Below, piece after piece: positions 1 through 64,000 of a DNA stretch of 64,000 nucleotides. Positions within the stretch are counted from its first letter, which is position 1. Every line of letters starts with the position of its first letter. Position numbers and translations under genes: made by a program. The stretch covers positions 1-64,000 of the forward strand of contig JANXSF010000021.1 of assembly GCA_025352795.1 (NCBI GenBank), written 5' to 3'. The notes under the pieces were generated by a model. The model had not been told where the DNA came from. It saw only the letters and a list, made by a program, of their open reading frames with translations, and searched no databases. Origin of the DNA: Acidobacteriota bacterium (GTDB lineage Bacteria > Acidobacteriota > Terriglobia > Bryobacterales > Bryobacteraceae).

Positions 1-1
1 G

Positions 2-160
2 GAATCTTTAGAGCGGCGCACTGGTAAAAAAGTGCAAGGTAATTTTGCTGTGAACCCGGAATTGATTGGCGGGGTCATGGTGCGTGTTGGATCAACAATT
101 TATGACGGCTCAGTGCGTGGCACATTGGATGGCCTGCGCAAGAAGCTAGTGGCTGAGTAA
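2..160 (+). CDS. atpH: F1 ATP synthase delta subunit, C-terminal end (partial)
   Basis: This is the last 52 codons of a frame that enters from the left edge and stops at TAA 158-160. The visible tail contains GGVMVRVGSTIYDGSV, the conserved C-terminal signature of the delta (OSCP) subunit, which ties the F1 head to the peripheral stalk. It sits 15 bases before atpA, the usual atpH-atpA order. The N-terminal part lies outside the window, so length and start cannot be judged. Confidence 0.9.
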   Translation, partial: ESLERRTGKKVQGNFAVNPELIGGVMVRVGSTIYDGSVRGTLDGLRKKLVAE

Positions 161-175
161 TTCGGATAAGAAACT

Positions 176-1690
176 ATGGCTCAAATTCGGGCAGATGAAA
201 TCGCTCGCGTACTGCGGGACGAAATTGAAAATTACGATAAAGCGGTAAACGTCTCCGAGACCGGTTCGGTAATCTCGGTCGGTGACGGAATTGCCCGTAT
301 ACACGGTCTGGAACTCGTCATGGCGGGCGAACTGATCGAATTCCCGCACGGCGTGACGGGCATTGCGTTGAACCTGGAAGAAGATCAGGTGGGCGCAGTG
401 TTAATGGGCGATTTCCATCACGTCAAAGAAGGCGATGAAGTCAAACGCACAGGCCGCATTATGTCGGTTCCTGTGGGCAATGGCTTCCTCGGTCGCGTTG
501 TGGATGCGCTAGGTGCTCCGATCGACGGCAAGGGACCCATTCAGAACGATGGCTTCCTGGCCATTGAACGTCTGGCCCCTGGCGTTATTGATCGCAGCCC
601 AGTGAAAGAGCCAATGCAGACCGGCATTAAAGCGATTGACGGTATGATTCCGATTGGCCGCGGCCAGCGCGAATTGATCATCGGTGACCGCCAGACGGGC
701 AAGACCACCATTGCTATTGACACGATCATCAACCAGAAGGGTGGGGACGTGAAATGTATTTACGTCGCCATTGGTCAGAAGCGTTCAACAGTTGCGCAAG
801 TGGTGCAGACTTTGGAACGCAATGGCGCAATGGAGTACACCATTGTTGTGGCTGCTACAGCGTCCGATCCCGCACCTATGCAGTACATTGCACCGTATTC
901 CGGTTGCGCGATGGGCGAATATTTCCGCGATAAAGACGAACATGTTCTGGTTGTATATGACGATCTCTCGAAGCATGCTGCGGCGTATCGTGAAATTTCG
1001 CTGTTGCTGCGCCGTCCTCCAGGACGTGAAGCGTTCCCTGGCGACGTGTTTTATCTTCACAGCCGCTTGCTAGAACGTGCTGCTAAATTGAAGACTGGCG
1101 GATCGCTGACTGCTCTGCCGTTTATTGAAACGCAAGCAGGCGACGTTTCCGCTTACATTCCAACCAACGTGATTTCAATCACCGATGGTCAGATTTTCCT
1201 GGAAGCCGATCTGTTTAACTCAAACGTGCGTCCTGCGATCAACGTGGGTATTTCGGTGAGTCGCGTCGGTGGCAGTGCGCAGATCAAAGCCATGCGTCAG
1301 GTAGCCGGTTCGCTTCGTTTGAATCTGGCACAATATCGCGCGCTGGCTGCCTTCGCACAGTTTGGTTCCGATCTTGATCCGGCATCGCAAAAGCAGTTGG
1401 CCCGTGGTCAACGTCTTGTAGAGCTGTTGAAGCAGGGTCAGTTCTCGCCCATGTCGGTAGAAAAGCAAGTGCTCAGTATTTTTGCTGGAACCAATGGGTT
1501 GCTGGATGAACTGCCAGTGGAAGGCATCCGTAAGTTTGAAGAAGAATTGCACCGCTTTGTAGAAAATTCGTATCCCAACATTCTGCCGACGATTCGCGAT
1601 AAGAAAAATATTGACGATGCCTTGAAGGCTGAAATGATCAAGGCGATTGGAGACGCGAAGAAACGCTTTCTGGCGGAGAATAAGGCGTAA
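176..1690 (+). CDS. atpA: F1 ATP synthase subunit alpha
   Basis: A 504-residue protein of normal family length. The alpha-type P-loop GDRQTGKT is at residues 170-177. Alpha subunits form the non-catalytic nucleotide sites of the alpha3-beta3 head, on the cytoplasmic face of the inner membrane. It lies in the order atpH-A-G-D-C, and the atpG start is only 8 bases past its stop, so the genes are probably cotranscribed. The ATG at 176 opens the typical N-terminus (MAQIRADEI), although the Shine-Dalgarno match is weak. No missing residues were noticed. Confidence 0.98.
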
Positions 1691-1697
1691 AGCTGCC

Positions 1698-2552
1698 ATG
1701 CCCAGTTTGATCGATTTCCGGCGAAGAATCCGGTCGGTAAAAAACACGCAGCAGATCACCAAGGCCATGAAAATGGTTTCGGCAGCGAAGTTGCGTCGTG
1801 CGCAGGAATCGGTGATTGCGGCGCGCCCGTATGCCAATTCGCTGAAAGATATGTTGGGCAACGTGGCCGCAGCATCGAAGAGCATGGACGTGACTCATCC
1901 ACTGTTGATGCAACGTCCGGAAAAGAATATTCAGGTGATTCTGATTACTGCTGACCGCGGTTTGGCTGGTGCCTTGAACACTAACCTGATTCGTGGTGCG
2001 CAGAAGTTCATGGACGAAAAGCCAGGCATTGGCATGCAACTGGAAGCCATTGGACGCAAGGGGCGCGATCATTTCAAGAAGCGTGGTGTCACCATTACTG
2101 GTGAGCACTACAACCTAACTAAGAAGTGCACCTACGAAGATACGAAAGCAATTGCGCAATCGATCATTGCCCGCTATGCGAATGCGGAAGTAGATGCGGT
2201 TTACCTGATCTTCAACGAATTCAAAAGTGTGATGACGCAGAAGCTGGACGTGCGGCGGCTGCTTCCCATCGTGTTACCGGAAGGCACCGTAGCCAAGGAT
2301 TATATTTACGAACAGCCTGCGGAAAAGCTGCTGAGTGCGTTGTTGCCGCGTTACGTGGAAGTGGAGTTGTACAAAGCGGTTTTGGAATCGACGGCCGCTG
2401 AACATGCAGCCCGTATGACCGCTATGGATTCGGCCAGTTCCAATGCGGCCGATGTAATTGAACGGTTGACGCTGGTGATGAACCGCGTACGCCAAGCCAG
2501 TATTACTCGCGAAATTATCGAAGTTGTCAGCGGCGCGTCGGCGCTCGAATAG
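1698..2552 (+). CDS. atpG: F1 ATP synthase subunit gamma
   Basis: The 284-residue central-stalk subunit, which rotates inside the alpha3-beta3 head. The N-terminus MPSLIDFRRRIRSVKNTQQI and the following TKAMKMVSAAKLRRAQ form the conserved coiled coil. The C-terminus (RVRQASITREIIEVVSGASAL) is the second conserved coil. The same frame is open upstream to an earlier ATG at 1647 inside atpA, but ATG 1698 gives the family N-terminus and is chosen here. It is followed after 30 bases by atpD, with AGGAG just before the atpD start. Confidence 0.97.
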   Translation: MPSLIDFRRRIRSVKNTQQITKAMKMVSAAKLRRAQESVIAARPYANSLKDMLGNVAAASKSMDVTHPLLMQRPEKNIQVILITADRGLAGALNTNLIRGAQKFMDEKPGIGMQLEAIGRKGRDHFKKRGVTITGEHYNLTKKCTYEDTKAIAQSIIARYANAEVDAVYLIFNEFKSVMTQKLDVRRLLPIVLPEGTVAKDYIYEQPAEKLLSALLPRYVEVELYKAVLESTAAEHAARMTAMDSASSNAADVIERLTLVMNRVRQASITREIIEVVSGASALE

Positions 2553-4025
<1,473 letters not shown>

Positions 4026-4039
4026 GGCTAGCCGGATAT

Positions 4040-4453
4040 ATGGCGGAAACCTTCGTACTTGAAATCACGACGCCGGAACGTCTCATCGCGCGTGAGCCGG
4101 TGACGGAAGCGCAGATCCCAGGTCTTGATGGGTACCTGGGTGTATTGCCAGGTCATGCGGCACTGCTCGGCGAACTGGGTTTTGGCGAGTTGAGTTATAA
4201 GACAGGCGGCACGTTGCATCATGTGGTTGTCCACGGTGGTTTTGTGGAGATCAACGGAGATACAACGCGCGTGCTGTGCACGTCAGCAGAGATGCCGGAT
4301 CAGATCGATCTGGAACGGGCGAAGGCTGCGCTGGATAAGGCGCGGAAGCTGCTGGTTTCATCTGGGGACATGGATATTGCTCATGTTCTGGAGGCGTCGA
4401 AGCGGGCTGAAGCTCGGGTGTTTGCGGCAAGTAAAGTGGCCGGGAAGAAGTAA
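4040..4453 (+). CDS. atpC: F1 ATP synthase subunit epsilon
   Basis: A 137-residue protein with the epsilon beta-sandwich (PGLDGYLGVLPGHAALL, residues about 28-44) and a C-terminal two-helix region (residues about 85-137). Epsilon links gamma to the c-ring and can inhibit ATP hydrolysis. It is the last gene of the atp run and is convergent with brnA on the other strand. No clear terminator follows: there is a short palindrome near 4460 but no downstream T-run. Confidence 0.95.
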   Translation: MAETFVLEITTPERLIAREPVTEAQIPGLDGYLGVLPGHAALLGELGFGELSYKTGGTLHHVVVHGGFVEINGDTTRVLCTSAEMPDQIDLERAKAALDKARKLLVSSGDMDIAHVLEASKRAEARVFAASKVAGKK

Positions 4454-4515
4454 GTTTTTTGCAAGGCTTGCAGAAAGCTCCGCAGTTAGAACAACGCCAC
4501 TGCGCTTCACATCAA

Positions 4516-4800
4516 CTAACGACTGGCTACCGTCTCGCGAAGTAATGCTTCGTGGAGCAGGTTCTTGATGTACGTTTCATAGGTGATTCCCTTCCATTGG
4601 GACAGTTTGATCGCCATCTCAATATCTGGCTCACCCAGCCGAATTGTTACCACTCCTGTGACGGGACGATGGAATATACCTCTCACGCCACCTGCTAGGC
4701 TCCTAAGTTCCGGGATATCGCTGAAATCAATTTCACTGTCTGGCATTTGAGCAAGCATATCGAGTTCTTTGTGTTGGGTGTTATTAAGTTTCTTCTGCAT
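4516..4800 (-). CDS. brnA: BrnA-like antitoxin
   Basis: A 94-residue acidic-then-helical protein that fits the BrnA family: an N-terminal partner-binding part, then a ribbon-helix-helix-like C-terminus (PVTGVVTIRLGEPDIEMAIK, then the segment ending YIKNLLHEAL). Such proteins bind the BrnT ribonuclease and repress their own operon. The gene follows brnT on the minus strand, the usual toxin-first order, and its first 106 bases overlap the end of the brnT frame. Identification is by overall pattern, not by search. Confidence 0.7.
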   Translation of the reverse strand: MQKKLNNTQHKELDMLAQMPDSEIDFSDIPELRSLAGGVRGIFHRPVTGVVTIRLGEPDIEMAIKLSQWKGITYETYIKNLLHEALLRETVASR

Positions 4801-5069
4801 AGAGATTTCTTTCCCGGGTTAGCCTTTCTCGCTGAGATCAGCCAGATAACTTCTTCCTCTTTATTGAACATGCGCGTATGCGCCACCAGCAAAATCGAAT
4901 CTCGAACCCAACCAATATTAACCCACCGCTGTTCACCGCCTGTATCCCTATCTTGAATTGAAATTGATGTTGGATCTTCAAATACCAGTTTGGCGGTCTC
5001 AAATGTGATGCGATGCTTCTCTTTGTTCGCCCGGTTTTTGTTTTCGTCCCAGGCGAATCGCATCACCAT
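4695..5069 (-). CDS. brnT: BrnT-like ribonuclease toxin with an extended C-terminus
   Basis: Residues 3-90 match the BrnT plan: RFAWDENKNRANKEKHRITF at the N-terminus, a central strand region (QRWVNIGWVRDSILLVAHT), and the terminal WLISARKA. BrnT is a small RelE-like ribonuclease neutralised by BrnA. Family members normally end just after the ISARKA segment at about 90-100 residues. This frame has no stop there and runs on for about 35 residues through the first third of brnA. The extra tail is Cys/Leu/Lys-rich and looks like noncoding-frame translation. The start may be Met1 or Met3. Confidence 0.7.
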   Translation of the reverse strand: MVMRFAWDENKNRANKEKHRITFETAKLVFEDPTSISIQDRDTGGEQRWVNIGWVRDSILLVAHTRMFNKEEEVIWLISARKANPGKKSLCRRNLITPNTKNSICLLKCQTVKLISAISRNLGA

Positions 5070-5114
5070 TTAGCTCTATTATCGTGGGGTTAATGGACTT
5101 GCAGGAGAAAGACT

Positions 5115-5324
5115 GTGACAAAGTATGAAGTCATCCTTTACTGGAGCAACGAAGATCAGGCTTTTATAGCCGAAGTCCCGGAACTTCCCGGTTGCGCTGC
5201 GGACGGACCAACTCGTCAGGACGCTTTGGCCAATGTCGAAACGGTCAGTGCGCAATGGATCGAAACAGCTCGTGAACTTGGGCGTGCTATCCCTGAACTT
5301 AAGGGCCGGTTGATCTTTGCCTAA
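5115..5324 (+). CDS. HicB-family antitoxin-like protein, orphan
   Basis: A 69-residue protein with the compact HicB fold: YEVILYWSNEDQAFIAEVPE, then LPGCAADGPTRQDALANV and a helix with the segment IETARELGRAIP. It starts at GTG 5115, with AGGAG about 7 bases upstream. HicB proteins usually pair with the HicA mRNA interferase, but no HicA (dsRBD-like, about 60 residues) is seen on either side. It lacks a clear DNA-binding C-terminal domain. It overlaps the possible TTG start of the next frame but not its preferred ATG. Confidence 0.75.
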   Translation: MTKYEVILYWSNEDQAFIAEVPELPGCAADGPTRQDALANVETVSAQWIETARELGRAIPELKGRLIFA

Positions 5325-5382
5325 TTTCAGCACCGATGTGAGCGCCGATCTGCCTCATAATGGATTTAGGAAAGTTGAACTT

Positions 5383-5688
5383 ATGACCATCGCTGTCGGC
5401 ATCGAATTACCTGAACCCGAAATCGCCGAGATCTGCCGACGCCACCAAGTCCGGGAGCTATCCCTGTTTGGTTCCGCTGCACGGGGGGAAATGCGGCCTG
5501 ATAGCGACATCGACCTCCTGGTCGAATTTCTACCCGGAGCTCGCCCTGGCCTACTGGGTGTATCCGCGGTGATGCGCGAACTCACCGTCCTGATTGGCCG
5601 CAGGGTTGATCTGGCCGTCAAGCCTGCATTAAAGCCACTCATCCGGGACGGCGTGCTTGCGGATGCCGGACTCATCTATGCGGCGTGA
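5383..5688 (+). CDS. MNT-type minimal nucleotidyltransferase (MntA-like antitoxin)
   Basis: A 101-residue protein with the nucleotidyltransferase signature GSAARGEMRPDSDIDLLVEF (GSxxxGxxxxxSDxDLxV). The helices that follow are typical of the stand-alone MNT domain. MNT proteins often act as antitoxins that AMPylate a HEPN-domain RNase (HepT) encoded just downstream. ATG 5383 is preferred, with AGGAAAG about 8 bases upstream; a longer frame from TTG 5317 adds an unlike N-terminus. The stop overlaps an ATG that begins a HepT-like but broken frame. Confidence 0.8.
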   Translation: MTIAVGIELPEPEIAEICRRHQVRELSLFGSAARGEMRPDSDIDLLVEFLPGARPGLLGVSAVMRELTVLIGRRVDLAVKPALKPLIRDGVLADAGLIYAA

Positions 5689-5731
5689 TCATTAACGGCT
5701 GCGATTCAACTCCGTTGCGGATATCGCCGGG
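5678..5731 (+). pseudogene. Probable remnant of a HepT-like HEPN toxin gene
   Basis: ATG 5678 overlaps the stop of the MNT gene, the normal arrangement for mntA-hepT. The frame reads MRRDH, then a TAA at 5693, then RLRFNSVADIAG. The start MRRDH..RL...L..I is how many HepT proteins begin. After about 18 codons the likeness ends. I read this as the first bases of a lost toxin gene with an early stop. The match is very short, so chance likeness cannot be ruled out. Confidence 0.45.
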
Positions 5732-5792
5732 GGTAGGCATCAACGGACAGTCTCCTCGTTGGTGTACATTAACAAATAGAGGATGAGGCGAT

Positions 5793-6035
5793 ATCCCAAT
5801 TGTAAAAGGCATTCCAGGAGCACACCGGTTTTTCTTTTACAGTTTCGACTGCAATGAACCAATGCATGTTCATGTTCAACGAGAATCGATGTTATGCAAA
5901 TTTTGGCTAGAACCGCTTGCGCTGGCTCACAACCGGGGATTCTCAACACAAGAACTGAATCGGATTCGGCTAACAATTCAAACGAGCTTGAGACAAATAC
6001 GGGAGGCATGGCGTGAGCACTGCGGTGATCGTTGA
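5793..6035 (+). CDS. DUF4160-family protein, no canonical start codon
   Basis: An open frame of 80 codons reads IPIVKGIPGAHRFFFYSF, then EPMHVHVQRE, KFWLEPLALAHNRGFS and LRQIREAWREHCG. This is the whole DUF4160 pattern (FYSx-EPxHVHV, KFWL, LAxNxGFS). The frame opens at 5787 and has no ATG, GTG or TTG before the conserved core. The expected Met position is ATC (5793-5795), about 5 bases after a purine-rich GAGGATGAGG. It may use a rare start or be silenced by a start mutation. Its end overlaps the DUF2442 gene by 23 bases. Confidence 0.7.
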   Translation: MPIVKGIPGAHRFFFYSFDCNEPMHVHVQRESMLCKFWLEPLALAHNRGFSTQELNRIRLTIQTSLRQIREAWREHCGDR

Positions 6036-6354
6036 TTCCAGAGTGAAAGATGTTTCGGTTACGGATGAGTTCATCACATTCCATCTTGTCGATGGCAGAG
6101 TGGTTAGCGTTCCGTTGGTTTGGTCGTGGCGCTTGTGCGGTGCTTCACCGGAGCAACGGAATCATTTTGAAATCCTCGGCGAAGGCCACGGTGTGCATTG
6201 GCCTGACGTGGATGAGGACCTCAGCGTGGAAGGAATGCTCTACGGGACTCCGGCCCGGGCGCGAAAGGCTGCTCTTGACCAAATAGCTAAGGACGAGTTC
6301 GAGTTTGGTCTGTATCACCGAACGGGCATGCCAGAAGGCGGCCATGACGAGTGA
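6013..6354 (+). CDS. DUF2442-family protein
   Basis: A 113-residue protein starting at GTG 6013. It carries the DUF2442 pattern: VSVTDEFITFHLVDGRVVSV, then PLVWSWRL, then WPDVDEDLSVEGMLYG. These small proteins are commonly encoded just after DUF4160, as here, with overlapping frames. The pair is thought to be a toxin-antitoxin-like module, but the function is unproven. The C-terminus after residue 80 is longer than the minimal domain. A second copy of the DLSV..MLYG segment lies just downstream. Confidence 0.8.
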   Translation: MSTAVIVDSRVKDVSVTDEFITFHLVDGRVVSVPLVWSWRLCGASPEQRNHFEILGEGHGVHWPDVDEDLSVEGMLYGTPARARKAALDQIAKDEFEFGLYHRTGMPEGGHDE

Positions 6355-6416
6355 AAGCGGATCTCAGCGTGAAGAGAATGCTCTATGGAATTACCCAGTC
6401 TAAAATTGTGAAATAG
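6351..6416 (+). pseudogene. Fragment of a second DUF2442 C-terminus
   Basis: The frame from GTG 6351 to TAG 6414 reads VKADLSVKRMLYGITQSK and then three more residues. The segment DLSVKRMLYG repeats DLSVEGMLYG of the intact gene just upstream, and the DNA is similar over about 30 bases (6361-6390 against 6217-6247). It looks like the leftover end of a duplicated or recombined DUF2442 gene. It has no promoter or ribosome site of its own. Confidence 0.55.
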
Positions 6417-6471
6417 TAATTTTGCAGCAAGTTACCGTGAGCTGTTAGAATAGTAAAGTTACAGCGATTGT

Positions 6472-6548
<77 letters not shown>

Positions 6549-6617
6549 TTTCCCCACCTCATTTCTCCAAACGAACAATAGGCTTCCGCAGAACTCAAAT
6601 TTTAGGGTTGATTAAGA

Positions 6618-6707
6618 TGGCGGAGAGAGAGGGATTCGAACCCTCGGTAGGATTTCTCCTACACACGCTTTCCAAGCGTGCGCCTTAAACCACTCGGCCA
6701 TCTCTCC
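6618..6707 (-). tRNA. tRNA-Ser (anticodon GGA)
   Basis: On the minus strand the acceptor stem GGAGAGA/TCTCTCC closes. The anticodon stem CACGC/GCGTG holds loop TTGGAAA (anticodon GGA), and the long variable arm TAGGAGAAATCCTA is the class II mark of tRNA-Ser. CCA is encoded at 6618-6620. It faces tRNA-Pro across about 70 bases. Confidence 0.96.
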
Positions 6708-6765
6708 GTTTTCAGACTATTCTTGTGAGACTCGCAAGAATTTTGGTTGAGTCGTAAACTCACCC

Positions 6766-7593
6766 TCAGTTTACCGCGACCCGGTATAGAAAGTCACGCA
6801 CCCTTAAAAACCACTCCGTCGGTAAGGACTCCAGCGGACCTGATTTCGTCCTGTCGCACCAGACCTCCGCCGTCGATATCCCGGTTGGTCCTAGCAGCCC
6901 TTGCACCGCTTGCTCTCTGGGTAGTTTTCCTGCCAAAGCTATGTCCTGCGCCACGTTTCGATCGACAAGAGACATTACATTGGGCCTCGCTGATTTTTCT
7001 GTTGGAGAACTTAGTGCCTGGCACAAAAATTCCCTCATGCGGGGATATGCGATTCGATCAGCCCGCGCTTCGGACTCGGGTAGTTTCAGTGATGAAAGTG
7101 TATGCTTAGGAACTACCACCTCCAGCACCCGAACTTCCATGGGGTAGGTAATCCATCGATCGGGAATCCACATCTGCGGTTCCACTTTTACTCGTTCGAC
7201 TTTCGCGTCGGGGGCCACCCACAAATCCAGTAGAAAGTTCAGCGCACCATGTGTGGGAATCTTAGCCGAATACGGCAACTTCACTTCTTCCAATTCCTGC
7301 GGCTCTCCGCTGGGCAAGTGCTTCTCCAAATACAAAGTTGCCTTCAAAGCGTTTTCAGGATTTAATCCAATATAGACTGTGATCGGAGTGCCTGCCGGGG
7401 CCTCCAGCGTGACATGAAACGAAGTGAACGCGTTGCGCAAAACTGGCGGCGACAAGATCTCGCGACCTTTTTGATTCATGCGGTCTATGGGGAGCACTTG
7501 GCCATCTGGCGCGGGACGTTGGAACTCGGAACGGACGTAGATCTCCTGTCCAAAACAGAAGACTGGCAACAGAAGTAGAATCCAGGATTTCAT
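6766..7593 (-). CDS. Exported protein of unknown function
   Basis: A 275-residue protein with a clear signal peptide (MKSWILLLLPVFCFGQ, cleavage likely after residue 15). The rest is soluble and rich in beta-strand patterns (FHVTLEAPAGTPITVYIGL). I do not recognise a family. It follows the RNase E/G gene on the same strand after 54 bases, with a strong 9-bp hairpin between them, so it is probably transcribed separately. The C-terminus (LPTEWFLRVRDFLYRV) is helical. No catalytic motif is evident. Confidence 0.75.
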   Translation of the reverse strand: MKSWILLLLPVFCFGQEIYVRSEFQRPAPDGQVLPIDRMNQKGREILSPPVLRNAFTSFHVTLEAPAGTPITVYIGLNPENALKATLYLEKHLPSGEPQELEEVKLPYSAKIPTHGALNFLLDLWVAPDAKVERVKVEPQMWIPDRWITYPMEVRVLEVVVPKHTLSSLKLPESEARADRIAYPRMREFLCQALSSPTEKSARPNVMSLVDRNVAQDIALAGKLPREQAVQGLLGPTGISTAEVWCDRTKSGPLESLPTEWFLRVRDFLYRVAVN

Positions 7594-7605
7594 TTAAATA
7601 CACCA

Positions 7606-7631
7606 AGGGCAGGCCATATTACGCCTGCCCT
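7606..7631 (-). terminator. Hairpin after the RNase E/G gene
   Basis: Perfect 9-bp inverted repeat AGGGCAGGC (7606-7614) and GCCTGCCCT (7623-7631) with an 8-base loop, 17 bases past the RNase stop. On the minus strand it is followed by TTGGTGTATTT, a poor U-tract. It may be a terminator or an RNA-stabilising hairpin. Confidence 0.5.
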
Positions 7632-7647
7632 GTTATTTTCCGATTTT

Positions 7648-10464
7648 TTAGGACGCCATGTCGAACTTTTCCTGGTGCACCGACGGGTCGCCCTTTACCA
7701 TCACAGGCTTTCCCAGGATTCCTTCCAGCTCTTCCAAATAATGGGTCTCAGTGGATTTCAACACTTTGGCCACTTCCGGATTGACGCGCAAGATGACGTC
7801 TTTGCCGTCAAACACTTTGGCCATCTTCATTGCTTCCGTGAGAATTTCACCAATCACGGTCTGCACACTCTTCACGTAGCCTGCGCCTTCGCAATAGGGA
7901 CACGGAGCACATAGTGTGCGTTCCAGACTCTGCTTGACGCGCTTGCGGGTAATTGCCACCAGACCGAAATCGTTGAACTGCAGAATCTTGTACGGGGCAC
8001 GATCGGACCGCATGGCATCTTCCAAGGCCTGCATCACCTTTGCCCGATTCTTGCGCTCATCCATGTCGATGAAATCGACCACAATGATGCCGCCTAAATC
8101 GCGCAATCGCATTTGCCGGACAATTTCTTTCACTGCCTCAGTATTGGTCTTGACGATGGTATCTTCCAGGCGGTTCGATTTGCCGACGAACTTACCCGTA
8201 TTGATATCAATTGCCACCAAAGCTTCCGTTTGGTTGATTACAATGTAACCGCCGCTCTTCAGCCACACCTTGGGACGAAGCGCTTTTTCCAGTTCCGCTG
8301 TGACTCCAAAGGAATCGAAAATCGGCGCTGGACGGGTGTACAAACGTACCCGATTGACTAAAGCAGGTTGAAAGCGTTCAACGAAATGTACAGTGGATTC
8401 GTACATCTCTTCGTTATCCAGCCAAATGTTTTTGAAGGTTGTAGTTAACTGGTCGCGCAGGATTCGCTGAACGATGTCCAGATCATGATGCACCAGAACC
8501 GGTGCCGGACGACGTTCCGCTTTGGTCTTGATATCCATCCACAGGTTGTGGAGGAATTGCATATCGGCGGCAATGTCTTCTTCCGTCTTGCCTTCGCCAG
8601 CGGTGCGAATAATGAAGCCGCCAGTTAAGTTTTGACGATGAGTTTGCAGAATGCGCTTCAACCGCTGACGCTCTTCGTCACTAGCGATCTTGCGGGAGAC
8701 ACCCATGTGCTCCACGGTTGGCATAAACACGCAATAGCGACCCGGTAAGGCGATGTGCGAAGTGATGCGGGCACCTTTCTGGCCGATGGGTTCTTTGGCC
8801 ACCTGAACCAAAATTTCCTGGCCCGGCTTCAACAATTCTGTGATGGATGGAACTGGTGCACGATTCTGACGACGATCCCCACGTTCCGGCCGCTGCTCAG
8901 TTCTTTCTGGACGATCTGTCCGTTCTGGCCGATCAGAGCGCTCGGGTCGATCCGTTCGTTCGGTTCGATCTAACGCCGGGGCTGCGCCAGCAACTTGGCC
9001 TTCTACCGCTGCTCCAATCGGTGCGGCAGTTCCTTCTGCTGGGCGGTCAGGACGATCGTTACGACTTCTACCACGACGTCCACGCCGACCACGGGATTGC
9101 TGGAACTTAGAGTTCCGGTCCCGATCCCGCACGTTCGCAGTTAGCGGAGCACCGGCAGTTGCGGAACCTTCTTCTCCTTCAGCCAAGGGTTCAGAACCTT
9201 CCACTTCTTCCTGCTCATCTTCTTCCACTGAATCGCAAGGTTCGTCGTCACTTGCATGGTTCAGATGGGCTTCCTGGGCATCGGCATCTTCAATTGCTTG
9301 AACTACGGAATGCGCCTCATGAGATCCGGCTTTGGCTGTGTGTTCCTGCTCAATGGCAGCGTAGGCCGCTTCTTCGGCTGCTTCTAAACGATTTTCTTCA
9401 ATGACCTGAATTTCTGGATTTGTCAGCAGCGCGCCTTCGCGTTCAAACGTTGGCTCAATTGCGCTCAGTCCTTCCGATTCCAGTTTGGCGATTGGGGCTG
9501 GCGGGGTTGGCGTGACGACCTCAGCAACTACCGGGGTCACAACTGGAGCAAGCTGGGTTACTGAGCGTACTTCCTTAAATGTTTCCGAAGCGCGCTTTTC
9601 CACCATGGGAGCAGCCGTCGGAGCAGAGACTGGCCGTCGCGGAGCGAAACTGGTATCTGCTGGAGGAGCGGCATTCGGGTTGCGATATTTGCGTAACGAT
9701 TCCCCGGGAAGCAGAAATACTTCTTCCGCTGACGGAGCAATCGCAGCAACCATAAGCGGTTCCACAGGCTCAGAAGTGGTCGGCTCTCCGCCAACGATTT
9801 CTTCCGCTTCCTCAGAAACGGCATCGGTCGCATTGGCGTATTTTGAATCGGGAAATCCACCCCGTCCACGACGACCGCGGCGTCTGCGCCGACCCTTGTC
9901 ATCGGTTCCAGGTACACCGGCAACGGAGGCCACTTCGCCATCCACTGCTTGCACTTCTTCGTCCTTCACTGCAATTTCGGTGGGTTCTGGTGCTGCAACT
10001 GCGATGGAATCTGAAGTTGCCAAAGAAGCTTCTACAGGTCCACGACGTGCTTCGCCGCCATCCCGATCTCGATTGTTGCGGTCCCGACCACGATCCCGAC
10101 CGCCGCGATCCCGATTGCCACCGCGATCTCCGCGATCATTGCGTTCACCGCCACGGTCGCCACGATTTTGGCTTGCGGCTACGGAAGCTGTGGCGGAAAC
10201 GGGCTTGGCCTCGTCTACACCATCCAGATCGTCATTTTCCTCAAAGAAATCGGTGACGTAAAGGAAGCAATCGCGTTCCAGACCTAAGTCCACAAACGCC
10301 GACTGCATTCCGGGTAGAACCCGCGTCACTCTTCCTTTGTGGATACTGCCGGCCAGGGAATACTCATTGGCCCGCTGAAAAAACAGTTCTACTAACTGAT
10401 CATCTTCAAGAACCGCCACTTTTGTTTCGTGACGATTGGAAGAGATTACTAATTCTTTGCTCAT
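7648..10464 (-). CDS. rng: Ribonuclease E/G family protein with a large disordered insert
   Basis: A 938-residue endoribonuclease of RNA decay and rRNA processing. The N-terminus opens the S1 domain (GSIHKGRVTRVLPGMQSAFVDLG, about 40-62). The S1 is then interrupted by about 470 residues of low-complexity sequence, resuming at LKPGQEILVQVAKEPIGQKG. The catalytic core is intact: AIDINTG and VVDFIDMDERKNR carry the metal-binding Asp residues, and CAPCPYCEGAG is the zinc-link. The insert holds RGG/RD-rich runs, acidic stretches and DRPERT-type repeats. ATG 10464 is chosen because GGAG lies 8 bases upstream; TTG 10470 is too close to it. RNase E and RNase G cannot be separated by eye here. Confidence 0.92.
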   Translation of the reverse strand: MSKELVISSNRHETKVAVLEDDQLVELFFQRANEYSLAGSIHKGRVTRVLPGMQSAFVDLGLERDCFLYVTDFFEENDDLDGVDEAKPVSATASVAASQNRGDRGGERNDRGDRGGNRDRGGRDRGRDRNNRDRDGGEARRGPVEASLATSDSIAVAAPEPTEIAVKDEEVQAVDGEVASVAGVPGTDDKGRRRRRGRRGRGGFPDSKYANATDAVSEEAEEIVGGEPTTSEPVEPLMVAAIAPSAEEVFLLPGESLRKYRNPNAAPPADTSFAPRRPVSAPTAAPMVEKRASETFKEVRSVTQLAPVVTPVVAEVVTPTPPAPIAKLESEGLSAIEPTFEREGALLTNPEIQVIEENRLEAAEEAAYAAIEQEHTAKAGSHEAHSVVQAIEDADAQEAHLNHASDDEPCDSVEEDEQEEVEGSEPLAEGEEGSATAGAPLTANVRDRDRNSKFQQSRGRRGRRGRSRNDRPDRPAEGTAAPIGAAVEGQVAGAAPALDRTERTDRPERSDRPERTDRPERTEQRPERGDRRQNRAPVPSITELLKPGQEILVQVAKEPIGQKGARITSHIALPGRYCVFMPTVEHMGVSRKIASDEERQRLKRILQTHRQNLTGGFIIRTAGEGKTEEDIAADMQFLHNLWMDIKTKAERRPAPVLVHHDLDIVQRILRDQLTTTFKNIWLDNEEMYESTVHFVERFQPALVNRVRLYTRPAPIFDSFGVTAELEKALRPKVWLKSGGYIVINQTEALVAIDINTGKFVGKSNRLEDTIVKTNTEAVKEIVRQMRLRDLGGIIVVDFIDMDERKNRAKVMQALEDAMRSDRAPYKILQFNDFGLVAITRKRVKQSLERTLCAPCPYCEGAGYVKSVQTVIGEILTEAMKMAKVFDGKDVILRVNPEVAKVLKSTETHYLEELEGILGKPVMVKGDPSVHQEKFDMAS

Positions 10465-10607
10465 TGGCAAATCTCCGTGCTTCGGGCGAGGAGCTCATCC
10501 TCACGACGGAGTCCGGATTCAAACCTTGTGGCTTTGTCTTAAAAACTTTGTTCCAATCAGCCGGGTCGAGAAAAGCTCAAAACACCAAACCAACCGTATA
10601 CTTGTCT

Positions 10608-10624
10608 GCGGAGCAAAACTCCGC
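10608..10624 (-). terminator. Hairpin downstream of rodA
   Basis: GCGGAG (10608-10613) pairs with CTCCGC (10619-10624) across a 5-base loop, about 85 bases past the rodA stop in the rodA direction. No U-tract follows, so it is only a weak terminator candidate. The remainder of the 246-base gap 10465-10710 shows nothing else that I can support. Confidence 0.35.
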
Positions 10625-10710
10625 GCCACTTAGAGGACTCTAATCAAAAGTCCATCCACTGCTGAACCCAAAAACCATGCGTGCGAGCAACCGCCGCTTC
10701 TTGCATCTCG

Positions 10711-11802
10711 CTAATTTACAAATCTACGTAGCCGGACATTGTTGACCAGCCCTAACATTAAAAACATGCTCCACATGCTGGATCCGCCGCTGGATAGCAG
10801 AGGCAATGGAATACCGGTTACCGGCATTTGCCCCACCACCATTCCGACGTTCACCAGGATGTGAAACAAAAACACCGACGCCACGCCCATGCAGATATAC
10901 ATACCGGCCCGGTCGGGCGCTGTCTGGGCGTTCTGCACCAGTTGCATGAGCAAAAGAAAATACAAACCCATCGTAACCACAACTCCCACGAACCCATGTT
11001 CTTCGGCGAACGTGGAAAAAATAAAATCGGTATGCGGCACTGGCAGAAATCGGAGCTGTGTTTGAGTGCCGTGCGTCGCACCCCTGCCCCACATTCCCCC
11101 CTGACCTACCGCGATCTTCGACTGAATTACCTGATACCCCGTACCATGCGGATCGGCATAAGGATCCACCATGGTTGCCAGCCTTGCCTTTTGATAGGGC
11201 AACAACAAAGGCCAGCCAATTGGTATAGATATCGCCAATAATACTACAAAGCCCAACACGTACTGCCAGCGCAAACCGGCCAAAAATATCCCGACGATCA
11301 AAGCAGGAAGATAGGTGAGCGAAGTACCCAGATCCGGTTGTTTCATAACCAGGACCATAGGCAAGCCGACCAACGCGATAAGGCGTAATAAATCCCACAG
11401 CTCGACCGTATCTCCTTTAAGCTCGGTCAAACACCGAGCCACCATCAACACAATAACCAGTTTAGCGAATTCTGAGATTTGAAGTCGAAATCCCAGCGGC
11501 ATGGGAATCCAGCGCGAAGCACCAAACACCTTTTTACCCATGATGAATGTAACGATTAAAAGTACTATCAGCACTATGTATAGGATTGGTACCTGTCCCA
11601 ACAGCGTGTGGTAATCAATCGTCATGATGATCCACATCAGCATTAAGCCGGTAACCACGTAAATAATTTGCTTCCACCAGGCATCTTTCCAGATGGAATC
11701 ATGGGTGGCACTGTAGATTTGCAGAATCCCAATCATGCACAAGGTTAGAGTGAGCACCAGCATGGCCCAGTCAATATCTTTGAAGCTGCGATAGGTTGCC
11801 AT
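10711..11802 (-). CDS. rodA: Rod-shape SEDS glycosyltransferase RodA
   Basis: A 363-residue polytopic membrane protein of the FtsW/RodA/SpoVE family, which polymerises lipid II for side-wall growth. Diagnostic stretches are VVGLMLMWIIMTIDYHTL, KQPDLGTSL and GQGGMWGRGATHGTQ. The C-terminal PVTGIPLPLLSSGGSS is the classic SEDS signature. It is the last gene of mreB-mreC-mreD-mrdA-rodA and starts 4 bases after its PBP2 partner, so the two are clearly cotranscribed. About ten membrane segments are expected. Confidence 0.97.
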   Translation of the reverse strand: MATYRSFKDIDWAMLVLTLTLCMIGILQIYSATHDSIWKDAWWKQIIYVVTGLMLMWIIMTIDYHTLLGQVPILYIVLIVLLIVTFIMGKKVFGASRWIPMPLGFRLQISEFAKLVIVLMVARCLTELKGDTVELWDLLRLIALVGLPMVLVMKQPDLGTSLTYLPALIVGIFLAGLRWQYVLGFVVLLAISIPIGWPLLLPYQKARLATMVDPYADPHGTGYQVIQSKIAVGQGGMWGRGATHGTQTQLRFLPVPHTDFIFSTFAEEHGFVGVVVTMGLYFLLLMQLVQNAQTAPDRAGMYICMGVASVFLFHILVNVGMVVGQMPVTGIPLPLLSSGGSSMWSMFLMLGLVNNVRLRRFVN

Positions 11803-11806
11803 GATT

Positions 11807-13681
11807 TTAGTTGTCCACCGTGCGACGTGAAAATGGGAGATACGCTACTTGCGGAGGACGCCGTGTGCGGGCCTTCTTATCGAAATAAGCCTTGGCCACA
11901 TTTCGTGCAATCACCGAAGCATCTTTGCCATGCTCACCAGCCTCGAACAATGCCACAATCGCGATTTCAGGATTCACGCGCGGCGCAAATCCTACGAACC
12001 AGGCGTTGTCTTTAATCTCTTTGTGCTTCGCTAGATAATCGTTCGACGCCAATTGTGCCGTTCCCGTCTTACCGCAAAACTCAATGCCAGGAAGCCGTGC
12101 TGCGGTGGCTGTGCCGAAGTTGTCATTCACCACGCTGTACATTCCCCCCACAACATTCAAGATGTGGTTGGGTTGCCAGTCAGCCTTCCTTGACGGATCT
12201 ACTTGGGCTTGATCCTTCAACAAATGCGGCTTGGGCCAAATGCCGCCTACCGCAATACCGCCTACTGCTGCAGCCAATTGCAGTGGCGTCACAATCAATG
12301 CACCTTGCCCAATGGCCACGGAAATTGTTTCGCCACCAAACCATTTGGTACGAACCTGCCGTGCCTTCCACTGCGTAGACGGAAGAATTCCCGATTTTTC
12401 ACTTGGCAAATCGACATTCGTTTTTTGCCCAAGCCCGGTCATCCCGGCATATTCGGCAAGCTTATCAATGCCCAGTAAATTGCCCACATTATAGAAATAA
12501 ACATCGCAGGATTGGGCCAGAGCGTAACGCAAAGAAACGCTGCCATGCCTGCTATGACATTTGTATGTGTGGCCATAAAAGGTAGCACTGCCAGGACAAA
12601 AAAAAGTCGTATTTTCAGTGATCACTCCAGCTTCCAGGCCAGCCATTGCCACGATCGGTTTGAACGTTGACCCTGGGGCCAATTGCGCCTGAATCGCGCG
12701 ATTCAGCAACGGATTGTCTGGATTGTTGATGATCTGCGCCCAATCGGCTTTACGAATGCGACCGGCGAACTTGTTGGGATCGTACGTTGGGCTGGAAACC
12801 ATGGCCAGAATTTCACCATTGCGCGGGTCCAGCACAACTACCGATCCGCGCCGACCACCCAACACTAATTCGGCCACAATTTGAATATCCAAATCCAACG
12901 TCAATTGAATGGTCTTGCCAGGGATAGCCTGGGTGTTGGAAAGTGTTTCCTGAATCTGACCTTTGTTGTCCACAATCACGCTTTTCACGCCATCCTGACC
13001 CATCAGAATATCGTTGTAGTAGCGCTCAATGCCTGCTTTGCCGATCACATCGCCCTGGTTGAATTGTGCAAAATCGGGCGTACTCAATTCCGCTTCACTC
13101 ATTTCGCCGGTATAGCCAAGAACATGCGCGGCCACGCCGTACTGCGGATACATCCGCTTTGAAGAATGGATCAGTTCCAGTTCTGGAAACGTATCCTGAT
13201 CGTTATGCGATTCCACAAATTGAATTTCACCGGGCGTCAATCCTTCCTTGATGAAAACCGTTTGATAGCTAGGTTGATTCTTGAACCGTTTCAGACGACT
13301 TTCCATCTCTTCCATATCCATGTGCAGCCCTTCGGCGATGGATGGCAAATGTTCTTCCTTGAAATTTGAGCGGGAAAGAATAGCCGAAAAAGTAGAGTGG
13401 TTATCCACAATCACGCGACCGTCGCGATCCAGAATTTTACCGCGCGGTGCAATCAGCGGCAAAGATTTAATACGATTTCGGTCCGCTGCTTCGCGATAAG
13501 CGGTCACTTCCTGCACTTGAAGCCGCCAGAATCCGGCAATCAGAAAGAGGAAGATGGCTACTGTGATGTATTGAAATACTGTGATTTTATTGCTGGCGAA
13601 CTTTGCATCGTCGTCACGTAACTGTGGCTTGTCTTGTAGATCGAAATGCGGGTCCCGGGTTTTTGCCGTGAAGATAGGCAC
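11807..13681 (-). CDS. mrdA: Penicillin-binding protein 2 (rod elongation transpeptidase)
   Basis: A 624-residue class B PBP. A cytoplasmic tail is followed by one membrane anchor (residues about 32-50, VFQYITVAIFLFLIAGF). The pedestal/dimerisation domain includes APRGKILDRDGRVIVDN. The transpeptidase domain has the catalytic SxxK in GSTFKPIVAM, the second motif in AQSCDVYFYN, and KTGTAQ. It cross-links peptidoglycan with RodA. The N-terminal tail (about 30 residues) is longer than in E. coli. It lies between mreD and rodA. Confidence 0.96.
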   Translation of the reverse strand: MPIFTAKTRDPHFDLQDKPQLRDDDAKFASNKITVFQYITVAIFLFLIAGFWRLQVQEVTAYREAADRNRIKSLPLIAPRGKILDRDGRVIVDNHSTFSAILSRSNFKEEHLPSIAEGLHMDMEEMESRLKRFKNQPSYQTVFIKEGLTPGEIQFVESHNDQDTFPELELIHSSKRMYPQYGVAAHVLGYTGEMSEAELSTPDFAQFNQGDVIGKAGIERYYNDILMGQDGVKSVIVDNKGQIQETLSNTQAIPGKTIQLTLDLDIQIVAELVLGGRRGSVVVLDPRNGEILAMVSSPTYDPNKFAGRIRKADWAQIINNPDNPLLNRAIQAQLAPGSTFKPIVAMAGLEAGVITENTTFFCPGSATFYGHTYKCHSRHGSVSLRYALAQSCDVYFYNVGNLLGIDKLAEYAGMTGLGQKTNVDLPSEKSGILPSTQWKARQVRTKWFGGETISVAIGQGALIVTPLQLAAAVGGIAVGGIWPKPHLLKDQAQVDPSRKADWQPNHILNVVGGMYSVVNDNFGTATAARLPGIEFCGKTGTAQLASNDYLAKHKEIKDNAWFVGFAPRVNPEIAIVALFEAGEHGKDASVIARNVAKAYFDKKARTRRPPQVAYLPFSRRTVDN

Positions 13682-13697
13682 TATTTGAATTGACCTG

Positions 13698-14231
13698 TTA
13701 AGGCCGTTCCCTTAGTTTATCCAATAACGCGAACAATGGAACAGCTACTGCCGCATTTAAGACTCCCGCCAACAGAGTCCTGACGGCTGCAAAGCCCCCT
13801 TCGTGACCTAGCAGGGCGCTGGTAAGCATCCAATACAACAGTTCATGGAAACAGAAAAAGCAGAAGCCTACCAGGAATCGCAAGCCTGGGTGTTCCACAT
13901 CAAACCGCAGGCTCAAGGACGATGCAAAATAGCCCACCAACGTTTTCACAATGCCGAACATGCCCAGGGGGTGGTCGGCAAGCGAATCCTGGGCCAACCC
14001 AATGGCTGCTCCAGCCAACGTGCCCACAATCTGATTTTGCTTCATCAGCGAAAAGTAAACGGTCACCAGCACCGGCAATTCCAAGTAGGAAAGATACTTG
14101 AAGAACATTGGCACGTAGACCTGAAACAGAATCGCCGCCAGTGGCACCAGCAACATCACGGCGGGCTTAAACTTCGATACTCTGTCCTTGCCCCGGCGAT
14201 CAATCAGGATTTGATTGGAATAGTCGCTCAT
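13698..14231 (-). CDS. mreD: Rod shape-determining protein MreD
   Basis: A 177-residue membrane protein with about five or six helices and the MreD-like stretch GLAQDSLADHPLGMFGIVKT. MreD joins MreC and PBP2/RodA in the elongasome. Its ATG overlaps the mreC stop (ATGA, 14228-14231), which implies translational coupling. MreD sequences diverge widely, so position in the operon is a main part of the evidence. Confidence 0.9.
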   Translation of the reverse strand: MSDYSNQILIDRRGKDRVSKFKPAVMLLVPLAAILFQVYVPMFFKYLSYLELPVLVTVYFSLMKQNQIVGTLAGAAIGLAQDSLADHPLGMFGIVKTLVGYFASSLSLRFDVEHPGLRFLVGFCFFCFHELLYWMLTSALLGHEGGFAAVRTLLAGVLNAAVAVPLFALLDKLRERP

Positions 14232-15382
14232 CGCTTCGGCACTGCGCCCCCTTGCGGTGTAGGATTTGGATTCACAGGCGCGGCAGAGGGGTTCGGCGTA
14301 CCCGGTGTGATTGGCTTGGGCGGCGGAGGTTCAGCATTATAATCCGGTGCGGGCTGGCCCACCACGCTGCGTTTGGAACCAATTCCCGTATACCGTTCCC
14401 GCAGGCGGTCGGCATCGGTCTTCATGCTGTTGATGATCTCCTCCTGCGGTCTGGGTTTTTCATTCAACCCTGGGGGCAAGGGCGTTAGCAGCACCACCGG
14501 ATTTTGCAAGCCGGGCAGAAAATCGGGAATTCTCTGATGAACTCCTTCAATCACAATCAGCACTTCTTCCAAAACGGATTGAAGACCGGAAGGCACAAAT
14601 TGGACTTCCTTAAAACTAGTGCCAGGACGAACAATTTCCGCTTTACCGACGGCCAATCCCTTGGGGAAAACTCGATCTTCGCCGGAGGTGAAAAACTCTT
14701 CGTCCACTTCAACCTTGTCTTCATTTTGAATGTAATCCACCATTACCCGGCTTTGGCCAATCCCTTTGACGGTTCCATGGACGCGCCCTTTTTGCGAAAT
14801 GACTCCAGCGCGGAAACTGGTATCGGTAATCAGCAGTACTTGCGATGCAATGGGGTAGCTGGCCACCACTTTACCTACAATTCCATCTTGAGTGATTACC
14901 GCCATGCCTCGTTCCACGCCACTGGACGTACCGCGATCCACCAGCACCATTTTGGAATTTGTCCCGGTGCCTGTACCAATAATGCGGGCACCGACTGTGC
15001 GGGATGGGGTTTTTGCCTGAAATTTACTGAGCGCTTGCACACGGTCAGCCATTTGCAATTCGTTCTTCAGAAACTGATTTTCAAGCTTGAATTTCCCTAA
15101 ATCATCTTTCAGCTTTTTGTTTTCTTCACGCAGATCCACCAGGACAAAGTAATTTTGAAAAAATCCAAAGCTGTTGCGGCGGAGGCTTTCCAGCACACGG
15201 GCCACCGGAGTTACCGCAGTCACCGCCCACACCCTTACCGATGCCATATCGTTGTCGCTTTTACGCTGATAGGCCACCAGCACAAGTTGTGCCAGAATTA
15301 CGGTGACAAGCACCGCTAAACTGCGATAACGGCTTAAAATTGCATCCATTGTGGGGAGGGCGGAAGCTATTGGCAGCGCCAA
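14228..15382 (-). CDS. mreC: Rod shape-determining protein MreC
   Basis: A 384-residue protein with a membrane anchor (SLAVLVTVILAQLVLVAYQ) and a periplasmic coiled coil (about 75-110: REENKKLKDDLGKFKLENQF). The double beta-barrel core contains GMAVITQDGIVGKVV. It ends in a Pro-rich tail (PPPPKPITPGTPNP) of about 50 residues. MreC is the periplasmic scaffold of the elongasome. TTG 15382 follows GGAAGGGG closely; ATG 15349 (MDAILSRYR) is a reasonable alternative start. Confidence 0.94.
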   Translation of the reverse strand: MALPIASALPTMDAILSRYRSLAVLVTVILAQLVLVAYQRKSDNDMASVRVWAVTAVTPVARVLESLRRNSFGFFQNYFVLVDLREENKKLKDDLGKFKLENQFLKNELQMADRVQALSKFQAKTPSRTVGARIIGTGTGTNSKMVLVDRGTSSGVERGMAVITQDGIVGKVVASYPIASQVLLITDTSFRAGVISQKGRVHGTVKGIGQSRVMVDYIQNEDKVEVDEEFFTSGEDRVFPKGLAVGKAEIVRPGTSFKEVQFVPSGLQSVLEEVLIVIEGVHQRIPDFLPGLQNPVVLLTPLPPGLNEKPRPQEEIINSMKTDADRLRERYTGIGSKRSVVGQPAPDYNAEPPPPKPITPGTPNPSAAPVNPNPTPQGGAVPKR

Positions 15383-15400
15383 TGCCCCTTCCGTTCTACT

Positions 15401-16426
15401 TTACTCGATGGCGATGCGACGTAGCAGCTTGAAATCAGTCAACATCTTACCGGTTCCCAGCACAACGCTCGCCAGCGGATCTTCGGCAATAGAAACGGGC
15501 AAACCAGTTTCTTCGCGGATTCGCTTATCCAGATTCTTGATCATGGCACCGCCGCCGGTCAAGACAATGCCTTTGTCACTGATATCGGCGGACAGTTCCG
15601 GTGGAGTGCGTTCCAGGGCCACGCGGATGGCATTCATGATGGTGGCGATGCATTCGGAAAGTGCTTCGCGGATCTCTGAATCGTCAATGGTTAAAGTCTT
15701 GGGAACCCCTTCTATCAGGTTGCGACCCTTAATTTCCATGGTCAAAGGACGATCCAGCGGATAGGCCGAACCAATCTGCATCTTGATCTGTTCCCCGGTG
15801 CGTTCGCCGATCAAAAGATTATACTTGCGTTTCAGATATTGAATAATGGCTTCGTCCATCTCGTTGCCAGCCACACGCACAGATCGCGAATAGACAATGC
15901 CCGATAACGAAATAACCGCCACGTCGGTTGTGCCACCGCCAATATCCACCACCATGTTCCCTGAAGGTTCAGTAATGGGAAGTCCTGCACCAATTGCCGC
16001 CACCATCGCCTGTTCCACTAAAAATACTTCAGAGGCTTTAGCGCGATAGGCGGAATCAATAACAGCTCGCTTTTCCACCTGGGTGATTTCGCTGGGCACG
16101 CCGATGACAATGCGCGGATGTACCAGCATCTTTCGCCCATGCGCTTTCTGAATAAAATAATTCAGCATGCGCTCAGTGACTTTGAAATCGGCAATCACGC
16201 CGTCTTTCATTGGCCGAATCGCAACAATGTTGCCCGGAGTTCGACCCACCATTTCCTTGGCTTCTTTACCAACCGCTTCTACTTCACCGTTGGTCTTGTT
16301 GATGGCAACAATGGAAGGCTCATTGACCACAATTCCTTTGCCCTTGGCGTAGACCAGCGTGTTTGCCGTACCAAGATCAATGGCAAGGTCAGAGGAAAAT
16401 AAGCTGAAAAGTGATCGGAAATTCAT
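15401..16426 (-). CDS. mreB: Actin-like rod-shape protein MreB
   Basis: A 341-residue actin homologue that forms membrane-bound filaments and directs wall synthesis. Phosphate 1 motif [19 protein letters not shown], phosphate 2 motif [16 protein letters not shown] and adenosine motif [14 protein letters not shown] are all intact. ATG 16426 ([19 protein letters not shown]) is chosen; the frame is open further upstream to 16534, but that part does not look like MreB and covers the likely promoter. It is the first gene of the five-gene rod operon. Confidence 0.97.
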
Positions 16427-16505
16427 GAACTGAAAATAACTCCTGAGCCTTGAAGGAAGGTCTTTGGGAGGAGGTGGCGAACAGCCCAAAGGCAGCTCAC
16501 CCTGA

Positions 16506-16534
16506 ACTGTAGCATAGGCCACCCAGACGGGCAA
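16506..16534 (-). promoter_or_regulatory. Possible sigma70-type promoter of the mre operon
   Basis: On the minus strand TTGCCC (16534-16529) and TACAGT (16511-16506) are separated by 17 bases, each matching consensus at 4 of 6. This would give a leader of about 70 bases before mreB. It is a pattern match only. Confidence 0.35.
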
Positions 16535-16572
16535 CCCGTTTACCCGTAACTTCTGAATAAATTACCAGCTTG

Positions 16573-17364
16573 TTACGGTTGCGATAGAACAAATTTTTTC
16601 AAGCTTTCAAAAACTCGCACCAATTCCTGACGGTGCACTTGCTTATCGCGTAGATCCAACTTGGACAACTCTTCGGCCAGTTGCTTGCCTTTTACGGCAA
16701 TTTCTGGAAACCGTTTTTCCATCAAATTAAGAAACGGTATTCTTTGGTCCCAATCCTTATCGCTGATACCCAATTCCACATCCAGCCACAATAAAACCTG
16801 GGCCAAGCGCTGGCATCGTGGAACTCGCGGATGCTGATCAGCCTGGTCATCCTGAGCCATTTTCTCCAGCGCTGGAATGAATTGCCTGACCAAGCCAGGG
16901 CGCCAAATAATCCCTCGTCGATCCATCTCATCCCGCATCACGATATGCTGCAACGCGTCCCCTGTCGTGACAGAAAGGCAGCCTGCTTCCCCCGCCAAAT
17001 ATTTGGGTGCGGCATATCCTTGAGCCTTGATCCATAAATGTCCCAACTCATGGGCCAGCAATCCCGTAAACGCCTCCGGATCTTTGGGGGCCAGCAGACG
17101 ATTCACAAAAATGTATTGATACTTTCCCGATGGTGGATTCAAGCTCAAAGCCTGCGCACTCAAAAATAATTGTTGAAAGGAAGGGGACTCAAAATGCTGG
17201 CGGGCAAATGTTCTGTGTGGCTCCTGCTGCGGCAATTCCCCTGGCTCCAGTTGAATCACCACAACTTTAGCGCCGCTTTGTTGAGAAATTTCTGCAGCCC
17301 AATTGGCCAACAGGCCCGTCAGCGATAGAATTTGCGCTAGCAATAAGATAGCCACGATATTCAC
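16573..17364 (-). CDS. Exported HELGH-motif protein, putative metalloprotease
   Basis: A 263-residue protein with an N-terminal hydrophobic segment (MNIVAILLLAQILSLTGLLA), likely a signal peptide or anchor. The zinc-protease motif HELGH is in GLLAHELGHLWIKAQGY near residue 105. A possible third ligand is E in LAGEAGCLSVTTGDALQH. A long helical C-terminus follows. Family unknown to me; the HExxH and the following helix support a metallopeptidase fold. It lies upstream of mreB on the same strand and may not be functionally linked. Confidence 0.65.
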   Translation of the reverse strand: MNIVAILLLAQILSLTGLLANWAAEISQQSGAKVVVIQLEPGELPQQEPHRTFARQHFESPSFQQLFLSAQALSLNPPSGKYQYIFVNRLLAPKDPEAFTGLLAHELGHLWIKAQGYAAPKYLAGEAGCLSVTTGDALQHIVMRDEMDRRGIIWRPGLVRQFIPALEKMAQDDQADQHPRVPRCQRLAQVLLWLDVELGISDKDWDQRIPFLNLMEKRFPEIAVKGKQLAEELSKLDLRDKQVHRQELVRVFESLKKFVLSQP

Positions 17365-17381
17365 TAGAATAGAAGAAGTTC

Positions 17382-18494
17382 ATGCATCGCCGCCATTTTC
17401 TAAGTATTCCCGCTGCTGCTTGCCTTGAAAGCTGCTCCAAACCGAAAGTTTCCGGATTCCCTGGTTACGCCTTTGTAGCCAATCAGGAAGGCAAAGCGGT
17501 TGCTGCCGTGGATCTTTCCGCTTTCGCCGTAGCTCGCCATATCCCGTTGGATGGACGCCCCACAGAAATTTTGGCGCACCCTTCCGAACCCAAAGTTTAC
17601 GCCCTTACACCAGAAAATGGTTCGGTTCATGAGATTGATTCCGCCAACCTGAAGTTCAGTCGTCGCTGGAAAGCCAATCAGCCGCTAACCCACATCCGAC
17701 TATCCAGCGATGGCGGCATTCTGTGGGCTCTAGCCATAAATCCCCATCGCCTGATTGAAGTCAAGTTACCCGATTGGAAGGTGGGGCGCAGCATCCCATT
17801 GCCTGCCGTTCCCGTGGATTTCGATGTTTCAAATGGCTATGCCGTAATTAGCTTTGGCCCGGCAGCCCGGCCCGTTCTGATCCATTTGGAACAGGGAAAA
17901 ATCATCAATCAATTGGCCGGGGCAGGGCAGTATTCCATTGTACGTTTCCAATCGAATGGGAAAGCGGTCATGGCCGGTGATCCATCGAACAAATTGCTGA
18001 CCATATTTTCCGTTCCTGACGGGGGCATCTACAGCCATTTGCAACTGGCCGTTCGTCCCGATTACTGGTGTTTCAAGAACGATGGTGGGCAGTTGTTTCT
18101 GGCTGGTGAAGGTTCCGATACGCTGGCAATTGTATATCCATACCGGACTGAAGTCGCCGAAACGATTCTGGCCGGTCACGCCCCACGAGGTATGACTACG
18201 GTGACCACGCCAGAAGTGGATTACCTGTTCATGGCCAGCCCGCAAACAGGGGACGTGACCATTATGAATATTGCCACCCACAAAGTGATTGCGGTGGTGG
18301 CGGTGGGTAAGAATCCAGGTTTCCTGATGGCTACTCCAGACAACGAATTCGTGCTGGTGTTGAATCAGGATTCAGGCGACATGGCCGTGATACGGGTGAA
18401 GTCGATTACACGGAATCGGGCAAAGCTGGCACCGCTGTTTAATCTGATCCCCGTAGGGTCCAAGCCAGTGGCTGCAGTCGTGCAGCGGGTATAG
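17382..18494 (+). CDS. Exported YVTN-type beta-propeller protein
   Basis: A 370-residue protein. The N-terminus (MHRRHFLSIPAAACLESCSK) resembles a lipoprotein or Tat-like signal. The body consists of about seven blades of the YVTN/40-residue type: GYAFVANQEGKAVAAVDLSA, then DYLFMASPQTGDVTIMNIAT and EFVLVLNQDSGDMAVIRVKS. Such propellers serve as extracytoplasmic binding scaffolds. It is divergent from the HELGH gene, with 17 bases between them. The ligand is unknown. Confidence 0.75.
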   Translation: MHRRHFLSIPAAACLESCSKPKVSGFPGYAFVANQEGKAVAAVDLSAFAVARHIPLDGRPTEILAHPSEPKVYALTPENGSVHEIDSANLKFSRRWKANQPLTHIRLSSDGGILWALAINPHRLIEVKLPDWKVGRSIPLPAVPVDFDVSNGYAVISFGPAARPVLIHLEQGKIINQLAGAGQYSIVRFQSNGKAVMAGDPSNKLLTIFSVPDGGIYSHLQLAVRPDYWCFKNDGGQLFLAGEGSDTLAIVYPYRTEVAETILAGHAPRGMTTVTTPEVDYLFMASPQTGDVTIMNIATHKVIAVVAVGKNPGFLMATPDNEFVLVLNQDSGDMAVIRVKSITRNRAKLAPLFNLIPVGSKPVAAVVQRV

Positions 18495-18514
18495 GTTGAC
18501 CCTCCTAGAATTTT

Positions 18515-19018
18515 ATGTCGCCTGCTGAAGAACTAGTTCAAATCGTCGATGAACAGAATCGACCCATCAGCGTTGTCCCTCGAAGTCAGATGAGGCGGCA
18601 GCGCTTGCTGCATCGGTGTACCTATGTATTCGTATTCAACTCAAAAGGAGAGCTGTTTATCCAACAGCGCACCCTGACCAAAGATATCTATCCAGGCTTT
18701 CTGGATCTGGCTGCAGGTGGGGTCACGCTTGCAGGGGAAAGCTACGATTTCGGGGCTGTAAGGGAGTTGGCCGAAGAATTAGGAATCACTAGAGTGGCTT
18801 TGAAAAGTCACGGGGTGTTGTACTTTGAAGACAGCCTTTCCCGAGTCTTTGGTGCTATTTATTCATGCCAATGGGATGGCCCCATGAGCTTTCAGCCGGA
18901 AGAAGTTGTGGGCGGATATTTCGTAAACGTAGCAGAAGTGTTTCTGATGGAAGAACGTGGCGAACAAATAACGCCCGATTCGTTGCAGGCGTTCCGTTAC
19001 TGGGCAACGCCAACGTAG
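18515..19018 (+). CDS. Nudix hydrolase (YfcD-like)
   Basis: A 167-residue protein with a perfect Nudix box starting at GGVTLAGESYDF and finishing VRELAEELGI, near residues 69-91. The N-terminus (ELVQIVDEQNRPISVVPRSQ) and RCTYVFVFNSKGELFIQQR match the YfcD/isopentenyl-diphosphate-isomerase-like subgroup. The family cleaves nucleoside-diphosphate-linked substrates; the exact substrate is unknown. It follows the propeller gene by 20 bases. Its last 22 bases overlap the end of the convergent gene. Confidence 0.88.
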   Translation: MSPAEELVQIVDEQNRPISVVPRSQMRRQRLLHRCTYVFVFNSKGELFIQQRTLTKDIYPGFLDLAAGGVTLAGESYDFGAVRELAEELGITRVALKSHGVLYFEDSLSRVFGAIYSCQWDGPMSFQPEEVVGGYFVNVAEVFLMEERGEQITPDSLQAFRYWATPT

Positions 19019-20058
19019 ATCATCGGACGTCCCAGCGTTTTCTCCCGAATCGTAATCCGTTTCCCGGCTCGCGTGACTGCGGCTGTTCCTGAATATTGAT
19101 TGGCAACACGTGCCAAAAACATTGTGTAACTGCGTGTCTGCGATTCACCTGCATCCAGGTAGGCATACAGCGGGCGGGTGAAAATTGTACCCTTCTTCAC
19201 CAGCACAGGATAAGGCTGATGCAATCCCGTAGTGCCGAATTCCAGGCCTCGGGCAGCAGGCTTGCCATCTTTCACATCTCGCCAAACGTTGAACCAGGGA
19301 TAGTCTTTAGTGCTCCACAGGTAGCCCACCAACAACTGTTTCGATGCTGTAGTGGCCGTGGTCCATCCCATGTCCGCGTCTACTACGTAAGATACAACGT
19401 TAGGATTCGGATCATTCGTCAACTGGCTGACATCCACCGTCTTCTTTTCACTGCGGGCCATGGGCCAGCGCTCAGCCATCTCTTCAGGCTCAGGCATGGG
19501 TGCCCATTGCGGAAATCCTTCTCCGGCATTTGCATTTACAACGGTGGTTTCATCCAGGAATGGCGGGGCAATAGATGGATGTTGAACCCAATTGAAAATG
19601 CGTCCCAGCGGATTGCGATTGGTCACAGTTTCAGAAACTTCAACCAATGCCGAACCAGGCACAATGCGCGCGGTGCGAACGATCGCTAATTTGGCCAGTG
19701 GCAATTCGGCAGACATGGTAACCTCAAATTCCGATTTGCTCAGCACCTTCCACAAAACTTTGGAAGCTTCCCCGTGAAAGGGCATACCGTTGGCTTTTTC
19801 AGCATCGGAAGGAGCACCCCAGCGATCCAGACACAGAAAGTGACCCCGAGGTCTAGCCTCGTCTTCTGCACCCTTCTGTTCCCAAGTAAATGGGTTCAGG
19901 GGCAGGCCTTTCAACTCGAATCCGGTGATGCCACCGCCGAGTAAATCAATCGTTAAATGTGCTGTTCCAGAGTCAAGGATTACCGAAGGTCGCTCAGCTT
20001 GGGAGGTGCCAGCAAGTAAACCAACGAATAGGAATGAACGGAAAGTTGTATACAGCAA
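18997..20058 (-). CDS. Exported protein, possible galactose-mutarotase-like fold
   Basis: A 353-residue protein with a signal peptide (SFLFVGLLAGTSQAERPS). The body is beta-rich with motifs that recall aldose-epimerase-like super-sandwich proteins: HLTIDLLGGGITGFELKGLP near the start and VEVSETVTNRNPLGRIFNWV in the middle. No clear catalytic His/Glu pair was identified, so a sugar-epimerase activity is only a guess. It lies 3 bases downstream of the adaptor-protein gene on the same strand, so they may be cotranscribed. Confidence 0.6.
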   Translation of the reverse strand: MLYTTFRSFLFVGLLAGTSQAERPSVILDSGTAHLTIDLLGGGITGFELKGLPLNPFTWEQKGAEDEARPRGHFLCLDRWGAPSDAEKANGMPFHGEASKVLWKVLSKSEFEVTMSAELPLAKLAIVRTARIVPGSALVEVSETVTNRNPLGRIFNWVQHPSIAPPFLDETTVVNANAGEGFPQWAPMPEPEEMAERWPMARSEKKTVDVSQLTNDPNPNVVSYVVDADMGWTTATTASKQLLVGYLWSTKDYPWFNVWRDVKDGKPAARGLEFGTTGLHQPYPVLVKKGTIFTRPLYAYLDAGESQTRSYTMFLARVANQYSGTAAVTRAGKRITIREKTLGRPMIYVGVAQ

Positions 20059-20061
20059 AGT

Positions 20062-21378
20062 TTAGAAAGTTGCCCTGACTTCTTCGCCCTCTTTGAGGCC
20101 GGAAAGAATGGAAGTGTGGGTATCGTTACGCATGCCCAGTGCCACTTCGCGAGTTTCAAAACCATTGGCAGTTTTAACGGCAACATAGCCCTTTGTGTTT
20201 TCCAGCTTGACCGCCCCCAGCGGGACAACCACTTTGCCATCCTGCTTGCCCAAAACTACGTCGGCAGCAGCGGAAAGATCGGGAATCAATTGCGGGTCAG
20301 AACCGGTAATCGCAATGCGTAGCGGTACGTTCCGAATAAAATAATTTTGGCGCCAACCACCAACCGCAATGGGTGTAATGGAATAGACTGCGGCCGGGAA
20401 AGATTTGCTGGAGAACGCATCTAAAGTGACCGTGGCTTTTTGGCCAATACGAAAACGTTCACTTTCGGCTTGATTGATTTTGGCTTCTACGGTCATGGTA
20501 GCGGTGTTCACTACTTTCATGAATGGCTGGCCAGGGGAAACCTGGTCTCCTAATTCAATCTGCCGCATGGAACTGCCGCCCCAAACACTGGAATAGACAA
20601 GTAAGCCGTCAATTGGAGCATGGATGATGAATCGTTCCAAGTCCACTTGATGCCGACCGTAATGTCTTTTATGGCGTTCTAAGGTAAGCTTCAAAATGCC
20701 TAAGTTGGCTGCATCGGACTTCTTCTTGTTTTCAATATCGCCCAACAACTGTGTGTAGCGGGCTGTGGCTTCGTCGAAGGCCAATGACAATAATTGTCGT
20801 TCCACTTCGGTGCGCACTTCTGCGGCAGATGCTTCCAGCTTCGCTTTGTCCATTTCGGCTTTGGCGGAGGCTACATTCTGACGGATTGTTTCCATGTCCA
20901 GAAGCAGTTCTGCTTCACGCTTACGGACGTCCGCTTGGGCCGCTTCGACGGTGTCTTTCACATCTTCCAGATGATCTTCAATGGCTTGTCCATCGATGGA
21001 AGCAAGAATCATACCTTTCTTAACCATCGCGCCGGATGGAGCAAGCTTGAGCAGAACCATGGGTCGATTCCCCTCTGGTCCACGAATCATTGGGGCGGTG
21101 ATGGTGGCGAATTGCCGGGTAGCCGTCTGACCGGCAACGCGGATTACTTGCTGAATAGACCCGATTTCAGCCTTCACCGTGGGGATCACAACCACTGCTG
21201 TGGTCTGTTCTGGAGAAGTGCGTAAGCCATACCAAACGGCCAGTGCGACTAAAGCTGCGACCAGTATTCCACCCCATAGTTTGTAAGAGCGTTTGAGCGG
21301 TGGAGCAGGTGGCGCTACCAGCTTCGGTGGTTCTGGCGTTGGCGAAGGAGACGTGATTGGGTTTATGAATGCCGACAT
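20062..21378 (-). CDS. HlyD/MacA-type periplasmic adaptor protein
   Basis: A 438-residue membrane-fusion protein. A Pro-rich cytoplasmic start (PEPPKLVAPPAPPLKRSYK) precedes a single membrane helix (KLWGGILVAALVALAVWYGL). The lipoyl half-motifs, a long coiled-coil hairpin (about 130-240: DTVEAAQADVRKREAELLLD) and a beta-barrel (KINQAESERFRIGQKATVTL) follow. These adaptors bridge inner-membrane exporters and an outer-membrane channel. No ABC or RND pump gene adjoins it in the window. It may share a transcript with the exported protein downstream. Confidence 0.85.
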   Translation of the reverse strand: MSAFINPITSPSPTPEPPKLVAPPAPPLKRSYKLWGGILVAALVALAVWYGLRTSPEQTTAVVVIPTVKAEIGSIQQVIRVAGQTATRQFATITAPMIRGPEGNRPMVLLKLAPSGAMVKKGMILASIDGQAIEDHLEDVKDTVEAAQADVRKREAELLLDMETIRQNVASAKAEMDKAKLEASAAEVRTEVERQLLSLAFDEATARYTQLLGDIENKKKSDAANLGILKLTLERHKRHYGRHQVDLERFIIHAPIDGLLVYSSVWGGSSMRQIELGDQVSPGQPFMKVVNTATMTVEAKINQAESERFRIGQKATVTLDAFSSKSFPAAVYSITPIAVGGWRQNYFIRNVPLRIAITGSDPQLIPDLSAAADVVLGKQDGKVVVPLGAVKLENTKGYVAVKTANGFETREVALGMRNDTHTSILSGLKEGEEVRATF

Positions 21379-21524
21379 GATCGCTAATTTCCCCTAAGTG
21401 AAGGGCGACAAACGCCTTGAAGAGGTTACAAAGATATTATACTTGGCTCACGCGGAACGCAAGGGGTGGATGCCAGGGAAAGGATTCGATCTCTCAAGTA
21501 ATGGGGGTATAACCAGACGCCGAC

Positions 21525-21797
21525 TTGAAAGCTGGCCTGTTGGGCTTGAAGGGTGATGTAGTCGACCTGAAGCGTGATATGCGGGACAACATCAAGGGTG
21601 ACCTGATCGACCTGAAACGCGAAATGTTCGAGCACACGGAAACTGTAGAAACGCGCCTGCTGAACGAGTTCTGGAAGTGGGCGAAAACCTCCGACTCGCG
21701 ATATAGGCAGGGTACTTCGGCTGTGGGTTTCCTGGATGAACGCGTGCAGGCCGTAGAAGATCGCGTCTCGGAACTGGAACGTAGAAAAGCAGGATAA
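21525..21797 (+). CDS. Small coiled-coil protein, possibly an N-terminally truncated remnant
   Basis: A 90-residue frame whose only start is TTG 21525, directly after an in-frame TAA (21510-21512), with no good ribosome site. It has heptad-like repeats (GDVVDLKRDMRDNIKGDLID) followed by LLNEFWKWAKTSDSRY and AVEDRVSELERRK. The coil-then-EFxKWA-then-coil layout resembles a family of small coiled-coil proteins I associate with Acidobacteria, but the usual long N-terminal coil is absent. It may be a shortened gene or a relic. Confidence 0.45.
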   Translation: MKAGLLGLKGDVVDLKRDMRDNIKGDLIDLKREMFEHTETVETRLLNEFWKWAKTSDSRYRQGTSAVGFLDERVQAVEDRVSELERRKAG

Positions 21798-21898
21798 GCT
21801 CTAGCGCAGCCTGAGCTCAGTTCAATTTAACTTGGTGGATTCCGCTTTAGCTTGATTGAAGCTCGGGATGTCCAGATAGCCAGAACTTCCGCAATAGT

Positions 21899-23536
21899 TT
21901 ATTGTCCAACCCTCGAAAGTTCCCCCGGAATCGTTGTTGTTTCCACTGTCTCCGTACCCTGCGCTCGAATCGTCACCTTGCTGCCTTTTTCGACGAACTT
22001 CTTCATAAAATCCACATCCTCCGCCGCACCCGGTTCAATATCTTCGAATGCAAAAACGCGGTAGTCCCCTGGCGCTAGACCCTTGATCTCGTAACGCCCG
22101 CTTTGGTCAGTGACCGCCGTCTTCATCCGGTGACCACCAGAGACGGGGATTGCAAGCACTTGCGCTCCACCGGGACGGACTCCGTTTTCATTCCGTGTTG
22201 CCCCCTTCAACGTGCCACCATTCGCGCTTAAGACCACCATGAGTTCTCCAGGAAGAACGCCTCTGCCTAAATCCAGCCCCGTCTCTGTTACTTCGTAGTC
22301 ACCAATTCGGATGGACTTCACGTAGAGTCCGGCGCGCAGATTGTTTACCAACACTCTATACAGTCCCGGAGTGATGCCTTTCAAACGGAATTTACCCGCA
22401 TCATCGGCGACGGCCCCAACAAAAGCGCTCTCATCGTCCAAACGCTGTAACGATATCTGCAGCGTGAGGGTCTCTTTGAGTTCAGGGAGACCGGCTGCTG
22501 TCTTGGACGCTTCCATCTGGACTTTGCCGGACAGTTCGCCGGGACGGGTCAGAGACAAGGCAATTCCCTTGATGTCCTGATTGCGCACTTCCAATTCGAG
22601 CCTGGCGCTGCTCACCGCCCCACCAGTTTCGCCGAACTGATCGGCAGCCAGGATGTAAGAACCAGGTAATACCGTTGGAATTTCGAAACGCCCGTCCACC
22701 ACCGGCACCGGGCTCTTCTCTGCCAGACCGGCAGAGGCGCGGGGTAACAGATACACCATCACACTGCGCATATCGCCTGTAGATGCCAGGATGCTGCCTT
22801 GCAGAGAAACCGTTGGAACACGCCGCAGATGAAAATCTACACTGCGGTGCGCTTGCCCCGGAGCCAGTGCCAGGACCGTGGCGGATCGGGGGTCTTCAGC
22901 ATTTGGATAGTAGGCTGGGACATAAGCGAATCTTCGTTGCTCAATCATTAGAGGTTCGCCCGAAGTTTTGGCCTGAACAACGTATTGTCCCATCGGCAAC
23001 TCGAAAATACGGTATTCACCCAGGTCATCGGTCATCCCCTGGCCGGTGGCAATCAACTGCCTTTTGCCGCGGATATAAATGGAGTGCATCGCTTGCACCG
23101 ACACGTGAACCAATGGTTCGCCGTCTTCGTCAACAACCCGACCAGAGACTGCCCCATAGGGATTCAATTTGATCGTTAGATCTTTCAGTTCCGCCACGGA
23201 ATCTATGGTGAGAATTGTTCCCTGATAAATGTTCAATCCAGTGCTGGTGTAGTATTGAGGCTCGAAGCCGGTGCGTTCGGCGAATAACCGGTACTTTCCA
23301 TCATCGACGTTGCGAATCTGGAAAGTTCCGTTGGCCGATGTGGCGGTGGACCGCTCACCTGCCGCACGGTCTTCAGGCTGCAACACCAGACGGGTATTCT
23401 TCAACACCTGACCGGAGATGCGGTTGATCACCGAGCCTTCCAAAGTGGCTTTACCCGGTTGTTGCTGAGCCCAACCGATGGGAAGAGCAGTCAAAAGCAG
23501 AGTTAACCCGAATATTCTCCGTGTGCCGATGTGCAT
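21899..23536 (-). CDS. Exported protein with repeated carboxypeptidase-regulatory-like domains
   Basis: A 545-residue secreted protein: signal peptide (LTLLLTALPIGWAQQQ), then several CarboxypepD_reg/Cna-B-like beta-sandwiches. Clear ones are GKATLEGSVINRISGQVLKN with GTFQIRNVDDGKYRL (about 28-90), GAVSGRVVDEDGEPLVHVSV (about 129-190) and SGRYEIKGLAPGDYRVFAFE near the C-terminus. Such proteins are abundant in Solibacter-like genomes; binding roles are suspected but unproven. No TonB-dependent receptor domain follows. Confidence 0.8.
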   Translation of the reverse strand: MHIGTRRIFGLTLLLTALPIGWAQQQPGKATLEGSVINRISGQVLKNTRLVLQPEDRAAGERSTATSANGTFQIRNVDDGKYRLFAERTGFEPQYYTSTGLNIYQGTILTIDSVAELKDLTIKLNPYGAVSGRVVDEDGEPLVHVSVQAMHSIYIRGKRQLIATGQGMTDDLGEYRIFELPMGQYVVQAKTSGEPLMIEQRRFAYVPAYYPNAEDPRSATVLALAPGQAHRSVDFHLRRVPTVSLQGSILASTGDMRSVMVYLLPRASAGLAEKSPVPVVDGRFEIPTVLPGSYILAADQFGETGGAVSSARLELEVRNQDIKGIALSLTRPGELSGKVQMEASKTAAGLPELKETLTLQISLQRLDDESAFVGAVADDAGKFRLKGITPGLYRVLVNNLRAGLYVKSIRIGDYEVTETGLDLGRGVLPGELMVVLSANGGTLKGATRNENGVRPGGAQVLAIPVSGGHRMKTAVTDQSGRYEIKGLAPGDYRVFAFEDIEPGAAEDVDFMKKFVEKGSKVTIRAQGTETVETTTIPGELSRVGQ

Positions 23537-23556
23537 CGTATTCCTTTATTGAAGAA

Positions 23557-23592
23557 CGCCCACACCCTTTCCAGAATGCAGGGGTGTGGGCG
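23557..23592 (-). terminator. Strong hairpin terminator
   Basis: A perfect 11-bp inverted repeat CGCCCACACCC (23557-23567) and GGGTGTGGGCG (23582-23592) with a 14-base loop. It lies just past the stop of the minus-strand gene at 23609 and is followed in that direction by TTCTTC. It probably ends that transcript before the CarboxypepD_reg gene. Confidence 0.65.
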
Positions 23593-23608
23593 TAGGTTAT
23601 GAAACTAA

Positions 23609-24085
23609 CTAGACTTTGGGTGGAGTTACAATCGTGATGCTTTGGGAATCAACTGCAGCTCCGGTAGCGGGGTCCGTTACCACAATGTCCACACGGACAT
23701 TGGCATTGTATGGGGTAAGGTTCCAACCCCAAAGACGGATCTTACCTGACAATCCGGTGACATTGCCGGTCATCACGGAAGGCCCGTAATAGGATGGTGC
23801 TATGGCCCCATCGAGATTGGTCACTGTCACTGTTCCCGCTGGGACAAAACCAGCGGAACAACCCTTCAAGATGTACGTGATGGATACGTCATCAAAGGGA
23901 AATGTCCATTGTGCAGGGCCGCTGGTCACCGTGAATTTTGAAATCACGGAGCAAGCCTTGCCACCTCCACCCCCGCCAGCAGGCGCACTACCACCGCCAG
24001 CGAAACCAGTGCTAGACAAAGTCAGCAGAGCTAGTGTCACGGTTGCCTTACTCGTAACCGAAGCCAAAAAGTTACGCTTAAACAT
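23609..24085 (-). CDS. Small exported glycine-rich protein
   Basis: A 158-residue protein. ATG 24085 (MFKRNFLASV) has AAGGAGG 8 bases upstream, so the longer frame from 24115 is not used. A signal peptide (ATVTLALLTLSSTGFAG) leads into a flexible GGGSAPAGGGGGG linker. A beta-sandwich-like domain of about 115 residues follows (FTVTSGPAQWTFPFDDVSIT). No family is recognised. It is followed by a strong terminator, which supports a separate transcript. Confidence 0.7.
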   Translation of the reverse strand: MFKRNFLASVTSKATVTLALLTLSSTGFAGGGSAPAGGGGGGKACSVISKFTVTSGPAQWTFPFDDVSITYILKGCSAGFVPAGTVTVTNLDGAIAPSYYGPSVMTGNVTGLSGKIRLWGWNLTPYNANVRVDIVVTDPATGAAVDSQSITIVTPPKV

Positions 24086-24197
24086 TAAGTAATCCTCCTT
24101 ATTATATGGAGACACTCGCTTCTTAGAAGTGCCCTACAATAGGACACGCCCCGGAAGGTCGTGGAACAAAAAAGTTTAGGCAAACATCTTGGATGTT

Positions 24198-24223
24198 ATC
24201 TGCGTTAATCTGCGCTATCTGCG
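24198..24223. repeat. Three ATCTGCG heptamers at about 10-base spacing
   Basis: ATCTGCG occurs at 24198-24204, 24208-24214 and 24217-24223, in the 152-base gap between two minus-strand exported-protein genes. ATCTGCG-type strings recur as an intergenic repeat in many bacterial genomes; whether this one is repeated in this genome cannot be seen here. Confidence 0.55.
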
Positions 24224-24237
24224 GATGATTTGTTTTG

Positions 24238-24864
24238 CTACTTCGATACCCCGAGCCCGTCCACATGCACCTCTAACTGATGATTCACGCGGATGCCGTA
24301 GATTCCATCGGTCTTGGCCAAGGCCCCAGTCTTGGGTGCCGTATGCACCACAACCCCGTTGATCACGAAATCCACTTTTTCAGCACCTACCCGTACTTCT
24401 AGTGCATTCGTGGATTCGCCGCTTGCATCAGGCTTCTTCACGGCGTCGTTTGCTGTTTTCGGAGCCACATTGCTGGTCGCATCAGCCTCGCGACCTTTAA
24501 CCAGCCACATCCCATTCTGCGCCACAACAAAGTACAGATAGTTCTGCTGTGCCCCTTCCAGCCCACTGCCGCCAAACACCAGACCGTAAAAATTAGCGTG
24601 TCCGCTTGGCTTTATTAATTTGAAGGTACCCTTCACGGTATACGTGCCAGAAGCAGTATTCGTAGGATTCCAGTACACTGCCGCTTTCGGATTGGTCGCG
24701 TGGAATCCTGTGCCCATTGTTACGAATTTGATGTCCCCAGTGCCATCGGGATCCGACGCGCTGGTGCTGCGATCAACGCGCATCTTCCACCCCTGCGGTG
24801 CTTGGGCGGTAACAGTCGCCACAGTGGCTAGGGCAAGTACTGCAACATAAAAATAATTTTTCAT
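24238..24864 (-). CDS. Exported LamG/DUF1080-like beta-sandwich protein
   Basis: A 208-residue protein. ATG 24864 is chosen because GGAGAA lies 8 bases upstream and a signal peptide follows (MKNYFYVAVLALATVATVTA). The mature part looks like a concanavalin-type jelly roll (GTYTVKGTFKLIKPSGHANF, QQNYLYFVVAQNGMWLVKGR, NALEVRVGAEKVDFVINGVV). This resembles the DUF1080/glycoside-hydrolase-16-like sandwich. No catalytic pair is visible, so a carbohydrate-binding role is only possible. Confidence 0.65.
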   Translation of the reverse strand: MKNYFYVAVLALATVATVTAQAPQGWKMRVDRSTSASDPDGTGDIKFVTMGTGFHATNPKAAVYWNPTNTASGTYTVKGTFKLIKPSGHANFYGLVFGGSGLEGAQQNYLYFVVAQNGMWLVKGREADATSNVAPKTANDAVKKPDASGESTNALEVRVGAEKVDFVINGVVVHTAPKTGALAKTDGIYGIRVNHQLEVHVDGLGVSK

Positions 24865-24993
24865 CTGGCGTTTCTCCTTCAATCCCTTGGAGGTTACCAC
24901 GACTGGGGTAAAGTTTCCCGCCGTTTCTTCCGATTGCCAGTCTTGGGGAAACTATGCCTCCCATGGCAATTATTAAATCGAGGTTCTTGTAAC

Positions 24994-25983
24994 ATGAGGC
25001 ACTTAGCAATTCGGGTCGGCACTGCATTTATTGTGTTTGTTTTGTCACTGCAAGCTGCGGAAACCAGCTTAGGGGTACGCACTCCGCAATTAGGCGCGGT
25101 TTTGGATGAACAAAGCAAACAACTTCGCGTTATCGAAGGTGTTCCTGGCTCGGCAAACTTGGGGGCAGGCTCCTCAATTGGCGCAGTGGAGCAGGCCTGG
25201 ATTTCGCCGCAGAGTAAGCGCGCGCTGGTCCGCCTGGGCGGGGAAACTCCTGGTTTGGCCGTTGTTGACTGGCAGGAACAGTTTCGCGTATTCCGGTCCG
25301 ATGCTCTGTCCGGTGGTGCCGACTTTGCAGCAATCTCACCCTCTGCTAAGACATTTACCCGTTCCATTGGCGGTAAGATCGAAGCCTGGCAGATCGGGCT
25401 TGGATCTCTGAACCTGCTTTGGACCGCCGATGCCCCGGATGGCATTGCCGCATTAGCCATTTCTGATGACGGCGAATTGGTGGCCGTCGTTGCCCCTGCT
25501 TCTGTGCAAGTTCTTCAATCTGCTGGACGTAACTCAACTGTGGCGAGCATGGCTGCTTTTGGCGCAATGAGTTTTGCTCACAATTCCCATGCCTTTCTGT
25601 TAGGCGAAGAAACAGGTGGAAAAGCACTCTTTTTTGAAGATGCGCTGGGTCAGGCACAGTCGGAAATCCTATGGGAAGTTGCCTCTCCGGAAAGCTTGAT
25701 AGGTATTAGCTTCAGTGGGGACAATTGGCGAATTGCCCTGGCACTGGCTACGGAAATGTCTGGAAGGGTCCGTTTGACGGACATTTTAGGTCAAAATATG
25801 CTCGTTTTTGACACCGTATCGCGCCCAAATGGCCTATTTAGAGCGCAAGGTAACGCTGTTTTTCAGCTCAGTAGCTCCTCAAAAGGGACTATTTTCCTGC
25901 TCGATGGCGATTCGCCAGAGCCAAAATTGGTGACCGTTCCCGGTTTGGCAGAAATCAACAGTTTGGAGGTAATCAATGAATAA
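24994..25983 (+). CDS. Exported beta-propeller-like protein
   Basis: A 329-residue protein starting at ATG 24994 with a signal peptide (RVGTAFIVFVLSLQAAE). The body shows repeats of WD40/PQQ-like blades (DGIAALAISDDGELVAVVAP, SLIGISFSGDNWRIALALAT). It overlaps the start of the next gene by 8 bases, so the two are probably translated together. That pairing suggests a surface complex with the large NIDO/Ig protein. Family assignment is by fold pattern only. Confidence 0.7.
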   Translation: MRHLAIRVGTAFIVFVLSLQAAETSLGVRTPQLGAVLDEQSKQLRVIEGVPGSANLGAGSSIGAVEQAWISPQSKRALVRLGGETPGLAVVDWQEQFRVFRSDALSGGADFAAISPSAKTFTRSIGGKIEAWQIGLGSLNLLWTADAPDGIAALAISDDGELVAVVAPASVQVLQSAGRNSTVASMAAFGAMSFAHNSHAFLLGEETGGKALFFEDALGQAQSEILWEVASPESLIGISFSGDNWRIALALATEMSGRVRLTDILGQNMLVFDTVSRPNGLFRAQGNAVFQLSSSSKGTIFLLDGDSPEPKLVTVPGLAEINSLEVINE

Positions 25984-28900
25984 GTCACAGGTATGGTTAC
26001 TTGCGGCCTCCCTTGCATTACCGGCGATGAGCCAGGCAGGGGCGGTCCGTGCTAACCCGGGATTTTCTCGCGATAGTGTCCCCCGCAATGACGATGGATC
26101 CAGTCCGCTGGTTCAGCTTGGATTCACCATCAACTTCTTTGGACAGATTCGCAATGCCGGCTACGTGAATAACAATGGCAACATCACGTTTGATCGTGCA
26201 CTCTCCTCCTTTACACCTTTTGGACTGGATGGAACGCAACAGGAGATCATTGCGGCATTCTTTGGCGATGTGGATACGCGCGGTAAAGGTTCCAGTCTGG
26301 TAACTTACGGGAACGACGTCGTAAATGGTCACGCCGCATTCGGAATCAATTTCATCAATGTTGGCTATTTTTCTTCACATGACGAAAAGTTGAACTCGTT
26401 TCAGTTGATCCTCATTGACCGCAACGATCTTGGTTCTGGCAACTTTGATCTGGAATTGAATTACGACAAAATCAAGTGGGAAACGGGCGAAGCCAGTGGT
26501 GGCATAGGTGGATTGGGTGGTGTTTCTGCGGCGGTTGGTTGGTCTAACGGCACCGGGCTCCCAGGCACTTCATACCAACTGAGTGGCTCGCTGATTCCAG
26601 GGTCGTTCCTTGATAACGGACCTCGCTCCCTGGTCAATCGAAGACAATACTCCACAGGCACTGGCGTGCCCACCGGTCGCTATACCTTTAGGGCTCGCAA
26701 TGGTATTTTGCTGCCTGGACTATCCATCGTTTCTTCAACAAAGATCGGCCCGATTTTCGTAGGCGATCCCTTCGCCATGCCGCTTGTTGCAGTGGGGGGC
26801 ACAACCTACCGTTGGTCCATTCTTACTGATCCTGGCCAGACCATTCCCTGGTTGAATCTGAGTTCGCTTGGAGTACTCAGCGGGACCCCTCCAGCTACAG
26901 GGATTTACGAATTTACGGCCAGTGTTTCGAGCAAGGTGGAAGATGCCGACCTGAGCGATGTGCAACGAATGTCCATCACAGTGATTCCTCCAACGCTATC
27001 TATTTCTGAAAGAAGTTGTCCGTTGCAGCCGGCGATTGCTGGTGTGCCATACAACGCGAAATTGGCCGTTTCCGGCGGTAGTGGACCTTTTATTTGGTCG
27101 TGGGGTGACACAACTATTCCCGGTGTGACTCTTTCCGATGCTGGCGTTGTTGCTGGAACTCCGACGCGGGCGGGCAGCTATGTCTTCAATTTGAAAGTTG
27201 CTGGTTCCCGGGTAGGTTCAGCGGAACCAGGAAACCGTCAATGCAGCTTCACAGTGCAAGCTGCGTTACCTGATCCGACCATTGCCGCTTGCCCATCTGC
27301 GAATGGAACTCTGGGGGTCCCAATCAACGAACCACAGCGGGCTGGGGGCGGAGATTCACCTTACATTTGGAACACGGCAGGCACACTTCCGCCTGGTTTT
27401 TCCCTCAATTCTGACGGAACCCTGTCAGGAATCGCCCAGGCTACTGGAACGTTTCAATTCGTTGTGGCCATCCGCGATCAGAAGGGAAAAACTTCTTCGC
27501 GGGAGTGCGCTATTCGAATTGCACAACCAGTGATTAATATCGCCACCGCATGTCCATTGACGGGCGGGGTTACGGGCACCACTTATAGCCGACAACTCGC
27601 TGCCAACGGTGGGCTCGCTCCGTACAACTGGTCCACCTTGGGGAATTTCCCTCGCGGACTAGCCCTTGCGCCGGATGGCGCCATCAGCGGACGTCCCAAT
27701 GAAGGCGGTGCCTATCAATTTCGCTTGCAGGCTGAAGATTCGAATGGGAACAAGGCATCGGTCCCATGCAGTCTGGCCGTGCAGCGAGCCGATTTAAGTA
27801 TCAACTCCTGCCCTTTGCCTCCGGGAAATTTCGCCGCAGGTTACAGTCAGAGATTGACGGTTGCAGCGGGTCTCGATCCACTCCTGTGGAGTTCGGTGGG
27901 ACGGCTACCAGCGGGTCTGTCTGTATCGAGTATGGGAGTCTTGAATGGAGTTCCGACAGAAGCGGGGGATTTCGATTTCGAGCTTCGCGTGAAGGATGCC
28001 CATGGTCTGACAGCGGCTCAGGAATGCCGTTTGTCCATTGAACCGAGTCAACTAAAAATAACTAGCGGCTGTCCGGCCAACCAGCCCGCCATTGGAAGCA
28101 GCTATAGTTTCCAGCCGTCCGTCGATGGGGGGATTGCACCGTATCGTTGGAGCGCCAACGGGACATTGCCTTCGGGCTTAAAGATGAACACCAACGGTGC
28201 CATATCGGGATCGGCTACCCAACTTGGTGGATTCACTTTTGAGACGGTAGTGCGCGATTCACGGTCTCGTGAAACAAGCATGACATGCACGGTTTCGACA
28301 AAGCTTCCAGGGGTTCCGCAATTGGTATTCACCGGGCCAACAGGAGCAGTGGCACCGGCCACAAATCAGATTCCCATTGCTTTGGAATTGACCGATATCT
28401 ACCCCCTGCCCATTGAAGTTACGCTAGGTATGAAAACTTCTGCCGAAACCGGTGCGATCAATGGTGAGGTGAACCAGTCCGATCCTACGGTTCGTTTCGC
28501 TGGGGGACAGTCAACCTTGGCGGTGACCATTCCGGCCGGGGTAAAGCGTCAACCTCTGAACATAATCTCCAGTGGAACGGTTGCCGGGCAAACCACTATC
28601 TTTGCCAGTAAGATTCGAATTGCCGGGGCTGATCTGCCAACGGTTCCGCCAGCTACGAATTTCACGGTTCGGTCGCTTGCTCCAGTATTAACGGATGCCT
28701 GCTATCGGATCATTGCTCCGGGGCTGCAACTGGAACTCACCGGTTATTCAACTACCAGGGATCTGACAGCGGCGAATCTTACCTTAAATGGTTCAAAGCT
28801 GCCCAGCATCGCCTTGTCTGGCTATGCCGGAGAATATTTCCTCAATGCGCTTTCCATTCGGACAGGGGGAGCATTCTTCATCACGGCACCAATCGTCATG

Positions 28901-28990
28901 CTGGACCCGTTCAAAGTGAATTCGATTTTGGTGGATGTCACCAATCGAAGCGGTGCCTCGGCATCACGCACTGTGCGGGTGTGTCAGTAA
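25976..28990 (+). CDS. Large exported NIDO plus putative-Ig repeat protein
   Basis: A 1004-residue protein. After a signal peptide (VWLLAASLALPAMSQAG), residues about 35-215 form a nidogen-like (NIDO) domain: LGFTINFFGQIRNAGYVNNN, then IIAAFFGDVDTRG and AVGWSNGTG. About six putative-Ig (He_PIG) domains of 86-91 residues follow, the later ones starting near 347, 438, 524, 610 and 697. Each of these five has a Cys-Pro near its start and a Cys on its last strand (QCSFTV, ECAIRI, PCSLAV, ECRLSI, TCTVST), probably one disulfide per domain. A C-terminal 230-residue beta region ends in VCQ. No sorting signal was seen. A surface adhesin is likely. Confidence 0.85.
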   Translation: MNKSQVWLLAASLALPAMSQAGAVRANPGFSRDSVPRNDDGSSPLVQLGFTINFFGQIRNAGYVNNNGNITFDRALSSFTPFGLDGTQQEIIAAFFGDVDTRGKGSSLVTYGNDVVNGHAAFGINFINVGYFSSHDEKLNSFQLILIDRNDLGSGNFDLELNYDKIKWETGEASGGIGGLGGVSAAVGWSNGTGLPGTSYQLSGSLIPGSFLDNGPRSLVNRRQYSTGTGVPTGRYTFRARNGILLPGLSIVSSTKIGPIFVGDPFAMPLVAVGGTTYRWSILTDPGQTIPWLNLSSLGVLSGTPPATGIYEFTASVSSKVEDADLSDVQRMSITVIPPTLSISERSCPLQPAIAGVPYNAKLAVSGGSGPFIWSWGDTTIPGVTLSDAGVVAGTPTRAGSYVFNLKVAGSRVGSAEPGNRQCSFTVQAALPDPTIAACPSANGTLGVPINEPQRAGGGDSPYIWNTAGTLPPGFSLNSDGTLSGIAQATGTFQFVVAIRDQKGKTSSRECAIRIAQPVINIATACPLTGGVTGTTYSRQLAANGGLAPYNWSTLGNFPRGLALAPDGAISGRPNEGGAYQFRLQAEDSNGNKASVPCSLAVQRADLSINSCPLPPGNFAAGYSQRLTVAAGLDPLLWSSVGRLPAGLSVSSMGVLNGVPTEAGDFDFELRVKDAHGLTAAQECRLSIEPSQLKITSGCPANQPAIGSSYSFQPSVDGGIAPYRWSANGTLPSGLKMNTNGAISGSATQLGGFTFETVVRDSRSRETSMTCTVSTKLPGVPQLVFTGPTGAVAPATNQIPIALELTDIYPLPIEVTLGMKTSAETGAINGEVNQSDPTVRFAGGQSTLAVTIPAGVKRQPLNIISSGTVAGQTTIFASKIRIAGADLPTVPPATNFTVRSLAPVLTDACYRIIAPGLQLELTGYSTTRDLTAANLTLNGSKLPSIALSGYAGEYFLNALSIRTGGAFFITAPIVMLDPFKVNSILVDVTNRSGASASRTVRVCQ

Positions 28991-28992
28991 GC

Positions 28993-29643
28993 TTACTTGA
29001 CGATGGTGATTGTCTGGATATAATCCAGTCGGGGAAATACACGATCCATATATGCGTTCGTTTCCAGTTCCAAACGGTTGGGCTCAGGACCATTGCCCTT
29101 GGGAAGAAGTTCACCGTACAAGAAGCTTAGTTGGTCGGCCACTTCCATCCCTTCCAGCACTTTACCGATAGGGGCAAGTCCATCTTTATCCAACTGTCGA
29201 TTGTCCTTCAGGTTGATGAAAAGTTGCGTAGTTCGCGAGGCAGGCCCCAGTGCGGCAAAGGTAATGGTACCGCGCATATTTTTTTCTAAGACAGGATCAT
29301 CGTTGATTCTTAATTGCCGCCATAAGGCTTGCATTTTGGGATCGCGATGGACGCCGAATTGCGCCACAAAACCACGGATCACCCGATGGAATTTCACTTT
29401 GTCGTAGTATTTCTGCTCTATCAACTCATAGAAATGATCCACCCCACGCGGTGCCCAATCCCGATGGATCTCCAGTAGGATATCGCCCTTACTGGTGGCC
29501 ATCTTCGCTTGAAAGATATCGGGGGCATGGGTCGATTCCTTCTTCTTCACCTCCGCTGGCTTTTCAGGAGCGCACCCCGTGAGTGCCAATAGGAGTGCGA
29601 ACAAGCCCACAACAACCAATTGAACAAACGGACGACCCCTCAT
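28993..29643 (-). CDS. Cyclophilin-type peptidyl-prolyl isomerase, lipoprotein
   Basis: A 216-residue protein with a lipoprotein signal and lipobox (LLALTGCAPE, Cys near 24). The cyclophilin domain follows: VDHFYELIEQKYYDKVKFHR and VIRGFVAQFG, then GTITFAALGPASRTTQLFIN. It folds periplasmic proteins by proline isomerisation. The usual FHR and QFG residues are present, while the GGD of many cyclophilins is replaced by FGVHRDP. Its start overlaps the polA stop by 4 bases, so it is cotranscribed with polA. Confidence 0.92.
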   Translation of the reverse strand: MRGRPFVQLVVVGLFALLLALTGCAPEKPAEVKKKESTHAPDIFQAKMATSKGDILLEIHRDWAPRGVDHFYELIEQKYYDKVKFHRVIRGFVAQFGVHRDPKMQALWRQLRINDDPVLEKNMRGTITFAALGPASRTTQLFINLKDNRQLDKDGLAPIGKVLEGMEVADQLSFLYGELLPKGNGPEPNRLELETNAYMDRVFPRLDYIQTITIVK

Positions 29644-32159
29644 TTTGCATCTCGCCAGTTAGGTCCAATTCCGGCTTCCACCAAAAGTGGGACCTGCAAC
29701 TTAGCCACGTTTTCCATCAATCGCTTAACCATTGCTGCCGCTGCCTGGGCCTCTTCCGGTGGAGCTTCCAATAGAAGTTCATCGTGCACTTGCAACAACA
29801 CCCGAGACTTCATTTTTTCCTGTTCCAGCTCCTGATCCAACCGGATCATGGCCAGTTTAATCAAATCCGACGCCGAACCTTGCAGAGGTGTGTTCACCGC
29901 CGTACGCTCAGCAAACCCTCGCATATTTGGGTTTCGCGATTGGATCTCCGGGATGGGCCTCCGCCTTCCGTGCATGGTCACGGCATAGCCTCTTTCCCGC
30001 ACTTGCAATATTGTCTGGTCAATCCAACGTTTCACCCCGGCATAGCGTTCAAAATAGTTCTTGATGTAAGTCTGCGCTTCTCCCCTGGGGATGCCCAGCG
30101 ATTGAGATAATCCAAACGCCGTTTGCCCATACACGATGCCGAAGTTCACAGCCTTGGCGCTTCGGCGCATTTCCGGCGTAACAAATAATGGTGCAGCTCC
30201 GAATACTTCGGCCGCTGTTCGGGTATGAATATCTTCGCCGTTGCGGAAGGCATCCAGCAATACCGCGTCCAACGAAAGGTGCGCCAGCAAGCGCAATTCA
30301 ATTTGGGAATAATCAGCGGCGATCATTACCCAACCAGGTTCGGGCACAAACGCAGCCCGAATTTCGCGACCCAGTGGTGTGCGAATCGGAATATTTTGCA
30401 GGTTCGGATCAAAACTGGAAAGCCGTCCGGTAGCAGCGCCCGTCTGGTTGAAAGTGGTGTGGACGCGCCCCGTGCTGGACCGGATCATGGTGGGTAAAGC
30501 ATCCACATAAGTACTCTTCAATTTCGACATACCGCGAAATTCCAGCACCTTGGCGGCGATCGGATGCTCTACCGCCAGCAATTCTAAAACATCTGCTCCG
30601 GTGGAATAATTCTTCGTCTTGCCAGTCTTGCCCTGCACGGGCAGGTTCATCTCCTCAAACATTACTTTGCCCAATTGTACTGGCGAATTAATGTTGAATG
30701 GGTGCCCGGCCACGTCATAAATCTCACCAGTCAGCCGTGTGATTTCGGTTTCCATCTGGTTGGATAGTCCAGACAGCACTGCCGTATCCACTCGAATGCC
30801 GGTGCGTTCCATACGAGCCAGCACCGGGGAGACTGGCAGATCTATTTCCTGGTAAACAGTCTGGCCACCTTCAGCCGTAACTCTTGGCTCAAGCTTGGCC
30901 GCTAATTTCCAAATTAAATCGGCTTTGGCTGCAGCACCAGGAAGCGGCTTTTCTCCAAAATGGGTCTCTGATAAGCTCTCCAAACGGCAACCACCTGGAT
31001 CTGCATTCAGCAAAAATGCTTCCAATTCCACATCGCGCAGAATCCCTTTGGCGCTCGGGAATTCGCGATAAATGTCTTTGGCGTTATGAACGATTTTGGA
31101 GATCTTCGCGTCCATCAGTAACCCGGCGGCTAATTCGCGCGGACCACTTACCGCGCGGCCTTCCACGGCAACACCCATTGAGGATTCAGCTTCGCTCATG
31201 GCCAATGCCACCGGTCCAAGGCCCACAAAATCAGCCAGTTGTTGAGCAGTTTCGATGGAACCAAATTCAGCCACTCGGACCACGGCTGGGGTCGATTTTT
31301 CAAACTCTTTCAGAAAAGTGAAAAATTCCATTTCTCTATAAATTTCGCGCAGGGCATCGGCGTCTGGCGGGGTAAGGGCCAATTCGTCCAGCGGACAATC
31401 CACTGGAGCGGAAGTGTCCACGGTGGCCAGCCGTTTACTCAAAAGAATCTGTTCGCGATTGTTTTGCAGGCTCTCCCGATAAGTACGTTTTTCCACTTCA
31501 GCGGCGTGTTCCAGCGCTGCTTCTACCGAACCAAAGCGCAGGATCAAATCTTTGGCGCCTTTTTCGCCAATGCCTGGAGCTCCGGGAATATTATCTACGG
31601 CATCGCCCTTCAAAGCCAACAGATCGGCCACTTGGGAGGGGGCAACCCCAAGAAACTCCTTGACCTGTTCCGGCCCATACAGGGCGTCGTCCTTGGCCGG
31701 GTTGAGCATGGTGATCTGGTCCGTCACCAACTGCATTAAATCTTTATCGGAAGTGACAATGACCACTTCAAAACCCTTCGCTGCGTAGCGTTGGGCCAGG
31801 CCGCCAATCACATCATCAGCCTCGAAACCGGGGAACTCCAGCACAGGGATTTTCATGGCTTCAAGCAAGCGGCGGACAAGGGGAATTTGCTGAAGAAGGT
31901 CGGGTGGAGTTTCGGTGCGGTTGGCCTTATAAGCGGCGAATTCCTGTTCCCGAAAGGTGGGTCCGGTGCTCTCGAAAACTGCTGCCAGGAAATCCGGCTT
32001 ATGAGCGGTCATCAGCTTGCGCACCATGTTGTGGAAGATGAAGACAGCTTCGGTAGGAATTCCTTTTGAGGTCCTCATGGACGGTGCACCTGTGCGGGCT
32101 CTTGCATGGTAGGCACGGAAGATGTAGCCAAACGAATCAATCAAAAATAGCCGGGGCAT
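29640..32159 (-). CDS. polA: DNA polymerase I
   Basis: An 839-residue protein. The 5'-nuclease domain (about 1-290) keeps FEADDVIGGLA, VTSDKDLMQLV and DAVDNIPGAPGIGEKGA. The middle domain (about 300-470) is shaped like the 3'-5' exonuclease, but the DxE motif is gone: the strand reads GPVALAMSEAESS where a proofreading enzyme has FDTET-like residues. The polymerase domain is intact: MIAADYSQIELRLLAHLS, RRSAKAVNFGIVYGQTAFGL and VLLQVHDELLLEAP. It is a repair/replication polymerase, probably without proofreading, and is followed by the cyclophilin gene. Confidence 0.97.
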   Translation of the reverse strand: MPRLFLIDSFGYIFRAYHARARTGAPSMRTSKGIPTEAVFIFHNMVRKLMTAHKPDFLAAVFESTGPTFREQEFAAYKANRTETPPDLLQQIPLVRRLLEAMKIPVLEFPGFEADDVIGGLAQRYAAKGFEVVIVTSDKDLMQLVTDQITMLNPAKDDALYGPEQVKEFLGVAPSQVADLLALKGDAVDNIPGAPGIGEKGAKDLILRFGSVEAALEHAAEVEKRTYRESLQNNREQILLSKRLATVDTSAPVDCPLDELALTPPDADALREIYREMEFFTFLKEFEKSTPAVVRVAEFGSIETAQQLADFVGLGPVALAMSEAESSMGVAVEGRAVSGPRELAAGLLMDAKISKIVHNAKDIYREFPSAKGILRDVELEAFLLNADPGGCRLESLSETHFGEKPLPGAAAKADLIWKLAAKLEPRVTAEGGQTVYQEIDLPVSPVLARMERTGIRVDTAVLSGLSNQMETEITRLTGEIYDVAGHPFNINSPVQLGKVMFEEMNLPVQGKTGKTKNYSTGADVLELLAVEHPIAAKVLEFRGMSKLKSTYVDALPTMIRSSTGRVHTTFNQTGAATGRLSSFDPNLQNIPIRTPLGREIRAAFVPEPGWVMIAADYSQIELRLLAHLSLDAVLLDAFRNGEDIHTRTAAEVFGAAPLFVTPEMRRSAKAVNFGIVYGQTAFGLSQSLGIPRGEAQTYIKNYFERYAGVKRWIDQTILQVRERGYAVTMHGRRRPIPEIQSRNPNMRGFAERTAVNTPLQGSASDLIKLAMIRLDQELEQEKMKSRVLLQVHDELLLEAPPEEAQAAAAMVKRLMENVAKLQVPLLVEAGIGPNWRDAK

Positions 32160-32229
32160 TCTGAATCAGGATAGCGTAGTGCACTGTGCGGACTGCAAAT
32201 ATGCCAACGGCAATTGTATTTATGGTGCC

Positions 32230-32886
32230 TTAAGAAGTGGATTTAGCTCGTCGAGTGGTGTTCCGTGGGGTTGGGCGCAGGCCGGTAAAGAGTGTGTGGC
32301 AATGGTGACGGGCCAGATGGATGATGTCGTTATGAGAGCCTAAATGACCAGCCATCCCCAGTGTTGCCAACCCATGGACACCTGCCCATATCACCTGTGC
32401 CAGACGGGCTGGATCTTCGGCGATAATGCGGCCTGCGCGCTGCTCTGCGGCAATGGTGTTGACCAGGACGGCAAAGGCTCCATCCGCCTCAACGGCTAGA
32501 TCAGGATAATCTCCCCAGGTGCAAATCGAATCGGAAAACATGGTTTTGTAGTGCGATTGATTGGCCATGGCGAAATTAACGTAGGCCATGCCCATCTCCT
32601 CCAGGGGGTCCTTTTTGTTGGTGTGTGCCTGATCTACTGCGGATTGAAGAGTTTGATGAAAGACACGAAAGCCTTCCAGGGCGAGGCGTGCAAGCAGGGC
32701 AGATTTGTCCTTGAAATGTCGATACAAAGCGGTTCGGGAAACACCAAGCCGCAGACCTACGTCGCGCAGCGTTAACGAATCAACCCCTGTTTTACGAATT
32801 GTTTGGAGTGCTGCTTCCACCAGCGCGACTTGCAAGTCCGGATGATGATAGGTCCCTTTGGGTTTACGCTTTAATTTAACTGGCAC
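32230..32886 (-). CDS. TetR-family repressor
   Basis: A 218-residue protein. The N-terminal helix-turn-helix is clear (TLRDVGLRLGVSRTALYRHF, near residues 39-58). The rest is the helical ligand domain, with a WAGVHGLATLGMAGHL segment typical of the TetR_WHG-like group. It is divergent from a membrane-protein gene, and two inverted repeats lie in the 69-base gap, so it likely represses both. If the predicted promoter is right, its mRNA begins at or next to the ATG. Confidence 0.92.
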   Translation of the reverse strand: MPVKLKRKPKGTYHHPDLQVALVEAALQTIRKTGVDSLTLRDVGLRLGVSRTALYRHFKDKSALLARLALEGFRVFHQTLQSAVDQAHTNKKDPLEEMGMAYVNFAMANQSHYKTMFSDSICTWGDYPDLAVEADGAFAVLVNTIAAEQRAGRIIAEDPARLAQVIWAGVHGLATLGMAGHLGSHNDIIHLARHHCHTLFTGLRPTPRNTTRRAKSTS

Positions 32887-32891
32887 GAACC

Positions 32892-32937
32892 AGTTTAGGA
32901 AAAAGTGTTGACAGTGTCAACATACTTTCGGTAATAT
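32892..32937. promoter_or_regulatory. Divergent promoters sharing an operator
   Basis: Plus strand: TTGACA (32908-32913), 18 bases, TAATAT (32932-32937), driving the membrane-protein gene. Minus strand: TTGACA (32920-32915), 17 bases, TAAACT (32897-32892), driving tetR. Both -35 boxes are halves of the same inverted repeat. Confidence 0.6.
32906..32922. promoter_or_regulatory. TetR operator 1, perfect inverted repeat
   Basis: TGTTGAC-AGT-GTCAACA, 7-bp arms, no mismatch. It covers the -35 boxes of both divergent promoters. A TetR dimer bound here would block both genes. Confidence 0.75.
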
Positions 32938-32939
32938 CA

Positions 32940-32956
32940 TGTTGACGGTGACAACA
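32940..32956. promoter_or_regulatory. TetR operator 2, near-perfect inverted repeat
   Basis: TGTTGAC-GGT-GACAACA shares its left arm with operator 1 and has one mismatch pair. Its centre is 34 bases from the first site. It covers the predicted transcription start and reaches the A of the ATG at 32956. Confidence 0.65.
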
Positions 32957-33765
32957 TGAAAACACTTTGGCAAACAAACAAACCTTTAACGGCGGTAGGC
33001 ATTTTGATGCTGCCAGTCTTTATTCTGTCCTTATTTGGAATTGTGTTTGACCAACGCCTGCTAGGGGGAGTTCCAGTTTGGTTGAAGCCGACGAAGTTTG
33101 CAATTTCAGTTACTATCTATACGCTGACGCTCGCCTGGATCTTTCGATACTTGCCGGAATGGCGGCGGGTAAGATGGATCACCGGATGGCTTACGGCGCT
33201 AACCATGGTGTTGGAGATTGTGATTGTCGTCGGACAGGCCGTGCGTGGTACCGCCAGCCATTTCAATACCGGAACTCCGACAGACACAAAGTTGTACTCG
33301 ATTATGGGCGTGGCCATTTTGATTGCCTGGACAGCCTCTCTGGCCATCGCAGTGGCGCTGTTTCGGCAGCGGTTCCGTGATCCGGTGATGGGCTGGGCGC
33401 TACGGCTGGGAATGTTGATCACGGTAGTGGGTTCAGCAACCGGTGGTTTGATGGTTACGCCCACCAACGCACAATTTGCGATGGCACGGAAAACGCATAG
33501 CCTGCCGGTATCGGGCGGGCACTCTGTTGGTGGTCCCGATGGCGGCCCGGGCATTCCCTTTACCGGATGGAACCGGGAGCTTGGCGATTTGCGTGTACCG
33601 CACTTCTTTGGTCTACATGCCATGCAGATCCTGCCATTGTTGACTTGGTTGCTGAAACCCAGTCGCCCAAGCTTGGTGGTTGGATTGGCAGCAGTTTATG
33701 CTGCTGTGTACCTGGCGTTGCTGGCGCAAGCGATGGCGGGAATTCCCTTGTTGGGAGGTGCGTGA
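32956..33765 (+). CDS. Polytopic membrane protein under TetR control
   Basis: A 269-residue protein with about seven membrane helices (first LTAVGILMLPVFILSLFGIV). Loops contain KPTKFAISVTIYTLTLAW, a Gly/Pro-rich stretch (GGHSVGGPDGGPGIPF) and RVPHFFGLHAMQILPLLTWL with two His. I do not know its function. The next gene begins at its stop (TGATG), so translation is coupled to an ABA4-like gene. Control by the divergent TetR is inferred from the operators. Confidence 0.75.
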   Translation: MKTLWQTNKPLTAVGILMLPVFILSLFGIVFDQRLLGGVPVWLKPTKFAISVTIYTLTLAWIFRYLPEWRRVRWITGWLTALTMVLEIVIVVGQAVRGTASHFNTGTPTDTKLYSIMGVAILIAWTASLAIAVALFRQRFRDPVMGWALRLGMLITVVGSATGGLMVTPTNAQFAMARKTHSLPVSGGHSVGGPDGGPGIPFTGWNRELGDLRVPHFFGLHAMQILPLLTWLLKPSRPSLVVGLAAVYAAVYLALLAQAMAGIPLLGGA

Positions 33766-34185
33766 TGAACCCTCAGAAGATATTTGCAATTTGTAATCTG
33801 GTGGCCATGGGTGGATGGACGCTACTGATATTTACATCGAGGAAACATTGGGTGTCCACCGTATTGGCGGGTCGTGTGATTCCTTTGCTGCTAGCCACTA
33901 TCTACCTTTGCCTGCTGGTGGCCCATTGGGGTGAGAGCGCCGGGGGATTCGGCTCTTTTGAAGGAAGTTGCGTCCTTGTTCGCCGACCCGTGGATGCTGC
34001 TAGCGGGATGGGTCCACTATTTAGCGTTTGATTTATTTGTAGGGACGTGGGAGGTGCAGGACGCTGTGAAGAACTCAGTTTCCCATTTGTTGGTAATTCC
34101 GTGTCTTCTTTTAACGTTTTTGTTTGGACCAATTGGATTGTTAAGTTACTTTGCAGTGCGCACTGTAGTGTTGTGGGGCGGGTAG
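33765..34185 (+). pseudogene. ABA4-like (DUF4281) membrane protein gene with a single-base frameshift
   Basis: The frame starting at ATG 33765 reads MNPQKIFAICNLVAMGGWTL and then ESAGGFGS, like DUF4281. From there the conserved sequence continues only in the +1 frame: LKEVASLFADPWMLLAGWVH, LAFDLFVGTWEVQDA and LLVIPCLLLTFLFGPIGLL, ending at 34185. Removing one T from the run TTTT (33956-33959) restores one protein of about 139 residues. As read, the protein ends early at 34031. A sequencing error, a recent mutation or a recoding site are all possible. The ATG overlaps the upstream stop by one base. Confidence 0.8.
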
Positions 34186-34302
34186 GTAAGTATGGAATGG
34201 CAAAACAAATTTTCCACAGCGGTTAACGAACCACACTCATTCCGCCCAAGTGTTGCAAAAAAGTCACAGTGAAGCGGATCTAAGTATATTATAAAGAGTT
34301 GC

Positions 34303-34332
34303 TTACCAAATTTCATATTTCTCTGCTACACT
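34303..34332 (+). promoter_or_regulatory. Possible promoter before lpxC
   Basis: TTACCA (34303-34308), 18 bases, TACACT (34327-34332), each 4 of 6 to consensus, in the AT-rich 177-base gap before lpxC. A pattern match only. Nothing else was found in the gap. Confidence 0.3.
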
Positions 34333-34362
34333 GACGTTTTCGATTCAAGCGGAGGAACATAT

Positions 34363-35253
34363 TTGCGATTTGAAACAACGATTCAGCGCCCCGTGGAAGC
34401 GTCTGGCGTGGGTTTGCATCACGGTGTAAAGGTTTCAATTCGTATCCTGCCAGCCCCTCCGGGTGTGGGCATTGTTTTCATCCGCACCGATCTTTCTAAC
34501 TTTGAGATCCCGGCAAGTTGGCGTCATGTGGCCCGAGTCAGTTATGCCACCAGTCTGATGCGCCAAGGAGTGTTGATTTCCACTACGGAACATTTGCTGA
34601 GCGTTCTTTATTCCATGGGCGTGGATAACGCTTACATTGAAATCGACAATTTGGAAGTGCCGATTCTTGACGGATCGGGTGAGCCCTTCGTCAAATTAAT
34701 TCAGCAAGCAGGACTCAAAACGTATCGCCGCCGTCGCCGCTTCATGCGCATACGACGTCCAGTAACGATAGAGGCAAGCGGTAAAGCTATCTCCATTTTC
34801 CCTTCTGAAAAGTTCGAGCTCACCTGCAATATTTTCTTTGATCATCCGCTGGTTGGCCATCAACGGATGCAATGCGAATTGACACCTGAATTCTACGCTT
34901 CGGAAATTGCTCCGGCCCGCACCTTCGGCTTTAATCACGAACTGGACGCCATGCGTAACATGGGCTTGATTCGTGGAGCATCTTTAGAAAACGCTGTCTG
35001 TTTTGACCCAACCACCGTTATGAACCCTGGCGGGCTTCGCTTTCCTGATGAGTGTTGCCGACACAAGGTGCTGGATTTGATTGGGGATTTGGCGCTGATC
35101 GGCAAGTCTTTGATTGGTCACGTGGTGGCGGAACGGGCTGGGCACGCGATGCACGCGGCACTGGTTGCCCGCATTATGCAGGACCCCTCGCTGTACGAAA
35201 TTGTCACCTACGAACAATTAGAACTGAGCACGCAGCATGCTTTAGCGGGCTGA
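34363..35253 (+). CDS. lpxC: UDP-3-O-acyl-N-acetylglucosamine deacetylase
   Basis: A 296-residue enzyme of the committed step of lipid A synthesis in the cytoplasm. Zinc ligands are visible: His77 in STTEHLLSVLYSMGVDN, and His234/Asp238 in the HKVLDLIGD motif. It starts at TTG 34363 with GGAGG 7 bases upstream. Its presence shows the cell makes lipid A. It is followed 1 base after its stop by a phosphatidyltransferase gene, so the two are probably one transcript. Confidence 0.97.
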   Translation: MRFETTIQRPVEASGVGLHHGVKVSIRILPAPPGVGIVFIRTDLSNFEIPASWRHVARVSYATSLMRQGVLISTTEHLLSVLYSMGVDNAYIEIDNLEVPILDGSGEPFVKLIQQAGLKTYRRRRRFMRIRRPVTIEASGKAISIFPSEKFELTCNIFFDHPLVGHQRMQCELTPEFYASEIAPARTFGFNHELDAMRNMGLIRGASLENAVCFDPTTVMNPGGLRFPDECCRHKVLDLIGDLALIGKSLIGHVVAERAGHAMHAALVARIMQDPSLYEIVTYEQLELSTQHALAG

Positions 35254-35254
35254 T

Positions 35255-35761
35255 TTGTTGCGTCACATCCCTAACATTCTGACCGTTCTGCGGATCCTGT
35301 CGGTGCCGTGCATTGTGCTGCTTCTCGATACGCCCTGGGCCTTCCGTATTTTCTTTATCGCCGGTTGGAGCGACATCATCGACGGCTATCTGGCTCGCCG
35401 ATTTCAATGGCAATCGAAGTTAGGCGGATACTTGGATCCGATTGCGGACAAGCTGATGATGGCCTCGCTTTACATTGCATTGACTATTCGGGGAGTCTTG
35501 CCTCCTTGGCTTACCTTCATTGTTTTGGGACGTGACGTCGCTATTGCGTTGGGCGGCTTGGTTCTGATGCAGTTCACCACACTGCGCGACTTCCCACCCA
35601 CCTGGCCGGGGAAGCTCAGCACCTTTTGTCAGGGCATGACGCTGCTTGCGGCAATGGCGGGATACACGCATCCTTATTTTTGGTACATCACTGCCGCGTT
35701 CGCAGTGGGTAGTGGGTTGCAGTATGGGTGGCTTCGAGTGCGGGATATTGGGCAGGTATAA
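35255..35761 (+). CDS. CDP-alcohol phosphatidyltransferase (PgsA-like)
   Basis: A 168-residue membrane enzyme. The CDP-alcohol motif D-x2-DG-x2-AR-x8-G-x3-D-x3-D is complete in SDIIDGYLARRFQWQSKLGG followed by YLDPIADK. The start PNILTVLRILSVPC fits phosphatidylglycerophosphate synthases, although the exact acceptor alcohol cannot be fixed. It starts at TTG 35255 or 35258, right after lpxC, which suggests joint control of envelope lipids. Confidence 0.88.
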   Translation: MLRHIPNILTVLRILSVPCIVLLLDTPWAFRIFFIAGWSDIIDGYLARRFQWQSKLGGYLDPIADKLMMASLYIALTIRGVLPPWLTFIVLGRDVAIALGGLVLMQFTTLRDFPPTWPGKLSTFCQGMTLLAAMAGYTHPYFWYITAAFAVGSGLQYGWLRVRDIGQV

Positions 35762-35770
35762 TTCCATCCG

Positions 35771-36073
35771 ATGAGTCTTATCGAAAGTCGAGTAGGAGTT
35801 CACGGTAGTCGGCCTTGCGTTGCTGGCACCAGCGTTTCTGTGCCTCGCATTGCCCAATGGCACAACATGGGTCTTGTCCCAGAAGAAATCGCCCAAAAAT
35901 TTGGCCACCTTTCCTTGGCCCAGGTCCATGCGGCTTTGGCTCACTATCACGCTAATCAAGCGGAGTTAAACTCAGATATGGAAGCCGAGGCCCGCGAGGC
36001 AGAAGCCCTTGAGCGAAGCCCATCGTTGATCCCCAAGCCCAGACCCACAGCAAACCACGTACAGCCGATGTAG
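35771..36073 (+). CDS. DUF433-family antitoxin-like protein
   Basis: A 100-residue protein with the DUF433 pattern: RVGVHGSRPCVAGTSVSVPR, then MGLVPEEIAQKFGHLSLAQV and HAALAHYHANQAEL. DUF433 proteins are often the antitoxin of a PIN-like DUF5615 toxin, but no such gene follows; the next is a DUF1501 gene after 9 bases. It is therefore an orphan. The C-terminal 25 residues are Pro/Glu-rich and look unstructured. Confidence 0.8.
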   Translation: MSLIESRVGVHGSRPCVAGTSVSVPRIAQWHNMGLVPEEIAQKFGHLSLAQVHAALAHYHANQAELNSDMEAEAREAEALERSPSLIPKPRPTANHVQPM

Positions 36074-36082
36074 ACTTGTTGC

Positions 36083-37513
36083 ATGCACGGAAGCAATCTT
36101 CGCCGATTCTGGTCTCGTCGTGAATTTCTGTTTGAAGCCGTTGGGGGCATCAGCGGATTGGGTCTGGCCTCTATCCTGGCTGAGCAAGGCTTGCTGGCTG
36201 GGACTTCTCCCTACGCTGCTAAACCATCCCACTTTCAGCCTCGTGCTAAGCGGGTGATTTCACTGTTCATGTCTGGTGGCGTCAGCCAGATGGATACGTT
36301 TGATCCTAAGCCGATGCTCACCAAGTACGCCGGGCAGCCGCTGGAAGGCAAAGGAGACGTGATCGTGCGGCAAGGACATCCAGGGCCTTTGATGCCGTCT
36401 CCATTTCAGTTTAATAAATATGGCCGCGGCGGTTTGGACATCTCGGAACTGTTTCCCAATGTGGCGGAACATGCTGACGACCTGGCTGTGGTCCGTTCTG
36501 TGATTGGGCGATCCAACGATCATGTGATGGCGCATTACGAATTATCCAGCGGGGCGATTCGCATGGGTGCGCCCAGTGTTGGTGCCTGGGTGACCTATGG
36601 GCTGGGTTCGGAAAATCAAAATCTTCCCGCTTACGTTGTAATTTACGATGCCCGTGGTGGGCCCTTTGGCGGTCCTGCGAACTGGACTGCTGGGTACATG
36701 CCTGCGGCCTATCAAGGCACAGTGTTCCGATCCAAAGGGGATGCTATTTTCGATCTCAAGCCTCCCCAGGATATTACCTCCGAAGGGCAGCGGGCGCGGC
36801 TGGATCTGCTGGCCAAGCTGAATGAAATTGATCTACAAAAGAATCCTGCAAATTCGGAACTGGCAGCGCGCATCGCGTCCTATGAGCTGGCTTATAAGAT
36901 GCAATCCTCGGCACCGGATGCAGTGGATTTAGAAAACGAAACTCCCGCTACAAAGAAGCTTTACGGTTTAGATGAAGCCATTACGGAACCCTTTGCCCGG
37001 CAATGTTTAATGGCCCGTCGATTGGTTGAGCGCGGTGTTCGTTTTGTGCAGGTGTATCACGGCGGGCTGGGAAATCAGAACACCGATACGTGGGACGCTC
37101 ATGGCAACGTCAAAGAAAATCATACGCAACACGCTGCGGAAGTGGACCGTCCCATTGCTGGTTTGCTGGCCGATTTGAAGGGTCGCGGATTGTTGGATGA
37201 CACGTTAGTTATATGGCAAAGTGAGTTTGGTCGCATGCCCATTTCGCAACGCGGCTTGGGGCGCGATCATAACCCCGGCACCATGTCTATCTGGATGGCT
37301 GGGGCTAAAATCAAAGGCGGTCAAGCCATTGGGGAAAGCGATGAGTTCGGCTACAAAGCAGCAATTCAACCAGTGAACGTGCACGATCTACACGCTACGA
37401 TTCTGCATTTGTTGGGCATGGATCACACTAAGCTGACGTATCACTATCAGGGACGTAACATGCGCCTCACCGATGTTTACGGCGAGCCCATCCCGCAAAT
37501 CATTCGTGCCTGA
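36083..37513 (+). CDS. DUF1501 sulfatase-like protein with Tat signal
   Basis: A 476-residue protein. The N-terminus carries a twin-arginine signal ([22 protein letters not shown] at 12-13), so it is probably exported folded. The DUF1501 core shows [29 protein letters not shown] and the acidic/His metal-site style [11 protein letters not shown] with [13 protein letters not shown]. The family is related to alkaline-phosphatase/sulfatase folds and usually sits beside PSD1 cytochrome genes, but none is here. The stop overlaps the next gene. Confidence 0.9.
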
Positions 37514-38405
37514 GTATCCAGACATCACCGTTTATATTGAAGCCTTGGAGCAACGCATTCAAGGTGAAGTGCTGGAGCGAGTGCGCTTCAACAGTCCTTT
37601 CCTTTTGAGAAGTTTGGAACCGCCTGTCTCTGCTGGGGAAGGGAAGAAGGTAATTTCATTGCGCCGCATCGGCAAGCGAATTGCCATTGGGGTGGAAGGC
37701 GGAGTCTGGCTGGTCATTCATTTGATGATTGCCGGGCGGCTGCATTGGAAGAAGGTAGGTGCCAAGTTGGGCGGGCGTCAAATGTTGGCCGCATTCGATT
37801 TCCCAAATGGTTCACTGATCCTTACCGAAGCTGGAACCAAGAAACGCGCATCACTGCACATGGCCCAAGGCGAGCAAGGATTGGAGCTACTCAATCCGGG
37901 AGGCCTTGAGGTGATGTCCATCTCGCAAGCCGAATTTGCACACGCGTTGACGGCGGAAAATCACACCTTGAAGCGAGCCCTTACAGACCCGCAGACGTTC
38001 AGTGGAATCGGCAATGCTTACTCTGATGAGATCCTGCATCGGGCGAAACTTTCGTCAATTCAACTCACCCAAAAGATGACTGGCGCACAGATTACGGAGC
38101 TCTACAAAAGTATTCATAGTGTCATGAACGAATGGGTAGCGCGTCTACGCAGTGCGGAATTTCCAGAATCCGTAACAGCGTTTCGACCAGAAATGGCAGC
38201 CCATGGAAAGTATGGCCAACCATGCCCTATATGTGGCGATAAGATCCAGCGGATCCGCTATGCGAACAATGAAACCAACTATTGCGTTACATGCCAGACT
38301 GAGGGGAAGCTGCTGGCTGACCGATCGCTTTCAAGGCTTTTAGGCAAAGACTTTCCGCGATCGCTTGAAGACCTGGAAGCTAAGTTACGGAAGCCTTCGC
38401 AGTAG
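37506..38405 (+). CDS. Fpg/Nei-family DNA glycosylase
   Basis: A 299-residue base-excision repair enzyme. GTG 37506 gives Pro2-Glu3 (PEYPDITVY), the catalytic N-terminus. The helix-two-turn-helix is in [14 protein letters not shown], and a C-terminal zinc finger has Cys240, 243, 260 and 263 (CPICG ... CVTCQ). It cuts oxidised bases and the DNA strand. Fpg and Nei subtypes are not separable by eye. It overlaps the stop of the DUF1501 gene by 8 bases, and its end overlaps the convergent cyclase gene by 21 bases. Confidence 0.93.
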
Positions 38406-39026
38406 CACTCGGGCAGGGGCTCCGTCGGCACCCTTCAATCGCAACGGCAGACAGACCATTTCATACGATCCGGCATCAACATTGCTGAGGTTCAGACCTT
38501 CAATTACCCAAATGCCGGCGGTGAGCATTGCCACATGGGTGGCCACCATATCGTTTACATAGCCGCCTATGGAAAGATAATCAACGCCTACGGTTTGCAC
38601 ACCAAGCGAGACCAAGTATTCGGCGGCATCTTTTGCAATGTAGACGAATCGCTTCTTGAACGGTTCGCCCACCCAGTTGGTTTCACTATTCGCGGTGCGG
38701 AACAAGATCCGATCACCGCGCTTTATTTCATGTTGTTGAAGTTCTGCTGCATGAATTGCAATGCGGTCTTCAATCGTAATCACGCGCACAGCGCCAATGG
38801 TCGCATCGGGCGTCCAGGCATCCATTGAATCGGCACCATTGACGAAATGCAACGGAGCATCCATATGCGTACCGGTGTGGGCGCTCATGCTGATGGAAGT
38901 GAGATGCACCGGGGTGCCTTCCACGTCGATCTGCTGCTGGTTAACTTGAACTTCGGGGTCACCGGGCCAGTGAACCATGCCGGTGTAAAGTGGGACGGAG
39001 ATGTCAATCCAGTTGGTCATCATCAA
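38385..39026 (-). CDS. Cyclase-family metal hydrolase (kynurenine-formamidase-like)
   Basis: A 213-residue protein of the Cyclase family. The metal motif is in [20 protein letters not shown], with [20 protein letters not shown] at the N-terminus and [12 protein letters not shown] in the middle. Relatives hydrolyse N-formylkynurenine or isatin; the substrate here is unknown. It sits 6 bases downstream of an exported-protein gene on the same strand. Its 3' end overlaps the glycosylase gene. Confidence 0.87.
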
Positions 39027-39032
39027 TGACTG

Positions 39033-39569
39033 CTATTTTCTTCGCAACGATGCTTCAACATAATTTTGGAACTGATCTGGCTTGCCTGGTGCAGCCATGT
39101 CGAAGGCGAGCTTCATTCGACCCGGTTCGCCGAAGAGGTAACGCAGCCGGTAGCGGGGCGCTTTTGGTTCCGGTGAACTCACAAATATAACCCCAGTTTG
39201 ATCGGCTGAAGTTGTAACGATGTAACGAATCACGTGTCCTTCGTTATCAAAGTAGTCGGCACGGATAATGCCCCCATCGCGATAGATGGTCATTAGGTCT
39301 TCGTGCGTAAACGCTGGTCGATCCTTGGTGGCAGGGTAGTCGGCACGACTCTTGCGTATGTAGACTTTGCCCTGTAAATCGGGTAGAAACGTGAACGAGC
39401 CTGTGGAATCACCGGGCTTGCCCGTGCCGTCGCCAACCCATTCGCCTTTCATCTTTTCCAGGGCGGCCCAGTCCTGATCGGCATTGGCGAAAGCCATAGC
39501 TGAGAAAATGATTAAACCTGTCCATAGCCGCATGGTGTTAGGGTAGCTGACTTTGAGGGCGGCTGACAT
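39033..39569 (-). CDS. Exported protein, DUF1579-like size, function unknown
   Basis: A 178-residue protein. ATG 39569 overlaps the stop of the upstream gene (ATGA arrangement), so translation is coupled; ATG 39533 is an alternative that trims 12 residues before the signal (TMRLWTGLIIFSAMAFANAD). The mature part, WAALEKMKGEWVGDGTGKPG and YIVTTSADQTGVIFVSS, looks like a lipocalin-like or DUF1579-like barrel. I cannot name the family with certainty. Confidence 0.6.
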   Translation of the reverse strand: MSAALKVSYPNTMRLWTGLIIFSAMAFANADQDWAALEKMKGEWVGDGTGKPGDSTGSFTFLPDLQGKVYIRKSRADYPATKDRPAFTHEDLMTIYRDGGIIRADYFDNEGHVIRYIVTTSADQTGVIFVSSPEPKAPRYRLRYLFGEPGRMKLAFDMAAPGKPDQFQNYVEASLRRK

Positions 39570-40174
39570 CAATCCAGCGGTGCTTCAAAGAAGAAAAGTT
39601 CCTTGCCTGTTGACGCTTGGCTCATTCCGTGGACCAGGATTTTTGAACCGCGTCCCAGGCCAGTCTGAAAGTAGAAGAACCCCCACGCAAATTCGCCGGG
39701 TGGCAGCATTTTTGCAGCAAAGCCACGCTCAATAAAATCTTGCGATTGAAAGACGTTCTTTTTAATCTTCATGCGGCCGGGCATCCCTGGAATGGGGCTG
39801 GATTCAATTTTTCCCGGACTGGGACCATGCAAATAAGGGACATCGTTAGGGGGCACAGGCTCAAGCTTTTGCCGTGTAGAACCGAAGAACTCCACTGTCA
39901 TGTTCTTCAGAGAAATGGTCTGCTTCCCTTCGTTTCGGATCATCAGCAGAACGGGCAGTACCCCATGATCGTAAGGGTTGGCTTTGCCGCCGAACAATGG
40001 CTTGGCGCGATCCGATTCGATGAAGGGTGTTACGGCAATGGCCACATCTTCTGAAATGACGCGTTGGGGATGCCTGGCTAACTCTTCCGGGGTGACGCGG
40101 AAATCCACTTTCTTGTTGGCCGCCAATGCCATAGCTATACTCAATGTAAGAAATAGCGGATTGCAAACTCTCAT
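39569..40174 (-). CDS. Exported protein of unknown function
   Basis: A 201-residue protein with a signal peptide (NPLFLTLSIAMALAANK). The body has an Ig-like part (LLMIRNEGKQTISLKNMTVE) and a stretch rich in Gly/Pro/Lys. No family is recognised. It is the first of three minus-strand genes (with the 39033 and 38385 genes). Its start region overlaps the 5' end of the divergent waaA-lpxK gene by 14 bases. Confidence 0.7.
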   Translation of the reverse strand: MRVCNPLFLTLSIAMALAANKKVDFRVTPEELARHPQRVISEDVAIAVTPFIESDRAKPLFGGKANPYDHGVLPVLLMIRNEGKQTISLKNMTVEFFGSTRQKLEPVPPNDVPYLHGPSPGKIESSPIPGMPGRMKIKKNVFQSQDFIERGFAAKMLPPGEFAWGFFYFQTGLGRGSKILVHGMSQASTGKELFFFEAPLD

Positions 40175-42518
40175 TTTTTTCCTCTACCGCACATTGCTGG
40201 TTGTGGGGTCGCCCTTCATCGTAGCCTATCTGCTGGGCCGCGGATTCAGGAACCGCGCCTACTGGAAATCGTTGCCAGAACGATTGGGATTTCTCCCTTT
40301 TAAAGCGACGGCTCCGGGCTCAATCTGGTTGCACGCGGTCTCTGTTGGCGAAGTGCTTTCGGCTGCGGGATTGATTGCCAAACTACGCTCTGAATTTCCT
40401 GATTCGAATATTTACGTTTCTATTTCTACGATTGCGGGTCGTAAATTGGCGGGGGAACGATTGCCGCATTTGGTGGACGGCCTATTTTTCGCTCCACTCG
40501 ATTTTACATTTGCGGTGCGGCGTGTGTTGCGGGCCTTGGAGCCATCGCTTGTTGTGGTGATGGAAACAGAAATCTGGCCGAATCTGTTCCGTGAAGCGAA
40601 GCGGTTTGGTGCCCAATTGGTGATTGTGAATGGTCGCATTTCGGATAGAGCCTGGCCAAAGTATCGAAGCTTTCGCTGGTTCTTTCATTCCGTACTTAAC
40701 CTTCCAGATAAAATTTTGACCCAGAGCGGGCAGGATACGGATCGCTACTTGAAACTGGGTGCCCCCAGCGCGAAGGTATCGCAGGTGGGCAATCTGAAGT
40801 ACGACGTGGACCCTTCCGCAATCGCAATTCCAGAAGTTATAGTTGGTTTGATTGAACGAACTGCCCCTGACTTGTTGCTGATTGCAGCCAGCACGATGCC
40901 GGGAATGGACAGTGCTGATACGGACGAGGATGATGCTGTGGTGGCGGCATTCGCTGACTGGTCGACAAAGTTTCCCAAGCTATTGTTGGTGTTGGTCCCG
41001 CGACGGCCGGACCGTTTTGATCGTGCTGCTCAACAACTGAGTAACGCAAAGATTCGATTCGTGCGGCGGTCTAAGTTGGAAGGTCATGAAATTTTAGAAC
41101 TGCCCGCAGTGCTGCTTCTAGACACAATGGGTGAACTGGGCAGCTTGTTTCCTTTGGCTGAGCTAGTATTTATGGGTGGAAGCATTGCCCAACGTGGTGG
41201 CCACAATATTTTGGAACCGGCGTACTTCGGCAAGGCGATTATTGCTGGTCCGCATATGGAAAATTTTGCGGAGATCGCGCGCGATTTTACGCAAGGCGGT
41301 GGGTTGGTGCGCTTTCAATCGGCGCAAGAGTTTGCATCGTGCGTGGCGGAATTGCTGGGTGATAAACCACGACGAGATCGAATTGGCAAGCGCGCGCAGG
41401 AACTAGCCAATGCCCAGCGAGGCGCCTCAGATAGGATCTTGAATGTGCTGGGCAGTCAGTTCGATATTGCGGTGCCTGTGTGCTTTCGGAAGTTTTGGCA
41501 GCGGATGCTTTTTACGCCTGTTGCCTACTTTTGGCGATCCATTTCCGGATGGAATGTTCGATGGAAAGCTAAGCGGGCAGGGCACGCTGCAACTGCAGTT
41601 ATTAGTGTGGGCGGTTTGGGAATGGGCGGGGCAGGGAAGACTCCCTTTGTGTTGTGGCTGGCGGCGAAGTTAAAAGAGAGTGGGCAGAGTCCGGCGTTTC
41701 TTACTCGTGGCTATCGCAGAAAAAGTGCGGATAGGATTTCCGTATTGGCTCCCAATGATTGCTGCTCTGTTGCGCTTACCGGGGAAGAGGCGCAAATGCT
41801 GGTGCGCAGTGGGCTGGGTCCGGTTGGGATTTCGGCGAATCGTCTGGAGGCTGCCCACGCAGTGGAGGAACGCTTTCACCCTTCCGTATTTTTGTTGGAC
41901 GATGGATTTCAACATACGCAATTAGCACGCAATGTGGATATTGTGCTGATCGACACGCTGAATCCGATCCCTTGGGGTCGTTTGCGCGAAGGGCCAGAAG
42001 TGTTAGCGCGCGCGTCTGTCATCGTGTTGACCCGTTGTGCCAGGGGTCGAAACTATGCCGGTTTGATTGCATACCTGCGAAAGTGGAACAAAGTGGCGCC
42101 GATGTTTTTATCGCGCGTGTTCCCTGTGAATGCGATTGTTGCTTCAGCATCGCAACGCGTCCCGCTGGATTCACTGGTGGGCATGAGAGTTGCCGCGTTT
42201 TGCGGACTGGGCAATCCTTCTTCCTTTTGGAAAACGCTGGAACAACTGAAGTACAACACGGTGTATCGCTGGGATTTCGGTGATCATCACCATTACAAAC
42301 CACAAGAATTGCGACGCCTGGAACAGCAAGCTCTGCACGAAAATGCAGAGATACTTTTGACTACACAGAAAGACTTTTTGAACCTGCCACCCAGTTGGTT
42401 GGAGGTGATGGAAAATCTGCCAGTGTACTGGTTGGATGTTGCTTTGGAGGTGGATAATGCCGAGCAATTGTTAGAGGTTGTGGCCTTCCAACTCAAGCAA
42501 AATTCGTTTCACATGTAA
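40161..42518 (+). CDS. waaA-lpxK: WaaA-LpxK fusion: Kdo transferase plus lipid A 4'-kinase
   Basis: A 785-residue protein that joins two lipid A steps. Residues about 1-435 are Kdo transferase: LHAVSVGEVLSAA (general-base Glu), VVMETEIWPNLF and FMGGSIAQRGGHNILEPA. Residues about 440-785 are LpxK: P-loop GGLGMGGAGKTP at about 483-494, then RGYRRKSAD, LLDDGFQHTQLARN and ALTGEEAQ. Both halves keep their key motifs. It uses TTG 40161, since no ATG gives a normal WaaA start. The LpxK stage normally precedes Kdo addition, so the fusion may hand on its product. The 3' end overlaps the convergent alkyltransferase gene by 48 bases. Confidence 0.92.
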   Translation: MQTLIFFLYRTLLVVGSPFIVAYLLGRGFRNRAYWKSLPERLGFLPFKATAPGSIWLHAVSVGEVLSAAGLIAKLRSEFPDSNIYVSISTIAGRKLAGERLPHLVDGLFFAPLDFTFAVRRVLRALEPSLVVVMETEIWPNLFREAKRFGAQLVIVNGRISDRAWPKYRSFRWFFHSVLNLPDKILTQSGQDTDRYLKLGAPSAKVSQVGNLKYDVDPSAIAIPEVIVGLIERTAPDLLLIAASTMPGMDSADTDEDDAVVAAFADWSTKFPKLLLVLVPRRPDRFDRAAQQLSNAKIRFVRRSKLEGHEILELPAVLLLDTMGELGSLFPLAELVFMGGSIAQRGGHNILEPAYFGKAIIAGPHMENFAEIARDFTQGGGLVRFQSAQEFASCVAELLGDKPRRDRIGKRAQELANAQRGASDRILNVLGSQFDIAVPVCFRKFWQRMLFTPVAYFWRSISGWNVRWKAKRAGHAATAVISVGGLGMGGAGKTPFVLWLAAKLKESGQSPAFLTRGYRRKSADRISVLAPNDCCSVALTGEEAQMLVRSGLGPVGISANRLEAAHAVEERFHPSVFLLDDGFQHTQLARNVDIVLIDTLNPIPWGRLREGPEVLARASVIVLTRCARGRNYAGLIAYLRKWNKVAPMFLSRVFPVNAIVASASQRVPLDSLVGMRVAAFCGLGNPSSFWKTLEQLKYNTVYRWDFGDHHHYKPQELRRLEQQALHENAEILLTTQKDFLNLPPSWLEVMENLPVYWLDVALEVDNAEQLLEVVAFQLKQNSFHM

Positions 42519-42986
42519 GTTGCAACCAAAGCCCCCAATGGTTCCATTGCCCGCAATCACCCGGTGACAGGGAACCACAATCAGATGATTGCAGTTGCTG
42601 ACGGCACCGCCCACGGCGCGAGCGGCTTTGGGTTTATCAATGTAATTTGCCAAATCGCCATAGCTGAGTAGGTCGCCGAATGGAACTTTCATCAAGCCGG
42701 TCCAAACCAGTTTTTGAAAATCGGTGCCATGGAAACTAAGGGGAAGATCGAAAGTTTTCCGCTTGCTCAAAAAGAATTGATTGATCTGTTGCGCTGCCAG
42801 GCGAATGGTTTTGTTCTTGGGATTTTCCTGCCAATAGAAAGTGGGATGATCGCTTTCCAATTGTGAAAGTTGCTGGTGTTTGTTGCTGACGTAACAAATG
42901 CGTTGGACGCTTTCTAATGCGACTGCAATGAGTATCTCTAAGTCTTTGTGTGGCTGTAAGATGGCCCAATTTCCAGGAGTGTTCAC
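42471..42986 (-). CDS. ogt: Methylated-DNA-protein cysteine methyltransferase
   Basis: A 171-residue repair protein. The acceptor motif is in LIVVPCHRVIAGNG, and the DNA-binding segment YGDLANYIDKPKAARAVG precedes it. It removes alkyl groups from O6-guanine in a one-use reaction. GTG 42986, with GGAAAGG upstream, is chosen; the longer frame reaching 43121 would run through the ispH promoter and start. Its end overlaps the waaA-lpxK gene. Confidence 0.9.
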   Translation of the reverse strand: MNTPGNWAILQPHKDLEILIAVALESVQRICYVSNKHQQLSQLESDHPTFYWQENPKNKTIRLAAQQINQFFLSKRKTFDLPLSFHGTDFQKLVWTGLMKVPFGDLLSYGDLANYIDKPKAARAVGGAVSNCNHLIVVPCHRVIAGNGTIGGFGCNLHVKRILLELEGHNL

Positions 42987-43020
42987 GGTGCTGTGTGCCT
43001 TTCCAGAAATGATCTGGGGT

Positions 43021-43029
43021 TGGTATAAT
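43021..43029 (+). promoter_or_regulatory. Extended -10 promoter of the hopanoid operon
   Basis: TGGTATAAT: a perfect TATAAT at 43024-43029 with the TGn extension, and no good -35. Transcription would begin near 43036, about 5 bases before the ispH ATG, giving an almost leaderless mRNA. Confidence 0.6.
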
Positions 43030-43040
43030 GTTAATTCCTT

Positions 43041-44087
43041 ATGACACAACTCAGTCCCGCGCGTCCAGAGTCTTTGCTGGAAAATGCGCAGAACGGATTT
43101 TCGGCGCGGGTGGATCAGCAAAAAACTCCGACTGCTGAGAAAAAGATCATTTTACTCACGCCACGCGGTTTTTGCGCGGGAGTTGTGCGGGCCATTGATG
43201 TGGTGAAAATCGCACTGGATCTTTATGGCGCGCCGATTTATGTACGCAAGGAAATTGTCCACAACCGCCACGTAGTGGAAGAATTACGGGCCGCCGGGGC
43301 CATTTTTGTAGAAGAGCTATCTGAGGCACCCTCCGGTGCTCGTGTTATTTTCAGCGCCCATGGCGTTTCCCCGGCTGTCAGGGTGGAAGCTCAAGAACGG
43401 GGGCTGAAGGTGATTGATGCCACCTGTCCGCTGGTCACCAAGGTCCATTTAGAAGCCGTGAAGTTTGCCAAACAGAACCACACCATTATTCTTATTGGCC
43501 ATGAAAATCACGACGAAGTGATTGGCACATTGGGTGAAGCGCCAGACCATATGATTCTAGTTTCCACAGTGGAGGATGTGGACAAGCTGATTCTCCCCAA
43601 TCCTGAAAAAGTGGCTTTTCTTACTCAGACCACACTGAGTCTGGATGAGACTACAAGCATTGTGGACCGCCTGCGGCAACGCTTCCCATTGATCAAGGGA
43701 CCCAAGTCACAAGACATTTGCTACGCCACGGAAAATCGTCAAGTAGCGGTAAAGGCTGTCGCTCCGATGACTGATTTGCTGCTGGTAGTGGGGTCAAAAA
43801 ACAGTTCTAACTCACTCCGCCTGGTTGAGGTTTGCCAACGTTCAGGAGTCGCTTCCTTCCTGGTGGACGATGAAAGTGACGTGAAGTTGGAATGGCTGGA
43901 AAACGTGAAGAGCGTGGCCATTACCGCAGGCGCTTCCGCACCAGAACATTTGGTGGAACAGTTGATCGACTTTTTGCGTAAGAACGGCTTTGGTGCTTTG
44001 GAAGAAATTGAGATCAAGGAAGAGGACGTGCGCTTTTCACTTCCTCCTGAACTCACCCAAATTCAGATGTCCGCAACTAGCATATGA
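43041..44087 (+). CDS. ispH: 4-hydroxy-3-methylbut-2-enyl diphosphate reductase
   Basis: A 348-residue Fe-S enzyme, the last step of the MEP isoprenoid pathway, which makes IPP and DMAPP. Cluster cysteines are in RGFCAGVVRAIDVV, IDATCPLVTKVH and KSQDICYATENRQ. ITAGASAPEHLVEQ closes the family pattern. The first 30 residues before the core are an extra leader. It is the first gene of the hopanoid operon and overlaps shc by 4 bases (ATGA), so precursor supply and cyclisation are coupled. Confidence 0.96.
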   Translation: MTQLSPARPESLLENAQNGFSARVDQQKTPTAEKKIILLTPRGFCAGVVRAIDVVKIALDLYGAPIYVRKEIVHNRHVVEELRAAGAIFVEELSEAPSGARVIFSAHGVSPAVRVEAQERGLKVIDATCPLVTKVHLEAVKFAKQNHTIILIGHENHDEVIGTLGEAPDHMILVSTVEDVDKLILPNPEKVAFLTQTTLSLDETTSIVDRLRQRFPLIKGPKSQDICYATENRQVAVKAVAPMTDLLLVVGSKNSSNSLRLVEVCQRSGVASFLVDDESDVKLEWLENVKSVAITAGASAPEHLVEQLIDFLRKNGFGALEEIEIKEEDVRFSLPPELTQIQMSATSI

Positions 44088-46000
44088 GCCCCAGTCTGCA
44101 CATTGCCGATGTCATCGTAAGTGGGGCCAGGGCATCGGCGAAGCGTGCAACTGATTATCTGGTTGCAAGACAGCAAGCCGGTGGATATTGGCTCAGCCAT
44201 TTAACGGCTGATTCCACCCTTGAAAGCGATTACATCCTACAGCAATTGTGGACGTACGCTCCGGTAAATGGAGTATGGAATCCTCCGACCAAGCACTTAG
44301 TGGCGGCTGCGGCAGCCTCTATTTTGAAGCGCCAGTTGCCCGATGGCGGGTTTAATATTTACAATCCAGGACCATCGGAAATCAGTGCTTCTATCAAAGC
44401 CTACTTTGCTTTGAAGCTGGCTGGCATTCCCGTGGATGACCCACGCATGGCCTCGCTGCAGAAGAAGATTATCGACCTGGGTGGCATGCAGACCGCCAAT
44501 AGTTACGTCAGGATCAACCTGAGTTTGTTTAATCTTTTCCCGCGTGAACATACTCCTTCCATTCCGCCGGAAATGATTTTGTTGGGCAATTTCATTTACC
44601 AGATGTCTTCCTGGACCCGTGCCATTGTCCTGCCTTTAGCGGTGGTGCATGCCATGAATCCATCACGACCTGTGCCTGCAGGGTTCAATCTTCAGGAATT
44701 GTATACGGACGTTGATTTAAGGCTTTCCGGTTCGGGCAAGCCATCCGCTACAAGGTCTTTTTTTCTAGCGGCGGATAAAGTGTTGAAGGTTTGGGAAAAG
44801 TATGGAAGCTCCAAGCTAAGACAGATGGCCATCCGCAAGTGCGAAAAGTGGGTGATGGAACGGACTCATTTTTCCGGCGGATTGGGCGCGATTTATCCGG
44901 CCATGCAATACGCCATGATGATGATGGACGTGCTGGGTTATGCACCTACTCATCCTGACCGAGTGGAAGCGGAAAAGCAGTTCAATGATTTGATAGTGAA
45001 TGAAAACGGCGAGTTCTTTCTGCAACCCTGTTTTTCCGTAGTGTGGGATACAGCGATTGCGGCGTATACGCTGGGCGAATCGGGAATGGCTCCCGCCGGG
45101 GCGTTGGCTCGTTCCGCTGATTGGCTGCTAACCAAAGAAGTGCGTCGTAAGGGTGATTGGAGTGTGAAGCGTCCCAAGTTGGAACCAGGCGGCTGGTACT
45201 TTGAATTCGCCAACGAGTTCTATCCCGATATCGACGATACTGCCATGGTGCTGCTGGCGTTGCATCGGGCGCAAGGGACTAAAATTCCAGAGCAGCAAGC
45301 GTCCATCCGGCGTGCTGTGGATTGGATTCTGGCCATGCAAGGTTCCGATGGTGGCTTTGCCGCTTTCGATGTGGATAACAACTGGGAGTTTCTGAGTGAA
45401 GTCCCGTTTGCCGATCACAATGCGATGCTGGACCCTTCCTGCCCTGATATTACTGGTCGCGTGATGGAAGCTTTAGTTGCGCATGGTGTAAGCCGGTCAA
45501 GCCCATCCATTACGAACGCACGGGACTATTTAATTAAATCCCAAGAGGCCGAAGGCAGTTGGTCCGGCCGTTGGGGTGTGGCTTATATTTATGGCACTTT
45601 TCTGGCTTTGCGTGGATTGCGTGCTGCTGGTGAAAGTGATCGCGAAGTTCATGTGTTGCGCGGTGGAGAATGGCTGCGGGCCATTCAAAACGCCGATGGT
45701 GGCTGGGGTGAAACTTGCGCCAGTTATCAGAACAATACTTTTGTTGGCGGTGACAGCACCCCATCGCAAACAGCGTGGGGCGTTTTAGGATTGCTGGCTG
45801 GTGGCGACACTACTTCTGAAAGTCTCATGCGTGGGGTTGAGTATTTGATAGAGACGCAGCGACCCGATGGCGGCTGGGATGAACAAAACACCACTGGGAC
45901 TGGATTTCCCAATGTATTCTATTTGAGCTACCACATGTATCGCGATTCGTTTCCGCTACTGGCGTTAGCGGAGTTTTTGAAGCCGCAGGTGGGAACCTAA
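44084..46000 (+). CDS. shc: Squalene-hopene cyclase
   Basis: A 638-residue cyclase that folds squalene into hopene at the membrane. The acid motif DIDD is at residues 382-385 (in YPDIDDTAMVLL). Several QW repeats are visible, such as QRPDGGWDEQ and QNADGGWGETCASYQ. Length fits the family (about 630-700). It overlaps ispH and is followed after 7 bases by hpnA. No gaps or lost key residues were seen. Confidence 0.96.
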   Translation: MSPSLHIADVIVSGARASAKRATDYLVARQQAGGYWLSHLTADSTLESDYILQQLWTYAPVNGVWNPPTKHLVAAAAASILKRQLPDGGFNIYNPGPSEISASIKAYFALKLAGIPVDDPRMASLQKKIIDLGGMQTANSYVRINLSLFNLFPREHTPSIPPEMILLGNFIYQMSSWTRAIVLPLAVVHAMNPSRPVPAGFNLQELYTDVDLRLSGSGKPSATRSFFLAADKVLKVWEKYGSSKLRQMAIRKCEKWVMERTHFSGGLGAIYPAMQYAMMMMDVLGYAPTHPDRVEAEKQFNDLIVNENGEFFLQPCFSVVWDTAIAAYTLGESGMAPAGALARSADWLLTKEVRRKGDWSVKRPKLEPGGWYFEFANEFYPDIDDTAMVLLALHRAQGTKIPEQQASIRRAVDWILAMQGSDGGFAAFDVDNNWEFLSEVPFADHNAMLDPSCPDITGRVMEALVAHGVSRSSPSITNARDYLIKSQEAEGSWSGRWGVAYIYGTFLALRGLRAAGESDREVHVLRGGEWLRAIQNADGGWGETCASYQNNTFVGGDSTPSQTAWGVLGLLAGGDTTSESLMRGVEYLIETQRPDGGWDEQNTTGTGFPNVFYLSYHMYRDSFPLLALAEFLKPQVGT

Positions 46001-46007
46001 GAATCGA

Positions 46008-46985
46008 GTGAAGCCACTCATTTTGGTGACCGGTGCTTCGGGATTTGTGGGCTGGCACGTGGCCAGCTTGTTAGTGGAAAAAGGCTATCGTGTCCGGGCT
46101 ATGGTGCGGCCCACGAGCCAGTTGAAAGAGTTGGACGTGGAACGGGTGCCCGGTGATTTGAGAGATTCGGCATCACTGGAAAAGGCCGTGGTGGGATGCG
46201 CCGGGGTGTTTCATGTGGCGGCGGATTATCGGCTATGGTCGAAGCATCCCAAAGACATGTATCTTTCAAATGTGGACGGTACCAGGAATCTGTTAGAGGC
46301 TGCACGTCGCAATGGTGTTGAACGGGTAGTTTATACCTCTACCGTTGGCTGCATAGGATTCAAAGATGGGGAATTAGCTGACGAGAATTCACCGGTGAAC
46401 GTAGCTGCGATGACGGGCCACTATAAACGATCTAAATTTCTGGCTGAAATGGCAGCGCTGCAATTTGCTCAGGAAAACTTTCCTGTTGTGATTGTGAATC
46501 CAACGGCCCCTATTGGTGATCACGATAGTAAGCCCACACCAACAGGAAAAACGATCGTCGATTTTCTGCGTGGCGATATGCCTGCTTATTTGGATACTGG
46601 ATTGAATCTGGTGGATGTTCGGAATGTGGCGGAAGGTCATTTGTTGGCCTTTGAAAAGGGCATAATTGGTGAGCGGTATATTTTGGGTTGCGAGAATTTG
46701 ACGCTGCAACAGATTCTGGAACGCTTGGGAAAGCAATCGAATCGACGTGCTCCGAAGGTGAAAATTCCTTACGCGGTGGCATATATGGCGGCATTGGCAA
46801 GCACCGGTTGGGCAGAAGTGAGCGGCAATCCGCCACGAGTTCCACTGGAAGCGGTGAGAATGGCGAAGAAGAAAATGTGGGTGTCCTGCGATAAGGCTAA
46901 GCGGGAATTAGGCTATTTGCCAACCAACGTAGACGCAGCATTGAAGCGCGCCGTGGATTGGTTTCAAGGGAATGGGTATTGTTGA
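46008..46985 (+). CDS. hpnA: Hopanoid-associated sugar epimerase-like protein HpnA
   Basis: A 325-residue short-chain NAD-binding protein. The Rossmann motif is in LVTGASGFVGWHVASLL, then VYTSTVGCIGF and the catalytic Tyr/Lys in GHYKRSKFLAEMAAL. It starts at GTG 46008. HpnA proteins are found in hopanoid clusters and may alter the side-chain sugar; the exact step is unproven. Its stop overlaps the hpnG start. Confidence 0.9.
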   Translation: MKPLILVTGASGFVGWHVASLLVEKGYRVRAMVRPTSQLKELDVERVPGDLRDSASLEKAVVGCAGVFHVAADYRLWSKHPKDMYLSNVDGTRNLLEAARRNGVERVVYTSTVGCIGFKDGELADENSPVNVAAMTGHYKRSKFLAEMAALQFAQENFPVVIVNPTAPIGDHDSKPTPTGKTIVDFLRGDMPAYLDTGLNLVDVRNVAEGHLLAFEKGIIGERYILGCENLTLQQILERLGKQSNRRAPKVKIPYAVAYMAALASTGWAEVSGNPPRVPLEAVRMAKKKMWVSCDKAKRELGYLPTNVDAALKRAVDWFQGNGYC

Positions 46986-47683
46986 AGACAATACTGGCAG
47001 TTGCTGCGGAAAAAATGGAGTTTGATGGGGTATTGCGCCATGCTCGCGACGTCCGTAAGGAGCCCTGGCCAGTGCAATTTGCCTGTTCGGCGATGGTGGG
47101 TCCGAACCGGTGGTTGATGGTGGCTCATGGTCCGGGACCGAAGCTGGCACTGGATGCCGTTGAAGCGGGGTTAGCATCTGGCCAGACGATTGAATTGTTC
47201 TTAAGTATGGGTATGTGCGGCGCGCTACATCCGCACTTTGCCGTGGGCGACGTTTTTGCTGCCACCGTTGTGTTTGCAGGGCAACGGGAGTTTGTAGCCA
47301 AGCTTCCACAAAGTGGTAAGCCGTTTTTGAAGGGTCGGTTGATTTCTCAGGATCGCTTTGTGGGCACAGCGGCTGAAAAGAATGAGTTGCACGTGCTGGG
47401 CGCGCAAGTTGTGGAAATGGAAGCTGCGGCGGTGGCACTGAAAGCAGAGCAACTGGGCGTTCCTTTTTTTTGCATCCGGGTGGTGAGTGACACTGCTCTT
47501 GAGAATTTTTCAATCGATTTTAATCAATTGAGAGATACTGAAGGGCGGTTCAATAGAAAAATGATTGCCGTACAAGGATTGTTGTCACCTTTTAAGGGTT
47601 TGCCTAATCTAATGGTCATGGCAAGAAGAGCGAAGACAACATCGAAGATTTTAGGGGATTTTCTTGCAGATTGTGAATTCTAA
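46982..47683 (+). CDS. hpnG: Hopanoid-associated nucleoside phosphorylase HpnG
   Basis: A 233-residue phosphorylase of the MTA/SAH-like fold: LFLSMGMCGALHPHFAVGD and AQVVEMEAAAVALKA hold the phosphate and ribose sites. In known pathways HpnG cleaves adenine from adenosylhopane. That substrate is made by the radical-SAM enzyme HpnH, which is not in this window. It starts at TTG 46982, overlapping the hpnA stop. The identification uses both the fold and the operon. Confidence 0.87.
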   Translation: MKTILAVAAEKMEFDGVLRHARDVRKEPWPVQFACSAMVGPNRWLMVAHGPGPKLALDAVEAGLASGQTIELFLSMGMCGALHPHFAVGDVFAATVVFAGQREFVAKLPQSGKPFLKGRLISQDRFVGTAAEKNELHVLGAQVVEMEAAAVALKAEQLGVPFFCIRVVSDTALENFSIDFNQLRDTEGRFNRKMIAVQGLLSPFKGLPNLMVMARRAKTTSKILGDFLADCEF

Positions 47684-48788
47684 CCAGCTTCCATCAACCA
47701 TGCAAGCCGCCGTATATCGTGGAGATCAACAGGTATTTGTAGAAGAGGTTTCTGTTCCTCAGCTTGGCCACGGTGAAATTCTGGTGAAAGTAGAATCTTG
47801 CGGCATCTGCCATACAGACTTAAAGAAGATCGAATACGGTCTGCTGGCCCCGCCGCGCATTTACGGTCATGAAACGGCCGGTGTGGTGGCAGCAGTTGGG
47901 CAAGGCGTTACGAAATTTAAGCTGGGCGATGGGGTAATTGCGTTCCACCACATTCCTTGCCGGAAATGTTTTTACTGTCAACGAAATCTTTATGCCCAAT
48001 GCCCCGTCTATAAACAAGTAGGAATCACAGCAGGATTTGAACCCGCAGGCGGCGGATTTTCTCAGTACATCCGCGTGATGGACTGGATTGTGGAGAGCGG
48101 AGTGGAAAAAATTCCAGAAGGTATTAGTTTTGATACGGCCAGTTTTGTTGAACCGGTAAACACGTGTTTGAAGGCAATTGTCATTGCCGATCCCAGACCG
48201 GACGATTTGGCCGTGGTCATTGGGCAAGGTCCCATTGGCATGCTATTCACCATGATTTTGAAACACAAAGGCATCCGCACGGTAACCACAGACACAATGG
48301 AAAGCCGTCGACAACTTTCCAAACGGTTCGGTGCTGAGAAATGTTGGGACCCAAAATCGGTGGATGTAGAAACATTAATTAAAGAAATTACACATGGTCG
48401 TGGTGCTGACATAGTGTTTGTGGCCACCTCTGCACCCGGTGTGGTTGGGCAAGCCGTGGCATGTTCCCGACCCGGTGCTAAGATCTGTTTATTCGCCCAG
48501 ACCTCCCATAAAGAGCGAATTGAGGTATCAGGTGCGGATATTTGTGTTGGGGAACGACTTTTATTTGGAGCCTATAGCGCTTCGGTGGATTTGCAAAAAG
48601 AGTCAGCAAACCTTGTTTTTAGTGGTGCTTTGCCAGTTGCGGAGCTAATTAGCCATCGTGTACCGCTTGGTTCCATCATGAAAGGATTTAACATGGCGTT
48701 GCATCCTGGCTCCAAATCCTTGAAAATTGTAGTTTGTCCTCAACTGACAGGTACTGAAGTTCTAGAACTGAGTAGTACGTGTGTTTAG
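47664..48788 (+). CDS. Zinc MDR dehydrogenase in the hopanoid operon (copy 1)
   Basis: A 374-residue medium-chain dehydrogenase. Catalytic zinc residues are in CGICHTDL and IYGHETAGVV. The structural zinc loop is CRKCFYCQRNLYAQC, and the NAD site is VVIGQGPIGML. The TTG start at 47664 has AGGGGA upstream, but ATG 47700 is nearly as good. It lies between hpnG and a second MDR gene, all on one strand, and overlaps the hpnG end. The substrate is unknown; the operon points to an alcohol or aldehyde on the isoprenoid or hopanoid side chain. Confidence 0.88.
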   Translation: MQIVNSNQLPSTMQAAVYRGDQQVFVEEVSVPQLGHGEILVKVESCGICHTDLKKIEYGLLAPPRIYGHETAGVVAAVGQGVTKFKLGDGVIAFHHIPCRKCFYCQRNLYAQCPVYKQVGITAGFEPAGGGFSQYIRVMDWIVESGVEKIPEGISFDTASFVEPVNTCLKAIVIADPRPDDLAVVIGQGPIGMLFTMILKHKGIRTVTTDTMESRRQLSKRFGAEKCWDPKSVDVETLIKEITHGRGADIVFVATSAPGVVGQAVACSRPGAKICLFAQTSHKERIEVSGADICVGERLLFGAYSASVDLQKESANLVFSGALPVAELISHRVPLGSIMKGFNMALHPGSKSLKIVVCPQLTGTEVLELSSTCV

Positions 48789-48811
48789 GGAAGTTGCACA
48801 AAAAAGGAAGC

Positions 48812-48844
48812 ATGAGCTTACGAGCAGGTGATCCACAGTGGTGA
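48812..48844 (+). CDS. Possible 10-residue upstream reading frame
   Basis: ATG 48812 follows AAGGAAG closely and encodes MSLRAGDPQW before TGA 48842, which overlaps the GTG start of the next gene. It may help reinitiation on the second MDR gene. It is very short and the spacing is poor, so it may be chance. Confidence 0.25.
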   Translation: MSLRAGDPQW

Positions 48845-49881
48845 AGGAAATGAAGGCTGCCGTCCTATACGGGAAGGAGCAGATCCGTGTTGAAACTGTT
48901 CCCCTGCCATCCATGGGGCCAGAAGACATTCTGGTAAAGGTAAAGGCCGCTTTAACTTGTGGTACTGACGTTAAGGTCTTTCGCCGGGGCTACCATGCCC
49001 GGATGATTGTACCTCCGGCGTTGTTTGGCCATGAATTGGCCGGCGATATTGTTGCCGTTGGCCACGCCGTGACCAAGTTCAAAATTGGTCAACGTGTGGT
49101 GGCCGCAAATTCAGCACCTTGCAAAGAATGTTTTTACTGCCGCCGCAATTTGGAAAATCTTTGCGAAGACCTGTTGTTCAACAACGGGGCCTATGCAGAA
49201 TTTATTCGAATCCCGGCTAGAATCGTAAAGTACAACCTTTACGAGATTCCAGCGCACTTAACTTATCAGGATGCGGCGTTGATTGAGCCATTGGCTTGCG
49301 TCATCCGCGGGCTGGATGAAACGAATGTGAAGCCCGGTGATAATATTGCCGTCATCGGACTTGGTCCCATTGGATTGATGTTTGTCCGCTTGGCCAAGGC
49401 TGTGTATGGGGCACGGGTGATTGCTGTTGGACGTCGGCAGGGTCAGCTTGACCGGGCCATGCGCATGGGCGCGGCTGAAGCTGTTTCCACAGCCGATACC
49501 ACCGATATTGTAGGTGCCGTTCGAGCGCTGACCGACGGTCGTGGTGTGGATGTGGCGATTGAAGCCGTGGGCAAGCCCGATACCTGGGATCAAGCCGTGC
49601 ACATGCTGCGTCGCGGAGGCACCGTGAATTTCTTTGGCGGCTGCCCCAACGATAGCCGTGTCGATTTAGAAACCAGCTTGCTGCACTACAGCGAAATTAC
49701 CTGTAAGGCCAGTTTCCACCACACTCCGTACCATATTCGCAAAGCTTTGGATGCGGTTAGCCGTGGACACATTACAGCCCGTGATTTTGTGAACAGGGAA
49801 GAGCCACTAACCAATTTGCTGGAAGTGATGAAGTACCTGATGAGCCATAACGGCCACATGAAAACGGCGATTATTCCATAA
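48838..49881 (+). CDS. Zinc MDR dehydrogenase in the hopanoid operon (copy 2)
   Basis: A 347-residue relative of the preceding gene. It has LTCGTDVKVFRRG, ALFGHELAGDIV, the structural zinc loop CKECFYCRRNLENLC and the NAD site VIGLGPIGLMF. It resembles sorbitol/threonine-dehydrogenase-like MDRs. It starts at GTG 48838 (or GTG 48841, or ATG 48850). It lies 4 bases before hpnC. Two unlike MDR copies in one operon suggest two oxidoreductions or a heteromer; the substrate is unknown. Confidence 0.88.
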   Translation: MVKEMKAAVLYGKEQIRVETVPLPSMGPEDILVKVKAALTCGTDVKVFRRGYHARMIVPPALFGHELAGDIVAVGHAVTKFKIGQRVVAANSAPCKECFYCRRNLENLCEDLLFNNGAYAEFIRIPARIVKYNLYEIPAHLTYQDAALIEPLACVIRGLDETNVKPGDNIAVIGLGPIGLMFVRLAKAVYGARVIAVGRRQGQLDRAMRMGAAEAVSTADTTDIVGAVRALTDGRGVDVAIEAVGKPDTWDQAVHMLRRGGTVNFFGGCPNDSRVDLETSLLHYSEITCKASFHHTPYHIRKALDAVSRGHITARDFVNREEPLTNLLEVMKYLMSHNGHMKTAIIP

Positions 49882-49885
49882 GATT

Positions 49886-50797
49886 GTGCTTCAGCCGAAG
49901 GATTTTATCCGCGACCAACAAGCCATGAGTCGCGCCTGGACTCTGGAAGAGTCCTGCGGCTACACGCAATGGCTAGCTACCCATCATTACGAAAATTTTC
50001 ATGTGGTCAGCGTGATGCTTCCCAAACGGCTTCACCAGGATTTTTATAACGTTTATTCCTTCTGCCGTTGGGCGGATGACCTAAGCGACGAAATCCCCGA
50101 CATGGCAGAGAGTTTGCGTCTTTTGAAATGGTGGCGTGCAGAATTGGATTCCATGTTGGCAGGCGAGGCTCGGCATCCGGTGTTTGTTGCGTTGGGTCCA
50201 ACGGTGCTGCAACATCAATTAGAGACAGCATTGTTTCACGATTTGATCACTGCGTTTGAGCAGGATCAGGTGCAGACACGATACAAGGATTGGGACGATT
50301 TATACCGCTACTGTAAGTACTCGGCAAATCCGGTAGGTCGTCTTGTGTTGGGGCTGTGCGGTTATCAGGGAGTGGAACGAAATCTGCTTTCTGATTCCAC
50401 TTGTACGGCACTGCAACTGGCCAATTTCTGGCAGGATGTCACAGTGGATTTGAAAAAAGATCGTATCTATATACCGGCCAGCGTTATGACGAAATACGGA
50501 TACAGCGAACGGGATCTTTTAGCTCACACTTACGATGAACGTTTCCAAAACCTGATGCGCGAATGTGTGGAAGTGGCCAGGAAATTATTTGAAGTTGGCC
50601 TACCGTTGACGCGCATGGTGGACCGCCGACTTTCGGTTGACCTCACCCTGTTCAGCCGTGGCGGACTTTTCATTTTGGACAAAATCGAAGCTCAGAATTA
50701 CAACGTGTTGGCAGCCCGTCCCAAGATCTCAAAACCTCAGCGCGTCGGCATTCTTCTAAAGGCACTGGCCGAAGTTCTGTTTCAGCGGGCGGCATGA
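49886..50797 (+). CDS. hpnC: Squalene synthesis enzyme HpnC
   Basis: A 303-residue all-helical prenyl synthase-like protein. The two Asp-rich motifs are in FCRWADDLSDE and LANFWQDVTVDLKKDRIYIP. In known systems HpnD makes presqualene diphosphate and HpnC converts it to hydroxysqualene. GTG 49886 is used; ATG 49925 (MSRAWTLEESCGYT) also fits the family start. It overlaps hpnD by 4 bases. Confidence 0.93.
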   Translation: MLQPKDFIRDQQAMSRAWTLEESCGYTQWLATHHYENFHVVSVMLPKRLHQDFYNVYSFCRWADDLSDEIPDMAESLRLLKWWRAELDSMLAGEARHPVFVALGPTVLQHQLETALFHDLITAFEQDQVQTRYKDWDDLYRYCKYSANPVGRLVLGLCGYQGVERNLLSDSTCTALQLANFWQDVTVDLKKDRIYIPASVMTKYGYSERDLLAHTYDERFQNLMRECVEVARKLFEVGLPLTRMVDRRLSVDLTLFSRGGLFILDKIEAQNYNVLAARPKISKPQRVGILLKALAEVLFQRAA

Positions 50798-51639
50798 AAA
50801 CCAGCCTTGAAGCGTCCTATGCTTATTCCAGGCAAATCGCTCGCAGTCGAGCGAAGAATTTCTACTACGCATTCCTGTTGCTTCAAAAACCACAGCGTAA
50901 CGCGATGTGCGCGCTTTACGCTTTCATGCGCTATTGCGACGATTTAAGTGACGATGCCGCAGGCGGAACCACGCCCCAGACCATGCAGCGATGGCGTGAA
51001 GATATGACGGCGGCGCTGCAGGGAAAATTCAACGATCATCCGGTTTGGCCCGCATTCCACGATACGGTTGTCCGATATCGTATCCCTCACCAATACTTTC
51101 ACGACATGCTGGACGGGGTTTCCAGTGACTTGGTGGCTCGCAGGATGGAGACTTTTGATGAACTCTATCACTATTGCTATCAAGTGGCCTCAGTAGTGGG
51201 GTTGTGTACGATCCATGTGTTTGGATTTGAAGATCCAAGGGCTTTGGAGTTGGCTGAAAAATGTGGAGTGGCGTTTCAGTTGACCAACATTATTCGCGAT
51301 GTGCGCGAAGATTTTGAATTGGGTCGCAGGTACATTCCTGCAGAAGATTTGCAGCGGTTCGGTGCCGATGCCTCCAAGATGGAACGAAGCGCCGCTTGGG
51401 TTGAAGTACTGCGCTATGAAGGCCGACGTGCTCGCGAATATTACGAAGAATCCCGACCCTTAATGGTCATGGTCCATCCTAAAAGTCGCCGATCTATGTG
51501 GGCATTGGTGGAGATTTACTGGCGGTTATTCCAGAAGATTGAGTCCAGTGGTTTTGATGTGTTTGAGAAGAGAATGCGGCTGACCACAGGGGAGAAGTTG
51601 CAGGTACTGGGTGAGTCCTTCTTCAGGTCCGCAAGGTAA
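50794..51639 (+). CDS. hpnD: Presqualene diphosphate synthase HpnD
   Basis: A 281-residue paralogue of HpnC. Asp motifs are in FMRYCDDLSDD and LTNIIRDVREDFELGRRYIP, which is the farnesyl diphosphate condensation site. It joins two farnesyl diphosphates. It is the last gene of the operon: the next gene is convergent. HpnE, the FAD enzyme that reduces hydroxysqualene to squalene, does not follow. The 94-base gap to the next gene shows no strong terminator. Confidence 0.94.
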   Translation: MKTSLEASYAYSRQIARSRAKNFYYAFLLLQKPQRNAMCALYAFMRYCDDLSDDAAGGTTPQTMQRWREDMTAALQGKFNDHPVWPAFHDTVVRYRIPHQYFHDMLDGVSSDLVARRMETFDELYHYCYQVASVVGLCTIHVFGFEDPRALELAEKCGVAFQLTNIIRDVREDFELGRRYIPAEDLQRFGADASKMERSAAWVEVLRYEGRRAREYYEESRPLMVMVHPKSRRSMWALVEIYWRLFQKIESSGFDVFEKRMRLTTGEKLQVLGESFFRSAR

Positions 51640-51733
51640 CCGAAACGATGTTAGTATCGACCGCTAAGATGTCGTCGAATAACTTCTCGTTTAATGGCAT
51701 TCAGGGATAAAAACCTAGCTTATGCAGGAGATA

Positions 51734-52918
51734 TCAGAACTTCACCAGTGTCCGGTTAATACTTGTCAGATTCGGCTTCCCGCATAACCCCATCGCCAGC
51801 GCCAGTTCCGTCCGCATCAATTCCAGCACTCGCACGGCCCCTGCTTCCCCATAAGCTCCCAGACCCCAAAGTACGGGACGCCCCACCAGCACTGCTTTCG
51901 CACCAATTGCCAACGCCTTTAATACATCGGTACCACGGCGGAATCCGCTATCCACCAGCACCGGCACGTTGCCTGCCGCCCCCACAATTTCAGACAATAC
52001 TTCAATGGTTGCCGGGGCGTATTCCAAATAACGGCCGCCGTGGTTGGAACATACAATCCCATCGGCCCCATGTTGACGTGCCAACTCCGCGTCTTCCGCC
52101 GTAAGAATTCCTTTGATCAGCACCGGAACGTTGCAACGCTTCTTTAAGTCGTCAAAAAAACGCCAGTCCAACCGATTCATTAATGCTGGACTCAACCCAT
52201 AGGGCGGTGGCTTCACTGGCTCCTCATCGTCTGGACGTTGCCGACGCTTTGCAGTCCGTGCGCCTAGCCCCGAAGGAACTGCTACTCGAATCCGGTCGCG
52301 CGACAAGCGTTCCCGATGCGACCCATACGGGCCATCCACTGTTAGCACAATCACCTTGAAACCAGCCCCCATGGCCCGATACGTGCGTTCGAAGGTTCCT
52401 TCCAAATCTGGTCCTGGGTAGAGTTGATACCACTTGGGAAAGGACGAAGCGGCTGCTACTTTTTCTAATTGTTGACTGGCATTCGTGCTTAGCGCCATAA
52501 CGGTTTGCACTTTGGCCGCAGCCCTGGCCGTCGCAAATTCCCCTTCAGATGTGGCCAAGCCATGCCCGGCAGTGGGTGCAATCAGAATAGGACATGACAG
52601 TTTGGATCCAAATAAATCCAGGGAAAGATCCATTCCGCTGGTATCCACCATCATGCGCGGACGGAACGTGATCTTATCGAACGCTTCCCGGTTGTGACGG
52701 ACGGACCATTCGTTGTCCACTCCTCCAGCAATAAAATCATAATTCTGTTGAGGCAGGCGAGCCTTGCAAACTGGCTCAAATTCAAATACGTTCACTAACT
52801 CTTCCAGCGACGGCATGCGCTCCCCGGTGTAGGGCAGATCACGTTGCGCACGGGCAAGTGGAGAAGCTGCAAGGTATGCAGCAAAGGCTTGGATATATTG
52901 GCGACGGGTGAATGGCAT
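51734..52918 (-). CDS. FMN-dependent 2-hydroxy-acid dehydrogenase, likely Tat-exported
   Basis: A 394-residue TIM-barrel flavoprotein. The FMN and substrate motifs are in ALSTNASQQLEKV, KWYQLYP, VPVLIKGILTAEDAEL and the catalytic ADGIVCSNHGGRYLEYAPAT. ATG 52918 gives a twin-arginine-like signal (TRRQYIQAFAAYLAASPLAR), unusual for this family. It oxidises lactate or similar acids. It lies 2 bases after the pentaheme cytochrome gene on the same strand, which suggests electrons pass to that cytochrome outside the cytoplasm. Confidence 0.88.
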   Translation of the reverse strand: MPFTRRQYIQAFAAYLAASPLARAQRDLPYTGERMPSLEELVNVFEFEPVCKARLPQQNYDFIAGGVDNEWSVRHNREAFDKITFRPRMMVDTSGMDLSLDLFGSKLSCPILIAPTAGHGLATSEGEFATARAAAKVQTVMALSTNASQQLEKVAAASSFPKWYQLYPGPDLEGTFERTYRAMGAGFKVIVLTVDGPYGSHRERLSRDRIRVAVPSGLGARTAKRRQRPDDEEPVKPPPYGLSPALMNRLDWRFFDDLKKRCNVPVLIKGILTAEDAELARQHGADGIVCSNHGGRYLEYAPATIEVLSEIVGAAGNVPVLVDSGFRRGTDVLKALAIGAKAVLVGRPVLWGLGAYGEAGAVRVLELMRTELALAMGLCGKPNLTSINRTLVKF

Positions 52919-52920
52919 GG

Positions 52921-53415
52921 CTATCTGGGGTCGTGACAAGTTTGACAATCGTTGGATGCGTTCTTCACGCGGTGGCAATCCATGCAGGCTTGCATGGAGA
53001 TATCTTTTTCCCGATGCAGCGTATCCTGTTCGGCCACAGGGCCATGACAGGTAGCACAGGTCACGCCTTCCACTGCATTGTGTTTGACGTGGTTGAAACT
53101 TACCCAATCGGGGATTCGATAGACCGGAGCCCAGGGGATGCGTTTTTGTTGCGTATGGAAGGCCGCCACCTTTTGTATAACGACGCTGTCTTTCTTAATC
53201 GTTGAGTGGCAACCCATACACACTTCTGTTTTTGGCAATCGGGCGAAGTCACCAGGTGGGGGCATAGTGTGACAGGTGACACAGGCCACACTCTTTGCAG
53301 CGTGTAATTTATGGCTGAACGGAATGGGTTGTTGAGGTGCCGGACGCGGAAATTTTGGCTCAGGAAGTTGACCGAATAAAACGGAAGTTGCAAACAAGGA
53401 AGCCAGAAAACGCAT
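52921..53415 (-). CDS. Pentaheme cytochrome c
   Basis: A 164-residue periplasmic cytochrome. ATG 53415 gives a signal peptide ([15 protein letters not shown]). Five CxxCH heme sites have their first Cys at 45, 66, 120, 144 and 157 (CVTCH, CMGCH, CATCH, CMDCH, CQTCH), plus extra His residues that may be distal ligands. The layout resembles cytochrome c7/NrfB-like electron carriers. It is the first gene of a pair with the FMN dehydrogenase. Confidence 0.9.
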
Positions 53416-53496
53416 GGCCGCTATCGTATCACCGCTGGGGGTGGCTATGGACAACCGCTTGGCCTGAATGTTAGCCTCACATTCGAGGTTCTAAAT

Positions 53497-54012
53497 ATGA
53501 AAAAGCTTCTTTTGCTCTCGCTCGTTTCGCTTGTCGCATTCGCCCAAAACGGTACAACCCATCATCAGGTTGGAGACATGGCCCCAGACTTTGAGCTGAA
53601 AGGTTCCGACGGAAAGACTTACAAACTGTCTAGCTTCGTCGGAAAAAATCCCGTGGTCCTGGCCTTCTTCCCTGCCGCTTTCACTGGTGGTTGCACAAAA
53701 GAGATGACCGCTTACCAGGCGAGCATCGCTAAGTTTACAGGGATGGATGTGAAAGTATTCGGCATCTCCACCGACAGTGGACCGACGCTGGCCCATTGGG
53801 CGAAAGAGTTGGGCGCAGAGTTCCCAATGTTGAGCGACATGATGCGCGGAACTTCTATGGCTTATGGCGTTTTAAATCCCAAAGCAGGTGTAGCCAATCG
53901 GACGACATTCGTGGTCGGCGCGGATGGCAAGATCGTTGAGATCCTGGAAGGTGCCAAGGCTGTGGACATCTCGGGATCGGAAGGCGCATGCGCTCGGATC
54001 ACTAAGAAATAA
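53497..54012 (+). CDS. Exported peroxiredoxin
   Basis: A 171-residue thioredoxin-fold protein with a signal peptide ([17 protein letters not shown]). The peroxidatic Cys66 is in [15 protein letters not shown], where the usual T-x-x-C is GGC. It reduces peroxides in the periplasm. It is convergent with a second peroxiredoxin gene (6 bases apart). A resolving Cys is not obvious except Cys167 near the end (GACARITKK). Confidence 0.88.
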
Positions 54013-54018
54013 GCACCA

Positions 54019-54480
54019 CTACTGAGCCGATGCCAAAACTTCCTTAGGTCCCGGCTTGCCCCGTTGTCCGAAGCGCACTGTGCCATCTTTACCTATCAAA
54101 TAAACGGTGCGCTTCACTATCAAACCATTGGTGTGATACAGTTCGCACACCTTTTGTTTATCATCTACCAACAGTGGAAAGGGGAAGTTGTACTTCTTCT
54201 TAAACTCTTGATGCGATGTCGCTTTCTGTCCGTTGATACCGAACACCACAACATCTTTGCCTTGAAATGCCTTCCAGTTGTCGCGGATTTCACACAACTG
54301 TTTGGTGCATACAGCGGTGTCATCGCCAGGGTAAAAAACCAACACCACATTCTTCCCGCGTAACTTGGAAAGCGTGACGCTTTGTCCGTCCTGGTCAACG
54401 GTTGTAAAGTCAGGTGCTGCGGTTCCTACCGCAAGTGGGTCTGAGAAAAGCCATCCAAACATAATAAGTAACAGTCCCAT
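54019..54480 (-). CDS. bcp: BCP-type peroxiredoxin
   Basis: A 153-residue protein. ATG 54480 begins MGLLLIMFGWLFSDP, a hydrophobic start that may be a signal or anchor. Cys58 and Cys63 in PGDDTAVCTKQLCEIRD are the peroxidatic and resolving pair of the BCP/PrxQ type. An upstream frame reaching 54864 is just the antisense of tldD. It is divergent from tldD, with only 13 bases between the two start codons. Confidence 0.88.
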   Translation of the reverse strand: MGLLLIMFGWLFSDPLAVGTAAPDFTTVDQDGQSVTLSKLRGKNVVLVFYPGDDTAVCTKQLCEIRDNWKAFQGKDVVVFGINGQKATSHQEFKKKYNFPFPLLVDDKQKVCELYHTNGLIVKRTVYLIGKDGTVRFGQRGKPGPKEVLASAQ

Positions 54481-54493
54481 ATTATTAGAGTAG

Positions 54494-55948
54494 ATGAAGC
54501 AAATTGCGTTAGAGGCTCTAGATTTTGCATTGGGGCCGGAAGTGGAGTATGCCGACGTCCGCATCGTTGAATCGAAGGACCGCACTGTATCGACGCGTAA
54601 CGGCCGCGTGTCACAAGTGGCCGCTACCGAATCCATGGGCATTGGGATTCGTGTCCTTATCAATGGCAGTTGGGGGTTCGCTGCTACAGACCGGTTGAAT
54701 CGCGAAGGTCTTGCCGCCGCAGCAAATCTTGCCAAAGAAATTGCCGTAGCCAGTGGCTTGGCGCGGAAAGAAAAAGCTGTGTTGGCTCCCGAAAATCCAT
54801 ACGTGGAAACGTGGATTGCGCCCTGCCTAGCTGACCCGTTTCTTACTTCCGTAGAATCGAACATTCAATTGTTACTGGCCATTGACAGCGAATTGAGGCG
54901 CAACGCCGGTGTCACCTTGGCTGAAGGATCGTTGGTGTTTGATAGAACTCGGCAGGTGTTCGCTTCATCGATTGGAAGTCTCATTGACCAGACCAAAACT
55001 TCCACAGGCGCGGGGTACGCCGCTTACAGCTTTGCCAAGGATGAAATTCAAAAACGATCGTTCCCCAATTCCTTTGGTGGGCAGTATCAACTTAAGGGTT
55101 ACGAAATGATCGAAGAATTGGACCTTCTGAAGCAAGCTCCCAGAATCGCCGAAGAGGCCGTGGCGCTGCATAAAGCTGACCAGTGCCCGTCTGGCGAATT
55201 TTCTCTCATCCTTGATTCCAGCCAATTGGGCTTGCAGATTCACGAATCCGTTGGCCATCCTATTGAGCTGGATCGCGTGCTGGGTTCTGAGGCCAATTAT
55301 GCTGGAATGAGTTTTCTCACTCTGGATAAACTGCGCGCTCTTCGCTATGGTTCGGACATTGTGAACGTTGTGTGCGACGCCACTCTGGCCCATGGTCCCG
55401 GATTGGGAACCTTCGCTTATGACGATGAAGGTGTTCCTGCGCAATCCACGCCGATCATTAGCAACGGCTTGTTCACGGGCTACATGACATCGCGTGAAAC
55501 CGCTGCTATTGTTGGCGATGCACGATCTAACGGGACCATGCGCGCTAAAAGTTGGGATCGGCTCCCGCTGATCCGCATGACCAATGTCAGCCTGCTTCCA
55601 GGGGAGCAGAGTTTGGAAGAAGTGTTCGATGTCCCGCTTGGTATTTACATGGAGACCAACAAGAGTTGGTCCATTGATGACAAGCGTTACAACTTCCAAT
55701 TCGGTTGCGAGATTGCCTGGGAGATCAAGAACGGCAAGCGCGTGCGGATGCTGAAAAATCCTACGTATAGCGGTATCTCCACTCAGTTTTGGAACGCTTG
55801 CCAGGCGATTTCGAACCGGCAGCATTGGACGTTATGGGGCGTTCCCAATTGTGGCAAAGGGCAACCAGAACAGGTGATGGGTACAGGACACGGGGCAAGT
55901 CCATCGCGCTTCGGCGGCATCAAAGTGGGCAGTGGTTACCAGGCATGA
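54494..55948 (+). CDS. tldD: Metalloprotease TldD
   Basis: A 484-residue subunit of the TldD/TldE protease. The zinc motif HESVGH is at residues 250-255, in LQIHESVGHPIELDRVLGSE. The N-terminal half holds TRNGRVSQVAATESMGIGIR. It overlaps tldE by 4 bases (ATGA). The complex processes unfolded peptides and, in some bacteria, modified peptide precursors; no such precursor gene was seen here. Confidence 0.94.
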   Translation: MKQIALEALDFALGPEVEYADVRIVESKDRTVSTRNGRVSQVAATESMGIGIRVLINGSWGFAATDRLNREGLAAAANLAKEIAVASGLARKEKAVLAPENPYVETWIAPCLADPFLTSVESNIQLLLAIDSELRRNAGVTLAEGSLVFDRTRQVFASSIGSLIDQTKTSTGAGYAAYSFAKDEIQKRSFPNSFGGQYQLKGYEMIEELDLLKQAPRIAEEAVALHKADQCPSGEFSLILDSSQLGLQIHESVGHPIELDRVLGSEANYAGMSFLTLDKLRALRYGSDIVNVVCDATLAHGPGLGTFAYDDEGVPAQSTPIISNGLFTGYMTSRETAAIVGDARSNGTMRAKSWDRLPLIRMTNVSLLPGEQSLEEVFDVPLGIYMETNKSWSIDDKRYNFQFGCEIAWEIKNGKRVRMLKNPTYSGISTQFWNACQAISNRQHWTLWGVPNCGKGQPEQVMGTGHGASPSRFGGIKVGSGYQA

Positions 55949-57279
55949 TGGATCCGAAACAGTGTCTGGAAATTGCGCAAGCGGAAGCCCGGTCGATGGG
56001 TGTGCGCGATGTGGAAATAATTTTATCGGATACGACATCGTCGTTGACGCGCTTCGCCAACAATGCCATTCATCAGAATGTGACGGCGCAAGCGGGACAC
56101 TGTTCGGTTCGCGTGGTTCTTAATAACAGAACAGCGCGAGCGTCTACGAATCGGTTCACAGAGCAATCTATTCGCGAAGTTACGGCGCAAGCAGTGGGGT
56201 TGGCAAGATCAAGTGAAGCCGATGAGATGTTACCCGCAATGCATGAAGCGTCGAATGTGGAATCACAGTCACGATGGGCTGCAACAACGGCTTCCAGTTC
56301 GCCAACCTCCCGTGCACAGGCTGTGCGAGAGGCCATTGAGTTGGTGGAAGGTGCCGGGCAATCGGCCGCAGGAATTCTTTCCACGGATGTATCGCATGAG
56401 TATCTATTGAACACAAATGGCGTGTTGCTTGAACATGCGGAAACCATGTCGCGATTTTCTATCACGTCAACTGCCGCCGATAGCTCCGGCTGGGCTAAGG
56501 CGTCAACCGTGGATCTGCGAGATCTGGATACGGCGAGTTTGGCAAAGCAGGCTATGGGAAAAGCTTGGGCATCGGCTGCGCCCAAAGAGATCCCCCCCGG
56601 TGCTTACACAGTGATTCTGGAACCGGCCGCTGTGCTCGACTTAGTGGGGCAAATCTTCGGGGATTTTTCAGCCGCAGCAATTGCCGAAGGTCGCAGCTTT
56701 CTAAGCGGTCGTCTTGGAATTAAATTATTCGGGAATAACATCACCATCACCGATGACTGCTTCCATCCACTGCAAGCGGGCGCGCAATTTGATGGGGAAG
56801 GTGTGGCAAGGCAAAAGCTGGTGCTGGTGGACGGCGGCGTTCCACGTGACGTCGCTCGCAGTCGATCCAGCGCTCTGCGCGACGGCGGCAAGCCTACCGG
56901 TCATGGTTTGCCATTGCCCAACGAAGCTGGTGAAGCGGTAACGAATATTGTGATTCATGGTGGTGATCATTCCATCAACGACATGATTCGCCAAACCAAG
57001 CGCGGCATCCTGGTGACGCGCCTTTGGTACATCCGTGAAGTGGAGCAGTTTGAAAAGATCATGACCGGCATGACTCGTGACGGCACGTTTCTGATTGAAG
57101 ACGGTCAACTGATTTGTGGCGTCCGCAACTTCCGCTTCAATCAAAGTGTTGTGAAATTGTTGAACAACGTGGAAATGCTTGGACCCACAATGCGCACTTC
57201 CGGTGAGGAAACATTCGATATGGTAGTTCCCGCAATGAAAGTGAATGATTTCCATTTCACTGAAGTAACCAAGTTTTAG
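55945..57279 (+). CDS. pmbA: TldD partner protein TldE/PmbA
   Basis: A 444-residue TldE/PmbA subunit, which lacks the HExxxH motif but completes the protease. The C-terminal half matches the family (LVDGGVPRDVARSRSSALRD and GKPTGHGLPLPN). ATG 55945 overlaps the tldD stop; the frame is open further upstream, but that part is inside tldD. Just after it (57280-57314) the formate dehydrogenase operon starts. Confidence 0.92.
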   Translation: MMDPKQCLEIAQAEARSMGVRDVEIILSDTTSSLTRFANNAIHQNVTAQAGHCSVRVVLNNRTARASTNRFTEQSIREVTAQAVGLARSSEADEMLPAMHEASNVESQSRWAATTASSSPTSRAQAVREAIELVEGAGQSAAGILSTDVSHEYLLNTNGVLLEHAETMSRFSITSTAADSSGWAKASTVDLRDLDTASLAKQAMGKAWASAAPKEIPPGAYTVILEPAAVLDLVGQIFGDFSAAAIAEGRSFLSGRLGIKLFGNNITITDDCFHPLQAGAQFDGEGVARQKLVLVDGGVPRDVARSRSSALRDGGKPTGHGLPLPNEAGEAVTNIVIHGGDHSINDMIRQTKRGILVTRLWYIREVEQFEKIMTGMTRDGTFLIEDGQLICGVRNFRFNQSVVKLLNNVEMLGPTMRTSGEETFDMVVPAMKVNDFHFTEVTKF

Positions 57280-57314
57280 AACCCTCCAGTTCGATAAGAT
57301 GAAAGCCTCATCTT

Positions 57315-60300
57315 ATGGCTTCAGAACTTTCACGGCGCGGATTCCTGGCTGGCAGTGGCACGGCTGCTGCAACTACTTTCGGCTTCAATTTGGAAGCGGC
57401 CACTGCGGTTGCTAAAGAGCTCAAAATTGCTCGCACCACGCAGACGCATAGCATCTGCCCATACTGCGCTGTGGGTTGTTCCGTTGTCATCCACACCATT
57501 GGTGACAAGGCCCAAAACGTGAAGCCCGCAGTGGTGCACATTGAGGGCGATCCCGAAAGTCCAATTAACCGTGGGACTCTCTGTTCAAAAGGCGCATCGC
57601 TCAAAGAATTCGTCAATAGCGATACACGTCTCACTCGCCCCCTCTACCGAGCCCCAGGTGCTTCCGAATGGCAAGCCATTTCCTGGGAAGATGCGTTTAC
57701 GAGGATGGCCCGTCGCATCAAAGATTCTCGCGATGCCGGGTTCGAAGAAAAAGATGGTCAAGGCCGCGTGGTGAATCGCCTAACCAACACTGCCATGATC
57801 GGCGGCTGTACTGACACCAACGAAGTGAATTACCTGTTGGGAAAATTCCGTTTCGGCATGGGCATCATCGGTTACGAAAACCAGGCCAGGCTTTGACATG
57901 GACCCACGGTGGCCAGTCTGGCTGCCACATTCGGTCGCGGTGCAATGACCAACGGTTGGACCGACGTTGCCAATGCCGATGTTGTTCTTGTCATGGGAGG
58001 CAACCCCGCCGAGAATCATCCAGTAGGTTTCCGTTTTGTGATGGAAGCCAAGCGTAAGCGCAAAGCCAAAATTGTCTGTGTTGATCCGCGATTCACTCGC
58101 ACCGCAGCCGTCTCCGATTGCTATGTGCCTATTCGTTCCGGTACGGACATCGCATTCCTTGGCGGCATCATTCACTATTCCCTCCGTAAGGGACTTTATC
58201 AGGCCAATTACGTCCGCCAACATACCAACGCCAGCTTCCTGATCAACGAAGGTTTCGGATTCGACAACGGCCATTTCAGTGGTTGGGATGAAGCGAAGAA
58301 TTCTTACGATAAATCCACGTGGCAGTATGAACTGGACGCAAACGGTCATGCCAAATTGGACCCCACGTTGGAACATCCACGATCTGTGTTTCAGTTGATG
58401 AAGAAGCACTATTCCCGTTATACGCCTGAAAAAGTGGCTGAAATCTGCGGCTGCACTGCGGAAGAGTTTACGAAAGCTGCGGCCATTATCTGCACCGCTG
58501 CCGCCGAAGATAAATCAGGAACGGTGCTTTATGCTTTGGGCTGGACACAACATAGTTTTGCCGTCCAACTGATCCATGCTGCAGCCATGGTGCAATTGCT
58601 GATGGGCAACATTGGCATGCCCGGCGGTGGAGTCAACGCCCAACGCGGCCACGCTAACATTCAAGGCGCAACGGACATGGGTACATGGAATACTCTTCCT
58701 GGATATTTGAAAATTCCCAGGGCCAACATGGCGTCGCTGGATGACTACCTGAAAGCCAACACGCCGAAAGCGTTGCGCCCCAATTCATTGAACTATTGGG
58801 GCAACACTCCCAAGTTCATGACCAGCTTGTTGAAGGGTTACTATGGCGACAATGCCACCAAGGAAAACGGCTTTGGCTACCAGTGGATTCCCAAGGCTGG
58901 CGAGACTGAAAATTATGGCTGGGGTTACATGTTTGAACGAATGTTGGATGGGAAAATCGATGGCCTGATTTCCTTCGGCATGAATCCTGTGGCCAATGGT
59001 CCCAACACTACAAAGATGCTGGCGGCCCTGTCCAAATTGAAGTGGATGATTGTTGCCGAAAATTTTGAAACGGAAACTTCTGCATTTTGGAATGCTAAAA
59101 AGCTAGCTGAAAAATATTATCCAGCCACGGGTGAACCTTCTACCATTGCAACTGAAGTGTTCCTGTTGCCTGCCTCCTGCTTTGCGGAAAAAGATGGCAC
59201 GTTCGTCAATTCCTCCCGCTGGTTGCAGTGGAAAGATGCGGCCCTTGATCCGCCCGGTGATGCCAAGCGTGACCAGGAAATCATTGGCCAACTCTACACC
59301 CGCGTTCGCAAGCTCTACGAAAAAGAAGGCGGTAAAGCGGCTGAGCCGTTGATGAACATGCAATGGAATTACGCCACGCCATTGTCCCCTTCATTAATCG
59401 AAGTGGCCCGCGAAGTGAACGGCCGTGATCTCACCACAGGCAAGCAGTTGAACGGCTTCGGCGAATTAAAGGACGATGGCACCACGCTGTGTGGCAACTG
59501 GATTTATTCCGGATCGTGGACTGAAGCCGGCAACAACATGGCCCGTCGCGGTCAGGACGATCCTACAGGACTGGGGCTTTATCCCAACTATAGTTGGAGC
59601 TGGCCCGCCAATCGTCGCATTCTCTACAACCGAGCTTCGTCCGATGTGGATGGAAAGCCGTGGGATGAAACACGTGCTCCGCTACGTTACCGAAACGCGC
59701 GCTGGGTGGGGGATACGCCCGATTACAAAGCCGATGCCAAGCCCGATGCATATGGTTCGTTCATCATGCTGCCCGAAGGCGTCGCCAAATTCTTCGCTGC
59801 AGATCTTGTGGAAGGGCCGTTCCCGGAACATTATGAACCAGTGGAATCTCCAGTAGAAAATGCTTTACACTCCAGCGTGAACGCCAACCCTATGGCCAAA
59901 ATCTTTCATGCTCCCATGGATAAGCTGGGTACGTCGAAAGACTTCCCCTATGTTGGCATCACCTATCGTTTAACTGAGCATTTCCACTACTGGACGAAAA
60001 ACACCAAGGGCAGTTCCGAACTGCAAACCAACTTCTTCGTAGAAATTCCCGATGGCTTGGCCAAGGAAAAAAGTATCAAAAATGGCGATCCCGTGCGTCT
60101 TTCCACTGCCCGCGGCCATGTCGATGGACCTGCCCTTGTCACTAAGCGATTCCGTGGTTTGCAAGTCGGCGGCAAGACTGTTTACCAAGTGGGCGTCCCC
60201 ATTCATTGGGGTTTCGTAGGACGTGTGAAGGGTCCACTGATTAATAATCTGACAGCCTCTGTGTACGATCCAAATTCCGGCACACCGGAATACAAGGGTT

Positions 60301-60326
60301 TTCTGGTTAATCTGGAGAAAATCTAG
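57315..60326 (+). CDS. fdnG: Formate dehydrogenase alpha subunit, selenocysteine-containing
   Basis: A 1003-residue molybdopterin enzyme that oxidises formate. A Tat signal (SELSRRGFLAGSGTAAATTF) exports it. The Fe4S4 cysteines are 48, 51, 55 and 90 (CPYCAVGC ... GTLC). An in-frame TGA at 57894-57896 is Sec194, in ENQARL-Sec-HGPTVASLAAT, just as in E. coli FdnG. Reading past it, the frame continues to 60326 (GRGAMTNGWTDVANAD and beyond). A SECIS hairpin lies right after the TGA. Without readthrough the product would be a useless 193 residues. Confidence 0.95.
57911..57923 (+). promoter_or_regulatory. SECIS hairpin of the formate dehydrogenase gene
   Basis: GGCC (57911-57914), loop AGUCU (57915-57919), GGCU (57920-57923), 14 bases after the TGA. 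As I recall it, E. coli fdnG has AGCA-AGUCU-UGCU at the same place, so the loop is the same and the stem differs by paired changes. SelB would bind it. Confidence 0.75.
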
Positions 60327-60327
60327 C

Positions 60328-61119
60328 ATGCAGACAGTTGCCAAACTCATCGACACTTCTCTCTGCATAGGTTGCAAGGCGTGCGAAGTGGCTTGCCAGG
60401 AATGGAACGATCAGGAATTTACGCTTGGTACGTTCGGCGGCACTTACCAGACCAAGCCTGAGCTGGAACATAATTTTTGGAACCTCATCAAGTTCAATGA
60501 ATATGAGACCGATGGCCAACTTTCCTGGCTCATGATGAAGTATCAGTGCATGCACTGTCAGGACGCTGGATGCATGAAAGCCTGTCCCGCGCCTGGTGCC
60601 ATTGTGCGACTGGACAACGGCACGGTGGATTTCAATCACGATAATTGCATTGGTTGCGGCTATTGCATTACCGGTTGCCCGTTCGATGTTCCGCGCCTCA
60701 GCCCCACCACTAAGAAAGTATATAAGTGCACGCTCTGTTCTGACCGAACAGCGGTTGGTCTGGAACCGGCTTGCATCAAAACCTGCCCTACTAACTGCCT
60801 TACTTTTGGGACGCGCACTGACCTGTTACGCAAAGCCGAAGATCGTGCAGTAGAACTGCAAGCAGACGGTTCCACACATGCTGGCGTCTACAATCCGCAA
60901 GGCGTGGGCGGCACCAACGTGATCTATGTTTTGAAGGATGCCTCCAACCCTGAATCGTATGGACTCCCCAAAGATCCTACAATTCCCTGGACTGTTTCAC
61001 TGTGGAAAGGTCCAGTGAAATTGCTGGGCTCGGTAATTTTCTTAGGCGGCATACTAGGAACATTTTTCCATTACATCCGCTTCGGCCCCAAGCTTGAGGA
61101 GGAACATCCCGATGATTGA
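60328..61119 (+). CDS. fdnH: Formate dehydrogenase beta (iron-sulfur) subunit
   Basis: A 263-residue protein with four Fe4S4 clusters: CIGCKACEVAC (13-23), CMHCQDAGCMKAC, CIGCGYCITGC and CTLCSDR with ACIKTC. A C-terminal membrane helix (LLGSVIFLGGILGTFFHYIR) anchors it. It passes electrons from the alpha subunit to the membrane cytochrome. It starts 1 base after the fdnG stop and overlaps fdnI by 8 bases. Confidence 0.95.
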   Translation: MQTVAKLIDTSLCIGCKACEVACQEWNDQEFTLGTFGGTYQTKPELEHNFWNLIKFNEYETDGQLSWLMMKYQCMHCQDAGCMKACPAPGAIVRLDNGTVDFNHDNCIGCGYCITGCPFDVPRLSPTTKKVYKCTLCSDRTAVGLEPACIKTCPTNCLTFGTRTDLLRKAEDRAVELQADGSTHAGVYNPQGVGGTNVIYVLKDASNPESYGLPKDPTIPWTVSLWKGPVKLLGSVIFLGGILGTFFHYIRFGPKLEEEHPDD

Positions 61120-61732
61120 CCGTTTCAATATCAAAGAACGTTTCATCCATTGGATGGTAGCGATTTGCTTCATTTACGCAGCATTATCGGGCTTGGCCAT
61201 GTGGTCGCGACATTTGTTCTGGATCGCAACCGTGTTGGGTGGCGGGGAAACCGTCCGCGCATTGCATCCCTGGGGTGGAATTATTTTTGCCTTGGCCCTT
61301 GGCTTCATGTTCCGCAACTGGGCGTCGCAAATGAAGTTGGATTCTGACGACAAAGTGTGGCTGAAAATGTCCCATCGTTATGCGATGAATGATGAGGCTG
61401 GGGTGCCGCCATCAGGCAAATATAATGCCGGTCAGAAAATGTTGTTCTGGATGCAGTCCGCATTCACACTGCTGTTATTTCTAAGTGGAATGATTTTATG
61501 GTTCCCGGAAATTATGCCCCGCACGTTGCGTTTAGGAGCCGTGTTGGTGCATCCTTTGGCGGCCATTGGCTCCATTGGCGGTATCATTCTACATATCTAT
61601 ATGAGCGCCTTCGCTGTGCCTGGATCCTTGCGGGCTATGACCCGTGGATTTGTCACACCAGGCTGGGCCAAAGCGCACCATCGAAAATGGTTTCAACAGA
61701 CAACGAAAATAGAAGACGAACGCGCGCGATAG
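61112..61732 (+). CDS. fdnI: Formate dehydrogenase gamma subunit, cytochrome b
   Basis: A 206-residue membrane cytochrome b556 that passes electrons to quinone. It has four helices, with His ligands in ERFIHWMVAICFIYAALSG and VHPLAAIGSIGGIILHIYMS. ATG 61112 has GAGGAGG about 9 bases upstream, better than starts further 5'. Its end overlaps the fdhE frame by about 46 bases if ATG 61687 is used for that gene. Confidence 0.93.
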   Translation: MIDRFNIKERFIHWMVAICFIYAALSGLAMWSRHLFWIATVLGGGETVRALHPWGGIIFALALGFMFRNWASQMKLDSDDKVWLKMSHRYAMNDEAGVPPSGKYNAGQKMLFWMQSAFTLLLFLSGMILWFPEIMPRTLRLGAVLVHPLAAIGSIGGIILHIYMSAFAVPGSLRAMTRGFVTPGWAKAHHRKWFQQTTKIEDERAR

Positions 61733-62304
61733 CTTTGGCCGACCGCTACCCGGCATCGCGGCAAATTCTGGAATTTTATGCTGCACTCATCGGGTTCGAT
61801 TCCGATTGGCCAACGCTGCGCGCCCGCCTACTTGAAATTGCGCCAGAACCAATGCAGCGTGCAGCGGCACTTCAACAGCAGCCACAAGGCATCTTCCTTA
61901 GAATTCTCTCCCGTCTCAATCCCACAAAAATTACACCTCAGCAAAACAATGAATGCCCCAACTGCGGCAACCTTCCGCAATGCGCAGTGCTGCGTGAGGA
62001 AGGGCAAGGGCATTCGCTATTTCTGGTTTGCTCTGCATGCACCCACGAATGGAACTTTCCTCGCAGTGAGTGTCCTGCTTGTCTTATGACCGATGAAAAA
62101 CGACTTGGATTTTACACTGCCGAACAGTTCCCCCACGTGCAAACGCTGCTATGCGAAACTTGTCGTTCCTACTTGCACATCATCCATTGCGGCGTAGATC
62201 CGCAGGCTATTCCCGATGTAGATGAACTGGCTTGCACTCCGTTAGATATTTGGGCCATGGAACAGGGTTATACAAAGCTGGTTCCTAATTTAGCCGGTTT
62301 ATAG
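61687..62304 (+). CDS. fdhE: Formate dehydrogenase accessory protein FdhE
   Basis: A 205-residue cytoplasmic protein that checks and matures formate dehydrogenase before export. It has the four CxxC metal knuckles: CPNC (in ECPNCGNLPQC), CSAC (in VCSACTHEW), CPAC and CETC. The N-terminus is helical. ATG 61687 (MVSTDNENRRRT) is used and overlaps fdnI; TTG 61735 right after the fdnI stop is an alternative. It is the last gene of the operon. Confidence 0.9.
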   Translation: MVSTDNENRRRTRAIALADRYPASRQILEFYAALIGFDSDWPTLRARLLEIAPEPMQRAAALQQQPQGIFLRILSRLNPTKITPQQNNECPNCGNLPQCAVLREEGQGHSLFLVCSACTHEWNFPRSECPACLMTDEKRLGFYTAEQFPHVQTLLCETCRSYLHIIHCGVDPQAIPDVDELACTPLDIWAMEQGYTKLVPNLAGL

Positions 62305-62340
62305 AAGTGGTCATATATGGTCAAGTGGTCATATATGGTC
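62305..62340. repeat. Tandem 18-bp direct repeat, two perfect copies
   Basis: AAGTGGTCATATATGGTC at 62305-62322 and again at 62323-62340, starting on the first base after the fdhE stop. Each copy holds the palindrome CATATATG. It may be a regulatory site or simple slippage. Confidence 0.8.
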
Positions 62341-62450
62341 ACTTTTCCGCCCACCGATCCCTGCTTCCGATGCCATAGCGGCACCCCGAAATTGCCTCAT
62401 TCGCTGATTTGATTCGCATCTAAAGAAGCCAGAGAGAATTGGTCGGTCCC

Positions 62451-64000
62451 GTGCTCCTCACTGTTGATTGCTGCGTTGACGGAGACTCTCAAATACCCCA
62501 AAAACCCATTCAAGATAGTAACCGTAGCACCGCAGATCTCGTTACCGAAGTTTTAAGCGAAGCAGCCCTCCTCAAAACGGGCGCGCTGCAAAACGCCATT
62601 TTCAATAGCGCTAACTTTTCCTGCATTGCCACAGACGAAAAGGGCGTCATCCAATTATTTAACGTCGGTGCTGAACGGATGCTGGGCTACACTGTTGTCG
62701 AAGTGGTGGATAAAATCACCCCCGCCGACATTTCCGATCCACAGGAAGTAATTGCCCGAGCCAAGGCGTTAAGTATTGAACTGGCAACCCCCATTACTCC
62801 AGGTTTTGAGGCCCTGGTTTTCAAAGCTTCGCGCGGCATTGAAGATATTTATGAGCTGACCTACATCCGTAAAGATGGCAGCCGGTTTCCAGCGTTTGTG
62901 TCGGTCACCGCCTTGCGCGATTCCCAAGACGGCATCATCGGCTACCTGTTAATCGGTACTGATAATACCGCGCGTAAAGAAGCGGAAGAAGCGCTGCTGA
63001 AAGCAGGGGCTCTACAAAAAGCGATTTTCAACAGCGCCAATTTTTCCAGCATCGCTACCGACGCAAAGGGTGTCATTCAGATTTTTAACGTCGGTGCCGA
63101 ACGTATGTTGGGCTACACCGCCCTTGAGGTTGTCGATAAAATCACTCCTGCCGATATTTCTGATCCGCAGGAAGTGATCGCCCGGGCCAAAGCATTAAGT
63201 TTGGAACTGGCTACAGCCATCACCCCTGGCTTCGAAGCGCTGGTTTTCAAAGCATCCCGCGGCATTGAGGATATTTACGAGCTGACCTACATCCGTAAAG
63301 ATGGCAGTCGATTTCCGGCAGTCGTTTCCGTAACTGCGTTACGGGACGATCTTGACGGTATCATCGGCTATCTGTTAATCGGCACCGATAATACGGCGCG
63401 CAAGCAGGTGGAAGCAGAGCAGCAACAACTGGATCAGCGCCTTCGCGATCAGCAGTTCTACACTCGCTCCCTCATTGAATCCAATATTGACGCGCTGATG
63501 ACCACTGATCCACGTGGCATCATCACTGACGTAAACAAGCAGATGGAATCGCTCACCGGTTGCACGCGCGATGAACTAATCGGCGCACCTTTCAAGAATT
63601 ACTTCACCAATCCTGAACGAGCTGAAGGGGGCATTAAGAGAGTGTTGGGTGAAGGCAAGGTGACTGACTATGAGCTAACGGCTCGTGCCAGAGATGGCAA
63701 GGAAACCGTAGTCTCGTGGAACGCCACCACCTTTCACGACCGGGACCGGAAGCTGCAAGGCGTGCTCGCCGTGGCTCGAGACGTTACCGATCGCAAGCGA
63801 TTTGAGTACACGCTGCAGGAAAACAATGTCGAATTGGAAAGAGCCAGCGCCGCAGCGGGCAAGGCGAATCTAGCCAAATCTGATTTTCTTTCCAGCATGA
63901 GCCATGAGTTGCGCTCACCGTTGAATGCCATTCTTGGCTTCGCCCAGCTCATCAATTCCGATACCCCGTCTCCAACTCCTTCTCAAGCAGCCAGCATTGA
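62451..64000 (+). CDS. Multi-PAS sensor histidine kinase (partial, runs off the window)
   Basis: An open frame of over 516 residues. It holds two nearly identical PAS domains (62580-63005 and 63006 to about 63411), a third unlike PAS (about 63450-63800, SLIESNIDALMTTDPRGIIT) and the HisKA start with phospho-His in SHELRSPLNAILGFAQL. No membrane helix is seen, so it is cytoplasmic. The ATPase domain lies outside the window. GTG 62451 is chosen; TTG 62439 is also possible. It follows the formate operon, and a link to redox sensing is only a guess. Confidence 0.88.
   Translation, partial: MLLTVDCCVDGDSQIPQKPIQDSNRSTADLVTEVLSEAALLKTGALQNAIFNSANFSCIATDEKGVIQLFNVGAERMLGYTVVEVVDKITPADISDPQEVIARAKALSIELATPITPGFEALVFKASRGIEDIYELTYIRKDGSRFPAFVSVTALRDSQDGIIGYLLIGTDNTARKEAEEALLKAGALQKAIFNSANFSSIATDAKGVIQIFNVGAERMLGYTALEVVDKITPADISDPQEVIARAKALSLELATAITPGFEALVFKASRGIEDIYELTYIRKDGSRFPAVVSVTALRDDLDGIIGYLLIGTDNTARKQVEAEQQQLDQRLRDQQFYTRSLIESNIDALMTTDPRGIITDVNKQMESLTGCTRDELIGAPFKNYFTNPERAEGGIKRVLGEGKVTDYELTARARDGKETVVSWNATTFHDRDRKLQGVLAVARDVTDRKRFEYTLQENNVELERASAAAGKANLAKSDFLSSMSHELRSPLNAILGFAQLINSDTPSPTPSQAASI

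Follow-up and report, generated by a model that had tools for sequence, protein, structure and literature searches.

The fdnG locus

The window, by which we mean the whole analysed stretch of 64,000 nucleotides, harbours fdnG, the gene of a formate dehydrogenase-N alpha subunit, at 57315..60326 (+ strand). Its frame is open throughout except for one in-frame TGA at 57894..57896 (+ strand; codon 194), and the complete product comprises 1003 residues including a putative selenocysteine, U194. As the initial annotation had stated for TGA 57894, gene calling with translation table 11 divides fdnG into an ORF of 193 amino acids (57315-57896) and a second one of 805 amino acids which starts at GTG 57909; the continuity of the FdnG sequence on both sides of the TGA, which reads ENQARL-U-HGPTVASL, is likewise as described there. 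The product matches the profile TIGR01553 over its whole length (positions 2-1009 of 1009) with 1345 bits at a cut-off of 814.2, and E. coli FdnG (1kqf_A) with 1125 bits, residues 13-1002 being aligned. In this alignment the TGA of codon 194 lies opposite a residue printed as X in the 1kqf sequence, which is the selenocysteine, and the following residue is a histidine in both proteins (U194-H195 compared to X-H). From the codon we read residue 194 as selenocysteine and infer the insertion of selenium at this position. The N-terminal SRRGFL presumably constitutes a Tat-type signal motif.

Downstream of fdnG, the gene of the iron-sulphur beta subunit, fdnH, is located at 60328..61119 (+ strand; TIGR01582, 360 bits, cut-off 334.7). 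It ends in an ordinary TGA, so that TGA also serves as a stop codon here. It is followed by fdnI, encoding the cytochrome b gamma subunit, at 61112..61732 (+ strand; TIGR01583, 175 bits, cut-off 115.85) and by an fdhE-like accessory gene at 61687..62304 (+ strand). The start of the latter was taken at ATG 61687, the profile search having run from 61690. Its product attains 55 bits with TIGR01562, which is below the cut-off of 187.65, and the match is confined to the C-terminal portion of the family (profile positions 169-300 of 305); the gene at 61687-62304 may code for a short or divergent FdhE.

The SECIS element and its apical hairpin

Directly behind the UGA, the Rfam model SECIS_3 (RF01989) finds a full-length match (model positions 1-59) at 57891..57949 (+ strand). 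Its score of 65.1 bits is only 2.1 bits above the gathering score of 63; since the E-value amounts to 6e-13 for the window, the match is more than a chance hit. It is the sole match reported for the genome, where 150 of 2097 first-look candidates were scored. The element includes an apical hairpin, GG-U-GGCC-AGUCU-GGCU-G-CC, at 57908..57926 (+ strand), which was delimited by covariation, column counts and the fold of 57894-57931. The loop AGUCU occupies 57915-57919, and the base equivalent to U17 is U57910, which faces G57924.

With the first base of the hairpin stem at 57908, its distance from the TGA is 11 bases if measured from the last base of the codon and 14 if measured from its T; the 14 bases given in the initial annotation hold only for the latter count. 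That annotation had further described an E. coli-like SECIS loop whose stem differs from that of E. coli by compensating bases. The likeness holds for the loop as well as for U17, G23 and U24, but not for the lower apical stem, which seems to adopt another register and has a G opposite U17. As to the compensation, judged against E. coli fdnG (L124), one of the two changed upper pairs is indeed altered on both sides (A-U to C-G), but in the other a single side has changed (A-U to G.U), and G57924 falls outside the E. coli pairing scheme.

Folding of the region, which had been proposed as a check, lent the hairpin no support beyond that of shuffled sequence. The stretch 57894-57931 folds into it at -12.0 kcal/mol, an energy attained by 58 of 200 shuffles, and in stretches of 46, 71 and 59 bases the minimum-energy fold differs from the hairpin (121, 175 and 87 of 200 shuffles as good, respectively). 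Thus, none of the four stretches surpasses its shuffles in folding energy. The corresponding stretches of E. coli fdnG and fdhF behave likewise (39 and 60 of 200 shuffles as good). Folding energy was dropped as evidence for a SECIS because it fails to separate the element from shuffles, the E. coli elements included.

For comparison, at least 595 stretches were obtained by pattern matching, at least 592 of them encoding a relative, and the best 80 of those were kept. Two loci proved to be duplicates (L123 of L037 and L117 of L051), and the tests were repeated without them, leaving 90 distinct rows; E. coli fdhF (L125) was excluded from all row counts. Paired changes were counted on 58 aligned rows, 57 of them distinct. 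Among the distinct ones, 38 carry C-G and 19 carry A-U at the apical pair 24-30, and the pair 21-33 occurs as G-C, A-U, C-G or G.U. Altogether, 33 cells of the apical stem are changed on both sides. In 500 shuffles, a control which ignores the relatedness of the rows, such cells number 9.3 on average, and in six slid controls there are at most 6. With RNAalifold the upper stem is obtained, whereas the lower stem of the Rfam model, in whose outer helix only 76% of the cells are paired, is not. The bases equivalent to U17, G23 and U24 are unchanged in all 92 rows. The alignment indicates that the apical stem is kept by paired changes and that U17, G23 and U24 are kept as such.

A further constraint appears at the level of synonymous change. 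Among 21 close sequences, the ten codons after the TGA show a synonymous difference of 0.282, with an average of 0.543 elsewhere; 977 other windows were compared, and all of them lie higher. Of longer windows, 0 of 968 (13 codons) and 22 of 956 (17 codons) are as low. The set of close sequences (22, or 21 without the duplicate) was chosen by hand and consists of the window, loci of at least 70% identity and similar family loci. If the window is instead combined with 21 loci assigned by title to Acidobacteriota or a group thereof, no other window is as low at any length (0/977, 0/968 and 0/956 for 10, 13 and 17 codons). In the full set of 90 distinct rows the respective numbers are 70/977, 149/968 and 317/956. 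The low synonymous change behind the TGA is clear within the lineage but weak in the mixed set.

The surroundings of U17

According to a review (PMC8659212), U17 and G23 are binding sites of SelB, and in the SECIS of E. coli U17 has to lie within a bulge. In 62 of the 90 distinct rows the two closing pairs are formed as in E. coli fdnG (two G-C pairs in 60, G-C plus G.U in 2) and U17 is a single bulged base. In the remaining 28 rows, among them the window, a G also stands where the partner of the second G is expected; this G lies opposite U17, and the closing pairs would be displaced by one base. The outer pair of these shifted rows is G-C in 21, U-A in 2 (both sides changed) and G.U in 1, and it is unpaired in 4. 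A G opposite U17 is present in 17 of the 21 loci titled Acidobacteriota, the other loci bearing it being titled Myxococcaceae, Deltaproteobacteria or Terrabacteria or originating from family genomes. The G coincides with an alanine in place of proline or serine at the respective codon, and a constraint on the protein may therefore explain its presence. We consider the shifted geometry as suggestive only. That many Acidobacteriota and some of their neighbours possess a distinct fdnG SECIS subtype, in which U17 is offered to SelB within a U.G pair or a symmetric internal loop rather than as a single bulge and to which SelB has adapted, is a tentative idea that we rate as rather unlikely. If it were true, SelB of this lineage may work poorly on SECIS elements of the E. 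coli type and vice versa. The shifted geometry, if real, would offer a natural system in which to test what feature of U17 SelB recognises.

The same geometry raises the question of whether fdnG might be a selenocysteine gene by descent whose SECIS, bearing the G opposite U17, functions only weakly in this organism, most ribosomes terminating at codon 193. The bulge demanded for the E. coli element, the narrow margin of the Rfam score and the poor energy folding speak in its favour. Yet, the arrangement recurs in the 28 rows mentioned above, U17, G23 and U24 are invariant, and synonymous change over the hairpin is very low in the close sequences. In addition, pN is low behind the TGA: in five sequence pairs pN ranges from 0.15 to 0.26 and pS from 0.69 to 0.95, both before and after this codon (pS is saturated in nine of the ten comparisons, such that dS is not estimable and no omega is given). 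A largely truncated product is accordingly very improbable.

Conservation of the TGA codon

Among the matches listed, the nearest relatives of fdnG are found in metagenome-assembled genomes of Terriglobia and Bryobacterales, the first twelve showing 70-77% identity, which makes an acidobacterial source close to Bryobacterales very likely. Wherever the tblastn mapping, which did not require a TGA, extended over the site, the codon proved to be TGA (85 of 85 loci). These loci, which span Acidobacteriota, Proteobacteria and others, comprise the best 80 relatives and five of ten family-genome loci, one of them (L123) being the duplicate of L037. In the five other family loci, which lie on the opposite strand, and in E. 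coli fdnG the TGA falls into the same alignment column; as these six were located by a pattern starting with TGA, they support the position only.

Within the family, 64 of 150 genomes, including the one studied here, contain an FDH-N match above cut-off. By hand count, 63 of them have a single TGA in the frame of the match; it lies inside the match in 56 genomes and inside an adjacent match in the same frame in 7, its exact place having been verified for the 10 fetched loci only. In the 64th genome (G147) the gene is distributed over two contig pieces, the N-terminal one of which contains the TGA. A selenocysteine formate dehydrogenase is a common trait in this lineage, and the present gene is an ordinary member of a well-known kind.

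We would like to note that one locus, L106, from a record titled Chryseobacterium, carries an fdnG SECIS of enterobacterial appearance, its 59 bases being identical to those of several Enterobacter and Serratia loci. The record perhaps derives from a contaminated assembly.

A formate dehydrogenase gene that has died, split by a nonsense mutation or a sequencing error, would be divided by ordinary gene calling just as fdnG is. However, the recurrence of TGA at the same codon throughout the 85 loci of Acidobacteriota, Proteobacteria and others, the SECIS_3 match behind it and a pN well below pS on either side of it leave this explanation with a negligible probability.

Selenocysteine machinery in the genome

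The genome searched for sel genes comprises 6.05 Mb in 140 contigs and is 96.6% complete; the window lies on contig C12. The initial annotation had predicted selA, selB, selC and selD to be present and had named their absence as a refutation of its reading. All four were found above the curated cut-offs. The tRNA-Sec gene selC (C12:150616-150705; 67.6 bits, cut-off 47), whose anticodon is UCA according to ARAGORN, is situated about 93 kb from the TGA of fdnG. The selB gene (C22:9900-11717; 387 bits, cut-off 242.25) encodes a protein which matches the selenocysteine-specific elongation factor of 5lzb over residues 2-604. For selA (C7:42145-43437) 493 bits were obtained at a cut-off of 267.9 and for selD (C79:76278-77201; in L021:1489-2511) 365.5 bits at a cut-off of 125. 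Each of the four genes resides on a contig of its own and over 9 kb away from a contig end, so that there is no sel operon at these places.

With this complete pathway, the adjoining fdnH ending in TGA and the X of 1kqf, the selenocysteine, at the aligned position, and with nothing found in its favour, a genome-wide reading of TGA as another residue (e.g. tryptophan) or general readthrough has next to no probability. The view that fdnG encodes a selenocysteine formate dehydrogenase, as originally annotated, is sustained by the alignment of its TGA with that X, the invariance of the codon among the mapped loci and the four sel genes. That 57315-60326 is one gene, fdnG, encoding a standard selenocysteine formate dehydrogenase, is in our judgement hardly open to doubt.

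The selD gene has an in-frame TGA of its own at codon 15, where E. coli SelD carries a cysteine. For a stretch of 61 bases at and behind this TGA, only 3 of 200 shuffles fold as well; searching the locus against Rfam returned no SECIS family up to an E-value of 5. Probably, selD is a second selenoprotein gene of the genome. The gene of the tRNA selenouridine synthase, selU, was looked for in the same genome and not found.

Across the family, selA is above cut-off in 124 of 150 genomes, namely in 55 of the 64 with FDH-N and in 69 of the 86 without (hand counts; Fisher p 0.39). The co-occurrence of selA and FDH-N was dropped as a line of evidence because selA is too common in the family. In the genomes with selA which lack an FDH-N match, other selenoproteins probably maintain the selenocysteine trait. 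Conversely, nine FDH-N genomes are devoid of selA above cut-off; six of them possess selB above cut-off and the other three partial matches to it. In G111 and G147 (both of one genus), G030, G095 and G142, which are 92-99% complete, an FDH-N with TGA is accompanied by selB, but not by selA, above cut-off. G111, G147 and G133, which belongs to the same genus, show no selA match whatever. For most of these FDH-N genomes the lack of selA probably reflects assembly gaps.

Proposed mechanism and significance

The continuous frame, the conserved TGA, the SECIS match, the four sel genes and the neighbouring fdnH and fdnI are directly seen, and they outline a pathway of the following kind. SelD would supply selenophosphate, with which SelA would convert Ser-tRNA(Sec) to Sec-tRNA(Sec). 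Together with GTP and Sec-tRNA(Sec), SelB would bind to the hairpin behind UGA 57894 and deliver selenocysteine upon arrival of the ribosome at this codon, insertion and its efficiency being assumed by analogy to known relatives. Judged by its relatives, the fdnG product would be the catalytic subunit of a membrane-bound formate dehydrogenase of the FdnGHI type which faces the periplasm. As in these enzymes, its selenocysteine is expected to ligate the active-site metal, molybdenum or tungsten, and the electrons of formate would pass via FdnH and FdnI to quinone.

According to a 2006 survey, FdhA and SelD are the most widespread bacterial selenoproteins, FdhA being present in 67 of 75 organisms that use selenocysteine (PMC1794560). 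In another source, selenoprotein genes are reported to be usually mispredicted (PMC5330540). The accessible parts of the literature on selenocysteine, formate dehydrogenase and Acidobacteria or Acidobacteriota (PMC1794560, PMC12013277) offered no description of the gene, which does not disprove that one exists. The importance of the present case lies mainly in annotation: standard gene calling cuts a formate-oxidising enzyme of this lineage in two and would likewise deprive selD of its start.

Comparison with known systems

The match to Rfam SECIS_3 (RF01989) covers model positions 1-59 above the gathering score, but the lower apical pairs seem to be in a shifted register. With E. coli FdnGHI (1kqf; b1474-b1476) the window shares the same three subunits in the same order. 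The TGA of E. coli fdnG occupies the aligned codon (196 there, 194 here), the hairpin follows at an equal distance, and the loop AGUCU as well as U17, G23 and U24 are common to both elements. In contrast, 11 of 59 bases of the SECIS differ, the window having a G opposite U17. Unlike in E. coli FdnGHI, an fdhE-like gene directly follows fdnI, and the gamma subunit fails to reach the cut-off of either E. coli-type model, PRK10639 or PRK10179. The alpha subunits of 6sdr and 8cm4, which stem from Desulfovibrio, contain selenocysteine, too, and align over residues 6-1003, but with about 881 bits they score lower than 1kqf with 1125 bits.
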